A stretch of 43,340 bases of DNA from a virus: IMG/VR virus record IMGVR_UViG_3300035070_002595, positions 1-43,340 of that record. The stretch is one strand, 5' to 3'. Below are positions 1-43,340 of this stretch, one piece after another. Position 1 is the first letter of the stretch, and each line of letters opens with the position of its first letter. The notes under the pieces are model-generated. The model made no database searches and had not been told where the DNA came from. It saw only the letters and a list, made by a program, of their open reading frames with translations. The position numbers and the translations under genes were made by a program.

Positions 1-77
1 GTGAAGTACATGATGCGCCACGACCCGTAGCAAAGATGAGTAGCAAATGAACGTAGATGAAAATACCGCGGAATTTG
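1..77. repeat. 77-bp terminal direct repeat, copy 1
   Basis: These bases are identical to 43264-43340. An exact overlap of this length at both ends is what a short-read assembler leaves on a circular or circularly permuted molecule, so the unit genome is 43,263 bp. It carries the end of the 39-aa gene at 43174 and the start of the gene at 47. It is too short to be a typical phage physical terminal repeat, although that cannot be excluded from sequence alone. Confidence 0.9.
27..55 (+). repeat. 29-bp repeat with paired GTAGCAA, copy 1
   Basis: Two GTAGCAA heptamers (27-33 and 40-46) lie 13 bp apart, followed by ATGAACGTA, which starts the gene at 47. The 29-bp block recurs at 674-702 with one mismatch, and its first part recurs at 818-836. 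Each block also reads as a mini-ORF beginning ATG AGT AGC AA and ending in a TGA that overlaps the next start codon. It may be a translational-coupling cassette or an integrase arm site. Confidence 0.75.
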
Positions 78-442
78 CAACTACCCTTAGGGACTTTTGC
101 TTGTGCCTGCCATTCGAAGAACGATTGGTGTTTATTGACATCGTAGAACGAGTGCGATCAGCCGCCTGCACCGCACCAATTGGCGCTCTGAGGCTAATTA
201 TAGCTGACGCGTTGCGCGGATTAGGTCGGCAACTCGAAGAAGATGAGAAAATGACAAACGATAATCAACAGTCTAGGGCAGCGCTTGCACCCGAGAAGAA
301 ACAGCAGATCAGAGACGCGAAGGGTAGGGTGTGCCCTTTCTGCGGTGGGCCAATGTATTACCACCCACCGACCGATGTATTCGCCTGTACGATGGCAAAT
401 TGCCCAATGAAGAGCAGTTATCCCATCAAGGGCAGGGGGTAG
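47..442 (+). CDS. Small zinc-ribbon protein, unrecognised
   Basis: 131 aa, family not recognised. The C-terminal third carries a probable zinc ribbon: C96-x2-C99 and C114-x4-C119. The N-terminal 65 residues look helical. There is no clear Shine-Dalgarno upstream of 47; the start lies inside the GTAGCAA repeat and overlaps the stop of a four-codon mini-ORF. A second possible start is the in-frame ATG at 251 after a purine-rich stretch, which would leave only the zinc-ribbon half. It belongs to the plus-strand small-gene arm that continues through the circular junction. Confidence 0.6.
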   Translation: MNVDENTAEFATTLRDFCLCLPFEERLVFIDIVERVRSAACTAPIGALRLIIADALRGLGRQLEEDEKMTNDNQQSRAALAPEKKQQIRDAKGRVCPFCGGPMYYHPPTDVFACTMANCPMKSSYPIKGRG

Positions 443-444
443 TT

Positions 445-690
445 ATGAATACTGGAATAGAGAGCTTTAATGCCGAGTTGTCATTGAAATGGATGCCAAT
501 GCTATACGGCTGCGAGCTATACATTGATTTCAACGGCAGGCACTTGCGCATTGGCTACGTCGAGCAAGAAGTTGGTAGCTGGAAATGGTGGTGCGCACCT
601 GATGAAATAGGCTTCGCCGCCAGTCCAGATGCTGCTCAAGAGGAAATCTTAAGTACCCTTGGGATTTCCCGCAGTAGCAAGGATGAGTAG
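445..690 (+). CDS. Hypothetical protein, 81 aa
   Basis: Not recognised. The chosen ATG follows the previous stop by 2 nt and has a purine-rich site (GGCAGGGGG) about 6 nt upstream. Trp-rich centre, no signal peptide or membrane segment, no cysteine pair. The last codons and stop lie inside the second GTAGCAA repeat, so the repeat overlaps coding sequence at both of its complete copies. Confidence 0.65.
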   Translation: MNTGIESFNAELSLKWMPMLYGCELYIDFNGRHLRIGYVEQEVGSWKWWCAPDEIGFAASPDAAQEEILSTLGISRSSKDE

Positions 691-702
691 CAAATGAACG
701 TA
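674..702 (+). repeat. 29-bp repeat with paired GTAGCAA, copy 2
   Basis: Matches 27-55 at 28 of 29 positions. The heptamers are at 674-680 and 687-693, again 13 bp apart. The block ends 1 nt before the tRNA-Gln-like segment at 704. It includes the stop codon of the gene ending at 690 and an ATG at 694. Confidence 0.8.
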
Positions 703-852
703 ATTGAATCCAGAATCGTAGGTTCGAGACCTAGTCCGGCAGCCACTCAAGTTCGCCTATCTTTAGGTCTCCCTGACTCAAATACACCCGGTTACGGCTT
801 AATACGCCTGGGTGTCTGTAGCAAAATGAGTAGCAAGAAGGAGATCGCATGA
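694..852 (+). CDS. Possible 52-aa ORF across the tRNA-like segment
   Basis: An open frame runs from the ATG in repeat copy 2 to a TGA that overlaps the start codon at 849 (ATGA). It begins Met-Asn-Val like the gene at 47 and ends Met-Ser-Ser-Lys-Lys-Glu-Ile-Ala. The product resembles no protein, and its middle is simply the tRNA-like sequence read in one frame. It may be a coupling leader rather than a gene. It has no Shine-Dalgarno of its own. Confidence 0.25.
   Translation: MNVIESRIVGSRPSPAATQVRLSLGLPDSNTPGYGLIRLGVCSKMSSKKEIA
704..745 (+). other. 3' half of a tRNA-Gln(TTG)-like gene; probable attP core
   Basis: Read as tRNA: anticodon TTG (704-706), then AA and the 3' anticodon-stem strand TCCAG, a 4-nt variable region, a T-arm with canonical loop TTCGAGA flanked by GTAGG and CCTAG (one G-G mismatch), acceptor strand TCCGGCA, discriminator G and encoded CCA. 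Nothing upstream pairs with these strands, so there is no 5' half. A tRNA segment running from the anticodon loop to CCA is the usual identity block carried by phages that integrate into tRNA genes. No integrase gene is recognisable in this genome, so an attP role is inference. It could also be a relic. Confidence 0.65.
746..848 (+). promoter_or_regulatory. Region between tRNA-like segment and next gene, with hairpin
   Basis: Apart from the weak 52-aa frame there is no gene here. An inverted repeat ACACCC (784-789) / GGGTGT (810-815) could fold with an interior GG/CC extension. No T-run follows, so it is not a standard terminator. The third GTAGCAA pair (818-824, 830-836) lies just downstream, followed by the strong ribosome site AAGGAG at 838-843 for the gene at 849. 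Confidence 0.35.
818..836 (+). repeat. GTAGCAA pair, copy 3 (partial)
   Basis: Two GTAGCAA heptamers, here 12 bp apart instead of 13. The shared core is ATGAGTAGCAA at 826-836, after which the sequence diverges into the ribosome site of the gene at 849. It sits about 70 bp downstream of the tRNA-like CCA end, while copy 2 flanks the other side. Confidence 0.65.
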
Positions 853-1274
853 AACCTGTAGAGGGTCACATCGAACTTGTGACCGAAACGTTAGTCGTGC
901 ATCGGTGCGGCGGCTGCAACATACTGTACGCCATGCCGCAGGCCATGCTGAAGGCGCGGCGAAACGATGGTATGACGTTTTTCTGCCCAAACGGGTGCAA
1001 GCGCGTATTCACCGAGACTGAAGAGGACAGGCTCAGAGAAGCCCTTGAACAAGCAAAAAGGGACTCCGAGACCTATGAGCGTTGGTACCGATCTGCCGAG
1101 GCCGACAAAGAGCACTTGAAGCAATCCAGAGCGGCATACATCGGACAGGTCAAACGCCTCAAGACGCGGGCGGCCAATGGTATCTGCCCCTGCTGTAACC
1201 GCCACTTTACGAACCTGGAGAGGCACATGAAAACCAAACACCCTGAGTTCCCTGAGCCGGAGGAATCCGTATGA
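849..1274 (+). CDS. Multi-zinc protein with central coiled coil and C2H2-like finger
   Basis: 141 aa. The N-terminus has C20-x2-C23 and C46-x3-C50. Residues about 56-105 form a charged, Glu/Arg-rich probable coiled coil. A C2H2-like finger follows (C113/C116, H126, H131). The start is supported by AAGGAG 6-10 nt upstream, one of the best ribosome sites in this arm. Nucleic-acid binding is likely, but the target is unknown. The stop overlaps the next start (ATGA). Confidence 0.75.
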   Translation: MKPVEGHIELVTETLVVHRCGGCNILYAMPQAMLKARRNDGMTFFCPNGCKRVFTETEEDRLREALEQAKRDSETYERWYRSAEADKEHLKQSRAAYIGQVKRLKTRAANGICPCCNRHFTNLERHMKTKHPEFPEPEESV

Positions 1275-1510
1275 GGCCGAAAATCAACACTCCGCCGTCC
1301 GTTGATATCACTGACTCATTCACGACCTGCCCGAATTGTGGCGGTAAGTACTGGGTTGGTACTTGGCATTTCTGCCCCGTGAGGCAGACCGCCGTTAAGT
1401 GCCCTGTCTGTGAGGGGCACGGCAAGATCAATGATTTTAGCAATCTTGGAGGCACGACGGTATTGATTGTCTGCCACGGATGCGACGGAAAAGGATGGGT
1501 GAAGGTATGA
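1271..1510 (+). CDS. Small zinc protein with DnaJ-type CxxCxGxG motifs
   Basis: 79 aa. Cysteine pairs at C20/C23, C44/C47 (followed by EGHG) and C68/C71 (followed by DGKG), plus a lone C35. The last two match the CxxCxGxG zinc repeats of DnaJ-type proteins without a J domain. Such short proteins are common in phage accessory arms and have no assigned role. The gene is coupled by ATGA overlaps at both ends. Confidence 0.7.
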   Translation: MRPKINTPPSVDITDSFTTCPNCGGKYWVGTWHFCPVRQTAVKCPVCEGHGKINDFSNLGGTTVLIVCHGCDGKGWVKV

Positions 1511-1749
1511 CCGAAGGATCGTTTCCAAACGATAAGCTGGGGGACCTGGTAAGGCACCTATTGCAGTCCTGCAATGGAATCTCAGCGATATCTGATGCGG
1601 TATGGGGGTACGAACTGCGAGCGATCGAGTCGGACGGCAAGAATACTAAGATCGGCATGATCGCCCTCTTGCCAGTCATGCCTCACGACCGCCTAACTCC
1701 GAGCACTCCCACAGAGCCAAAGGAGGAAAAAGAGGATGAGGACCAGTAA
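1507..1749 (+). CDS. Hypothetical protein, 80 aa, acidic tail
   Basis: Not recognised. The ATG overlaps the preceding stop as ATGA. The C-terminal 20 residues are Pro-, Glu- and Lys-rich with a strongly acidic end. No cysteines suited to a zinc site and no membrane segment. Its last codons contain the AAAGGAGG ribosome site of the next short gene. Confidence 0.6.
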   Translation: MTEGSFPNDKLGDLVRHLLQSCNGISAISDAVWGYELRAIESDGKNTKIGMIALLPVMPHDRLTPSTPTEPKEEKEDEDQ

Positions 1750-1816
1750 GATGGTTCCGAAGGTTTCAGACTTCTCAAGGAGTCGGGAGAGGAAGCGGGA
1801 CGTGGAGGGATTATGA
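1736..1816 (+). CDS. Very short basic protein, 26 aa
   Basis: A 26-codon frame starts 7 nt after AAAGGAGG, overlaps the end of the preceding gene, and ends with an ATGA overlap onto the next gene at 1813. The product is rich in Arg, Lys and Ser. The strong ribosome site and both overlaps suggest that it is translated, possibly only to couple the neighbouring genes. No function is assigned. Confidence 0.5.
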   Translation: MRTSKMVPKVSDFSRSRERKRDVEGL

Positions 1817-2121
1817 AGTATTCACCCAAGACGCTGTACGTTGACTTTTGGGAAGATGGAACCTATCTGCACGAGGTCAATCGCATAATTCGATGCCGCT
1901 ACTATGATAGGCTCATTTTCCCAGATAATAAGTACGAGCGATTCCTTATGGAGGCCATGTCACCATTGGCCGAAGTGGGTTTTCGTGACCCCTACTTCAT
2001 GATGCTCACGCCCGATTTGCAGGTATGGGAGGAGAGCCGTTTCGAGAGGGCAAGCCCCGGAGTGCTGGCTACCATCAAAACGAGCGAACAGAAGGCTCAG
2101 TCTAACATAGGAGGTAAGTGA
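1813..2121 (+). CDS. Hypothetical protein, 102 aa
   Basis: Not recognised. A mixed alpha/beta-looking soluble protein rich in Tyr and Phe in its first 70 residues. The start overlaps the stop of the 26-aa gene. Its last codons encode the GGAGGTAAGTG element that serves as ribosome site for the next gene, the same element that precedes the gene at 2531. Confidence 0.65.
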   Translation: MKYSPKTLYVDFWEDGTYLHEVNRIIRCRYYDRLIFPDNKYERFLMEAMSPLAEVGFRDPYFMMLTPDLQVWEESRFERASPGVLATIKTSEQKAQSNIGGK

Positions 2122-2519
2122 TGTACTGTTGGCATTGCCATTGGGGGTGGCCCGTGCAGGTCGCAGAGATTTATCTGAAGTACCTTGCCGTGGCTGGTTT
2201 CTATAATATGCACTTCGGACCCGCCCATGTAGTTTGGGAGGATGAGAACTTCGAGTGCGCCGAGTCTTGCATCGAATACTGCGACAAGCGCGAGTTCGTG
2301 CCAGATCATTGCACGGAGGAACAGTTGGCGGCAGTCCGGCAGTCTTTGGTTGAGCTATCGGAATTGCCCGACGATCTGAGGTATGCCGAACCAGCCGATT
2401 ACGATGGCGAACATCCAGAGAATTACCCGCCCACAACACCAGTTATGGATGAAGCGGACATAAATACACGCAGGATTGAGATTATGCGGCATGGCGCAAA
2501 TGAAAACAAGACCCCATAG
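2121..2519 (+). CDS. Hypothetical protein with N-terminal CxxC, 132 aa
   Basis: Not recognised. C3-x2-C6 at the N-terminus and a further group of three cysteines near residues 48-55 could bind zinc. The C-terminal half is acidic and Pro-rich. The ATG at 2121 is preferred over the GTG at 2118 because GGAGGT lies 7-12 nt upstream. The ATG shares one base with the preceding stop (TGATG). Confidence 0.65.
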   Translation: MYCWHCHWGWPVQVAEIYLKYLAVAGFYNMHFGPAHVVWEDENFECAESCIEYCDKREFVPDHCTEEQLAAVRQSLVELSELPDDLRYAEPADYDGEHPENYPPTTPVMDEADINTRRIEIMRHGANENKTP

Positions 2520-2530
2520 GAGGTAAGTGA

Positions 2531-2950
2531 ATGGGCACGAATTACTATTGGATCAAAGACAAGGTTTTGAATGATCCCGACTTCGACCTGGAAGCTGTTG
2601 GGATTCACATAGGCAAATCCTCAGCAGGATGGGCGTTCAGTCTCCATGTGACCGATGAAATCAAATCGCTCGACGACTGGGTAGACAAGTGGGCTACCGG
2701 GATCATCGTGAACGAATACAACGAGGAAATCACGCCGGAGGATATGTTGGCTTGCATCACGCAGGGGAGATGCCGCAATCATGAGGCAGAGGGTTCCGAT
2801 CCTATGGGATATGCTTCCTGGGAAGAGTTCCACAGAAAGAACGGTTCCTTCAGGGACAACGAAACCGGATGCCTCAGAATAAGGGTTGGAGGTCGATGCG
2901 TAGCCAACGGCAAGGAAAGCTATGATCTTGTGGAAGGGTCGTTTTGTTAG
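2531..2950 (+). CDS. Phage protein of the HIGKSSAGW type
   Basis: 139 aa. It starts with MGTNYYW and carries HIGKSSAGW near residues 27-35, the hallmark of a conserved uncharacterised phage family. Members often have a zinc-binding CxxC insert between these motifs; this copy lacks it. The ribosome site is the cassette TAGGAGGTAAGTGA directly upstream of the ATG. Family membership is recalled rather than searched, and no function is known. Confidence 0.7.
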   Translation: MGTNYYWIKDKVLNDPDFDLEAVGIHIGKSSAGWAFSLHVTDEIKSLDDWVDKWATGIIVNEYNEEITPEDMLACITQGRCRNHEAEGSDPMGYASWEEFHRKNGSFRDNETGCLRIRVGGRCVANGKESYDLVEGSFC

Positions 2951-2960
2951 GAAGTAAGTG

Positions 2961-3236
2961 ATGGATGAAGTCCACACCGAGTCGCTATTCCCAGCCATGC
3001 CGATTACCCAAACCATGATCGACGACTGCCCGATGATCATAAGCGGATTCGACGAGAACGGTAAGCCTATCTGGATTCAAAACCCGCATCTGTCAGAGAA
3101 GGCAAAGAACTACGTCTACGTTCCGCCGACTCGTTGGCAGAGATTCCGAACGTGGCGCATGATGTGGCGTTGTCGCTTCTGGAACGCATGGGAAGCATTA
3201 AGAGGAATCGAGCCGGACGAGGATAAGTGGTTCTGA
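2961..3236 (+). CDS. Hypothetical protein, 91 aa; last gene of the plus-strand arm
   Basis: Not recognised. The N-terminal half is acidic. The C-terminal segment (residues about 55-80) is rich in Trp and Arg and could bind membrane or nucleic acid. The ATG at 2961 follows GGAAGTAAGTG, a degenerate copy of the cassette used upstream. The gene ends 12 nt before the hairpin at 3250. Confidence 0.65.
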   Translation: MDEVHTESLFPAMPITQTMIDDCPMIISGFDENGKPIWIQNPHLSEKAKNYVYVPPTRWQRFRTWRMMWRCRFWNAWEALRGIEPDEDKWF

Positions 3237-3249
3237 CAACAAAAACAAG

Positions 3250-3277
3250 CCCCTCAGCCCAGTTAAGGACTGAGGGG
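3250..3277. terminator. GC-rich hairpin terminator between converging operons
   Basis: CCCCTCAG (3250-3257) and CTGAGGGG (3270-3277) form an 8-bp perfect stem with a 12-nt loop. The left flank is A-rich, so minus-strand transcripts run from the stem into a U-rich tract, the classic intrinsic arrangement. Plus-strand transcripts meet the stem without a U-run. It should stop the late operon from entering the plus-strand genes. Confidence 0.85.
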
Positions 3278-3316
3278 TATAGAATGACCTGAAAGACGCC
3301 AGAGGCACCTTAAAAC

Positions 3317-3345
3317 GGATTGTAGAGGCAAATAGGTTACAATCC
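3317..3345 (-). terminator. First terminator of the late operon, overlapping the last stop codon
   Basis: On the minus strand GGATTGTA pairs with TACAATCC (8 bp, 13-nt loop) and is followed by GTTTTAA. The TAA of the 40-aa gene (3337-3339) lies at the base of the stem, so terminating ribosomes could affect folding. Together with the hairpin at 3250-3277 it makes a tandem terminator. Confidence 0.6.
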
Positions 3346-3459
3346 CTTCCACAACTCCGATAGAATCTCAGCTATGAGCCGTAGGATGGCTTTCGTATCC
3401 TTGTACTCGCAGAGCTTTACGGCGGATTCGAGGCGGTGTTGGATGTCGGGCCAGTTCAA
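3337..3459 (-). CDS. Small C-terminal gene of the tail operon, 40 aa
   Basis: Not recognised. The frame is best started at TTG 3459, which overlaps the stop of the preceding gene as TTGA and follows AGGTGAG by 3 nt. The product is a Leu/Glu-rich probable helix. An ATG lies further upstream in the same frame at 3645, but it would overlap the upstream gene by 190 nt out of frame, so it is less likely. Confidence 0.5.
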   Translation of the reverse strand: MNWPDIQHRLESAVKLCEYKDTKAILRLIAEILSELWKGL

Positions 3460-4346
3460 GAACTCACCTGCCCCATCCCGATCGCAGAGACAGCAGCATC
3501 CGGCGTCGTCCAACCAAAAGCCTTCGGTCCGGTCGTATCCTGCATGATGTACGCGCAGGTCAGTCGGTAGCCCCTCGATTCGACTTCCGTCCGCATCTCT
3601 CTGACCATGGCGCCGATGTCGAAACCGGCAGCGTAGTTCGGACACGAGCCGTACTCGGTAATGGCAATCTGAGACTTCGAGTAACCAAGCTTTGCCGCCT
3701 CAATCTCGATCCCATCCAGCAGCTTCCTGAACTCAACCATGTACTGCGGTGTCAGTGATGCGTCAACATAGACATCGAAGCAAATCGTCCCGATCCTCTT
3801 GCCACGAGGGAAGCCAAGCGCCAGCGTCTTCTGCCAAGGAACACCGGGCATCACGAGGACAGCGGGAAGGTAGACCTGCGAACTTGAGGCTCCAGTAGCC
3901 TTCCTGACCAGTTCAGCCTGTTCGAACGCTCCGTACGCGCTTTCGGGTGCTTCGACCTCTCCACCCGTCTGAATGGGCATCGTAGAGCCAAGACGGGCCT
4001 TGAACCAGTCGTAGGACTCCTTTACCCGTGCCTTAAGAGCGTCGGGCTTGAACATTTCGGTGCCATCGAAGAGCAGAAGCCTTTGCTTGGCGCCCAGGAA
4101 GTCGGCAAGAGGGCCAAGGGCTCTGTACGGCCGGAAGTGATCCTGATAGGTGTCTGCATCGATCCACTGGCCATCTTTGAGCAGCTTGCCGCCTTTCCAG
4201 GACATCCGAACGCCATCGAAGCCGAAACTGTGGAGCCAGTCCTTGCACCTGAGCCAGACCTTGATGGCGTTGACGTCGTTCTCGTAGTGATAAGGAACGT
4301 TGTCAGCGCCCCAGAAGAGAATCGGGGAGATGGTGATGAGTTTCAT
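3456..4346 (-). CDS. Probable TIM-barrel glycoside-hydrolase-like tail protein
   Basis: 296 aa. Alternating hydrophobic strands and helices suggest a TIM barrel. A strand ending ITEYG near residue 230 looks like a clan-A glycosidase nucleophile strand, and FDGVRMSW near residue 43 resembles an early barrel strand. In the receptor-binding gene cluster, such a protein would be a virion-borne depolymerase or sugar-binding tip. The fold is judged by eye and no family was identified. The start overlaps the preceding stop (ATGA). Confidence 0.5.
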   Translation of the reverse strand: MKLITISPILFWGADNVPYHYENDVNAIKVWLRCKDWLHSFGFDGVRMSWKGGKLLKDGQWIDADTYQDHFRPYRALGPLADFLGAKQRLLLFDGTEMFKPDALKARVKESYDWFKARLGSTMPIQTGGEVEAPESAYGAFEQAELVRKATGASSSQVYLPAVLVMPGVPWQKTLALGFPRGKRIGTICFDVYVDASLTPQYMVEFRKLLDGIEIEAAKLGYSKSQIAITEYGSCPNYAAGFDIGAMVREMRTEVESRGYRLTCAYIMQDTTGPKAFGWTTPDAAVSAIGMGQVSS

Positions 4347-5167
4347 TGCATATTCCCAAATGCGGTCAATCGATGGATCATGCCAGCCCTCCGGTACATA
4401 TCCTCCACAGTCATGGCGATCTGCCTTCCCGTGTGGATTGCGCCGTCATAGAGCCTCACACCAGCAATGTCGCCGTCGTGATAGGTGTTCGCCGTATCCT
4501 CGCGTCTTCCAAGCGTGGTGAACGCCGTTCCTGACCAAGTGGCCCCAGTTGCCGCCGCATAGGTCTGCACGGGCACTCCGTCCCACAGATCGCGGAAGTA
4601 TGTGCCGTCGAAGGTGATGGTGTGAATGACGTAGTTCGTGATCGAGATAGGCAGATTGAGCCCTGCAACTGCGGGGCCGGCAAGTGCCACCGTCGCCGTT
4701 TGGTCCATTGCGAAGACGTGGCCCGACGAGTAGTACCAGCAGAACGAATCCGTGGCATTGCCGCTCATGGCACAACGCGTGTTGGCAGAGCTTGACAATT
4801 TATGCAGAAGATACGCCGTGAATGGAGTCGCTACCTTCACCGCTGCCGCGAGCTTCAGGTATTGAGAACTGCCACGAGTGAATCTCACGGAAGGCTTATC
4901 CCCGATCGCATTGATTACCGCCGTGGGCCGGTTCCCTGACGTGGCCTGCACCATATCGGAACCGTTGCCGCTCTTGTCCGCTACAACATAGATGAGATCA
5001 CCTGTCGTCGTCGGCCTGGTCGTCTTTCCTGAGTCGGTGCTGAGCGTTGAGATATCAGTCATCTCAAGCCATAATCGGAGCGTGCCGAGCGTGGTGGATT
5101 TCGGGTCCCAAATGCTGGCAGGGACGAGATTCCCGTCCTGCCTGAGCATGATCTGAGGAATAGACAT
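4343..5167 (-). CDS. LamG/concanavalin-like tail receptor-binding protein
   Basis: 274 aa from the ATG at 5167, which overlaps the upstream stop as TAATG; an earlier start would overlap more. The order of strands and motifs (a conserved DKSGNG segment, then a SQYL strand, a WDGVP hairpin and a late DGDIAGVRLYDGA strand) matches laminin-G-like jelly-roll domains of phage tail and adhesin proteins. Carbohydrate binding at the host surface is inferred from family and position. Confidence 0.65.
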   Translation of the reverse strand: MSIPQIMLRQDGNLVPASIWDPKSTTLGTLRLWLEMTDISTLSTDSGKTTRPTTTGDLIYVVADKSGNGSDMVQATSGNRPTAVINAIGDKPSVRFTRGSSQYLKLAAAVKVATPFTAYLLHKLSSSANTRCAMSGNATDSFCWYYSSGHVFAMDQTATVALAGPAVAGLNLPISITNYVIHTITFDGTYFRDLWDGVPVQTYAAATGATWSGTAFTTLGRREDTANTYHDGDIAGVRLYDGAIHTGRQIAMTVEDMYRRAGMIHRLTAFGNMQ

Positions 5168-5520
5168 TACGGAGTCACGTCCGCACTTGCGCGGTTCCAA
5201 TTCGTGCCATCACAGAACAGCCACGCGCCCTTGGCGTTTGCAACCGTGATGCCAGTGCCAGAAGCGCCAAGGAATTGCAGCGACTGGGAGCCAGAAGTGG
5301 CATTCCAAACAAAGATCAAAGCCCCAGCAGTGAGCGGAAGCACGATATTTCTGGTCGCAGTGAGGTTTACAGAGCTGGTGTACTTCTGGATCTGATAGAT
5401 GTACTCAGCAGCTGTCGCCGTGTAGTTCGCGTCCGAGCCCAAAGACTTTGCGACGTACCCATGTTTGAGCATCGCGCCGTCTCCAAGAATCTGTAAAGCG
5501 GTGATATCGCCGTCTGCCAT
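5167..5520 (-). CDS. Small tail-fibre-like protein, 117 aa
   Basis: The middle is Thr/Ser/Asn-rich beta sequence, and the end (WLFCDGTNW) resembles the closing strands of many short phage fibre or head-fibre proteins. It probably forms part of the receptor-binding tip with its neighbours at 4343 and 5533. No enzymatic motif. The ribosome site GGAGGCTC lies upstream of the ATG. Confidence 0.55.
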   Translation of the reverse strand: MADGDITALQILGDGAMLKHGYVAKSLGSDANYTATAAEYIYQIQKYTSSVNLTATRNIVLPLTAGALIFVWNATSGSQSLQFLGASGTGITVANAKGAWLFCDGTNWNRASADVTP

Positions 5521-5532
5521 GAAATGAGCCTC

Positions 5533-6300
5533 CTAAGCCCTGACCACTAAGTGGCCTCGAACTGCGAGCGATCCGCGCACTGTGAGCGCGTCCGCAATAA
5601 TTGCTTTTTGGGAACCTGCCGGAATGACATCGCTTCTCCCAGCAGGGATGAGAATCTTCACGCTGTCGCCTGGGCCGAGCCTTTCGTATCCTGAGCCCGT
5701 CCACCAGTAGCGTCCACCACTCGTAACCGTCCATCCTCTCCAACTTGCGTTTGGACTGTCTGCGGGTTCGCCGGTGTCGGCTGTTTGGCGCTCGATGATG
5801 CCGCCCGTTGCAACGCACCTTCCGGCGTCGTCAACCTGAGTAATTGCCCCTGCTGAAGTGAGCGCGTAGCCAAGATAAACAGCTTGGGCAGAAGGGGCAG
5901 CGGTTGTAGTTTTTGCTTCGAGCGTCCCGTCCGATTTGAGCCACACATAATTGGCCGAGTTGTTGGTTAGCGTGATGGTGAGCGTGTCGCCTGCTTCCAG
6001 TTCAACCAACCCTGCATCGATATGCGCAAGGCCAATCGCAACATTGAGAGTGAGCCCAGTGCCAGCCGAAATTAAGAGCCCGCGAAGAATGGAATTCGCA
6101 ACCGCTCCATGACGACTGAGAAGGTCGAGCCGCATTCCGTAAGCATTCAGATAGCTTGCGAGCGTTGCGGCGTTATTCTCGCCCAGTTGGAACTGCTCAG
6201 CGTGAGGCGCATACCCGCCGTCCAAAGCATCCTGAATCTCATAGGTTGCCGATGGAATCATCGGAGTTGGAACTTGTGATGCGAGAAGTGTTACTGCCAT
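5533..6300 (-). CDS. Tail fibre protein, 255 aa
   Basis: The N-terminal third is helical (probable trimer or attachment region). The middle is beta-rich with an NNSANYVWLKSDG segment typical of fibre hinge domains. The last 40 residues form repeated short strands ending in a V-R-G-x-L-x-V-R-G pattern, suggestive of a beta-helical tip. It starts directly at the end of the 593-aa gene. Role by position and composition only. Confidence 0.6.
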   Translation of the reverse strand: MAVTLLASQVPTPMIPSATYEIQDALDGGYAPHAEQFQLGENNAATLASYLNAYGMRLDLLSRHGAVANSILRGLLISAGTGLTLNVAIGLAHIDAGLVELEAGDTLTITLTNNSANYVWLKSDGTLEAKTTTAAPSAQAVYLGYALTSAGAITQVDDAGRCVATGGIIERQTADTGEPADSPNASWRGWTVTSGGRYWWTGSGYERLGPGDSVKILIPAGRSDVIPAGSQKAIIADALTVRGSLAVRGHLVVRA

Positions 6301-8081
6301 TAAGTCACTCTTTTGAAGGATCGCCCTCGGTCAAAACTCTTCCAAGTTGAAGATGCGGTTTCGCCGTCGATAACGCAAACCAAAACCCACGGCTCCGAAT
6401 CGTCGTATCCCGCGCTGATGTGGAATTGATCGTCCGCAAGTTGCAGTGATACTGCCGAGTCATCCACCGCAGTGAACACCGAGGAAAGCGCCGTCTCTCC
6501 CGACTCTTGCGTCTGCCCCTTGAGGTAGCTTGGACCCGAAGAACCAGACACATACACGAGTCCGAATTCGAAGTAGCAATCATTGGGCGAAAAGCCGTTG
6601 ACGCACCATCTCGCGCTTGTTATTGCCACAGCAGCCTCAGTTGAAAATGACCTGCCGTTGTCATGGGATGTGCGCTTCTTGAAACCCAGGCCAGACCGTT
6701 CGTACAGAAGTTCAATTCTCTGGTCCCTTCCGACCGCCATTCGCGGCTTGGAGCAGTCCGAAGTAGTCGTTAAAGTCGTCTCGTGTTCCCAAGCTGGTGT
6801 CTGATAAGCGTGTGGCGTGAACCTGTAGACAACTTCATCATCACGAATCAAGGCCTCGTGGTATGGCCCCATTCGGTCGTGCGCATTCCAAATCCCACCG
6901 GAGACCGTTCCGCAATCCGGCTTCGTCGGCCAGTCAAGCTGCGCGTACCTTTCATCGAAACACCACGTCGGCGCAGGGCCGTCGCAAATCCAGTCATCGC
7001 CCTCATGAACTCCTGGGCAAATCGGTATCGGCTGCGCATGATCCCAACAGTGGGAAGTCCCAACCATGTTGTTTGCGCTCACATAGTACGGCGCGTAGGT
7101 TGTGACCTCGAGAGTCGTCGATTCAACTTCCGTCCAATCAGGAATCGGAGGCACGTCTTCGTAGTCGTAACATCTCGCCGCCCGCTTTCGGTGCGTGTTG
7201 AAGATCCCTGCGTCTTCCGGACAGTTCGTAAGGCTTGCCGATCTTCCGTAGGCCCTCAGCGTTCTGGTGAAGTGCAGGAACGGCTCAGAGCCGCCTCCGA
7301 ATTCGCAGGTGCAGTTTGTGGTCCCAAGATCGGTGCCGTAGACCGTCACGCCGCCATCGAAGCTCAGATTGTTTCTGTAGACGGTAGGCGGATCGACCGA
7401 GCTGGTTACGTTCAGAACAGCGAGTGCGCAGTTGCAGCCTGAAATCGTCGGAGGCGTCTGCGCGTCAAGGTTGATGAGCGGCTCAGTCCAAACTCCTGCG
7501 GGCTTGTACCTGTACCCTCCCGAAAGACTTCCGGAAACGCTCGTTTCATGAATCGCGGTATCGCATTCTGCCCACGTCGGCACGACGGTCACATTGGCCC
7601 CGCCTGCGACTTCCAAGAATTGCTGGTTCAGCCGTGGGTCGTAGTTCGTTCCACTCTTTGAGGTTGCGCCGTAGCTCCACTGCAGAACCCCGTTCACCCA
7701 CCATTCGAGCGAAGTGACTGCCCATGCCCAGTTCGAACAATCTCCGGTTAGCTCTTGCCCGTTCAGAAGGAGCTTGGATTCGAGATTGATCCACCCGCCG
7801 AAGGTCAGAGCAACCGTTACATCGAGGTGCGGAACCCTTAAAGTGGCATACGAAGTAGCGGCGACGAACCTATCGAACTTCTGGTGCGAAAGCTGAACCA
7901 GAATTCCGTGGTTCCTCGGATCGCTCGCATTGCCAACTCCTGCATCGAAATACTCGTTGCCCCAGCAGGACGTTATCTCCGCCGCGTCGCCCACTCCGAA
8001 CGCTTGGCCTGACTGAACATACGTGGAAGCAAGCAGGACTTTCTCTTCGAAGTCCGTTGCAGGATCGCCCAGGTAGATCAT
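6300..8081 (-). CDS. Large tail protein with Asp-box (BNR) repeats
   Basis: 593 aa. The N-terminal 200 residues include a CSNWAW segment and many Trp and Cys residues. The centre has more than ten cysteines. The C-terminal 150 residues hold two Asp-box-like motifs (SHDNGRSF and SFDRGRSF), the turns found on sialidase-type beta-propellers. No sialidase catalytic Arg triad was identified. Probably a virion glycan-binding or glycan-cleaving protein. Confidence 0.6.
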   Translation of the reverse strand: MIYLGDPATDFEEKVLLASTYVQSGQAFGVGDAAEITSCWGNEYFDAGVGNASDPRNHGILVQLSHQKFDRFVAATSYATLRVPHLDVTVALTFGGWINLESKLLLNGQELTGDCSNWAWAVTSLEWWVNGVLQWSYGATSKSGTNYDPRLNQQFLEVAGGANVTVVPTWAECDTAIHETSVSGSLSGGYRYKPAGVWTEPLINLDAQTPPTISGCNCALAVLNVTSSVDPPTVYRNNLSFDGGVTVYGTDLGTTNCTCEFGGGSEPFLHFTRTLRAYGRSASLTNCPEDAGIFNTHRKRAARCYDYEDVPPIPDWTEVESTTLEVTTYAPYYVSANNMVGTSHCWDHAQPIPICPGVHEGDDWICDGPAPTWCFDERYAQLDWPTKPDCGTVSGGIWNAHDRMGPYHEALIRDDEVVYRFTPHAYQTPAWEHETTLTTTSDCSKPRMAVGRDQRIELLYERSGLGFKKRTSHDNGRSFSTEAAVAITSARWCVNGFSPNDCYFEFGLVYVSGSSGPSYLKGQTQESGETALSSVFTAVDDSAVSLQLADDQFHISAGYDDSEPWVLVCVIDGETASSTWKSFDRGRSFKRVT

Positions 8082-8275
8082 GGTCTCAGTGCGTGTTCAG
8101 GGCATCCGCAGGGCTTTCGCGCTCTCACTTGCCTTGGAAGACTCGCAGCGGCTCTCTTGGCCTCGTAAGCGAGGTCCATTTCGAGCACTTCGATCAGCCT
8201 GTCAGCGAGTTCTCTTGGAGATTCAATCGTGCCTTCGATGACAGCGCCTTTCAGAACGAATCGAAAGGATGTCAT
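8078..8275 (-). CDS. Small tail-module protein, 65 aa
   Basis: Not recognised. A short strand-helix protein ending with a CGCPEH segment. It is coupled to the 593-aa gene by an ATGA overlap and directly follows the 75-aa gene. In this position small proteins often assist baseplate or tip assembly, but nothing in the sequence shows that here. Confidence 0.55.
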   Translation of the reverse strand: MTSFRFVLKGAVIEGTIESPRELADRLIEVLEMDLAYEAKRAAASLPRQVRARKPCGCPEHALRP

Positions 8276-8503
8276 TTACTCTTCGAGCGAGAACGCGGAG
8301 AGTGGATCGTAGCCGAGCATGAACTTGAACGTTCCATTGGTTCTCTGAAGCGAATCCGCAACAACGACTGGAAGCCGGATGATGTCCACCTGAGAAAGCG
8401 AACCCTTGACGGTTGCGGACGATTTCGGAACAAGCCCCATCTTGCCCATGAGACGCGCAGTTGCGTCCCCGTTTGCCTTTCTAAGCTGTGTTACTGAGCG
8501 CAT
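8276..8503 (-). CDS. Small tail-module protein, 75 aa
   Basis: Not recognised. The N-terminal 20 residues are basic, followed by a short beta-rich domain. It lies 3 nt after the 950-aa gene and is contiguous with the 65-aa gene. Assigned to the tail tip by location only. Confidence 0.55.
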   Translation of the reverse strand: MRSVTQLRKANGDATARLMGKMGLVPKSSATVKGSLSQVDIIRLPVVVADSLQRTNGTFKFMLGYDPLSAFSLEE

Positions 8504-8506
8504 CGG

Positions 8507-11359
8507 TTACCACATCACTGGACGCCCGTTCGAGAGCGTGTAATTGTCTCCAAGCTGCGTGTAGTCCTGAAGATATGGCGGCGAGAACACCTCATAAATG
8601 GCGTGCTGAAACCTGTCTCCGCCCTTCACGCCAGAGTAGTCAATCGAAACATCGTTGACGACAAACGGCTGGCCTTTGACGAGCACCATGTCCCCAAACT
8701 GAAGCGGCCTCGGATTGACCTGCAAGGTGTCTTCAGAATCCGTCACTCCGATGAGAGGAGCCTCGAACCATGCCCACTTCTGAGCGTGACAAGCAATGTC
8801 ATAAATTCTTCGTGCCGCGAAGTTGACCGCCGCCTGAGTGCAAAGCCCAGGATCGGAATAGTAGTAAGGCCAAATATCGCCCAGGTAGTCCGGGTGCGTT
8901 GGGTCTGGAGCCGGAGGGCAATTCGCGTTCCCTTGATCCTCCCTAAAATATGCCGACTTCCAATTCACCGCACATTGCTGAAGCTGGTAGGTCTCAATCC
9001 CTGCCGCGCCTGCGGATTTGATAGGACCTCCAACAGCCGCCGAGCCTCCAGAGAACGAACCGACGCCCGTAACGTAAACGATATTGCATTCCGGTGGAAC
9101 GACATCATCGTCATAGCATCCGTGACGAATGAACGTCTGCTTGATCGTCTGCGACGTGAACGGCGAAGATCCAGCATAGTCAGGATACGCCGCAGGATCT
9201 GTCGAAGGAACTCTTCCCGTTACGGTTGGATCTGGCTTTTCCAGAAAGTTCGCGAGGAAGTTGTAGTCCTGGCCTGTTAATTGTTGCCGTGGCGGAATCT
9301 TGAGTCTCCAGCACCCTCTGCAAGTCGAAGCAGCCGGAGGGCTTGTGTTGTCCGCGTTGGAATCGAACACAATCCATCCGCCGAGGAGGTCTCTTGCCCA
9401 TGCAACAATCACAGGGCCGATCGGCGTGTACGCTTCCAGATAGAGCTGCTGGCCTGGTTGCGCCAGGAGTCTCAGCGGCATATCCGGTATGTCGATTTGC
9501 ACCGGATCATAGCCCGCAAAGATGAATAGAGCGCGGATGGCGTCTGTGACTTTGTAAGGTTGAAGTGCGCCATTGATCCTTGGCGATTCAGGGTCGAAGT
9601 TGAAATCCCAACTCCTGGGCATCTGCATCTTTTCGAGGCGCTGCCACTCACCCATTGCGCGGATGCTGTACCTGCCCCAATCACTTGAGGGATAGGCACT
9701 TGCAACCTTGGGAGACGACGTATTAGCAAACCCCAGCTTCCTGGTCGTTCCGTGCCGCTTTCTCCGCGCTCTTGCGACGTAGCCCTGAAAGAGCACCATG
9801 CGCTTTGCGGCGTCGTTCGGGTCGTACTGGGTGTCAACCTTAATGGGCATCTTTGAGCGGATGCGCAGAATATCGTCGAGCTCGCCCTTCAGGTCAACGC
9901 ACTCGATTCTCGCCGTTGAGTGGCTTGGATCGGAAGTAGCACCCGTTATGCTGACCGATTCGACATTGGGAAGCGTGGTTGTAGACGGCGCGAGGTCTTT
10001 CGCCTTGTCGCCGCGAATGATGTGCTGCCTTATCAGCGTCGGACTGAAAGCGCCGTCAACGTCCGAAGAGAACGTGAATATCGGATAGACGTATCTCCCG
10101 TTCTGAACCGGCTCGAAGTAGCGGTATCCGCCGTCCTCGAAATCTACCTGCGCGCCAGATGGAGTGAGCGCCGCATCCGTTTCGCCGTCATACAGAAGCA
10201 CTGTCACGGAGGTCCCGGTAGGAAGCTGCCCGAACCATGTGAGCGAAATGGGCTCAACGGAGCTTCCACCCTGAGAATTGTACGGAAGGACAACCGTATC
10301 GCCTCGCAGGGTTCCTGTCGGGAGATACCGGGCCTTGCGAAGCTGAAAACTGGCCCTTACGTCCCTTCGAATGTCAAGCCGAATAGGTGCAAGCGTCGTA
10401 GACGGCTGCTGGCCTTTCGTGATCGGAACGTGATAGACCTTCTGCCAAGTATCCCTTGGCTTGAGGCTCGATTCTGCGACGGCTGCGAGCGTTGAAACAA
10501 CTCCTTGGCTCCAGTCCGTTTCGAAGACGATCTTCGTACCGTGCCAGCGGCTGTCTGAGCCAAGATAGGCATCCGAGTAGACCGAAAGGCTGAAGGCGCA
10601 AATAGAGCCCTTCATTGGCACGCGGTACTGGAACTGGTCACGCTTTACCCACGAACCGGTTACCAGCCTTTCGAATAGAGCTGCAACCCCGTCGCCTCTT
10701 TGCTTGAGCGCGTACTGGCCAGTCCCGACTCCCAGCGCGTCATTTCCGGCAGGGCCGCAGAAGTAAAGGGTATCGATGTCCCCGTAAGTGGCTACTGACG
10801 GCTGGCTATAGCTGAATCCAAGGCTGATCCGCTCCCAAGGCGCATGGTTGGTGCTTGAGACCGCCACGCGGTCCATAGCGATGGTGTCACCCACCGTATC
10901 CGGCTGATCGAAGCTCGTTTGATCGGCTCCGAGGCGGTAGGTAAGGTTTGCACCCCAGTTGTCACCCGCCGTGACATTCTTCTGAATGTGCGGGTCTCCC
11001 GTAGAACTTGAACCGCCCTGAGATACACCCGTAAGATCGGAGTTCCACCGCTGGCGGTTGGACTCAGTGAATTTGCTTGGGACGGTGAGATTGCCGCTTG
11101 CAACAGTCAGAATCCCCGTTTGGCCCGCCGTGGTCTCATGCTTGCCGCCAAGCGCGTCCTCATAGCTGAGGAGCTTCCATCCTATGCCTGGGATGAAGCG
11201 AACGCTGTTTTGGGACTCCTGCCCCGAACGGCAGATATGGTCCATCGTCTTGACGACCCATAATCCCCGTTCGCCCATCATCCACGTCGGACGGTCAAGG
11301 GTAACCCTTGTCCTACGGTTCCGGGTAGTGGCTCCTGTTGGTCCTGCGAACGCTGGCAT
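8507..11359 (-). CDS. Large tail tip / baseplate hub protein
   Basis: 950 aa, the largest gene in the window, in the position where siphophages place the tail-tip or central fibre protein after the tape measure. Mostly beta-rich; the C-terminal 100 residues (around PLQFGDMVLVKG) resemble an OB-like strand cluster common in hub proteins. No peptidase or lysozyme motif seen. No Shine-Dalgarno precedes the ATG at 11359; an in-frame start at ATG-ATG (residues 27-28) is possible. The gene is separated from the tape measure by the opposing gene at 11419. Confidence 0.65.
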   Translation of the reverse strand: MPAFAGPTGATTRNRRTRVTLDRPTWMMGERGLWVVKTMDHICRSGQESQNSVRFIPGIGWKLLSYEDALGGKHETTAGQTGILTVASGNLTVPSKFTESNRQRWNSDLTGVSQGGSSSTGDPHIQKNVTAGDNWGANLTYRLGADQTSFDQPDTVGDTIAMDRVAVSSTNHAPWERISLGFSYSQPSVATYGDIDTLYFCGPAGNDALGVGTGQYALKQRGDGVAALFERLVTGSWVKRDQFQYRVPMKGSICAFSLSVYSDAYLGSDSRWHGTKIVFETDWSQGVVSTLAAVAESSLKPRDTWQKVYHVPITKGQQPSTTLAPIRLDIRRDVRASFQLRKARYLPTGTLRGDTVVLPYNSQGGSSVEPISLTWFGQLPTGTSVTVLLYDGETDAALTPSGAQVDFEDGGYRYFEPVQNGRYVYPIFTFSSDVDGAFSPTLIRQHIIRGDKAKDLAPSTTTLPNVESVSITGATSDPSHSTARIECVDLKGELDDILRIRSKMPIKVDTQYDPNDAAKRMVLFQGYVARARRKRHGTTRKLGFANTSSPKVASAYPSSDWGRYSIRAMGEWQRLEKMQMPRSWDFNFDPESPRINGALQPYKVTDAIRALFIFAGYDPVQIDIPDMPLRLLAQPGQQLYLEAYTPIGPVIVAWARDLLGGWIVFDSNADNTSPPAASTCRGCWRLKIPPRQQLTGQDYNFLANFLEKPDPTVTGRVPSTDPAAYPDYAGSSPFTSQTIKQTFIRHGCYDDDVVPPECNIVYVTGVGSFSGGSAAVGGPIKSAGAAGIETYQLQQCAVNWKSAYFREDQGNANCPPAPDPTHPDYLGDIWPYYYSDPGLCTQAAVNFAARRIYDIACHAQKWAWFEAPLIGVTDSEDTLQVNPRPLQFGDMVLVKGQPFVVNDVSIDYSGVKGGDRFQHAIYEVFSPPYLQDYTQLGDNYTLSNGRPVMW

Positions 11360-11381
11360 TGGCTTGGTTTGAACCTAAAAC

Positions 11382-11410
11382 TTGGAGAATCCGAAAAGGT
11401 GTGTTAGAAT
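11382..11410 (+). promoter_or_regulatory. Promoter for the inverted gene at 11419
   Basis: TTGGAG (11382-11387) and TAGAAT (11405-11410) are separated by exactly 17 bp, an ideal sigma-70-type spacing. The predicted transcription start falls within about 2 nt of the ATG at 11419, so the mRNA would be leaderless or nearly so. Confidence 0.55.
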
Positions 11411-11418
11411 AAGGGGCG

Positions 11419-11622
11419 ATGCAGACCATTGACCAAAGCCAAATCGTGCGTGAGGTATGGACTTGCCCGAGCTGTCGTTCTCGGACGAACCTGCTCAAGT
11501 GCCCGCACTGCGATTGCAGCTACAACGAAAGCCTGAAGAATGACGCCTGGTGGAAAGCCGTGGCGTGGTTCGCCTTTTTCGTTGTCGCAGCGTTCCTGCT
11601 TGTAGGCGTCCTGTTCCGCTAA
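11419..11622 (+). CDS. Zinc-ribbon membrane protein inserted against the tail operon (moron-like)
   Basis: 67 aa. C15-x2-C18 and C27-x2-C30 form a zinc ribbon with SRTN and PHCDCSY flanks. Residues about 45-65 are one transmembrane helix ending in FR, so the ribbon should be cytoplasmic and membrane-anchored. It is the only plus-strand gene within the virion block, has its own promoter, and its stop overlaps the tape-measure stop tail to tail by 4 bp. Autonomous inverted genes like this are called morons and often serve a lysogen or block superinfection. Function here is unknown. Confidence 0.7.
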   Translation: MQTIDQSQIVREVWTCPSCRSRTNLLKCPHCDCSYNESLKNDAWWKAVAWFAFFVVAAFLLVGVLFR

Positions 11623-12965
11623 ATAGAAAACGCGCCGAGCTTCGCAGCTTGCCCGGTAATGGCGTCTTCCATTTGCATGAACTTCCACTGACCCGGAATG
11701 GCTCCGCGTGACCTTCCACCGCCTCCGATCTGCTCAGCGCCTTCCTTGAGAGTGCGCCCTGCGTCAGCGAGCTTTTCAGCAGCGTCCTCGAGCTTCTTGG
11801 CAGGTGAGGAGCCGCGCCCACCACTTCCATTAGAACCGTTTGCGACATCGCCAAGACGCATAGGGTTCCACCCCATCTCGCGCATCATGTCGTCGAGCGC
11901 ACCGCCGAGAAACGGGCCATAGAATGTCTGCATCATGGTTGGGTTCCATGCCTGCATTCCATTTTGGAGCAGCCTTGCCGTTGGCCTGCCGATATTATTC
12001 GAAAACGACTGACTGTTGGCCTCTACGTCTGCCGTGATGTTAGCGTTGACGCGCCGTTCCATTGCGGACACCGGAGCCATTCCGCGCTTGATTCGCTCGT
12101 ACGATCCACGCGATATGTCGCGCATCCACATCATGTCCGAGAGGCCCGCTTCTCTGGCTGCACGAATTGCTAAATCTTCGTTGGGCTCAGCCCTGAGAAT
12201 ATCCATTGCGCGGAGCATATTGGACGTCTTGTCGCCCTGCAACCATCCACGGTCTATGAGGCCCTTAGAGCGGAAGTATCCGGCCCCTGGGCCTCCAGAG
12301 CGCAGGAAATCGCCAAACTGCACAGACCTGCCAGCGAAGTCGGTTCCAGACATACCGGCAAGACCAGCTATTCCACGCGCTGAAGCTGTTACGTCGGCAT
12401 TCCCGCCTCCGAGGTAGTGGGCGCCAGCAGAGTCGCGCACGAAAGCAGAATATGCCCTTGCCGCAACGGTCATGCCAGCGATAGCCGTAGCCGCCGCCGC
12501 AAATGGACCTGCCATAGCGGAAATCGAAGCCCCTGCCGCCTCGCCAAAGAGCGCAGAAGCGTTTCCAGGGCTGAACATCTTGTTCATGAGCGGCATCATG
12601 GAAAACCCGTCGCTGCCGATTCCCATGCGGGAGGTCATGAAGAGGTTGGAAAGCGCGTCCGTTCGAGAAATGGGCTTGCCGAACTTGTCGGCCCTTCCTG
12701 CCGCCATTTCAGCTTTTCTCAGCGCCAAGGTGACGTCTCTGGCCTCTGGCGAAGCATCCCCAGGAGTGATCGCCGCAAACTTTGCCTGAGCAGACGCGAG
12801 ACGCGAATACGGCCCGCTGATAGACGACTTGGATGCAAGTAGGCTCGCACTTCCTCCGAGTTCGTTAATCGCCCCTGCGAGCCTTTCAACTTTCGACAGA
12901 GACGCATCAAGCCCACGGTCGAACTTGTCGAGATTCGGAGAGTTCAGTTCGATGTCGTATGCCAT
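11619..12965 (-). CDS. Tape measure protein
   Basis: 448 aa, following the frameshifted chaperone genes, which is the invariant place of the tape measure. The N-terminal 100 residues are helical. An Ala/Gly-rich hydrophobic segment lies near residues 145-175, and the C-terminal 90 residues are again a charged helix. It is short for a siphovirus; at about 1.5 Angstrom per residue, established for this family, the tail would be near 65-70 nm. The start overlaps the GT stop (TGATG). Confidence 0.75.
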   Translation of the reverse strand: MAYDIELNSPNLDKFDRGLDASLSKVERLAGAINELGGSASLLASKSSISGPYSRLASAQAKFAAITPGDASPEARDVTLALRKAEMAAGRADKFGKPISRTDALSNLFMTSRMGIGSDGFSMMPLMNKMFSPGNASALFGEAAGASISAMAGPFAAAATAIAGMTVAARAYSAFVRDSAGAHYLGGGNADVTASARGIAGLAGMSGTDFAGRSVQFGDFLRSGGPGAGYFRSKGLIDRGWLQGDKTSNMLRAMDILRAEPNEDLAIRAAREAGLSDMMWMRDISRGSYERIKRGMAPVSAMERRVNANITADVEANSQSFSNNIGRPTARLLQNGMQAWNPTMMQTFYGPFLGGALDDMMREMGWNPMRLGDVANGSNGSGGRGSSPAKKLEDAAEKLADAGRTLKEGAEQIGGGGRSRGAIPGQWKFMQMEDAITGQAAKLGAFSI

Positions 12966-13686
12966 CAGACAATCAGATCCTTGTAGCTTCCTTGCATCGT
13001 GTCAAAGTCCCCTTCGTCCCCATAATCATCTTCATCCACGGGAGTGATCTCTTCTCTGAAATTGGCAATATCCATGAGATAGGAAACGTCAAGCCCTGGC
13101 GGTTTTTGGGGGATATTCGCCTCGAACTTTTCGCAGAGATTCCTGAGACATTCCGACTGGAACCTTAACTCCCCGTAGAGGGCTCTGGTCACAGCCGGAT
13201 GCTCTTGGCCTACCGCTAAGCACTCTCCAACGATATGCCCGTACCTTCCAGTAAGTCCGTTTTTTTTTCTGCCTTCGCGTACTCTGCCGAAAGCGTCCTT
13301 GCCGCCACCTGAAGCTCTGCCCAGGCGTTCGGCATCGCAAGCGCGAACCTGCAAAGCCAAATGGCGTCATACGGCTCATCGGAGACCTGCATGGCAGCGA
13401 TCATCGATGCTTCCTTCAATGCCCGGTAGGTGAGCACTACGGGAACTCCGCCGATCGGCTCTATCGGGCACGGGTCTTTCTGGTAGAGCCCGCGCTCATC
13501 AACCCACCCGCCAGTTATGTAGCGAATGGCGAGCGAGTCGGCCTGTTCCATTGCAGCCTGTTCCTCCAGCCAGTCGAGCGGCCTCAGTTCTATCTGAAGC
13601 GTTTGTCCTGGCTGGCTCTTATCTGTGAACGTGAACTTGTCGCCCCGCTTAATTGGAGGGCTTAGAGATTCAATGTCAAGCCGCAT
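12965..13686 (-). CDS. Tail assembly chaperone fusion (gpGT-like) by -1 frameshift
   Basis: The second frame (stop at 12965) has no credible start of its own, and its reading joins the first at a run of nine A (13260-13268). A -1 slip on A AAA AAA would replace the last 14 residues of the 156-aa protein after residue 142 and append 98 residues, giving about 240 aa. This reproduces the lambda G/GT design between the tail tube and tape measure genes. The T extension is acidic at its end (Asp/Glu run), as expected for tape-measure binding. Confidence 0.8.
13216..13686 (-). CDS. Tail assembly chaperone (gpG-like), unshifted product
   Basis: 156 aa, directly after the tail tube gene. Mostly helical with a CRFALAMPNAW stretch typical of the tape-measure chaperone class. 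The last 14 codons lie beyond the A9 slip site. In lambda-type systems the short form exceeds the fused form and coats the tape measure during tail assembly; the same is expected here. Confidence 0.75.
   Translation of the reverse strand: MRLDIESLSPPIKRGDKFTFTDKSQPGQTLQIELRPLDWLEEQAAMEQADSLAIRYITGGWVDERGLYQKDPCPIEPIGGVPVVLTYRALKEASMIAAMQVSDEPYDAIWLCRFALAMPNAWAELQVAARTLSAEYAKAEKKTDLLEGTGISLESA
13260..13268 (-). other. A9 programmed frameshift site
   Basis: Nine consecutive A on the coding strand within GAA AAA AAA ACG of the zero frame. Sliding back one base gives AAA AAC GGA in the second frame. A homopolymer allows slippage by ribosomes and also by polymerase, so transcriptional slippage could contribute. 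Confidence 0.75.
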
Positions 13687-13693
13687 AAAGCTC

Positions 13694-14203
13694 CTATGGA
13701 GTGAATGTCACGGTAGCCGTGGAATCAACCATCGTGAACGGTCTCATCGAAAGGCCAACAGAGTTCTTTCCAAAGCCCTGCACACCGTCCGAGAAGTCTC
13801 CGCGCTTGAAGTAGCAGTCCCACGTCTGCCCGCCCCTCGTGAAGCTCACAAGGAAATACTCGTAGTTCGCCGCAAGGTATGGAAGTATTGGAGCGTAGCC
13901 CGCACTGCCAGTCGTCTTGATGTGAAGAATCTCGATCAGTTGGAGGTCGAAATCATCGTACATGATCTCGTAGTTCGCAACCGTCTGATCGATAGGCATA
14001 ATCAGGTCTTGCGCGGGCCGTGACCCGAACCTTACACCGTCAATATAACCACTGAGAGACTTTGCCGCAGTTGCAGATTGCGCACTCCGGCCCAGCACGG
14101 TGCCGAGCGTCGTTATCGTCAGAGTTCCATTGGCATCACGGACAAGCGGAGTAACGGTAATCGCCGTTAAGTGCCTGCCGAGTACCCAGCGTGGGACTAC
14201 CAT
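13694..14203 (-). CDS. Major tail tube protein
   Basis: 169 aa, a beta-rich protein immediately before the chaperones and after the connector genes, the standard place of the tail tube subunit in HK97/lambda-like phages. It starts with VVPRWVLGRHLTA and ends in repeated short strands. Assignment rests on gene order, length (150-200 aa is typical) and composition. Confidence 0.7.
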   Translation of the reverse strand: MVVPRWVLGRHLTAITVTPLVRDANGTLTITTLGTVLGRSAQSATAAKSLSGYIDGVRFGSRPAQDLIMPIDQTVANYEIMYDDFDLQLIEILHIKTTGSAGYAPILPYLAANYEYFLVSFTRGGQTWDCYFKRGDFSDGVQGFGKNSVGLSMRPFTMVDSTATVTFTP

Positions 14204-14332
14204 TTAGCTTTCCTCCTTGCCTTTCGAGGGCTTCTTTTCGGGGTCCGGCTGAGCAGTCTCTGCGCTTGGCGTAGCGACGCCAGCGGCCCCTGAGAATCCG
14301 CCGTGACTGACGGGTGCTTCTTGATCTGGCAT
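14204..14332 (-). CDS. Small protein, 42 aa, before the tail tube gene
   Basis: The frame starts at the ATG at 14332, about 10 nt after TAGGAG, and its TAA directly abuts the tail tube start. The product is Pro-, Gly- and Lys-rich and likely disordered. Short disordered proteins here may be tail cofactors, but nothing specific is recognised. Confidence 0.6.
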   Translation of the reverse strand: MPDQEAPVSHGGFSGAAGVATPSAETAQPDPEKKPSKGKEES

Positions 14333-14345
14333 CGCTGATAATCTC

Positions 14346-14849
14346 CTATTTGGTCATGAGAGCATCCATCGCCTTTGCGATATTCGCTTCTCTGATTGGT
14401 TGCAGGTAGTTGAGGACCAAATCCTCTAAAGGACGAGCTTTCATCCACCGCGTTCCTTTTTCAAGGGCAGCAGCGTATGGAGCGGTATTGCGGAAGGCTG
14501 CATTGGAGAGCCCCCAAACTGTTTCCCGTGCTGGCGTGAGGAGCCAGCTGCGATAGAATAATCCGGTTTGCTTATTGATCGTATCGAGCGGTAGTAGCGA
14601 TGTGGGCCTACGCTTACTGAATACGCCCGGGTAGATCATGTGCCCAGTCGAAAACAAGCCCTTGCCTTGTGACGCCGGAAAGCCTGACGACTTAGCGAGC
14701 GCCCGCTGCATCTTTGTCGAGAACGGCCCCGAGCTCTGGCGCTTCAGGAATGCAAGCCCCTCTCTGGCGCTCTCGTTTTCCGCCCGCATCACTGCCTTCT
14801 CGACAGCTTTCAGAATCGCTTGACGCGCTTTGCCTTTGTCGAATGCCAT
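14346..14849 (-). CDS. Tail completion protein, HK97 gp10-like
   Basis: 167 aa. The C-terminal segment NTAPYAAALEKGTRWMKARP carries the Tyr-Ala...Glu-x-Gly-Thr...Ala-Arg-Pro signature of the HK97-gp10/tail-completion family. The N-terminal 40 residues are a basic helix. It is expected to join the tail tube to the neck. Its first 158 nt overlap the C-terminal codons of the glycosyltransferase gene in another frame, which is unusual; see that entry. Confidence 0.7.
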   Translation of the reverse strand: MAFDKGKARQAILKAVEKAVMRAENESAREGLAFLKRQSSGPFSTKMQRALAKSSGFPASQGKGLFSTGHMIYPGVFSKRRPTSLLPLDTINKQTGLFYRSWLLTPARETVWGLSNAAFRNTAPYAAALEKGTRWMKARPLEDLVLNYLQPIREANIAKAMDALMTK

Positions 14850-15948
14850 CTGCTACCTGCTCGAAAACGGAAGTCCAATCGCCGGATTTCTCCTGCCTGA
14901 CGACGGTGAAATTCGGATACCAAACCGAGTTCGTTCTATCGCCCCACCTGAAGTCGTGAGCCTTACTCAATAGGAGGCTCGTGGGCCGCTTGCAACAGCC
15001 CGAAACGTGGGCTATGGATGTGTCAACGGTGACCACTTCATCCACTGCGCAGAGTGCGGCGGCTGTCTCTTCCCAGGTCACAAGTTCATCGCCCATTCCA
15101 AGGATTCCGTCCACCGTAGACCCTTCTTTGTGGAGGCTGACAAACTGGGCTTTGGGGCAAAGGTTTACAAGCTGTTCGATAGTCTCGTTATCGATCGATC
15201 TTCGCCAATCAAAAGTGTGTGCCGGGTTGCCCTTCCACGCGATTCCAACCGTGTACTTCTTGAACTTCGCCTTGAACTGATCGAACAGCAGTTTGTTGAC
15301 CTTCAGCGGCGTAGGACGGGGTACCTGGCACTTCAATCTGTGCGGCAGGCTCATGACGCTGATGTGCCGATCATTCTCAGGGTCCCACCCATGCGGTGGA
15401 TGGTGATAGCCGCTCGAAGCTATAACCTCGTCGGCAATGTGCCCCAAGAGCCAAACCAAAGATTCGGGCACTTCGAAGACAATGTGCGACGCTGGATACC
15501 TCTGCTTGAGCGCCACGACGTAACGAGAGAATTGCACCACGTCCCCGAGCCCTTGCTCAGACCACACCCACACCGTGCGGCCATTCAGGTTATCATTTCC
15601 GTCCCATGCCGGGAACTGTGTCTTGAGGCTCCTGAAATTCCTCGCAAAGCCCCACTCATACCGCTCCCACCCAGACTCCCACTTTTCTTCGTGGAGGTCT
15701 ATGAGTGCGAGATTCCAAAGCGCGGCAGGAAGGTATGGAGATAGCTCGAGCGACATTTCAACGTGACGCCTTGCAGACTTCACGTCACCCGATTGCAGAA
15801 CAATCGAGCCAAGCAAACAGTGGCCCCACGCATTAAGTGGTTCAAGCTGAACAGCACGCCTTGCCTTTTCTTCGGCTATGTCGAATTTTCTATCTGCGGA
15901 GAGCATCGAGGCGAGCTGGCGGAGTTCGTCCGCCGTTGTTGCCCTCAA
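14692..15948 (-). CDS. TPR-domain glycosyltransferase (GT9/heptosyltransferase-like)
   Basis: 418 aa from TTG 15948, which overlaps the preceding stop as TTGA after GGAGAGCAGG. Residues about 5-100 are TPR-like helical pairs. From about 110 onward the sequence follows the bacterial TPR-glycosyltransferase family: WVWSEQGLGD, VGIAWKGNP, FVSLHKEG, VTVDTSIAHVSG and the late RWGDRTNSVWYP segment. The last 45 residues look random and are the overlap with the gp10-like gene, so the original stop may have been lost. Inserted among connector genes, it may glycosylate a virion protein or a host surface glycan (inference). Confidence 0.8.
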   Translation of the reverse strand: MRATTADELRQLASMLSADRKFDIAEEKARRAVQLEPLNAWGHCLLGSIVLQSGDVKSARRHVEMSLELSPYLPAALWNLALIDLHEEKWESGWERYEWGFARNFRSLKTQFPAWDGNDNLNGRTVWVWSEQGLGDVVQFSRYVVALKQRYPASHIVFEVPESLVWLLGHIADEVIASSGYHHPPHGWDPENDRHISVMSLPHRLKCQVPRPTPLKVNKLLFDQFKAKFKKYTVGIAWKGNPAHTFDWRRSIDNETIEQLVNLCPKAQFVSLHKEGSTVDGILGMGDELVTWEETAAALCAVDEVVTVDTSIAHVSGCCKRPTSLLLSKAHDFRWGDRTNSVWYPNFTVVRQEKSGDWTSVFEQVADGIRQRQSASSDSESCREGSDAGGKRERQRGACIPEAPELGAVLDKDAAGAR

Positions 15949-16451
15949 AAAACCTGCTCTCCCACTTGAAGACCTGGGTGATACTTCAGCGCAGCTGCGA
16001 TCCACTTGTATTGAGCGTCAAGAGCCTCCATATTGGCTTCGTTCATGGCGCTCGAATCGATCTCTCCGGGCTCTATCTCGGTGAAGTAGCTAAACCCGCC
16101 TGCATAGATGGCTTCTTTCAGAATGTAGAGCCTTCCGTGCAGGTACTTCTGGTTTGTGGTCGTCGTGCGATCGATGCACTTCTCGAATAGCCATATCTCA
16201 GTTGGAGCGCGAAACAGCTTGTTTCCTAATCCGAACTCGGTATCTGGTGGAAGTCTTCCATAGAGAATCACGCACATCTTTGCGGTGATTGCTGTTCCTG
16301 CTTCATTCGCAAGCAGTCCTGATAGAACGTCCTGGATCTTCACGCCGCCTATTTGCTCGAAGCTAAAGATGCTTTCCGCCGTCACGCCGCTCAGCGTGGA
16401 GATGATGAGCGTTTGCAGCTCTCCAACGTAGTCAGGAAGGAAGTCAGCCAT
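15945..16451 (-). CDS. Connector or tail terminator protein, 168 aa
   Basis: Position after the head-closure gene suggests a neck or tail-terminator subunit. The mixed alpha/beta composition with an early VGELQTLI helix and later KMCVILYGRLP strand is compatible. No family was firmly recognised. Overlaps: TAATG with the gene upstream, TTGA with the glycosyltransferase downstream. Confidence 0.55.
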   Translation of the reverse strand: MADFLPDYVGELQTLIISTLSGVTAESIFSFEQIGGVKIQDVLSGLLANEAGTAITAKMCVILYGRLPPDTEFGLGNKLFRAPTEIWLFEKCIDRTTTTNQKYLHGRLYILKEAIYAGGFSYFTEIEPGEIDSSAMNEANMEALDAQYKWIAAALKYHPGLQVGEQVF

Positions 16452-16852
16452 TAAGAACCAGAAGCTATGAAGTCAGGCGTGGTAATTTTGTTGATGTACG
16501 CCTTGGCGTAGCCCAGTTGGGAACTGAACTTGCTCGGCCTGTCTTTCGGATCGCCCATGATCTCGTAGTATTCGTTCAGTTCCGGATGGCCGGCAGTCGT
16601 GATTTTGATGACGTCCTGGCCCCTGATGTCAGTGCCTGACGCGCACATGAGGACGTCGAGCGTGAAGATGTTGTCCTCTTTCTTGAGCCCCATAGCGCCT
16701 TGCAGCTTGTCCACATTCTCCGTGGCCTGAAGAGCGCATGGAAGGGCTGTTATGACTGGAGTGGCGAAGTACGCGAGGTCTCCGACTGTCTTCTTTCTTT
16801 GCCGGTACACATTCACCGTGTCCGTGAAGAAATGCTCCGTAAAGATGCTCAT
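16451..16852 (-). CDS. Head closure (stopper) protein, probable
   Basis: 133 aa. It begins with a FTDTVNVYRQR strand typical of small SH3/beta-barrel head-completion proteins, and its length fits (100-140 aa). It lies directly after the adaptor gene, with ATGA coupling. Assigned by order and fold impression. Confidence 0.6.
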   Translation of the reverse strand: MSIFTEHFFTDTVNVYRQRKKTVGDLAYFATPVITALPCALQATENVDKLQGAMGLKKEDNIFTLDVLMCASGTDIRGQDVIKITTAGHPELNEYYEIMGDPKDRPSKFSSQLGYAKAYINKITTPDFIASGS

Positions 16853-17526
16853 GGGTGCATGAACCGGTAGCGCATGAGAATTGCCTTGGCCTCAGAGCTC
16901 CACGTCTCGCCCGCCTTCTGCAAGAGTTCAATGGAGAACCGAATGCTCTCATCGCCGAGCTTCCCTTCCACTGGACTCTGCGACAGCTTTTCCCTGAGTC
17001 CCATGGCGATCCGTGAGGCAGTAAGACGGCGCACCGCCTCCCATACCTCGGCAGGAATGTTCTCGCTGTACCCTGGCTTTCCGGTAATGCGAACGCTGTT
17101 CACAATTCCCCACTGGAGAGTTGAGAACACAATCTCGGTAATGGGCTGGTTCTTTGCCGATGCGTTGGCCGGCAGTTTCCAATAATCTGTATCGGCTGCC
17201 AGTGCTGTGCCCGCATCCGTCGCAGTCACGCCTACAGAAAGTGCGGTGATGGTTGCGAATGGTTGCGAGAGCAACAGCTTGCGCCCTCCGCCCAGCATCC
17301 TTCCCCGGTAATTAGGGCCTGGGGGATCAAATTTATAAGTGGCACTTGCGCCCGCAAGGAACGGGCGGTAACCAGTGATGTTCTCAAGCTCGTCAATCGC
17401 CGCATAGCGATAATAGTCAAGCTCGGATGAAGTCATCCCCGAAGGCAGGGAGAAGCCCAAAACCGTAAATAGGTTGAGGGCTTCTGCCGCCGTTGGGTAC
17501 GCGGTGTAAGTTGCGGCTGCCGCCAA
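16849..17526 (-). CDS. Head-tail adaptor protein (HK97 gp6-like)
   Basis: 225 aa. Helical N-terminus with SELDYYRYAAIDELENITGY, a beta insertion, and a C-terminal helical hairpin after SENIPAEVWEAVRRL, the pattern of phage DNA-packaging/connector adaptors. The apparent start is TTG 17526 immediately after the preceding TAG; an internal ATG at residue 31 is the alternative. It should dock under the portal. Confidence 0.7.
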   Translation of the reverse strand: MAAAATYTAYPTAAEALNLFTVLGFSLPSGMTSSELDYYRYAAIDELENITGYRPFLAGASATYKFDPPGPNYRGRMLGGGRKLLLSQPFATITALSVGVTATDAGTALAADTDYWKLPANASAKNQPITEIVFSTLQWGIVNSVRITGKPGYSENIPAEVWEAVRRLTASRIAMGLREKLSQSPVEGKLGDESIRFSIELLQKAGETWSSEAKAILMRYRFMHP

Positions 17527-17718
17527 CTACTTTCGCCGCCTTTTTACTACAGGCTCTTCGGCTTTCTCTTCTTCAAGAGTGTCCTTAGCATCCTCTGGAA
17601 TGGGACCAATGGAGACGGCTCTCCGCTGGATGATTGCCGACATTGCCTGCTTATCAGGCAGATCGACCATCGCTCCATATGGAAAGCCGTCCCACGACTC
17701 AATGACGCGGACTATCAT
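17527..17718 (-). CDS. Small head-module protein, 63 aa
   Basis: Starts at the ATG at 17718 overlapping the previous stop (TAATG). A short SH3-like beginning (MIVRVIESWDGFPYG) and a basic C-terminal tail with four consecutive Arg/Lys. Similar small proteins between capsid and adaptor genes occur in many HK97-type phages without assigned roles. Confidence 0.6.
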   Translation of the reverse strand: MIVRVIESWDGFPYGAMVDLPDKQAMSAIIQRRAVSIGPIPEDAKDTLEEEKAEEPVVKRRRK

Positions 17719-18170
17719 TAGACCATCAAGTCCGCTGCGAGGCCCGATTCTGTCAGCGTGTTTGGAGACTGGCCAGCCCTCGACAGAACTGCCCATGCGC
17801 ACACGTAGGTGCCTGAAGAGCCGTCGCCAAGAGTGAGCACGAGATCCAAGAACCGCTTGCGAGCCTTGAGATTCACACGCATTCGCCAGAAGCCATTGTC
17901 TGCGGTTGCGCTTGGCAGTGCAAGGGTAGTCCCGTACACGCTCGTGCCGCCGTCAAACGTAGCCCCAGTGATGTCCGCGTATGACCCATCTGTGTCCGAC
18001 TCCTGGAGCTTGAATGCAACCACCGCGATGTCCATTGCACCGAAGTGCACATAGATATCGCACCAGTCGAAGCCTTTGGTGTCGATCGATGCAGTTGTCG
18101 CAGAAGCGTTGTCGATGATCGCAGCCGGAGGCGTGATCGCGACAATTTTGCTGTTGTTGCTTTCAACCAT
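17718..18170 (-). CDS. Probable capsid decoration or head protein, 150 aa
   Basis: The start ATG at 18170 has a perfect AAGGAGGA ribosome site, so the longer upstream frame is rejected. The beta-rich sequence (strand ITGATFDGGTSVYG) suits a jelly-roll head decoration subunit, and the gene directly follows the capsid gene. A strong ribosome site fits a protein made in high copy. Family not confirmed. Confidence 0.6.
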   Translation of the reverse strand: MVESNNSKIVAITPPAAIIDNASATTASIDTKGFDWCDIYVHFGAMDIAVVAFKLQESDTDGSYADITGATFDGGTSVYGTTLALPSATADNGFWRMRVNLKARKRFLDLVLTLGDGSSGTYVCAWAVLSRAGQSPNTLTESGLAADLMV

Positions 18171-18183
18171 TTGTGGTTCCTCC

Positions 18184-19554
18184 TTACGATGCCGCCGTGA
18201 TGAGTCCGACAACCGGGCCAGGAGTGCCTGCGGCGCCAACGTCGTGAACGTTGATGTCGAATCGCTCAATGCCACGGAATGCCAGTTCATCCGTCGAGAA
18301 CCGGTCGTGCTCGCTCACTGCGAGAGTCGTCTGTCTCCGATCTCCGAACATTGCCGCCAGCGAAATATCGCCGAGGAATACCGGAACCTGGGAGTTCGCT
18401 TCTGCCGATGCCATGACCTGCGTGATTCGCACCGGATAGCCGAGGAACCTTCGCTCGACACCCTGTACGATTTCAGCAGCCGGAACGCCGCCAGCCGCAA
18501 GCGCCAGTTTGAACATGACGTTCTCCCAAAACTGCTTGTGGCAATACCACGCGACGTCTCCGGTTTCGGCGTACTGCGGAAGAGCAGCGCTGACCTTGTG
18601 GAAGTCCCCGAGGACAAGCTCGCTCCACAAGTTGCCGGTTCCAAGAATCAGTCCATCGCCCGCAGACGGGGCGACGGTGAACACGTCGATGAGTCGCTGA
18701 GTTACCCCAACGATGCCGCCGTGCGTGCTGATGCCAGTTCCTACGAATCCGCAGGTGTCTTCTTTCTGCGCGAAGGCGTAGGCCATTTCACCAGCGAGCG
18801 TATCGCCGAGATCGATGACCGAATCTTCGTTCAGTTCAGAGGAGGCGTATGCGAGAACTGCGAGCTTCTTCGCGACGAGCTTGACGCGATCCCAGCCCAT
18901 TTTGGAAGCCGTGATCGAATCCTCTTCATCCACAAAGTACGCGGTCAGTCCACCCGTTCGGCGCAGTCGGTCCTTGACCTCAGTGCCCATCGGCGTGTAC
19001 CGTGCGAACTGTCGAAAGAGCCCGTACAGTTCGCGAAGGATGATGATCGCTTCGTCGAGTTCTGGCTGAACTGTGAAGCCGCCATCTTCGTTGACACCTT
19101 CGGTGTGTCCCGCAAGTGGAATGCCATTACTCTGGCAATAGCGAACCGCCTGGGGCCTACCGGCCGTGGCAAGTGCGAACATACCAAAACGGTATGCAGT
19201 CTTCGCCGCAACATCTCGGGACAGACCAGCCTTCTGGAAGAACTGGGCGCGTCCAGGAAGTTTGGCGTTGGCGGCCTTCTTGAACTCTTCATCTGGTCCG
19301 CCTGGTCGTTTGGCGTCTACTTCAGCAGCTATGCTCGCGAACTCCTTGGAGTTCAGGAACGAATCAGCATTGGCAACAGCCTTAAAGAGTGACTTGTGCG
19401 TTTCGATTTCGGTTTGCTTGGCGGCAATTTCCTGAGCGAGCTCGGTAGCGCGTACGCTTTCCTCTGCCGTCTCAATACCCTTGGCCTCCAAAGCCTTACC
19501 TTCATCGATGAGAGATTGGAGCCCTGCTTGAAGGGCCCTTAACTGTGCATCCAT
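18184..19554 (-). CDS. Major capsid protein, HK97 fold
   Basis: 456 aa. Residues about 1-95 form a coiled-coil, charged delta domain that the prohead protease would remove. The mature region starts around 100. A central segment with STHGGIVG and a late QVPVFLGDISLAAMFGDR strand match HK97-type capsids. It lies directly after the protease gene, in canonical order. A 438-codon open frame on the opposite strand here is a shadow. Confidence 0.9.
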   Translation of the reverse strand: MDAQLRALQAGLQSLIDEGKALEAKGIETAEESVRATELAQEIAAKQTEIETHKSLFKAVANADSFLNSKEFASIAAEVDAKRPGGPDEEFKKAANAKLPGRAQFFQKAGLSRDVAAKTAYRFGMFALATAGRPQAVRYCQSNGIPLAGHTEGVNEDGGFTVQPELDEAIIILRELYGLFRQFARYTPMGTEVKDRLRRTGGLTAYFVDEEDSITASKMGWDRVKLVAKKLAVLAYASSELNEDSVIDLGDTLAGEMAYAFAQKEDTCGFVGTGISTHGGIVGVTQRLIDVFTVAPSAGDGLILGTGNLWSELVLGDFHKVSAALPQYAETGDVAWYCHKQFWENVMFKLALAAGGVPAAEIVQGVERRFLGYPVRITQVMASAEANSQVPVFLGDISLAAMFGDRRQTTLAVSEHDRFSTDELAFRGIERFDINVHDVGAAGTPGPVVGLITAAS

Positions 19555-19568
19555 ATCGGTGCTTGCTC

Positions 19569-20819
19569 CTAAGTGGAAAGTGCTATGGCAAGCTCTGCGC
19601 CTGCAATGGCGTTTGAGAGAGCCGCGATAGCTACGGGGTCTTCATCAGCGATCAATCCGCTCAGCGTTGCGGCGCAAGCCGTCACGCAGTCGATTGCATC
19701 AACGATGTGTCCGCGTGCCTTTTCGGACAGCGAACGATTGTCCTTATCCCGCGTCGCCTTGAGATTGGTAAGGCGGTCTGTCAGACCACGAACGGCAGCA
19801 AGCGCCGAGTCGGTCTCTTCCGCAAGGGTCAGCTCAGCAAGCGGGCCGCCCTCGTGGGAAATTGTTTCTTTGGTTGTGATGAGAATCTGGTCTCCGACTT
19901 GTCGCACTTCGTGATTGTCAGCCAGCACGAAAGTGGTACCATCTGCCGCCAATATCCGCCTGTCCTCTGCTTTTGCGCCAGACGATTGACCCTGGCGCTT
20001 GGCATAATAGAATGCCTCATCGAACGTGCAGATATCATCTACAAGCCCTTTAGAGACGGCCTCCGATCCGATCCACACAGAGCCGTCTGCAAGTTGCACG
20101 AGACTGTCCATCGGCATATTCCGGCCCCTCGATACAGCGGTAAGAAAATGCTGATTGAGATCGTCAACAGTCTTTTGGAACGATTCAAGCTGCTCGTCCG
20201 TGATCTTTGATCCCCACTGCCCTGCGCCCTTGAGTTTTCCGGTTGAGAGGACATGAACGGACACGCCGAGATTCTCGTGCATTCGCGATCCGTCTACCAG
20301 GACCATGTAAGTGCCAATAGAGCCGATCATGGCTGTCTGGTTTGCAAGGATTCCTTGGGTTTGGCTTGCGATCCAATAGGCCGCGCTGCAGCACATATCC
20401 TCAACGTAGGCAAAGCATGGCTTCTTTGTTGACGCCATAGCGATATCCGATGCGAGGTCTGCCGTGCCGCTCACAGATCCACCGGGAGAATCAATCACGA
20501 GCAAGATGGAATCCACCTGCTTATCGTTCATCGCCGCCCTTACTGCCCGCCGAGTGTAAACAGTCGAAACGCTGCTCGACAGAGAGCTTGGGGACTTCAT
20601 CATCGCGCCGCTGACGCGGATGATCCCGACACCCTGAACGATGTCGTATCCCTCACGGTCAATGGACGACGCGCCGCCACGAGCCACGAACTCCTTTTCG
20701 TGCGCCTCGGCATTCGTAGACTGAAGCAACGTCAGCAGTTGCATCGCTGCAGTTTCCTCGATGGCCCACTGAGCGCCATGCGGCAATGCCTTTGGGAGTA
20801 AGGATTGATCTTTCATCAC
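19569..20819 (-). CDS. Head maturation protease, SppA/S49 type
   Basis: 416 aa. The ClpP-like core has LVIDSPGG (108-114), the nucleophile Ser145 in CCSAAYW, and a probable base Lys195 or Lys197 in TGKLKG. Residues from about 290 to the end are helical and acidic or Ala-rich and may act as a fused scaffold. It cleaves the capsid delta domain in related phages. The start overlaps the preceding stop. Confidence 0.9.
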   Translation of the reverse strand: MMKDQSLLPKALPHGAQWAIEETAAMQLLTLLQSTNAEAHEKEFVARGGASSIDREGYDIVQGVGIIRVSGAMMKSPSSLSSSVSTVYTRRAVRAAMNDKQVDSILLVIDSPGGSVSGTADLASDIAMASTKKPCFAYVEDMCCSAAYWIASQTQGILANQTAMIGSIGTYMVLVDGSRMHENLGVSVHVLSTGKLKGAGQWGSKITDEQLESFQKTVDDLNQHFLTAVSRGRNMPMDSLVQLADGSVWIGSEAVSKGLVDDICTFDEAFYYAKRQGQSSGAKAEDRRILAADGTTFVLADNHEVRQVGDQILITTKETISHEGGPLAELTLAEETDSALAAVRGLTDRLTNLKATRDKDNRSLSEKARGHIVDAIDCVTACAATLSGLIADEDPVAIAALSNAIAGAELAIALST

Positions 20820-21307
20820 TTTAATGGGTAGACCTCAAGTTCGACAGTGAACACTTCCGCGCTAGCTGGCGTGTACGCTCCTCGAGCTTCGAGTAAGCCA
20901 TACAAAATCTGAGACCCCGCATCGCACTGGCCGGATGACTCAACTCCAGTTGTCGGAACGCCCACGCCCTGCGCGCCGTCGCTGAACACCTTGTCAACCG
21001 TGACATCGAAGGCTCCAATGTATCCAGCGATCTTCGTCGCCCATGCCCCGTTATCACCGTTCGTTGGCGCAGTCGTGCATGGGTTCGTTGAATAGAGGTG
21101 AAGCCTCAATGCGCAGTCAGTTACGCCTACCGCAGACTTCTTGATCCTTACCTTGCGAATGTAGAACTGCCCGCCTTCCCAATCTGTGGCCTTGGAGAAC
21201 TGCATCGCCGCCACGGACGCGGCCGTCGTGCTATTTGCTACGAGATCGCCGGCAGCGTAGGCGGTTGTGTCAGCGGGCCGCGTGAAGTTTGCCGATAAAA
21301 CTCTCAT
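20816..21307 (-). CDS. Head-associated hypothetical protein, 163 aa
   Basis: The start ATG at 21307 is chosen for its CAGGAGT ribosome site. Beta-rich: ADTTAYAAGDLV near the N-terminus, FYIRKVRIKKS in the middle, and a C-terminal strand ending VELEVYPLK. This arrangement occurs in uncharacterised phage head proteins, perhaps an outer decoration. It is unusual to find two such genes between portal and protease. Confidence 0.55.
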   Translation of the reverse strand: MRVLSANFTRPADTTAYAAGDLVANSTTAASVAAMQFSKATDWEGGQFYIRKVRIKKSAVGVTDCALRLHLYSTNPCTTAPTNGDNGAWATKIAGYIGAFDVTVDKVFSDGAQGVGVPTTGVESSGQCDAGSQILYGLLEARGAYTPASAEVFTVELEVYPLK

Positions 21308-21320
21308 GGTATGACTCCTG

Positions 21321-21662
21321 TTAAGCGGCAACAGCCGTGACGAGTTGCCACTTAGATCCGTCGCTGTAGAAAATCTTGCCCCTGCCTGTCGCGTGGGTCG
21401 TGAACCCGATAGAGCCAGCGGCAAGCGTTGTCGTCGTAGAGTTCTCAGTGATTGCTGTGGTGAGGAAATTCAGCGACGCGCCAGATGCGAAAGTGATCTT
21501 CGTTCCCAGCGTTGGGTCTTTGCCAGACAGGATGATCGTCTTGCAGGGTACGCCCTGCTCAATGAACACCTCAAGCTCTTGGGTCTCTGAGTTGTACCGA
21601 AGGTCAGCGACCTTGGATTCAGGCACATGATTAACGATCTGTATACTGGGTTTGTCTGGCAT
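21321..21662 (-). CDS. Small fibre-like head protein, 113 aa
   Basis: Thr-rich middle and a C-terminus (FYSDGSKWQLV) of the kind that closes many small head-fibre or tail-fibre beta domains. The 117-aa protein at 5167 ends with a similar FCDGTNW motif, so the two may share a terminal fold. The start lies within the last codons of the portal gene (32-bp overlap). Confidence 0.55.
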   Translation of the reverse strand: MPDKPSIQIVNHVPESKVADLRYNSETQELEVFIEQGVPCKTIILSGKDPTLGTKITFASGASLNFLTTAITENSTTTTLAAGSIGFTTHATGRGKIFYSDGSKWQLVTAVAA

Positions 21663-22926
21663 TCTTTTCCTCTTGATCCTGCGGCCTGATCGACCGTTCT
21701 CGAATAGCGTCGCCGCCTTCGATTGGGCTCATGCCCTTACGCTTCCTGACTTCGTTGACTGTCTCCCAAGGGCCACCGCAGGCGAGTTCGTCGCGCTTAG
21801 CGGCCTCAGTCTTATCGTCTTGCAACGCCTCCATGTTTTCCCAGTGGAATGCGACCTCCTCGCCGGGATTTCCGAGTTCTGGAATGAGCACTCTTGTAAG
21901 CTGTTGGGCCTTTCGGACAAGGTAGGGCTTAACGTAATCCCTGGCGGCCTGCCTGAGTGCAGAATCAGCAGACGCACGGTTATTGCCGTTCTCCAGACCA
22001 GTGCCGAGATTGAGCACTTGCGGAGAGATTCCAAGTGCCGCGCAGATCCGTTCCTCAGCTATGTTGTGAATCTTTTCGGCGTTCATGTCCGCAGGGGATA
22101 GCGAAAGGTTTTCGATCTTCATCCCAATAGGCGAAACAACCACTCTGCCCCTATTGGCGCCGGTCGTTTTCTCGGAAATAACCGACTCGATTTGTCTGGC
22201 CTGCGCTTCCCCGAAGACGATATCCATGCCGCTGGCGTCTTTCCCTGAAGGGCTTACGAGATGAGGCGTAACGCCCGCATTCTTGAGCAGCGATGCGGTG
22301 AACGCAAGAGCCTCTTTGTCGGTGCAAACCTCCACCAAACACGCCTCGATGGGACCATAGGAGATTTGTGGCCGTAACGGATTCAATGGGCCATAGCGAA
22401 GCGCGAGAATGTTCTTCGGATCGACTTCCATGCGCCCATTGCGGACTGCGAGGAAATACTTATCGATGAACTCTCCCGATCCGGGAATGGAATATGGCGT
22501 TACCCCAAAGTGCGGCAGATACTCAAAGCCGATGAGTTTCCCGCCTCCGCTCCTGTGCATGAACGCATAGCTCATACCGCTCCGGCTAGCGAGTTCGCTG
22601 ACTATCTGCCCGCTCAGCCATGTGGCCCAGTCATACCAAGGGTTAGGCTTTGCGAGCAGCTCAGTTACCGGATGCCCTTCGATCTCGCTATGCGGGTCTC
22701 CGGCCTTACGGACATACGGCAAACCGCATTCGATCATCGTGCGGCAGGTGTAATTGATCGCCGCGTAGACGACCGAGTTATCGTATCTGAGCCCCGCTTC
22801 ACGGTTCCAGTCAAACCCAGCGCCACCACCGCCGGCCATCGTGTGGAAGCCCCAACCGAGCCCTGTGTAACCCGTGCCGCTTGCAATGGACTTGAACCCT
22901 TTGCGGGCAGCCTTGATGAGGCGCAT
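21631..22926 (-). CDS. Portal protein (HK97 type)
   Basis: 431 aa. The N-terminal segment DNSVVYAAINYTCRTM and the later GPLNPLRPQISYGPI, LKNAG and ICAALGISPQVLNL motifs follow the HK97-type portal family. The C-terminal 40 residues are charged. The start overlaps the stop of a 44-aa membrane gene (TAATG). It forms the dodecameric DNA entry ring. Confidence 0.9.
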   Translation of the reverse strand: MRLIKAARKGFKSIASGTGYTGLGWGFHTMAGGGGAGFDWNREAGLRYDNSVVYAAINYTCRTMIECGLPYVRKAGDPHSEIEGHPVTELLAKPNPWYDWATWLSGQIVSELASRSGMSYAFMHRSGGGKLIGFEYLPHFGVTPYSIPGSGEFIDKYFLAVRNGRMEVDPKNILALRYGPLNPLRPQISYGPIEACLVEVCTDKEALAFTASLLKNAGVTPHLVSPSGKDASGMDIVFGEAQARQIESVISEKTTGANRGRVVVSPIGMKIENLSLSPADMNAEKIHNIAEERICAALGISPQVLNLGTGLENGNNRASADSALRQAARDYVKPYLVRKAQQLTRVLIPELGNPGEEVAFHWENMEALQDDKTEAAKRDELACGGPWETVNEVRKRKGMSPIEGGDAIRERSIRPQDQEEKNARQTQYTDR

Positions 22927-23060
22927 TACTGCTTATCGCCCTCTGACAATGCGCCAATCAAAGCGTAGTGAGCGATTTTGAACGCAATGTAAAGCATGAT
23001 GAGAATGAGGCCGATAGCGAATATGCCGCCAGCCGCTTCAAGACAGAATAGGAAAACCAT
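22926..23060 (-). CDS. Small membrane protein between terminase and portal, 44 aa
   Basis: The frame begins at ATG 23060 overlapping the large terminase stop and ends overlapping the portal start, TAATG at both sides. Residues about 10-32 are one hydrophobic helix (GGIFAIGLILIMLYIAF), and the tail is acidic. Strict coupling on both sides argues that it is real. Membrane proteins are not usual here, and its role is unknown. Confidence 0.65.
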   Translation of the reverse strand: MVFLFCLEAAGGIFAIGLILIMLYIAFKIAHYALIGALSEGDKQ

Positions 23061-24412
23061 TAGTAAAATTTGAGTTCTACGGTGCGCTTTGCTTTTGGCG
23101 GATTCACAAACGCGGCCCCGTATCTGAGCGCCGCCATAAGATGAAAGGTTGCATCGTTTTCAGGCTTGTCGTCCCTGACTACTTCGCCGTTTTCGTCAAC
23201 AGGCCAAGCGTAGTCGCTGATCTCGTCCCACACTTCGCTAAGATCACTGAAGATGAAGAGCCTGTCGTCTGCGAACAGTTCGTAGGCTTGTGCTATCTGC
23301 TCGTCAATTCGATTGATTGGCGGCTCTTTGACTGGCATTCCCGCGGTAGCCCAACTATCACGCCAGCCATCTTCTTGATGCGATCCGCCTACCCCGAAGG
23401 GAGTCATGGCTTCGCCTTTCTTCAACCGCGCAACGTGCCCGTCTTCTCCTGAAGCTGATCGCCTGTCGCCTGGATGATAAGCGCTGTAAATGAAGTATCT
23501 CGGCTTGAGCCCTTCTCGAAGTTCCTCGGCTACCTTCAGTGCGGCAGTGTTGTTGTTTCCGAAGTCTATCCACGCATACCGCTTCCAATTGACGGGAATG
23601 GTAAATCTAGGCACGCCGTGACGCTCGCTGTTAACGATGTCGTAGATGACACCGGCGGGCTTTGTCGGTATCCCGTCGTATTTCATGCGGAACTTCCAGG
23701 GAGGAAGCAGTCTCTTCTGACGCTCGTACTCAGACGCAGGGAATGCTGGATTGTCAATCGAGCGGAAGTTCACCACCTGCACGTCAGGATCGGTGAACCG
23801 CTTGTCCCAAATCTCTCTGACGAGGAAGTTCGATCGGTAAGGCCTGGATGTGAGAATTAACCGCCCTTGGTTGACGGCACATCTCGCCTGCATCGCTTCC
23901 CATATCTCGTCTGCCATCTGCCCGGGCTCATCCGCGAGGAGTGCCTTGGCGGTGAACGCTTCTACGGCGTCTGAGTTGTCTGTATGCCGGAGAAGTATCC
24001 TCGTCGGCTCTTTTGCCGCCTTCCCCCAAATCTTGAGGTCAGCACCAGGACGAATGACGAATACGTTATCCGCTTTCTTGAGTTCGAAATACGGATCGAG
24101 CCATCTTCGCAGCTCTGGCAGTAATTTGTTAGCAAGTAGCGGAAACGTCGGCGCGAGCGCCGCGTAATCTCCAGGCCCCCTGCGCTGTATCTCCCTTCTG
24201 AGCAAAGGTGGGCCGATAACCGTCTTGCCCGATTGCCATCCTGCAATAATCGCGAGAATTCTGGCACTTGACTTCCATGCTTTGAACTGTCCGGCGTGAT
24301 CGCCTATGAACTCAGGGAGTGCCTCAAAGTCGTCAGTATTGACTATTCCGCGCCGTGCAAGCTCTGCCTGTACTTGCTCAAGGGTTGGTAACTTTTGAGA
24401 GGATGCTACCAA
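23060..24412 (-). CDS. Terminase large subunit
   Basis: 450 aa. Walker A GWQSGKT (58-64) and Walker B LLADEP with D161/E162 form the packaging ATPase. The nuclease half begins with YAWIDFG (D283), and a late Asp in NDATFHLMAALRYG is the probable last metal ligand. The start is TTG, 35 nt inside the small subunit gene. It packages DNA through the portal. Confidence 0.92.
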   Translation of the reverse strand: MVASSQKLPTLEQVQAELARRGIVNTDDFEALPEFIGDHAGQFKAWKSSARILAIIAGWQSGKTVIGPPLLRREIQRRGPGDYAALAPTFPLLANKLLPELRRWLDPYFELKKADNVFVIRPGADLKIWGKAAKEPTRILLRHTDNSDAVEAFTAKALLADEPGQMADEIWEAMQARCAVNQGRLILTSRPYRSNFLVREIWDKRFTDPDVQVVNFRSIDNPAFPASEYERQKRLLPPWKFRMKYDGIPTKPAGVIYDIVNSERHGVPRFTIPVNWKRYAWIDFGNNNTAALKVAEELREGLKPRYFIYSAYHPGDRRSASGEDGHVARLKKGEAMTPFGVGGSHQEDGWRDSWATAGMPVKEPPINRIDEQIAQAYELFADDRLFIFSDLSEVWDEISDYAWPVDENGEVVRDDKPENDATFHLMAALRYGAAFVNPPKAKRTVELKFY

Positions 24413-24926
24413 GTTGCTTTAGCTCGTCGTCACTCAGGTTGGATAGGTCGAATCGGTGCTCAGTCACGTCGGTAAAGAGCTTAAGGTGTTTTCCGAGGTC
24501 TACCAACGCTCCGCGCTTGTCGTGGAACTTCAGTTTCGTTTTGACAATCGGCAGGTCGCCGGGCTTATCGGATGCGCCGCCCAATTCTTCGACGTTGATC
24601 TCAGAGATTGCAGCGGCCTGTTCTCTCGTAAGCATTGAGAGGTCAATATACGGCCTGCCGTCTTTGACCTTGACGTAATCGAGTGGGTTCTGGAACGCCA
24701 ATAGAGCTAATTCGGCAAGGACTCTCTCGGCGGTTATCTCCACTTTCTGAGCCCTCTTGTCCATGCCAGCCTGAACCGCTGAAGCTACCTTAGCATTGCT
24801 TAGCAGACGCGAAGCCTGAACTTCTGCGCTCGCTTCGCTGTATCCGGTTCGTATCGCGGCCTGCTTCCCATTGAGGTCAACAAGGTATTCCTTGACGAAC
24901 AGCGCTTGCTTAGGAGTGAGTGGCAT
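24378..24926 (-). CDS. Terminase small subunit
   Basis: 182 aa from ATG 24926 (a TTG at 24935 would add three residues). The N-terminus LTPKQALFVKEYL followed by NGKQAAIRTGYS and SRLLSN is the HTH of the Terminase_2 family. The C-terminal 30 residues are the acidic tail expected to contact the large subunit. It is the first gene of the virion operon. Confidence 0.9.
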   Translation of the reverse strand: MPLTPKQALFVKEYLVDLNGKQAAIRTGYSEASAEVQASRLLSNAKVASAVQAGMDKRAQKVEITAERVLAELALLAFQNPLDYVKVKDGRPYIDLSMLTREQAAAISEINVEELGGASDKPGDLPIVKTKLKFHDKRGALVDLGKHLKLFTDVTEHRFDLSNLSDDELKQLGSILSKVTNP

Positions 24927-24935
24927 AGCCTGCAA

Positions 24936-25013
24936 CCTGGTAATTTTGCTTGACTTGTCGAATATTCAACACCGCCCCTTGTATTTTGATTGTACTTGTC
25001 GTATAATCAAACC
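24936..25013. promoter_or_regulatory. Divergent control region with two 17-bp repeats and a TATAAT box
   Basis: ACTTGTCGAATATTCAA (24953-24969) and ACTTGTCGTATAATCAA (24994-25010) differ at two positions and lie 41 bp, about four helical turns, apart. The right copy contains TATAAT (25002-25007), 17 bp after TTGTAT and 6 nt before the ATG at 25014. A repressor bound there would cover the plus-strand promoter and could control the virion operon on the other side. No clear minus-strand promoter was found. Confidence 0.6.
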
Positions 25014-25343
25014 ATGGAAACAAAACTCTACTACGAAAAGGAAATGGTCAGTCTGATGAATACCAATATCGAAATTGCCTGCCAACTCGTTACCGCATCC
25101 GTCGCCATAATGCGATCGCTTGGACTCATACATTGCGCCCTGGGCCCGGAAGATGCCTGTGCCCCCAGCGTGTCCGTGTGGCGGGTCGACGACTATCTAT
25201 CGGTTACCTTCAACGGCGCATGGCCTCAAATGACATTATCAGACCTTCGGCTCATTGCAAAGGCTACAGGCGGGGTCTACGTGCCGAAGTCTCCTGAGAA
25301 TTCGAGGTTTATCAGGTTCCCGTATGAAACTGTGGTTGTATAA
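25014..25343 (+). CDS. Hypothetical protein, 109 aa, leaderless start
   Basis: Not recognised. Helical N-terminus, then a beta-rich half with SVWRVDDYLSVTF. No Shine-Dalgarno: the ATG lies 6 nt after TATAAT, so transcription should start on or next to it. Its position opposite the terminase operon, together with the next gene, suggests a regulatory pair, but no DNA-binding motif is visible here. Confidence 0.65.
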   Translation: METKLYYEKEMVSLMNTNIEIACQLVTASVAIMRSLGLIHCALGPEDACAPSVSVWRVDDYLSVTFNGAWPQMTLSDLRLIAKATGGVYVPKSPENSRFIRFPYETVVV

Positions 25344-25350
25344 TCAAACC
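25339..25350 (+). promoter_or_regulatory. Second TATAATCAAACC box, directly before a GTG start
   Basis: The 12-mer TATAATCAAACC is identical to 25002-25013, and in both places a start codon (GTG here, ATG there) follows at once. The box overlaps the stop of the preceding gene. It can serve as a -10 for a leaderless mRNA and as part of an operator, since the 17-bp repeat at 24994 contains the same core. Confidence 0.55.
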
Positions 25351-25521
25351 GTGAAGAAACCCAAGGAATCTCGTGGCGGACGCCGTAAAGGAGCTGGCAG
25401 AAAGCCCTCAGCGGTCGCTACAGCTCGACTCAATCTATTCGTTCTGCCTTCCGTGGCGCTAAAGATCAAAGAACGCGGAATGTCCGCCTATGTCAATCGG
25501 CTGGTCGAAGCGGACTCTTAA
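25351..25521 (+). CDS. Small basic DNA-binding-like protein (GRKGAGRKP type)
   Basis: 56 aa from GTG 25351. The N-terminal GGRRKGAGRKPS is the basic arm seen in many small phage/plasmid ribbon-helix-helix-like proteins. The rest (a strand LNLFVLP and helices) suits an RHH fold. It may bind the repeats at 24953-25010 and 25339, but that is inference. An ATG at 25324 in the same frame is a weaker start. Confidence 0.6.
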   Translation: MKKPKESRGGRRKGAGRKPSAVATARLNLFVLPSVALKIKERGMSAYVNRLVEADS

Positions 25522-25523
25522 AT

Positions 25524-25631
25524 CTACTCATCCCATACGCCGATGCGAAGCCCGCCTTCGATGCCAAACCCTTCAGATGGCGTCAAGGTGTCGAGGAGCG
25601 CGTTCAGCCTTGGCCCATATTCCAGATTGGC
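25524..25631 (-). pseudogene. Possible gene relic without a start codon
   Basis: A minus-strand open stretch of 35 codons runs from just after a TAA (25632-25634) to a TAG, with no ATG, GTG or TTG in a useful place. It ends with a G-F-G-I-E-G-G-L-R-I-G-V-W pattern that looks like a closing beta strand of a barrel protein, similar in style to the end of the secreted protein at 25924. It may be the 3' remnant of such a gene, or chance. Confidence 0.2.
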
Positions 25632-25646
25632 TTACTCACTTATAAC

Positions 25647-25922
25647 CTATAACATCCGCCCATACACGGCAGTTCGCTCATCAACGTAGCCAAGCCTCCG
25701 AACGCGCCAGGGAAGTTTCCATAGTTCCTTCTCCATCACGTCAGCCACGAGAAACGGCGCATCGAGTTCGCCGCGCCATTCCGCGTATAGCCCAGCAACA
25801 GCGCACGCCTCATATCCACCTGGTATAACGCCCCCATCATGACGATGCAACCAAAGCTCCGCGCAGTTCTCCGGCCTGTCAATGAAAGTCTGCCCTTCGA
25901 TCAATTCGAAATGTATCGCCAT
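25647..25922 (-). CDS. Hypothetical protein, 91 aa
   Basis: Not recognised. A compact mixed protein starting MAIHFELIEGQTF. It is the last gene of the leftward operon and follows the secreted barrel-like gene without a gap. No membrane segment or cysteine motif. Confidence 0.55.
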   Translation of the reverse strand: MAIHFELIEGQTFIDRPENCAELWLHRHDGGVIPGGYEACAVAGLYAEWRGELDAPFLVADVMEKELWKLPWRVRRLGYVDERTAVYGRML

Positions 25923-25923
25923 C

Positions 25924-26283
25924 TCAGAACCTATACGCTATCTCGATTCCAACCACGAGCCCAGGTTTGAAACCCGAAAAATCGAAATTGGGCCTGCCGA
26001 CACTTCCTAACCCCACGCATGGAAATACCCTTAGTTTGCCGTCAGAATCCACGCTGAGCCACTTTCCAACTACAACACCGAATACTGGGGTCTGAGTCTT
26101 GAGGCTTGCCCCTGCGTATCCGTCCAGTTCGAGTGTGACCTTTCCGAATCGGAGATCCGTGAGTTTGGTTTGCGTACCGCCGATCAGCTCTTTCAGTCGG
26201 AAGTCATATAGTCCCCCGAATACTGACTGAGCTTGGGAGATTGTGCCGAGTAGGATACACGCCGTTAGGATGAATGCTCTCAT
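25924..26283 (-). CDS. Secreted, outer-membrane-barrel-like small protein
   Basis: 119 aa from ATG 26283, which overlaps the preceding stop (ATGA). The first 19 residues form a signal peptide (MRAFILTACILLGTISQAQ) with a likely cut after SQA. The mature part alternates hydrophobic and polar residues and ends GIEIAYRF: a C-terminal aromatic residue after an amphipathic strand is the outer-membrane assembly signal in diderm bacteria. About 100 mature residues suffice for a small barrel. It may be a lysogenic-conversion or entry-exclusion protein, or act in lysis. Confidence 0.6.
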   Translation of the reverse strand: MRAFILTACILLGTISQAQSVFGGLYDFRLKELIGGTQTKLTDLRFGKVTLELDGYAGASLKTQTPVFGVVVGKWLSVDSDGKLRVFPCVGLGSVGRPNFDFSGFKPGLVVGIEIAYRF

Positions 26284-26519
26284 GGGCCAATATCCTCTAC
26301 AGCTCCCCAACCATCCTCAGCATGGAGGACTTCCTTGCCGAGAGTTACAGACATTTGCATGATGCCGCCAGGAATGGGGATTGCCACCTGACCATTGCAG
26401 GTCTCGGCCGATGCGTTCAGGGAGTGAATAACCCCAGCCCTTACTTGCTTAGTCCCGTACAGGGACTTGACAATCACAGCGTCACCCTCTTTCGCTTCCC
26501 TTCCGTTGATGTAGTGCAT
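26280..26519 (-). CDS. Phage protein beginning MHYINGREAKEGD, 79 aa
   Basis: A short, beta-rich protein. The start NGREAKEGDAV resembles a recurrent uncharacterised phage family that opens with Asn-Gly-x-Glu-Ala-Lys-x-Gly-Asp. A small SH3- or KOW-like barrel is plausible. It lies between a membrane gene and the secreted protein; function unknown. Confidence 0.6.
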   Translation of the reverse strand: MHYINGREAKEGDAVIVKSLYGTKQVRAGVIHSLNASAETCNGQVAIPIPGGIMQMSVTLGKEVLHAEDGWGAVEDIGP

Positions 26520-26528
26520 ATATTCTCC

Positions 26529-26711
26529 TTACAGTGGTAACTGACTCCAACCAGCGGCGGCAGTAGCGCCAGAAACAGCACCAGCTACCCAACGCTTGAA
26601 AGCAAGAACCCAGTTAAAAGGCCCTTCTTGTTTGCTCCATGCGTTGACGTCGATGATTGCAGCAGAAACGAAACCGCTTACTGCTCCTGCGATAATAGCC
26701 TTCCAGTTCAT
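26529..26711 (-). CDS. Small two-helix membrane protein, holin-like candidate
   Basis: 60 aa with two hydrophobic stretches (residues about 5-22 and 40-55) separated by a polar loop. The Ala/Gly-rich composition and proximity to the endolysin block fit a class II holin, but membrane proteins of unknown role also cluster here. Ribosome site AAGGAGT upstream. Confidence 0.55.
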   Translation of the reverse strand: MNWKAIIAGAVSGFVSAAIIDVNAWSKQEGPFNWVLAFKRWVAGAVSGATAAAGWSQLPL

Positions 26712-26726
26712 AGAACTCCTTGCGGA

Positions 26727-27722
26727 CTATGCCGCCCTCAATGCTTTCAAAATCTTCAACCCACGGTCAATATCGTGATCCATGAGTACCTTATGCTCCG
26801 AATCGGGGCAACAGACGGCGAGCACTACTGGCGAGATGTTTTCGTCCTCGAACCCTTGGCTGTCGGCATAATCGTCGTAACGCTTAAATGCCCCGATCCG
26901 AACGCAGTGGGAAATTCTCCCAGTTACACCGTTCTTCACCATCGTGTAAGCGCTTGAATGCGTATGCCCGCCTATGATGATGTCCGCGTCCGATCCCCTG
27001 AAACTCTTCTTGAGTTGTCCGTGGCTTGGGTTATACATAGAGTTTCCACGGTGCGTATGCCGGACGTCCATGACAATAGGCTGTCCGTAACTCTCAACCG
27101 ACACCATCGCCCCGTGACTCGCGTAGGTCACGCCGTGCGATTGACAGATATGAGCTGCAAGCGGCCCCCACCTATCGTGATTGCCAAGCACCATGAGCAG
27201 CCAAGGTACTTGAGATACAAGCCACTCCAATAGTTCCGTGGCCTCATCATCCGTCGTCGTCTGATGAGCGTACAACCTTTGAAGTCCGCCTACCCAGTTG
27301 TTAGTCAGGTCTCCGACGTTGACAGCGTACAACCCATCCGTACCCTTCGCCGTCTCAAGGTAGTAGACCAGCGCGTCGATATCGCATCCAGGATCGTCAA
27401 CGTGCGGATCGCCGAAGAATAGAACACCGAACGGTTTTGATTCTTCGACCCTCAGCGTTAAATTGCGCTTAGCCTCATGGTGTGCCTGCTTGCGCTCGAA
27501 CTCCTTGGCCCTGTCCGAGAGTAAGTCTGTAAGCGAGCGGTTTGCTGCCGGAATCTTCTCCCAGCCTTCCCCAAACTTCAGCCCTAACTCTTTGGCGTGT
27601 ATCCGCAGACCGTTTACCGATCTGCCAGGAAATCTATCTATAATCTCTGCGAGCGGTTTCCCTTGGGGATACAGCTCCTTTACGAGATCATCTTCCCATT
27701 TCGTCCACGGTCGTCCACTCAG
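26727..27722 (-). CDS. Myb-like HTH fused to calcineurin-type metallophosphoesterase
   Basis: 331 aa if started at CTG 27722, 6 nt after AGGGGG; the frame is open up to there and no ATG occurs earlier. Residues 4-50 are a Myb/SANT-like helix-turn-helix (W6, W9, then IIDRFPGRS and a third helix). A charged linker follows. The phosphoesterase has all metal-binding blocks: GDPH (104-107), GDL (137-139), GNHD (180-183) and GGHTH (251-255). Starting at TTG 27332 would remove the GDPH block and is rejected. The HTH implies a nucleic-acid substrate. Confidence 0.8.
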   Translation of the reverse strand: MSGRPWTKWEDDLVKELYPQGKPLAEIIDRFPGRSVNGLRIHAKELGLKFGEGWEKIPAANRSLTDLLSDRAKEFERKQAHHEAKRNLTLRVEESKPFGVLFFGDPHVDDPGCDIDALVYYLETAKGTDGLYAVNVGDLTNNWVGGLQRLYAHQTTTDDEATELLEWLVSQVPWLLMVLGNHDRWGPLAAHICQSHGVTYASHGAMVSVESYGQPIVMDVRHTHRGNSMYNPSHGQLKKSFRGSDADIIIGGHTHSSAYTMVKNGVTGRISHCVRIGAFKRYDDYADSQGFEDENISPVVLAVCCPDSEHKVLMDHDIDRGLKILKALRAA

Positions 27723-27732
27723 AAGCTACCCC

Positions 27733-28005
27733 CTAACTTGTAGGAAAAACCTTATCCTCAACGCGTCTCAATCGTCCGTCCGTTGAAGAATGCCTTTCGT
27801 TGAGTTGTTGAAGCGATAGTAAAATCTGCTGGTTCAGCTCCAGTTGGGTGTCAACGTGGGTACGGGTGAATTCGCCGCCGTACTTATCCGTACTCTCTAC
27901 CCTTGCCTCAAGAGCCTTTGCCCATTTCATGAAAACAAAAGCGAGCGGCGCAGCCCCCACAAGGACAGGCCACACCTTTGCGAAGGCGTCAAGGAAATCA
28001 CTCAT
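27733..28005 (-). CDS. Membrane-anchored coiled-coil protein in the lysis block
   Basis: 90 aa from ATG 28005, overlapping the end of the 33-aa gene by 8 nt. One membrane helix (residues about 10-28) is followed by a coiled coil to residue 85. This plan resembles holin-accessory or spanin-like proteins near endolysins. Its stop codon overlaps the AGGGGG ribosome site of the phosphoesterase gene. Confidence 0.6.
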   Translation of the reverse strand: MSDFLDAFAKVWPVLVGAAPLAFVFMKWAKALEARVESTDKYGGEFTRTHVDTQLELNQQILLSLQQLNERHSSTDGRLRRVEDKVFPTS

Positions 28006-28099
28006 CGTTCGTCCCCCGGTATGTCCATGCCAGGAACAATGCCCAACCGCCGTAACCCAACATAATCCCGGCAACCAGCCCGATGAGGAATAAGAGCAT
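27998..28099 (-). CDS. Tiny membrane protein, 33 aa
   Basis: A single hydrophobic helix (MLLFLIGLVAGIMLGYGGW) with a short basic-then-acidic tail. The start overlaps the preceding stop (TAATG) and the end overlaps the next start. One-helix proteins of this size act as pinholins or lysis regulators in some phages; here that is inference from position. Confidence 0.55.
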   Translation of the reverse strand: MLLFLIGLVAGIMLGYGGWALFLAWTYRGTNDE

Positions 28100-28443
28100 T
28101 AGGCAGATTCCTCGACGTCGGCATGAGCCAGGTCCCAAACTGCCGCGTACCCAGCGATATCCGTATAAGAATCTCGATGATCGGGACTGTTAATCAGACG
28201 GCAGAGCTTGACCGCGATCATACATTGAATGACCTGTTGGTACGTCACCTTTCTACCGAAGATGACTGTCCACATATCGGCTATTCGCTGCTGGTTGACC
28301 CTTGGGGAACCGTATGCATCTTGGCGTGGACCGTAAACCGCCGCTTGAGCCTCTTGCAGTACCGTCTCCGGCGCAAAGGCTTTCATCAACTGATCCCCTT
28401 CAGCGTCCGTCATAGCGTTATCACGAGAAAAGGTTTTGCCCAT
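28099..28443 (-). CDS. DUF6378-type phage protein
   Basis: 114 aa. The pattern YGPRQDAYGSPRVN, then a Trp, then QVIQCMIAVKLCRL and a C-terminal HRDSYTDIAGYA is that of the DUF6378 family found in many phages, whose function is unknown. The start is uncertain: ATG 28443 and ATG 28413 both lack a Shine-Dalgarno. Confidence 0.7.
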   Translation of the reverse strand: MGKTFSRDNAMTDAEGDQLMKAFAPETVLQEAQAAVYGPRQDAYGSPRVNQQRIADMWTVIFGRKVTYQQVIQCMIAVKLCRLINSPDHRDSYTDIAGYAAVWDLAHADVEESA

Positions 28444-28465
28444 GATCGGGCGAAGGGGAATCGAA

Positions 28466-28924
28466 TCACGCGAGCCCGCGCTTCTTTTGCCAAGCCCGAG
28501 CGAGAATGTAGGTGTTTCGATCTGTGGTAGGCCATTCGACGTGTGCCGAGTCCACAAAGGTTTTCCAGTCGTTCCCGCTCTCCAAGCCCTCTTGTCTCGC
28601 AAGATGAGCCAGGTAGTCCCATGCCGCCTTCGGTGGGTCCCAAACCACGCTCCAGCCGCGTTTGGGCACTATGTCCGCCGCCAGGGACGACTGATGGTTC
28701 GAACGCTTCTCGTACCCGTCCTTGTACGTCACGATCCGACCCGGTTTGCCTCTGCCTTTTAGCCATAGTTCGTGTTGGTACTTTGCCGTCCTGAATCCCT
28801 CAACGACGATCCAGGAATGATCCTTGAAGTGGACTTTGGACCATGCGTTCATGCCTTCCAGAATCCTTCGAACCTTCGCCTCGAAGTCCGGGTACAAGTG
28901 GGTTAGGTCTCGATCTGCGCCCAT
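28466..28924 (-). CDS. Endolysin, L-alanyl-D-glutamate peptidase type (M15)
   Basis: 152 aa. EGFRTAKYQHELW precedes the zinc-site motif NHQSSLAADI (H77, D84), and HVEW supplies H128, with D125 as the likely catalytic acid. This is the VanY/Ply500-like peptidase layout without a separate wall-binding domain and without a signal peptide, so a holin should release it. It cuts peptidoglycan stem peptides in related phages. Confidence 0.88.
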   Translation of the reverse strand: MGADRDLTHLYPDFEAKVRRILEGMNAWSKVHFKDHSWIVVEGFRTAKYQHELWLKGRGKPGRIVTYKDGYEKRSNHQSSLAADIVPKRGWSVVWDPPKAAWDYLAHLARQEGLESGNDWKTFVDSAHVEWPTTDRNTYILARAWQKKRGLA

Positions 28925-29242
28925 TCATGCCTCGTAAGTCTCAAAACCCGATTCTTTCCAAAGATGGATGAAGCCAACACATTGCGCTCTGGCGTGCTCC
29001 ATTGCCCCTCTCGCCTCAACCATCGAATACTTGCCTGTCGTTGGCTTGTTTTCTCTTAGGTACAGACCCTTCACGCCGCGTACCTCGCAGACCATTGGCT
29101 TGCTATCTTCCAGCGGCATATAGAACACCCCGGCACGATCCGTGATGATAGGTACCGCTATCGTTGAAATCTTGCCTTCCTTGGCGTCGTCCATAACTCT
29201 TGAAAAAACACCCGGCACAGTCGGAGAACCAAGGCTTGCCAT
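28925..29242 (-). CDS. Hypothetical protein, 105 aa
   Basis: Not recognised. From residue 17 (ATG 29194, preceded by AAGAG) the sequence reads as a compact beta-rich protein (STIAVPIITDRAGVFYMPLED) ending in a helix. The ATG at 29242 has no ribosome site, so the shorter 89-aa form is equally possible. Its stop directly precedes the endolysin start. Confidence 0.55.
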   Translation of the reverse strand: MASLGSPTVPGVFSRVMDDAKEGKISTIAVPIITDRAGVFYMPLEDSKPMVCEVRGVKGLYLRENKPTTGKYSMVEARGAMEHARAQCVGFIHLWKESGFETYEA

Positions 29243-29357
29243 TCACATGAGCGGCCTTGTGGATGAATGAACCGTACCGGGCGATGTTGCCGTTCCTTCG
29301 CCTCTGTCGGGCGAATTTGTATCGGGCTGTTCCTAAACCAATCGCGCAGTTTATGCA
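29103..29357 (-). pseudogene. Cysteine-bearing open frame lacking a usable start
   Basis: Just after a TAG (29358-29360), an 84-codon frame opens with C-x2-C, continues through a basic segment and YGSFIHKAA, and has a second pair DCAGC near residue 50. The first 60 codons look like a zinc protein; the rest overlaps the gene at 28925 out of frame. No ATG or GTG occurs near its beginning, so a frameshift, a lost start or an assembly error may be involved. Confidence 0.25.
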
Positions 29358-29378
29358 CTATTGCCAGCCCGAAATCTT

Positions 29379-29401
29379 GCCGCCGTGAGGGAGACGGCGG
29401 C
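29379..29401 (+). promoter_or_regulatory. 8-bp perfect hairpin upstream of a plus-strand ribosome site
   Basis: GCCGCCGT (29379-29386) pairs with ACGGCGGC (29394-29401) around a 7-nt loop. It ends 5 nt before GGGAGGTGAG of the gene at 29417. No T-run on either side, so it is more likely an mRNA leader structure than a terminator. Confidence 0.4.
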
Positions 29402-29416
29402 TTGTTGGGAGGTGAG

Positions 29417-29575
29417 ATGAGGACAGTAAAAGCAAAAAGCCCCGACATGGCGAGCGTTGCCATTCGAGACATTCAGGCGCAATTATTTCTTCACGCCCGA
29501 ATGTTAGACGGGGGCTACAATCCAAAAGGTTCCATGATTTTGCCATTTTATTCGACACTCGCAAAAGGCGCATGA
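29417..29575 (+). CDS. Possible inverted small gene, 52 aa
   Basis: Its ATG is preceded by GGGAGGTGAG, one of the strongest ribosome sites in the window, although it points against the surrounding operon. The product is soluble and basic at the start. Its end overlaps the end of the 131-aa gene at 29548, tail to tail, as the other inverted gene (11419) does with the tape measure. No convincing promoter was seen. Confidence 0.4.
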   Translation: MRTVKAKSPDMASVAIRDIQAQLFLHARMLDGGYNPKGSMILPFYSTLAKGA

Positions 29576-29943
29576 AGGACTGGATAGGGCTTGTCCATGA
29601 GTTGCGGCCAAAAGTCGTCAAACCAGATATGCACCATGAGTGCGCTATCCCTACGGCTCTTTGGAGCATAGAACCCAAACACGGCTGGCTTGTACGTCTC
29701 GGGGGTCTCAGCATTGAGACACCACCGCTTCAAGTATCTTCGAAACGACTCGTAAAATCTCCCCTGAGCCAGAACCGTGACAACCAGCTCCCAGCACTTC
29801 CATTGCATCATTTCATCCATAGTCATCGTGGATTCGGGTATGTCCGCAACTTCGCCCCCATGCGGGCCGCTTCTCCCTACTCCGCCCTGCTCCTCGCAAT
29901 AGGCAAAATACTTCACGCATTGTTCCGCCTGTTCTTTCGTCAT
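29548..29943 (-). CDS. Hypothetical protein, 131 aa
   Basis: Not recognised. Helical, with a cysteine-containing N-terminus (CVKYFAYCEE) and a central Trp/Tyr-rich stretch (RFYESFRRYLKRW). The ATG overlaps the preceding stop (ATGA). Confidence 0.6.
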   Translation of the reverse strand: MTKEQAEQCVKYFAYCEEQGGVGRSGPHGGEVADIPESTMTMDEMMQWKCWELVVTVLAQGRFYESFRRYLKRWCLNAETPETYKPAVFGFYAPKSRRDSALMVHIWFDDFWPQLMDKPYPVLHAPFASVE

Positions 29944-30134
29944 CGGGTTCGTTCCTCCAATTCTTCCAAGCTCTTTAGAGTTCTCTCGCTGAGTAAATTG
30001 CGATAGTCAGGATCGTATTCAACTACCCTAAGCGTTACCGCCTTGCCCGCCCTGCAGCGAGCGCATACGTCACCAATTTCATGCGAAAAGAAAGACCTTT
30101 TGCAGATCGGACAAGCCCGCTCGATCTTGCTCAT
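29940..30134 (-). CDS. Small zinc-ribbon protein, 64 aa
   Basis: C8-x2-C11 and C24-x2-C27 form a compact zinc ribbon. The remainder is a basic-acidic helical tail. Coupled on both sides by 4-bp overlaps. Probably nucleic-acid binding, with no further assignment. Confidence 0.65.
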   Translation of the reverse strand: MSKIERACPICKRSFFSHEIGDVCARCRAGKAVTLRVVEYDPDYRNLLSERTLKSLEELEERTR

Positions 30135-30745
30135 GCCACAACCTCACAACCGTTCAAACTGATTCCTGGAAGTAACCTGCCGGACTCAACCATCCGAACG
30201 TCGGCAACAGGTTCACCGCAGTCCTCATAGGTTCTAATAACCTTGCCGATCCCCAAGACTGGAATCCAGTACGTCGGCTGATGGACAACCTCCGGCGCGA
30301 TCTCGTTCATCCTTTTTGGCCTGACGACTTCCGACTTGTAGCAAGTGAAGCAAAGCCCTCTGCCTTGGTGCGCCCTGTCCTTCCTCCCACAAGAAACGCA
30401 ACACGCGTACTTCTTCGTCCATCTGCGATTCGAGATTGGTTTGGGTGGCTTCTCGGTGAGTGGGTGCGCTTCTCGGTAGGATTTCTTTTCGTAGCACCGC
30501 CTACAAAGCCCATGAGCGCTATGCGGCGAGTCGGATAAACCACAGGAGGTACAAGCGTCGTACTTGTTTGACCAGCAACCTCTACGACTGCCAAAGAGCG
30601 TTTCCGGTATCGGTTCTCCTGGATGCTTCCGATTGAATGCAAGTATCCTCCGAGAACATTCCTTGCAGTACCCCTTGCCGTCATGCCGTCTTGTAGAAGA
30701 ACCGCATCCTCTACACGCTTCCCACTTTCGAGTCCAACCGTTCAT
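30131..30745 (-). CDS. Triple zinc-finger repeat protein
   Basis: 204 aa. Three tandem copies of W-x2-K-x3-C-x2-CG-x6-H-x3-G-x-C-x2-C lie near residues 4-32, 58-88 and 109-137. The C-terminal 60 residues are a beta-rich domain with VLGIGKVIRTYEDC. A single copy of the same finger occurs in the protein at 42300, in the opposite arm. Such fingers occur in uncharacterised phage proteins; DNA or RNA binding is expected. Confidence 0.7.
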   Translation of the reverse strand: MNGWTRKWEACRGCGSSTRRHDGKGYCKECSRRILAFNRKHPGEPIPETLFGSRRGCWSNKYDACTSCGLSDSPHSAHGLCRRCYEKKSYREAHPLTEKPPKPISNRRWTKKYACCVSCGRKDRAHQGRGLCFTCYKSEVVRPKRMNEIAPEVVHQPTYWIPVLGIGKVIRTYEDCGEPVADVRMVESGRLLPGISLNGCEVVA

Positions 30746-31164
30746 GCCCGCACCTTCTTGACCTGCTCGTAAAACGATTCCCTTGCCTCGTCGTCACTCG
30801 GATACGGGACTATCGACATATCCGAACGTGCCCAAATCGCGTCCAACCTCGCACGGATTTCCTTTCTCCTTTCCTCGGATACTGGAGGCGGAAGAGCTTT
30901 TGAAACGGCGCTCTGAATCATCCGCCTTCGGTTCTCATCATCTTCGAGTTCAATGCACTTCGACGCGAACTCTGAAGGCGCGGGGAAGTCCTTGGAGTAG
31001 GCGATAAACCACCCGCAAGCCGATTCGATGAAGTCAGGGTTTACGCACCGTCCTCTGAGTGCGATCTCCCATGCCTTTCCGGTCTCTGGCGTGATTGTGC
31101 GCCCGTACAGTTTCAGCCCCGCCGATTCGAGCAGAACCAGCGTATTAGCGATCTTTACTTTCAT
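30742..31164 (-). CDS. Probable helicase loader (G39P-like)
   Basis: 140 aa. The order of features (a helical start, W in AWEIAL, then WFIAYSKDFPAPSEF) resembles the SPP1 gp39-type helicase loaders, which carry a Phe-Pro segment after a helical domain, followed by a disordered, Arg/Glu-rich tail. It follows the DUF1376 replication gene, as loaders usually do. The family call is tentative. Confidence 0.5.
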   Translation of the reverse strand: MKVKIANTLVLLESAGLKLYGRTITPETGKAWEIALRGRCVNPDFIESACGWFIAYSKDFPAPSEFASKCIELEDDENRRRMIQSAVSKALPPPVSEERRKEIRARLDAIWARSDMSIVPYPSDDEARESFYEQVKKVRA

Positions 31165-31898
31165 GCCATACCTCTCAGGAGTCGATCTCGTTTATCGTTC
31201 ATCGAGTCGCGGGGGGACAACCCACTTTTAACAGGGAACAGACCGGACCAGCCTTGGAGGATCGACTGGTTTATACAAGCCTCCGGGTCTGGTTGATCCT
31301 TGAGGAAAGCGAACTGCTTGCGCCAGGTTGCGGCTTCGGTCTTAACTTTCCGCTGTTTCCGGTACTGCTCCCACTCTTTGAGTGCTTCGAGGTGCGGTAC
31401 AAGCTCAGGAGGAACTTCAACCCCCTTAAAAGCCCCTTGGGGGGTAGGGGGGTTCTTTGTAGTAGAAGATGAAGATGAAGATGAAGAGTTACAAGAGCGT
31501 TGAGCGACAGTTAATGGGGTCGTTATGCCACCGTTACTGGGGTCGTTATCGTCTTGGTTACCCCACCTTTTTGCCGCCGATAACTTCCCACGCTCCGACT
31601 GCTCCTGGCGGAATTGCATCAGCTCGTTGTACTGGTTGTACAATCGCTCGTTGACGAGTTGCCCGTCGATCTCTTTGAAGTGCCTTGAGATTGCTTTCCA
31701 AATCGCGGCTTCCTCCGATTCGGACATTCCGAGGATTCGCGCCCGTCCTGCCGAAGTATCGGGTATGCCGCCCTCAGTCCATTGGAAGGTCAAGAGGCGC
31801 ATATACGAACCCTGCTCTGCCACACTCAGGGTCATGGTTCCTACGAACCAATCACGCGCGTAAAGTTGAAAGGCCGGGGCCTTTTGAATATCTGCCAT
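31161..31898 (-). CDS. DUF1376 replication initiator / replisome organiser
   Basis: 245 aa from ATG 31898, with AGGAG upstream. Residues 7-105 match DUF1376: AFQLYARDWF, a Gly-Ser-Tyr-Met-Arg-Leu-Leu turn, then FQWTEGGIP and a later NERLYN. The linker (about 110-165) is low complexity with an eight-serine run. The C-terminal segment has KEWEQYRKQR and a helical end typical of phage O-type proteins. It should bind the origin and recruit helicase. Confidence 0.75.
   Translation of the reverse strand: MADIQKAPAFQLYARDWFVGTMTLSVAEQGSYMRLLTFQWTEGGIPDTSAGRARILGMSESEEAAIWKAISRHFKEIDGQLVNERLYNQYNELMQFRQEQSERGKLSAAKRWGNQDDNDPSNGGITTPLTVAQRSCNSSSSSSSSTTKNPPTPQGAFKGVEVPPELVPHLEALKEWEQYRKQRKVKTEAATWRKQFAFLKDQPDPEACINQSILQGWSGLFPVKSGLSPRDSMNDKRDRLLRGMA
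31419..31488 (-). repeat. C/G-tract hairpin and GATGAA microsatellite inside the replication gene
   Basis: AACCCCC (31419-31425) can pair with GGGGGTT (31448-31454), and between them CCCC and GGGGGG tracts allow alternatives. Next to it, GAAGAT-type hexamers repeat from about 31464 to 31488, encoding the serine run on the other strand. Both lie in the disordered linker between two domains. Phage lambda keeps its origin iterons in the same part of gene O. Confidence 0.55.
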
Positions 31899-31915
31899 AT
31901 CTGCTCCTGGGGATC

Positions 31916-32061
31916 GGTTGGTCAAGCGGAACCCCTAAAATGACAAGCCCCTTTTGCGTACCCCTGGTTGACCAACCTTGGAGCAAAGTCCGCAGTAGCC
32001 AGAAGGTACGCAAAAGAGGCGATGTTGAGTGTATCACGGATTTGCCGAGAAAAGGTTGGTC
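31916..32061. repeat. Interleaved inverted repeats upstream of the replication gene
   Basis: GGTTGGTCAA (31916-31925) is inverted as TTGACCAACC (31968-31977), and GGTTGGTC returns in direct orientation at 32054-32061. A second pair, CTTTTGCGTACC (31951-31962) and GGTACGCAAAAG (32005-32016), interleaves with the first. These perfect 10- and 12-bp repeats in about 150 bp, just before the initiator gene, suit an origin or a set of operators. Confidence 0.65.
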
Positions 32062-32110
32062 GTATTATTAGACGACGAACGTCTACTGAATGTTCCGCGA
32101 TCTTAGTCAT
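31922..32110 (-). CDS. Possible 62-aa ORF over the repeat region
   Basis: The ATG at 32110 overlaps the HNH gene stop by 8 nt and follows GGAG, which favours translation. The product looks unlike a folded protein, and its C-terminal half is encoded by the inverted repeats. The region may hold both a short gene and DNA sites, or only sites. Confidence 0.3.
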   Translation of the reverse strand: MTKIAEHSVDVRRLIIRPTFSRQIRDTLNIASFAYLLATADFAPRLVNQGYAKGACHFRGSA

Positions 32111-32498
32111 TCTTCCACTCTCCGTTCAGCCTCACTCCCAACGTATCCCGGTAGTAGGAAATCCAATAGTCGTAGTCGATCTTCTCGGACGTTCTTTCAA
32201 GCTCTGCAAGAAACTCCCACCTGCCCGGAAACATCTTCTCGATCCACGAATGAAACGTGGCCGGATGCGTGTCCATGTCCACATGGCAGGTGTGACAAAG
32301 ACAGACGGCGTTCTCTGGATGGAACTTGATTCGCTTGGTTCGACGGTGGACGATATGCGCCCACTCAAGAGCGAATGAAGTACCGCAATGCAAGCACTTA
32401 CCATGCCGCTTACACCACGCTGCCGCGTACTTCTCGGCGTGACGGTCTAAAGAAGCCTTCTTAGTTGTGGACTTCTTCTTGAGTGGTGTGTTGCGCAT
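32103..32498 (-). CDS. NinG/HNH-like nuclease family protein
   Basis: 131 aa. Zinc-type pair C35/C38, then EWAHIVHRR with H48, HPENAV with N63, and C68-x2-C71 followed by H72. This is the HNH zinc-finger layout (Cys pair, His, Asn, Cys pair). The C-terminal WEFLAELERTSE segment resembles phage recombination protein NinG. Lying in the replication block, it may process recombination intermediates. NinG versus free HNH cannot be decided by eye. Confidence 0.7.
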   Translation of the reverse strand: MRNTPLKKKSTTKKASLDRHAEKYAAAWCKRHGKCLHCGTSFALEWAHIVHRRTKRIKFHPENAVCLCHTCHVDMDTHPATFHSWIEKMFPGRWEFLAELERTSEKIDYDYWISYYRDTLGVRLNGEWKND

Positions 32499-32709
32499 CC
32501 GTGCCTACCTTTTCCTGAAGCCTCTTCTTTATGATCCGGCCTTCAAGTATTTCGATGCCCGATACTAAAGCGTTCTTGCGCTCTTGCTCGGACTTATTTG
32601 GCCGGAGCGGGATTGAAGCAAGGGCAGCTTTCATAAAATGCAACCCCTGTTCCAATCCGTAAAGTCGTTCGTACTTATCGTGTATCAACTCCCATGACCA
32701 TTTAGCCAT
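32461..32709 (-). CDS. Hypothetical protein, 82 aa
   Basis: Not recognised. Helical throughout, starting MAKWSWELIHDKYERLYGLEQ. The last 38 nt overlap the HNH gene. No cysteine or membrane motif. Confidence 0.55.
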   Translation of the reverse strand: MAKWSWELIHDKYERLYGLEQGLHFMKAALASIPLRPNKSEQERKNALVSGIEILEGRIIKKRLQEKVGTDAQHTTQEEVHN

Positions 32710-33016
32710 TCGCCCACCAATCTATGAGGTATTTAGCAAACAGTTTCGCGTGACGACATCCCATAGGATTATTGTCCTTGTCCCGGTACTCTTTAATGAT
32801 TTCCCTAATCGTCGGTTCGTTCTTTGCCATGACCATCCTTCCAAATTCGCAAGTGCATTTAATCTCTGTCGTCTCGCCGGAGAACTCCAGCTTCCACGCC
32901 ACGTCGTGATCTCTGGAGGAAGTGCAATAAGCCGTTGCGCCTTCCTCGGTGATGTCGATTCCAAAGAGCCATATAACTTCAGGCGAAGATGTCGGCTGCT
33001 TCTTTGGCAAGCTCAT
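32702..33016 (-). CDS. SWIM-type zinc protein, 104 aa
   Basis: A C-x-C pair (KCTCEFG) after a beta-strand region and, some 40 residues later, C-x-H (GCRHAKLF) match the CxCx(n)CxH SWIM signature, whose members bind nucleic acid or partner proteins. The start is taken at ATG 33016; it has GAGGGTG directly upstream with almost no spacing, so it may begin elsewhere. It overlaps the 203-aa gene by about 38 nt. Confidence 0.6.
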   Translation of the reverse strand: MSLPKKQPTSSPEVIWLFGIDITEEGATAYCTSSRDHDVAWKLEFSGETTEIKCTCEFGRMVMAKNEPTIREIIKEYRDKDNNPMGCRHAKLFAKYLIDWWANG

Positions 33017-33590
33017 CACCCTCTATTGGTTTCTCAAGCTCCGAAACGTCAGCGGCTATCAACATTGCGTTGACAGGATCGCGCTTACTCTGAGTCTCTT
33101 TGAGGAATTTGGTTATGATCCACGCTTGACCAGCCAAGAGACCTGTATCCGGCATCGTCTCACTCGCCTCTTTGAGAATCGCCTTCTCGCAGGCGTTTAC
33201 TTGGGTCATCGTCATTCCAAACCGCTTCCACTCTGTGCGGAGTGCCGCCTTGAGTCCATCCGTCATGGGTGAGCGCCAGTTGACACTCTTGGGGAACTCA
33301 GCTTCGATGGTATGCCCGAAGATCGTGAACTTTCGTTCGAGTGGTTTCGGTTCCTCGATTGGAGCACCACGACGGCCTACCTGAATCCCCAACTGTTGAG
33401 ACAGTTCGTTATTGACGAAATCTGAGGCTTTCTGCATAATGTTATCAGCCCCGCGTAGAATCTCATCAATCTGTGCTTGGGACGCTCCTACGGGAACGTG
33501 AGACGCCATTACGGATGCAGTCACAGAGCCGTAGTTCCCGTCAGATATTGTCCGTTGGATTTGGATGTGCAGGACAGGTGTTTCCATCAC
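32979..33590 (-). CDS. DNA-metabolism block protein, 203 aa, unrecognised
   Basis: An N-terminal strand-helix region (HIQIQRTISDGNYGSV) is followed by a helix and, after residue 100, a mostly helical domain ending ELAKEAADIF. Directly downstream of the SSB-like gene, so a recombination or replication partner is plausible. No known recombinase motif is visible. Confidence 0.5.
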   Translation of the reverse strand: MMETPVLHIQIQRTISDGNYGSVTASVMASHVPVGASQAQIDEILRGADNIMQKASDFVNNELSQQLGIQVGRRGAPIEEPKPLERKFTIFGHTIEAEFPKSVNWRSPMTDGLKAALRTEWKRFGMTMTQVNACEKAILKEASETMPDTGLLAGQAWIITKFLKETQSKRDPVNAMLIAADVSELEKPIEGDELAKEAADIFA

Positions 33591-34093
33591 TCCTCCACGA
33601 ACGGATCGAATGGGGCATCCGTTGGCCCTTCGCTTACAACCGCATTGAAGAGCGCGTGGGCCTTGATTGTCTCTTGCGACTTGTCTTGCTTGTCAGGCCA
33701 GGACTCACCAGACCAGTCGTGTCTCTCGGCCCTAACCCACGCATTGCCGTCCCACACGTCGCAGACAACGCACGAAACTTTCTCGTTGTCTTTGTTGGGG
33801 AACGCTGAAATTTTTACCAAGTCCCCATGCTTGATCCCCTTGAGGTTTTGGGAGAACATAACTGAGCCAACGGACTTGTTCGCCATGTCGATTCTGTAGT
33901 TGTCCTGCCCCTCGGACATTTCGATGATGAAGAGTTGTTGAACGCGGCCCTGAAATTCCCTTGAGCCGAATCCAATCTTGGTGATGAACCCGTCAACCGC
34001 GCCAAATTCCTTGTACTCACCGTCAACCTTCGACTTGAACTTTCCGCAAGTTAGATGGACATAGCGGGCTGAACTGTTTTCATGTAGTGCCAT
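33587..34093 (-). CDS. SSB-like OB-fold protein
   Basis: 168 aa. Five-strand-like pattern (YVHLTCGKFKSKV, GFITKIGFGS, QLFIIEMSEG, LVKISAFP, KVSCVVCDVW) and an acidic C-terminal tail ending in PFDPFVEE, as in single-stranded-DNA-binding proteins that recruit partners by their tail. The ribosome site AAGGAGA is strong. Not proven to be SSB: the canonical SSB motifs are not clear. Confidence 0.55.
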   Translation of the reverse strand: MALHENSSARYVHLTCGKFKSKVDGEYKEFGAVDGFITKIGFGSREFQGRVQQLFIIEMSEGQDNYRIDMANKSVGSVMFSQNLKGIKHGDLVKISAFPNKDNEKVSCVVCDVWDGNAWVRAERHDWSGESWPDKQDKSQETIKAHALFNAVVSEGPTDAPFDPFVEE

Positions 34094-34312
34094 TTAGTTC
34101 TCCTTGCCTCTGAAGGCGCTGCCGATGAATCCGATGACAATCCAAATGATCGAGCACTTCCACCAAACAAGGGAAAGGCCAAACCAAGAAAGGACTGCGC
34201 TGAGTACCCAACCAATGCCAGCGATCAAGCCCGCGCTAAGAGCGGTCAACCCCAAAATCGTCAGGCATAAGATCGGCCACGTGGCGTTGTTTGAATGTAG
34301 ATTGACTTTCAC
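34094..34312 (-). CDS. Small two-helix membrane protein, 72 aa
   Basis: GTG start after AAGGAG. Two hydrophobic helices: residues about 13-40 and 44-66, with Trp-rich ends. It sits between the HTH gene and the SSB-like gene, not in the lysis block, so it may modify the host membrane early in infection. No family recognised. Confidence 0.6.
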   Translation of the reverse strand: MKVNLHSNNATWPILCLTILGLTALSAGLIAGIGWVLSAVLSWFGLSLVWWKCSIIWIVIGFIGSAFRGKEN

Positions 34313-34365
34313 GTTTACTCCTTGCCTCTATCGCTCGGCATAGCGGGGTAGACTCTGAGTGGTTC

Positions 34366-34584
34366 TCAGAACTGGCCCTCTTGGGTCGCGCCCGCTTCGC
34401 TCGTTTCAGGGGCGGGCGGGCTTTTGGCATATCGCTTGACGATATCCCGGCAAGTCGTCTGCGGGATGCCTGTTTCAGCTTCGATCTTCTGCCAGGGCAT
34501 AGAGCCGGATCGAAGGGCTATTACCCTCATTTCAAGGTGAGTCCACTTCTTCGGCCTGCCTGCTGGAATTTGCGGGATAGTCAT
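34366..34584 (-). CDS. Small HTH protein (homeodomain-like), first gene of the leftward operon
   Basis: 72 aa. After RPKKWTHLEM, residues 18-52 form a helix-turn-helix (MPWQKIEAETGIPQTTCRDIV). The basic start and acidic tail suit a small transcription factor. The ribosome site GGGGGT is directly before the ATG. It faces the divergent region at 34.6-34.7 kb and may control it. Confidence 0.65.
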   Translation of the reverse strand: MTIPQIPAGRPKKWTHLEMRVIALRSGSMPWQKIEAETGIPQTTCRDIVKRYAKSPPAPETSEAGATQEGQF

Positions 34585-34738
34585 TTACCCCCATACTATA
34601 TCACGAACCATGCCCATTCTTCACCCAGTAATTTTACCTGAGTTGCGCGATTATGCGGAAAAGAGTAGAAAAGACCGAGAATGATGTTGTACAGTATTGC
34701 CATGCCCTCTGAAACGGGGCACAGGAGAACCAGATCAG
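34585..34738. promoter_or_regulatory. Divergent early control region
   Basis: No gene over 154 bp apart from a possible leaderless 26-codon frame. Minus strand: TATAGT about 10 nt before the HTH start. Plus strand: TTGCGC, a 17-bp gap and TAGAAA, and further right TACAGT (34690-34695), 6 nt before an ATG at 34702. None has a perfect -35. The layout marks the place where the two early operons diverge. Confidence 0.45.
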
Positions 34739-34782
34739 ATGACAACGACACTACACGCACAGAAAGCCCAGTTTCGGAATAG
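34702..34782 (+). CDS. Possible leaderless 26-aa leader ORF
   Basis: Its ATG follows TACAGT by exactly 6 nt, the spacing used at 25014 and 25351. The product is Arg-, Thr- and Asp-rich. It overlaps the next gene in another frame. It could be a leader peptide whose translation exposes the AGGAGAA site of the gene at 34739. Confidence 0.25.
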   Translation: MPSETGHRRTRSDDNDTTRTESPVSE

Positions 34783-34867
34783 CCGGATCAGGAAGCCTCA
34801 CAAGAGAGGCTACAGGGCCTTGAAACAGATACTTATATGCCTGTCAGGGGCACGGAGGGTTCGATGA
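34739..34867 (+). CDS. Short basic protein, 42 aa
   Basis: The ATG lies about 10 nt after AGGAGAA; the stop overlaps the next ATG (ATGA). More than a quarter of the residues are Arg or Lys, so RNA or DNA contact is likely. First Shine-Dalgarno-led gene of the rightward arm. Confidence 0.55.
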   Translation: MTTTLHAQKAQFRNSRIRKPHKRGYRALKQILICLSGARRVR

Positions 34868-35202
34868 GTTACCTATTCGTCGAAGAAATCTACGGACCCG
34901 TGTATGGGTCGGTCGCTGTTCGATTAACGGGCGGGGCCATTGCCACATGGGTCGATGAATCCGATCCGATTATTGGTCGCGCCGTTGAAAGCTACGAGCA
35001 GCACAATGGCCTTTTTGCTCAGAGATACGCTCGATTCCAAGAGTTTCCAAATTGGGACGCTGTATGTAGCGAGTGCGGATCGGGCTTTATAGCTAAGGAT
35101 TGCGACAACGTAACTTGTCCGACGTGCTACGAGCGTTACATGAGAGGCGTTTATCGAGAGCAATCTGCCACTAACCAAATGAACGAGAGCGTGTCGGCAT
35201 GA
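34864..35202 (+). CDS. Hypothetical protein with C-terminal zinc ribbon, 112 aa
   Basis: The N-terminal 60 residues are a mixed domain. C68-x2-C71 and, after an ITAKDC-like stretch, a second pair within CPTC form a zinc ribbon. Start ATG overlaps the preceding stop. No family recognised. Confidence 0.6.
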   Translation: MSYLFVEEIYGPVYGSVAVRLTGGAIATWVDESDPIIGRAVESYEQHNGLFAQRYARFQEFPNWDAVCSECGSGFIAKDCDNVTCPTCYERYMRGVYREQSATNQMNESVSA

Positions 35203-35339
35203 GAACCAACACGTTGAAGGCGGCATTCAGAAACGCCAGACAAAAGAGGCTTCACAAAAGAGAACGTCGGGAGCTTTGCCGAATGTTCAAGGACCTCGGA
35301 AAGCAACTTGGTAGAACAGGTTTCGGGGGGATCGTATGA
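35199..35339 (+). CDS. Short basic protein, 46 aa
   Basis: Overlaps the gene before and the gene after by 4 nt (ATGA twice). Strongly basic helical protein (ARQKRLHKRERREL). Possibly nucleic-acid binding. Not recognised. Confidence 0.55.
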   Translation: MRTNTLKAAFRNARQKRLHKRERRELCRMFKDLGKQLGRTGFGGIV

Positions 35340-35614
35340 CCATCACCATTGACGCAGACGGCGGCTACCACGGGGAAGTATTCCAAGACGGTGACCGTTG
35401 GGGCTACCGGATACATGAGTGTTTATTCGTGGGCAATAAGAATGCTGATCCAGACTTTCGGACATTCGAGCCATCACGCCGATTCTATCTTCCCGCTACC
35501 GCCACGAGCGAGTGCTTGGAAGAGATTGAGGCGCGAATCGCGGCAGACAAGAAACGAGCTGAGAGTGCGCCCACAGACGGCAATGAATACAACCCGTTCG
35601 AGGTAACGGCATGA
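35336..35614 (+). CDS. Hypothetical protein, 92 aa
   Basis: The beta-rich first half (MTITIDADGGYHGEVFQDGDRWGY) is followed by an acidic helical end. Not recognised. Coupled by ATGA on both sides. Confidence 0.6.
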   Translation: MTITIDADGGYHGEVFQDGDRWGYRIHECLFVGNKNADPDFRTFEPSRRFYLPATATSECLEEIEARIAADKKRAESAPTDGNEYNPFEVTA

Positions 35615-35790
35615 GACAGTACACCTACGTTCCAATGGGAGACACCCACGTTCCTATCGTTGACCAGGAACAGACAGACGACGAACTCGACCTTGAATCG
35701 CTGGAAGAATCCTATCCTGACATACCCCTAAAAGTGAGAACAGATTGGTTCGACCTTGCAAAGGAGATTTGCTACGCGGAGGCATTATGA
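35611..35790 (+). CDS. Acidic small protein, 59 aa
   Basis: Central run of Asp and Glu residues (about 20-37), predicted net charge strongly negative. Small acidic phage proteins sometimes mimic DNA, but this is only a possibility. ATGA overlaps at both ends support expression. Confidence 0.55.
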   Translation: MRQYTYVPMGDTHVPIVDQEQTDDELDLESLEESYPDIPLKVRTDWFDLAKEICYAEAL

Positions 35791-35996
35791 ACTGGGAAGA
35801 ACACTACAACGAAGCAACAAAGCACGTCGCTCTTGGTGACTGGCCCTCAGCAAAAGAGTGCGTGAGACAGGCGATAGTCGAATGTCCAAACGGCTCTATC
35901 GTCTCCGACCTCTTGACACCCTTGTACGGTGAATGCGCGATACGGACGGCCACAAAATCCAAGTGGCAGAAACTGGTAGAGGCGGTGGGGCTGTGA
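35787..35996 (+). CDS. Small TPR-like helical protein, 69 aa
   Basis: Helix pairs with the pattern EATKHVALGDWPSAKECVRQAI, close to one tetratricopeptide unit. It may be a protein adaptor. The stop overlaps the GTG start of the radical SAM gene (GTGA). Confidence 0.55.
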   Translation: MNWEEHYNEATKHVALGDWPSAKECVRQAIVECPNGSIVSDLLTPLYGECAIRTATKSKWQKLVEAVGL

Positions 35997-37039
35997 GCGA
36001 GATCACGCAGAAATACACGATTCCAACTGGCTATCTGTTCGTGGGAGAATACGAGAAGGGGCCACTTGAAACACTTAGTATTGGCGACTACGGTAAGCGA
36101 TACAACGTCAAGGCAAACTTTCTGGGATACCACGATGAAATCAAGGGCGTTCCCAATGTCCATTGTATGCCGCTGTCTGAGAAATGGGTTATTACGATCA
36201 GCACCCAGCATGGATGTGTGATGAAATGCACGTTCTGTGATGTGCCGAATGTGAAATGGCGCGGGAACGCAACCTTCGAGGAGTTGAAGGCTCAACTCTA
36301 CAACGCCATTGGGCTATTCCCCGAGTGCAATTACACCGAACGCCTGAACATCCATTTTGCGAGAATGGGAGAGCCTATATTCAATGAGGCGGTGTTCGAG
36401 TTCTCGCGGTGGCTGATTGCAAACAAGCGTCAAATTGCAAGCGATACAGGATTGAGAATCGAGGTATTACACCCGGTTCTTACTACGTCATCACCGCGCA
36501 AGTTCGCAAAGTTGGAGGCGCGCATCCTTGAGTGGTGCGAAATTAAGAACGACCTATACAACGGACAGGCAGGACTTCAGTTCTCCATTAACAGCACGTC
36601 GGATGAGCAGAGGTCGGCTATGTATACCGATATGCAAATCTACCTTGACGACCTTGCAAAGATCGCCGAGAAGATGCCGGAGCCTATCAGCCGTAAGTAT
36701 TGCTTGAACTTCGCATTTGCAACGGGAAATGAATGCGACGGTAAGAAAATGGCGGCATGGTTCGACCCAGCAAAGTTTATGTGCAAGATCACTCCGATAC
36801 ACAACAACAATGCTTGCAGGGAACATGGGATCGAAACAGTTGGAGGGTACTCGTCATACGAGCCATATCAAGAGGCGGAGCAGGCGTTGTTGGATGCTGG
36901 ATTCGATGTTCTGACGTTCGTTCCATCGCTCGACGAGGAAGATGGGCTGGTGACTTGCGGAAACGTCATCCTTGGAGGCTCTACGCTCAAGTATGACGAA
37001 GGGCTCATCAAGATCGAAGGACTGCGGAGGTCGGCATGA
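35993..37039 (+). CDS. RlmN-like radical SAM protein
   Basis: 348 aa from GTG 35993. The iron-sulphur motif is C75-x3-C79-x2-C82 in HGCVMKCTFC. It is followed, as in RlmN/Cfr, by a Trp-Arg-Gly-Asn segment, MGEP (125-128) and a FSINSTSDEQR strand. A late Cys in TCGNV (C322) fits the methyl-carrier cysteine of RlmN. The other catalytic cysteine, seven residues before the first cluster cysteine in RlmN, is Thr68 here. An RNA-modifying enzyme is likely, but its exact reaction may differ from RlmN. It sits among small unrecognised genes. Confidence 0.75.
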   Translation: MSEITQKYTIPTGYLFVGEYEKGPLETLSIGDYGKRYNVKANFLGYHDEIKGVPNVHCMPLSEKWVITISTQHGCVMKCTFCDVPNVKWRGNATFEELKAQLYNAIGLFPECNYTERLNIHFARMGEPIFNEAVFEFSRWLIANKRQIASDTGLRIEVLHPVLTTSSPRKFAKLEARILEWCEIKNDLYNGQAGLQFSINSTSDEQRSAMYTDMQIYLDDLAKIAEKMPEPISRKYCLNFAFATGNECDGKKMAAWFDPAKFMCKITPIHNNNACREHGIETVGGYSSYEPYQEAEQALLDAGFDVLTFVPSLDEEDGLVTCGNVILGGSTLKYDEGLIKIEGLRRSA

Positions 37040-37218
37040 ACTATCTCGATTCTGTCCTTCCCGAAACGGTCACAAACAGACCGTACAACGAAAAGCTGAT
37101 AGGACACTCCAAGTCCATCAAACTCGGTTATCGCAGGGGTCGGAGGGCTTTGTTGGTGTTCTACCTCTTGGCCCTTGCGGTATTTGGCTTTTGGATTGGA
37201 GGATGGTGGGGAGTATGA
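37036..37218 (+). CDS. Small membrane protein, 60 aa
   Basis: Basic N-terminal 39 residues, then one hydrophobic helix (VFYLLALAVFGFWIGGWW). Coupled to the radical SAM gene by ATGA. The basic part should face the cytoplasm. Confidence 0.6.
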   Translation: MNYLDSVLPETVTNRPYNEKLIGHSKSIKLGYRRGRRALLVFYLLALAVFGFWIGGWWGV

Positions 37219-37448
37219 AGTACGAATGTGTCAGCTCATGTTGCAGCGCACAGATGATCCCCGACACGGGCGAATGCAACGAACACCCAATCGGGATTTG
37301 TTCTCAATGCCAAGACTGGGCAGGGTTTGTTTATGTCGATGAAGAGGGCGAAGAACTGCCCTATGGCACTATGCCTGTAGAATGTGCCGCCGCTGTCGCA
37401 CGCGCACGACGTGAACTGAACAGCCCAAAGACGGAGGTATTGATATGA
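37215..37448 (+). CDS. Small zinc protein, 77 aa
   Basis: Cysteines at C5, C9, C10 and, after a His-containing loop, C28/GIC and C31/C32 area form a likely zinc site; the end is acidic then helical. Opening KYECVSSCCSAQM resembles small treble-clef proteins. Family not recognised. Confidence 0.55.
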   Translation: MKYECVSSCCSAQMIPDTGECNEHPIGICSQCQDWAGFVYVDEEGEELPYGTMPVECAAAVARARRELNSPKTEVLI

Positions 37449-37951
37449 GAGACATTGTAAGAAGCGGCGGGAATGTTCCAATGCGTAGAGCTGTACCGTT
37501 ATCTCATGTGGAGTTTAGTGCGCCCGGAATGCGCGATTGTGACTGGTCGCGTGATTGGGATTACGAGGAAGATTATACAGAGGATAGGACCCGTGGTTAC
37601 GAGTGGTGGCAAACTGCCGATGGGCGGGTGATGCGTATTGTGGATATGGACACCAAGCATCTTTTTAATTCCATGAAGATGCTGTTTAATCACCTTGCGC
37701 AACTATGGGGCGGGCGTCCTGTATGGTTCGAGCGCAAGTACGGTGAAGCATTTGACTTGGCTCGCAATGAGCCAGAAAGCATAGCAAGGACTATCCTCTA
37801 TATGGACGGCATTCTCGCAACGAGGACAGATTTGCCAGAGAGGTACTCGGAGCCATTGTCGGAAATGAGAAAACAGATGGTTGCGAAGGGCGCCTGTCAA
37901 GCGTTGCCAGCCCCAGTCGCACTGCCAATGCCAGCGGAGGAACAGGAATGA
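37445..37951 (+). CDS. Hypothetical protein, 168 aa
   Basis: A charged N-terminal 50 residues (Asp/Arg-rich) leads to WWQTADGRVMRIVDMDTKHL, a segment seen in uncharacterised phage proteins, then helices and a Pro/Ala-rich tail. No catalytic motif identified. Confidence 0.6.
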   Translation: MRDIVRSGGNVPMRRAVPLSHVEFSAPGMRDCDWSRDWDYEEDYTEDRTRGYEWWQTADGRVMRIVDMDTKHLFNSMKMLFNHLAQLWGGRPVWFERKYGEAFDLARNEPESIARTILYMDGILATRTDLPERYSEPLSEMRKQMVAKGACQALPAPVALPMPAEEQE

Positions 37952-38424
37952 CAAAAACAGAAGCACTCGCAAAGATCGAAGAATTGCAGAAGTACGTTGA
38001 CTCTATTCAAGAGGAGCCACAGACAGAGTCGAGGCTTGAGCAGATGTATCGGTACATTCACTTTTTAGATGGGCAATGGGCCATAGATACAGACATATGG
38101 AGCGAACACCCGATTGACCACAACCGCCTCAAGGCCGGCACAGCATTCTGGCAAGGAACACCAGCAGAACAAGATGCCGAAGCCCAAAGAGCGATCCTGC
38201 GATGTCGGTACGTTCTGGAAAACAGATGGAAGCCGAAGCAGGATCAAGAAGTGTGGTTGTGGCACTCGGACGGCAGTATTGGTAGCGACACGTTTAATTG
38301 GAGCGATCAGTGGATGGTTCGGAACCTCAACGAAGGTTACTACTCTCCATCACGAGAAGCCGCCGAAAAGCGCCGAGACGAGTTCATGTCTGCATTCCTC
38401 TATGTGCCGGAGGGTGTGAAATGA
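37948..38424 (+). CDS. Hypothetical protein, 158 aa
   Basis: A helical N-terminus and a Trp-rich centre (five Trp in a WLWHSDGSIGSDTFNW region). Not recognised. ATGA overlap at its start. No cysteine pair or membrane segment. Confidence 0.6.
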   Translation: MTKTEALAKIEELQKYVDSIQEEPQTESRLEQMYRYIHFLDGQWAIDTDIWSEHPIDHNRLKAGTAFWQGTPAEQDAEAQRAILRCRYVLENRWKPKQDQEVWLWHSDGSIGSDTFNWSDQWMVRNLNEGYYSPSREAAEKRRDEFMSAFLYVPEGVK

Positions 38425-38732
38425 GTGAGTTTCCAGAAGCGGTATGGTTGCGGATTGATGAGAATAGTGCGCTTCAGTCGATTCATGTTGTGAATTACGG
38501 TGCCCAGCTTACAACCGATCCATGCTACATCCGCACAGACCTCATTGACCAGGGCATCAAGGATGCGCTTAAGGAGCGGTGGACAGGCGTTCGCAACAAG
38601 ATCATCGACGAGCTGCAAGACCAAATCACCGACGATCAATTACAAGTAGTGTTGCAGATTATAGACGACGAGCAATGGTTCCCGGCTATTGCAGAAGCCA
38701 TCCGAAACGGAGAACAGGAGATTGAGAAGTGA
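38421..38732 (+). CDS. Hypothetical protein, 103 aa
   Basis: Starts with a short strand (AVWLRIDENSALQSI) followed by helices with an acidic end. Not recognised. Its final codons overlap a GTG start (GTGA). Confidence 0.55.
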   Translation: MSEFPEAVWLRIDENSALQSIHVVNYGAQLTTDPCYIRTDLIDQGIKDALKERWTGVRNKIIDELQDQITDDQLQVVLQIIDDEQWFPAIAEAIRNGEQEIEK

Positions 38733-39112
38733 GTAAATGTCCGAGAGGTTACGATCCGTGCCGACAAATTGGATGCTCATGCCCTATTGAGAATCAGCCA
38801 ATGGACAAGATTGATGCTGAACTCATCGCGGCAGGGATTGATCCCGAACGTTTGGCCCATGAGACTTCCGTACTGGTAAGAGTTATGAAAGAAAAGTACG
38901 AACTCCAAGCCAAACTCGACGCCGCCCTTGCAGATGCAGACCGGTTGAAGGTTGAGTTCATAACACAGCTAAATCACTGGGTTCCGGCTCTTGAGTCCTT
39001 ACAGCGTGCATTGGACGACAAGACTTACGGTGGAGGGAATGTTCCTGGAGGGTTTGCCTATCAGATGAAGGAACTGGCCGACTACCTAAGAGCAAGGGAG
39101 GCAAGTAAGTGA
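38729..39112 (+). CDS. Zinc and coiled-coil protein, 127 aa
   Basis: GTG start. The N-terminus has C4, C11, C16 and C18 in a short Cys-rich stretch, followed by a long coiled coil (residues about 45-85) and a helical end. It immediately precedes one member of the paralogue pair described at 39109; the gene preceding the second member (42552) also ends in a charged helix. Confidence 0.6.
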   Translation: MSKCPRGYDPCRQIGCSCPIENQPMDKIDAELIAAGIDPERLAHETSVLVRVMKEKYELQAKLDAALADADRLKVEFITQLNHWVPALESLQRALDDKTYGGGNVPGGFAYQMKELADYLRAREASK

Positions 39113-39423
39113 TAACAGTTGAAGTCTCTCCCACGATCATTGAGCAGATCAACGAGGAGCCAAAGACGTATTGGCTGGCAGGGCTGAAGTTCCGCGACAA
39201 CAGACCTGGCAACGGGACAATCAACGTGTACACCAGCGAGCGAGCGGCTTGGGTTGCGCGAGAGTATTGGATTGGTACGGGGATTTTCCTGCCAAATCTA
39301 AGTGCGCCCGCAGAGATCGGGGACAGGCAAGCGGCAACTGAGTTTGTGAAAGCACGCGGGGGTCATACCGTTGAAGTCCTCGACGAATCTTTTACGGTCG
39401 TGGACTCTTGGAGGGTGGAATGA
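39109..39423 (+). CDS. Paralogue A of a duplicated small protein, 104 aa
   Basis: GTG start. Strand-rich protein opening with ITVEVSPTIIEQINEEP and ending with a VLDESFTVVDSW segment. The protein at 42860 is a clear paralogue, alike over the whole length with identical ends, and the DNA around both starts is nearly identical. Function unknown. Confidence 0.65.
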   Translation: MITVEVSPTIIEQINEEPKTYWLAGLKFRDNRPGNGTINVYTSERAAWVAREYWIGTGIFLPNLSAPAEIGDRQAATEFVKARGGHTVEVLDESFTVVDSWRVE

Positions 39424-39590
39424 AGTGGTCACCAGAAGCCGTTAGAGCTTTCGATAGCTTTATAGGCGGGGTAATAGTTGGTGGTTTTGCGGTCGCGTTG
39501 TTGTTCACCGCGTGTTTCCCGCGCAATTCAAAAGAAATGGCATGGGAACAGTTGCAGTTGGCACAGAAGAACTACCTGGAGGTTAAGTGA
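39420..39590 (+). CDS. Small membrane protein, 56 aa
   Basis: Residues about 12-33 are a hydrophobic helix (SFIGGVIVGGFAVALLFTA) with a Cys right after it, so it may be anchored. ATGA overlap with paralogue A. Not recognised. Confidence 0.55.
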   Translation: MKWSPEAVRAFDSFIGGVIVGGFAVALLFTACFPRNSKEMAWEQLQLAQKNYLEVK

Positions 39591-39826
39591 TGATTGTTAT
39601 TGAGTGCGAGTGGTCTGAGAGTCCCAATAGTGGCGGGATTGTTGCCAATTGGCGCTTATGCGTTGCGGGAAGTATTATCGCGAGTGTTTGGCAAATTGAA
39701 CCGGGGAAGTGTTTCAATTGGTGTATTGACGAGGCATATACAGCCCTGCATACTGGGGGACACGAAGGGACGCTCGACGAAGCCAAAGCCGCTGTTCTTG
39801 ATGCGTTAGGAGCGAAGGAAGTATGA
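39590..39826 (+). CDS. Hypothetical protein, 78 aa
   Basis: ATG 39590 shares a base with the previous stop (TGATG) after GGAGGTTAA; a GTG at 39587 would add one residue. Beta-rich with two Trp-Cys segments. Not recognised. Confidence 0.55.
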   Translation: MIVIECEWSESPNSGGIVANWRLCVAGSIIASVWQIEPGKCFNWCIDEAYTALHTGGHEGTLDEAKAAVLDALGAKEV

Positions 39827-40077
39827 GCGCAATTCCGAAGTGGGCGCTGGGGCTTGATTGGACGGGGTGGAAGGTAGCCCAGCCGGAGGATGGCCCCGCC
39901 TATATGACGCGCACGGTCAAGGGCTTCGAGGACGTGCTGTATCAAATCAGAATTCACAAGGGCAACTACTTGGAGATATTCCTTGATGGCGCCGAAGCCG
40001 GACTGGATGCGACCTTCCCGAAGATGGAAGGCGCGTTGTCAGTTGCGAGGTCGTTCATTGAGGGGATGGGGGAATGA
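39823..40077 (+). CDS. Hypothetical protein, 84 aa
   Basis: A small alpha/beta protein with an early WTGWKVAQ stretch and a VLYQIRIHKGNYLEIF strand pair. Not recognised. ATGA overlaps at both ends. Confidence 0.55.
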   Translation: MSAIPKWALGLDWTGWKVAQPEDGPAYMTRTVKGFEDVLYQIRIHKGNYLEIFLDGAEAGLDATFPKMEGALSVARSFIEGMGE

Positions 40078-40340
40078 GCGTTTATGTTGACTTTCCAGGG
40101 CAGGTGAAGCAATCAAAGCGATATCCGTACAAATGGAGTTCGCACATGATGGCTGACTCCGAAAAAGAACTTGAGGAAATGGCAAGAGCCATCAAGCTAC
40201 GCCCCGAATGGAAGCAGGGAGGGCGTCGCATTCATTACGACATTACCCCAGCTAAACGAAAACAAGCAATTGCGCTCGGTGCAAAATGCGTTACGTCTCG
40301 TGAACTGATAACTATGTTTCCAGTTGAGGAGCAGTCATGA
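40074..40340 (+). CDS. DUF4031 protein
   Basis: 88 aa. Opening MSVYVDFPG, then SSHMMADSEKELEEMA and HYDITPAKRKQAIALGA, the conserved order of DUF4031. Members are encoded widely in phages and bacteria, often beside nucleotide-related genes; function is not known. Its stop overlaps the DUF5131 gene. Confidence 0.75.
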   Translation: MSVYVDFPGQVKQSKRYPYKWSSHMMADSEKELEEMARAIKLRPEWKQGGRRIHYDITPAKRKQAIALGAKCVTSRELITMFPVEEQS

Positions 40341-41062
40341 ATCCGTGGAAGTGGTCTGTACTCAATGCCACTCACGTCGAGAACGAAACCGCGCTGCTTC
40401 TTCCGCTCCGTAAGCGCAAGCCCACGTTCATAGCGAACATCGGCGACCTCTTTCACAAAGGCGTGCCATTTGAGTTCATCGATAAAGTGTTTGCCGTCAT
40501 GGCAATATGCCCGCAGCACACGTTCCAGATTCTCACGAAAAGACCGGAGCGAATGGCGGAGTATTTGACCAGTGAGCGAGAGAACCATAAGCGCATTGGA
40601 TACAGTGCGAACGAAGGCATCGCTCGCCCAATCAATTGGCCCCTCAAGAACGTCTGGCTCGGCACGTCCTGCGAAAACCAAGAGACAGCCGACGAGCGAA
40701 TCCCGCACCTGCTCGAATGCCCTGCCGCTGTTCGATTCCTGAGTTGTGAACCGTTGCTCGGTGAGATTGATCTGTACGATAGCCTTGACAGCGACCGAGA
40801 CAACCCATGCAAGTGTGGTGACGGTGAGTGCTCTGACTGCTGGAGTTCCCCAGCAGCTCCGACAGTCCATTGGGTCATTGTCGGCGGCGAGAGCGGCCCG
40901 AACGCTCGGCCCTGCAATCTTGATTGGATACGGTCGATTGTGCTTGACTGCAAGGCGACTGGTGTTCCGGTATTTGTCAAGCAGTTAGGCAGTCTCTACC
41001 GCGATCATCACAACATCGACGCGTTTCCAGAAGACTTGCGTGTGAGGGAGTGGCCGCGATGA
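40337..41062 (+). CDS. Gp37/Gp68 (DUF5131) family protein lacking the N-terminal cysteine cluster
   Basis: 241 aa. Conserved blocks of phage Gp37/Gp68 are all present: DLFHKGVP, ILTKRPERM, NVWLGTS, FLSCEPLLG, VIVGGESG and VFVKQLG. Full members begin about 60-90 residues earlier with a radical-SAM-type cysteine motif. Here the frame is closed by an upstream stop and no such motif exists. An internal insert holds four cysteines (CKCGDGECSDC) that may bind a metal. Function unknown. Confidence 0.75.
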   Translation: MNPWKWSVLNATHVENETALLLPLRKRKPTFIANIGDLFHKGVPFEFIDKVFAVMAICPQHTFQILTKRPERMAEYLTSERENHKRIGYSANEGIARPINWPLKNVWLGTSCENQETADERIPHLLECPAAVRFLSCEPLLGEIDLYDSLDSDRDNPCKCGDGECSDCWSSPAAPTVHWVIVGGESGPNARPCNLDWIRSIVLDCKATGVPVFVKQLGSLYRDHHNIDAFPEDLRVREWPR

Positions 41063-41169
41063 CGAGAGAACACGTGCTTCTCATCATGGGCGCGCTTTGC
41101 GTCGTCGTGTTCTACTTGCTGCTGAAAGTCAGCGCGATAGGCGAGCCACCAGAGGAAGGTGACGAATGA
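41059..41169 (+). CDS. Tiny membrane protein, 36 aa
   Basis: One hydrophobic helix (VLLIMGALCVVVFYLLL) and an acidic Pro-rich end. Coupled by ATGA at both ends. Not recognised. Confidence 0.5.
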   Translation: MTREHVLLIMGALCVVVFYLLLKVSAIGEPPEEGDE

Positions 41170-41432
41170 GCTTTATCATAACGGTTTGCGTGCCGTTTCC
41201 AGGCAAGCGATTCGGCGAGAGCGTGGAGGAATTGAAGGCGCATGGATTCCATTATGTTCCGACTCGCAAATGCTGGGTCGGAGAATACGGTGGATTCATA
41301 ACGTTCGCCATCGAGGTCGGAGAGTTCGTAGTTGACGGCACGACGCAATGCCCGTTTCCAGAGGGCTGTCCGCTTGATCAATTGCATGACCTTATTGACT
41401 CGTCATGCGACTTCAAGGCGGTAGGTAGATGA
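41166..41432 (+). CDS. Hypothetical protein, 88 aa
   Basis: The first 20 residues form a strand-turn (MSFIITVCVPFPGKRFG), followed by a helix and a beta-rich middle. Not recognised. Two Cys-Pro patterns do not make a clear zinc site. Confidence 0.55.
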   Translation: MSFIITVCVPFPGKRFGESVEELKAHGFHYVPTRKCWVGEYGGFITFAIEVGEFVVDGTTQCPFPEGCPLDQLHDLIDSSCDFKAVGR

Positions 41433-41677
41433 GTGCCTACAAGCGTTTATTCCAAGACGACATCGTAAACGCGTCTTCCGTTGAAGACTTCGCAGCCAGA
41501 TACCGCAGGCATGACCGGTATGGCGCGTTGCCTGAATCGCAGCGAGAAGCAATCCTAAGAGTGCACCGCCAGGAGATCGAAATTCACGGCATTACATGGA
41601 TTGCTGGTTATGACAGTAACACTGGGGGACTGGTTTCGTGGTCGCCAGATGACATGAAAGTGGGTGAAGATTCATGA
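41429..41677 (+). CDS. Hypothetical protein, 82 aa
   Basis: Helical first half with RYRRHDRYGALPESQREAIL, then a short strand pair with two Trp. Not recognised. ATGA overlaps at both ends. Confidence 0.55.
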   Translation: MSAYKRLFQDDIVNASSVEDFAARYRRHDRYGALPESQREAILRVHRQEIEIHGITWIAGYDSNTGGLVSWSPDDMKVGEDS

Positions 41678-42303
41678 GAAGAAAAGTGGTTATCGAAACA
41701 AACGAAGGGCCTCAAACAATTGAGGGGCTCACGGTTAGCGCAGCTCGGAAGCTGCTCGAAAAGGCGCCAGATGATTCGGTCCTCGTGTTCATGTTCGAAA
41801 TGACGCCAACCGTCAGGCGGCAAATGAACCAAGTAGACATGATGATTATGCCCGCCCATGCTGTCTACGGCGGTGACAACTCGGAGGTCTGCTGCATCGT
41901 TGGCCCAGAGATTGAGAATGCGAAGTTCGAAGATCAGTACAGATCACTTCCGCCAGAACCACCGCCCGTTGATAGAACCAACGTCTGCACAACGGACGGG
42001 CAGCCATTGGACCAACGGCCAGAAACCGACTCACCTGATGGACAGCACAAGAACTACAAAGTCCTTTGCGACGATGAAAGGGCAAAGGGTTTTGTGCGGC
42101 CCTACAGAGACGCTTACAAACACCTGAAGTGCGGAACGATCACCAGAATGGGCCCTTCGCTTTCAGGCACCTATGCCCGCGATCCCGGCTTCTACGGCCG
42201 GACGTTCTGTGCGTATTGCAAGGGGCACTTTCCCGTAGGCGACAATGGGGAGTTCCTCTGGATTGAGTCCGATGGAACCGAAGGCCCAAAGGTGGGTACG
42301 TGA
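41674..42303 (+). CDS. Phage protein with conserved C-terminal zinc domain, 209 aa
   Basis: The N-terminal 85 residues are a mixed domain. A Pro/Asp-rich linker leads to a C-terminal domain with GFVRPYRDAY, a Cys in KCGTITRM, then YARDPGFYG and CAYCKGHFPVG. This pattern belongs to a widespread uncharacterised phage family with a probable zinc site. Couples to the next gene by GTGA. Confidence 0.65.
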   Translation: MRRKVVIETNEGPQTIEGLTVSAARKLLEKAPDDSVLVFMFEMTPTVRRQMNQVDMMIMPAHAVYGGDNSEVCCIVGPEIENAKFEDQYRSLPPEPPPVDRTNVCTTDGQPLDQRPETDSPDGQHKNYKVLCDDERAKGFVRPYRDAYKHLKCGTITRMGPSLSGTYARDPGFYGRTFCAYCKGHFPVGDNGEFLWIESDGTEGPKVGT

Positions 42304-42551
42304 GGAACGGCGCTCTGACTACGGCGCGTGGCAAGTGGTGCCGATCAGGAGAGTTCGACTGCTGCAAATCGTGCGGAACGTCCGAACGGCCGCACATGGC
42401 TCTCGGCCTTTGCGAGCGATGCTATTCCAACCACGACTACCACCGCAACCGAGAAAATGAGGTTCGCAAGCGAAAGCTCAAGCGCCTCCAACAAAGAACA
42501 GGCATGGCAAAACCTGTTAAGGGCACAAGAGATATACAGGGAGGCAAGTAA
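42300..42551 (+). CDS. Single zinc-finger protein, 83 aa
   Basis: GTG start. One copy of the finger C-x2-CG-x5-H-x3-GLC-x2-C (within CCKSCGTSERPHMALGLCERC), the same unit as the triple repeat at 30131. The rest is a basic helix rich in Lys/Arg. Likely nucleic-acid binding. Confidence 0.65.
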   Translation: MRNGALTTARGKWCRSGEFDCCKSCGTSERPHMALGLCERCYSNHDYHRNRENEVRKRKLKRLQQRTGMAKPVKGTRDIQGGK

Positions 42552-42863
42552 GTGAACAGTTTAGTTGAGCGACTGAACGCCTGCGCAAACTCGAAGGATC
42601 GGAAACGGATTGCCGAAGGGCTTGCACCGTTGTTTGAAAGGGCTTGCAGTGAGGGGCTTTGGTTCAATGCCAACTATCAGAATATCTGGTTCTCGCCAAA
42701 AGAACTGATTGAGAAATTGGAAAGGGGTAACTTCTGGTGGGGAGTTGCGAACTGGGCGCTTTATCCACCATCGGCATATTTGGCCGCGAAGCAACGCGAG
42801 GTAGATGCCGCAATTCAAGAGCTATCAGAAGCGCAAGAGCGGATCGGGAGGGAAAGTAAGTGA
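42552..42863 (+). CDS. Hypothetical protein, 103 aa
   Basis: GTG start after GGGAGGCAAGTAA. Helical ends with a Trp/Phe-rich middle (NIWFSPKELIEKL, NFWWGVANWAL). Not recognised. It precedes paralogue B as the 127-aa gene precedes paralogue A. Confidence 0.6.
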   Translation: MNSLVERLNACANSKDRKRIAEGLAPLFERACSEGLWFNANYQNIWFSPKELIEKLERGNFWWGVANWALYPPSAYLAAKQREVDAAIQELSEAQERIGRESK

Positions 42864-43177
42864 TAACAGTTGAAGTCTCTCCAACCATCATAGAGCAGAT
42901 CAACGAGGAGCCTGTAACGTATTGGCGGGCAGGGCTGAAGTTCGCAAATGACAATCAGCATCGCTGTGGAATCGTAAACGTTTATCACAGCGAAACTGCG
43001 GCGTGGATTGCACGAGAGTCGCGCCTTGCAGCTGGTTACTTCGTACCTCTCCTAAGCGCACCAGAAGAAATTGGGGACAGGCAAGCCGTCAACAACCAGG
43101 CCAAAACAAGGGGGTGCCACACGGTTCAAGTCCTCGACGAAACTCTGACGGTCGTGGACTCTTGGAGTGTGGAATGA
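42860..43177 (+). CDS. Paralogue B of a duplicated small protein, 105 aa
   Basis: Same opening (ITVEVSPTIIEQINEEP) and same closing VVDSW block as the protein at 39109, with a divergent middle. The copies lie 3.75 kb apart in the same orientation, so an ancestral segment duplication is likely. Function unknown. Confidence 0.65.
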   Translation: MITVEVSPTIIEQINEEPVTYWRAGLKFANDNQHRCGIVNVYHSETAAWIARESRLAAGYFVPLLSAPEEIGDRQAVNNQAKTRGCHTVQVLDETLTVVDSWSVE

Positions 43178-43293
43178 ACCGCCTGCTTTGCTTCTTTGGT
43201 TTGCACGCCTGGGTAGGTTTTGACACTTCCGTATTCAAGGGGACGGCCTACTACCTATTCGGCGTGAAGTACATGATGCGCCACGACCCGTAG
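43174..43293 (+). CDS. Short protein, 39 aa, at the contig junction
   Basis: The ATG overlaps the preceding stop (ATGA). Hydrophobic first third (LLCFFGLHAW) and a mostly aromatic, basic tail. Its stop lies inside the terminal repeat, so on the circle it is followed 16 nt later by the gene at 47. Not recognised. Confidence 0.5.
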   Translation: MNRLLCFFGLHAWVGFDTSVFKGTAYYLFGVKYMMRHDP

Positions 43294-43340
43294 CAAAGAT
43301 GAGTAGCAAATGAACGTAGATGAAAATACCGCGGAATTTG
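43264..43340. repeat. 77-bp terminal direct repeat, copy 2
   Basis: Exact copy of 1-77, marking the overlap of a circular assembly. It includes GTAGCAA repeat copy 1 a second time (43290-43318 in this numbering). Confidence 0.9.

Follow-up and report, generated by a model that had tools for sequence, protein, structure and literature searches.

Does the half tRNA gene at 704-745 of this genome mark a phage attachment site, and if so, which integrase would have used it? The DNA analysed here, hereafter the window, is the complete record of a circular virus genome, 43,340 bases in length, which begins and ends with the same 77 bases (77-bp end repeat). The genome belongs to a tailed phage. On its − strand are virion genes of the HK97 type (portal, S49-type maturation protease, capsid, and terminase). 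The + strand carries a long operon of small genes, which crosses the circularisation point and reaches ~3.2 kb. A comparison of the first 8 kb of the window with the phage collection returned no similar record. The half tRNA lies within the + strand operon, and it had caught the attention of a first, sequence-only reading, which took it for a phage attachment site with flanking repeats in a genome devoid of a recognizable recombinase.

A tRNA-Gln 3' half in a non-coding gap

The putative common core of the attP is a 42-bp stretch of the + strand (704-745), delimited with a model of tRNA 3' halves and by direct reading. It reads ATTGAATCCAGAATC-GTAGG-TTCGAGA-CCTAG-TCCGGCA-G-CCA, with the anticodon TTG at 704-706, the T-arm GTAGG-TTCGAGA-CCTAG at 718-734, the 3' strand of the acceptor, TCCGGCA, at 735-741, the discriminator G (G73) at 742 and the CCA at 743-745. 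Direct reading also reveals the identity features of tRNA-Gln, namely the UUG anticodon, A72, and G73, and the last eleven bases, TCCGGCAGCCA, are common to the window half and to the tRNA-Gln of Bacillus phage G. The sequence-only reading was therefore right, in position and in content, to recognize here a tRNA-Gln running from TTG to CCA. It was also right that only the 3' half is present: the 5' half is absent and ARAGORN reports no tRNA, which rules out a full tRNA gene in the window.

The likeness of this stretch to a tRNA exceeds chance. We modelled the 3' half, from position 37 to the CCA, using 79 class I tRNAs from the plasmid and phage loci that we had fetched (L004-L019). The window half scores 22.9 bits under this model, no other place in the window exceeds −0.8, and real halves that were withheld from the model range from 18 to 47 bits (5th percentile 27, median 36). 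Scores of 22.9 bits or more were reached by 2 of 4983 order-2 Markov sequences of the window's length (p ~4e-4 per genome), and a Gumbel fit of the random-genome scores is more cautious, with a p of 0.0025. When 1.1 Mb of natural DNA that we had fetched was scanned, scores above 12 bits outside masked regions occurred only in three phage loci that bear tRNAs (L004, L013, and L014). The Rfam tRNA model did not report the stretch; a true tRNA-Asn half gets 17 bits under that model.

The half also departs from ordinary tRNAs. The T-stem pair 49:65 is G:G, which is seen in 0 of 102 real tRNAs, the variable loop has 4 nt versus 5 nt in all 12 tRNA-Gln compared, and position 33 is an A, not a T. A one-base deletion where the T-stem begins would account for both the G:G mismatch and the short loop. 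The shape of the loop matters for the search of the host gene (attB). Two genome scans for the host tRNA-Gln gave zero matches with the spacing fixed to a 4-nt variable loop, so both would miss ordinary tRNA-Gln genes, which have a 5-nt loop. A scan of viral contigs for a matching tRNA-Gln, with flexible spacing, also gave zero matches, and the comparison of 703-760 with phage and plasmid records produced only weak ones (E of at least 1), several of them within tRNAs.

Other tRNA-like sequences were noticed outside the window. A Candidatus Manganitrophus plasmid contains, between genes, the last 26 bases of a tRNA, which match an E. coli-type tRNA-Gln (L012:5999-6026); this tRNA end is possibly the remnant of an attachment site. 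A phage tRNA-Leu-like gene (L123:315-480; 36.6 bits with the Rfam tRNA model) carries an insertion of ~80-90 bases, possibly an intron or another type of insertion, and is missed by a default run of ARAGORN. Its match to the tRNA half was rejected as an attP, since it is a whole tRNA with an insertion.

The half tRNA is located in a non-coding gap of 158 bases (691-848), defined from the list of gaps and from codon usage. This gap is by far the largest of the operon, where the other gaps between + strand genes do not exceed 63 bases and most neighbouring genes overlap by 4 bases. The frame 694-852 is open and ends in ATGA, but its codon usage is non-coding, at −0.15 bits per codon, a value under that of 99.7% of the window's in-frame segments. 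We thus rejected a protein-coding origin of 694-852, and this objection to the site, foreseen when it was first read, is not borne out. Past the half tRNA, 38 bp downstream of the CCA, direct reading identified an imperfect inverted repeat, ACACCCGG...CCTGGGTGT (784-815, + strand), which forms a stem in the predicted fold. A stable RNA structure in the gap was nevertheless rejected, given that the region folds no better than shuffles on both strands.

Direct repeat pairs of the motif GTAGCAA, which are putative arm-type sites of an integrase, stand on either side of the core on the + strand. The left pair (674-693, with copies at 674-680 and 687-693) overlaps the end of the upstream gene, and the right pair spans 818-836 (copies at 818-824 and 830-836). 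The four copies are exact, and the + strand of the window contains 8 copies of GTAGCAA when 1.7 are expected. Of 200,000 centres of 42 bp picked at random in natural DNA, 2 were flanked on both sides by close pairs of one and the same 7-mer. The flanking repeats described from the sequence alone are hence real, and they extend beyond the gap: a further unit like the left one is present on the + strand at 27-61, with GTAGCAA at 27 and 40 and 32 of 35 bases like 674-708. This copy begins shortly before the gene start at 47 and runs on into that gene. The units at 27-61, 674-708, and 818-836 have the form GTAGCAA(0-2 bases)ATGA, which includes a stop and a start codon, and they precede gene starts. 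The GTAGCAA units may be both arm sites and duplicated junctions between genes.

Relatives with integrases and the search for a recombinase

A search with the capsid returned 80 viral loci, and PF00589 was found in 7 of 20 capsid-relative records. The nearest relative found, G001 (56% identity in the capsid and 57% in the portal), is circular with a 141-bp end repeat and has its virion genes mostly in the order and orientation of the window. It encodes a tyrosine integrase (41364-42398) and carries an intact tRNA half of 36 bits at ~43,087, among repeated TGAACCT motifs and near the junction between the + operon and the tail genes. The orientation of its attP is opposite to that of the window's site. 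Three further relatives (G011, G018, and G026) have tRNA halves close to integrases, and in G018 ATGCACA-like repeats flank both sides of the half. All four integrase-linked halves have perfect T-stems, unlike the window's half.

The order of genes in G026, one of the phages found to carry a gene of the family phrog_33336, is of particular relevance for the window. There, a tRNA half, an integrase, small genes, and a homologue of the phrog_33336 gene follow each other on one strand, and the integrase starts 119 bases after the start of the T-arm. In the window, the half is directly followed by the phrog_33336 gene (849-1274, + strand), which encodes a zinc-finger-like protein, starts 131 bases after the start of the T-arm, and occupies the place of the integrase of G026. 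Hence, relative to the order in G026, the integrase slot is empty in the window.

Viral contigs yielded no relatives when searched with the protein at 2118-2519, the radical SAM protein, or the terminase. The radical SAM protein (35933-37039; phrog_24834) has 49% identity to a protein of Bacteroides phage Versailles and is missing from 15 capsid relatives. A TPR-containing ORF (14692-16005) lies within the virion operon of the window, and its homologue in G001 sits elsewhere in the gene order. Two closely similar genes of one operon (39109-39423 and 42860-43177) both begin with VITVEVSPTIIEQINEEP and are probably the outcome of a recent duplication.

Is there an integrase elsewhere in the window? 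The sequence-only reading had recognized no recombinase, and this holds as far as the tools reach (Pfam, PHROGs, tblastn, the profile of the relatives' integrases, and the catalytic signature). Six-frame searches of the window with PF00589 and PF00239 gave no match at E values up to 10; in control genomes, these searches were positive in 14 of 14 cases for PF00589 and in 13 of 14 for PF00239. The integrases of seven relatives, used in tblastn and as a profile, matched only noise in the window and nothing convincing. When ~50 window ORFs were scanned with Pfam and PHROGs, anything suggestive of an integrase, resolvase, or transposase stayed below the threshold, and not one window ORF has the complete catalytic signature that we applied. 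No recombinase-like gene was found adjoining the half-tRNA site. The serine recombinase that a serine integrase attP would need was likewise not found, with no PF00239 match to the window at an E of 10. A weak helix-turn-helix hint was found at 34366-34584, which does not establish a repressor.

Origin and present state of the site

The anatomy of a tyrosine-integrase attP is present in the window, with a core made of a tRNA 3' half and paired repeats, putative arm sites, on both sides; the cognate integrase gene is missing. We consider it probable, with moderate confidence, that 704-745 served a temperate siphovirus lineage as its attP and was left behind after the loss of the integrase. The ancestor would have integrated into a host tRNA-Gln gene by means of a lambda-type tyrosine integrase that bound the paired arm sites. 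Strand exchange would have taken place near the anticodon loop, and the 3' half borne by the phage would have rebuilt the host tRNA. The integrase gene would subsequently have been lost, probably by a deletion or a replacement adjoining the attP. The site would now survive only as a remnant, in a phage that is probably virulent or cannot integrate on its own. The sequence-only reading had left the choice between a host recombinase, an integrase too diverged to be seen, and a relic; the last fits best and the diverged integrase fits worst. As for its proposal of an attachment site, it gains from the anatomy of flanks and core and from the integrase-linked halves of the relatives, but the exact match to a bacterial tRNA-Gln was not obtained in genome scans fixed to the 4-nt loop spacing.

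The state of the site points in two directions. The damage in the tRNA half argues for decay, and the intact repeats argue that the loss of the integrase was recent or that the site still has some function. Indeed, four exact copies of GTAGCAA would be odd in a long-dead site. The repeat unit is also found at 27-46, away from the core and overlapping stop-start junctions, and may have another role. Moreover, the gene order that reveals an empty slot is taken from a distant relative, G026. The attP of G001 has the opposite orientation and only some of the relatives have integrases, so the window's site may or may not descend from theirs.

An alternative is that the attP is still used, with a tyrosine integrase provided in trans by the host, by another prophage, or by an integrated element. 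The exact conservation of the four flanking repeats would fit such a use, as would the fact that 158 bp of non-coding sequence have persisted in so compact an operon. However, the tRNA-Gln rebuilt upon integration would carry the T-stem mismatch and the short variable loop, and arm sites normally work only with the integrase they belong to. Furthermore, when cyanophage S-TIP37 was deprived of its own integrase by deletion, integration was abolished and the host did not rescue it, in spite of host-encoded integrases (PMC8776855). We thus regard continued use of the site as rather unlikely. The specific case of an integrase-borrowing temperate phage, i.e., a complete tailed phage with a working attP and arm sites that relies for its integration on the integrase of a different phage or element sharing its host, seems to us unlikely.

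It is quite improbable that the stretch was never an attP and is part of a host tRNA-Gln gene that was taken up by recombination together with the hairpin downstream of it. The imperfect tRNA part would be in line with such a capture, and the inverted repeat at 784-815, located 38 bp after the CCA, might correspond to a terminator of the host. Yet the sequence breaks at the anticodon, which is the usual limit of attP cores, and paired repeats are found on both sides of the core. That the window encodes an integrase too diverged for the profiles is very unlikely. Several ORFs of 150-300 aa could be assigned to no family, and two of them gave only low-confidence models when predicted without alignments, which leaves some room for such a protein. 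Against it stand the lack of six-frame matches to PF00589 and PF00239 at an E of 10, the lack of matches to the profile of the relatives' integrases, of a full catalytic signature, and of a candidate adjoining the site, and the ease with which integrases were recognized in seven capsid relatives. Finally, the idea that the tRNA resemblance is a coincidence and that the repeats are merely duplicated stop-start gene junctions, even if compatible with the silence of the Rfam tRNA model and with the repeat unit at the reading-frame starts 47, 694, and 849, is hardly credible, since it needs both a score reached in 2 of 4983 random genomes and a repeat layout found at 2 of 200,000 centres.

Known systems and implications

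The window's site resembles the attP of lambda-type tyrosine integrases that use tRNA 3' halves, such as those of mycobacteriophage Boilgate (attB-4) and of G001, G011, G018, and G026. In this group, as in the window, a core of 30-45 bp starts in the anticodon region and runs to the 3' end of the tRNA, and paired direct repeats flank it on both sides in non-coding DNA. The window differs from the group by the lack of an integrase gene, by the T-stem mismatch, and by the short variable loop. An integration module partly kept and partly missing, as in the window, is known from Oenococcus phage OE33PA, a virulent phage of temperate ancestry. However, OE33PA has kept its integrase and its attP was not identified (PMC6256464), whereas the window would have kept the attP and misses the integrase. 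The tRNA-dependent lysogeny of mycobacteriophage Fionnbharth offers another parallel: its attP overlaps a tRNA, as does the window's site, and need not restore a good tRNA (PMC10865867). This process requires a phage integrase and a phage tRNA (PMC10865867), and the window has neither; in particular, we found in it no phage-encoded full tRNA of the same isotype.

If the attP has indeed been left behind after the loss of the integrase, the window would show a lineage of tailed phages caught between temperate and non-integrating life, in which the attP outlives the enzyme. The presence of a tRNA half in a phage genome would then be no proof of the ability to integrate. If the site is still used, it would imply that integrase borrowing is open to full tailed phages. 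In several uncultured phages, the simple 3'-half detector picked up tRNA halves close to integrases; it could be used to locate attP sites and to name hosts.
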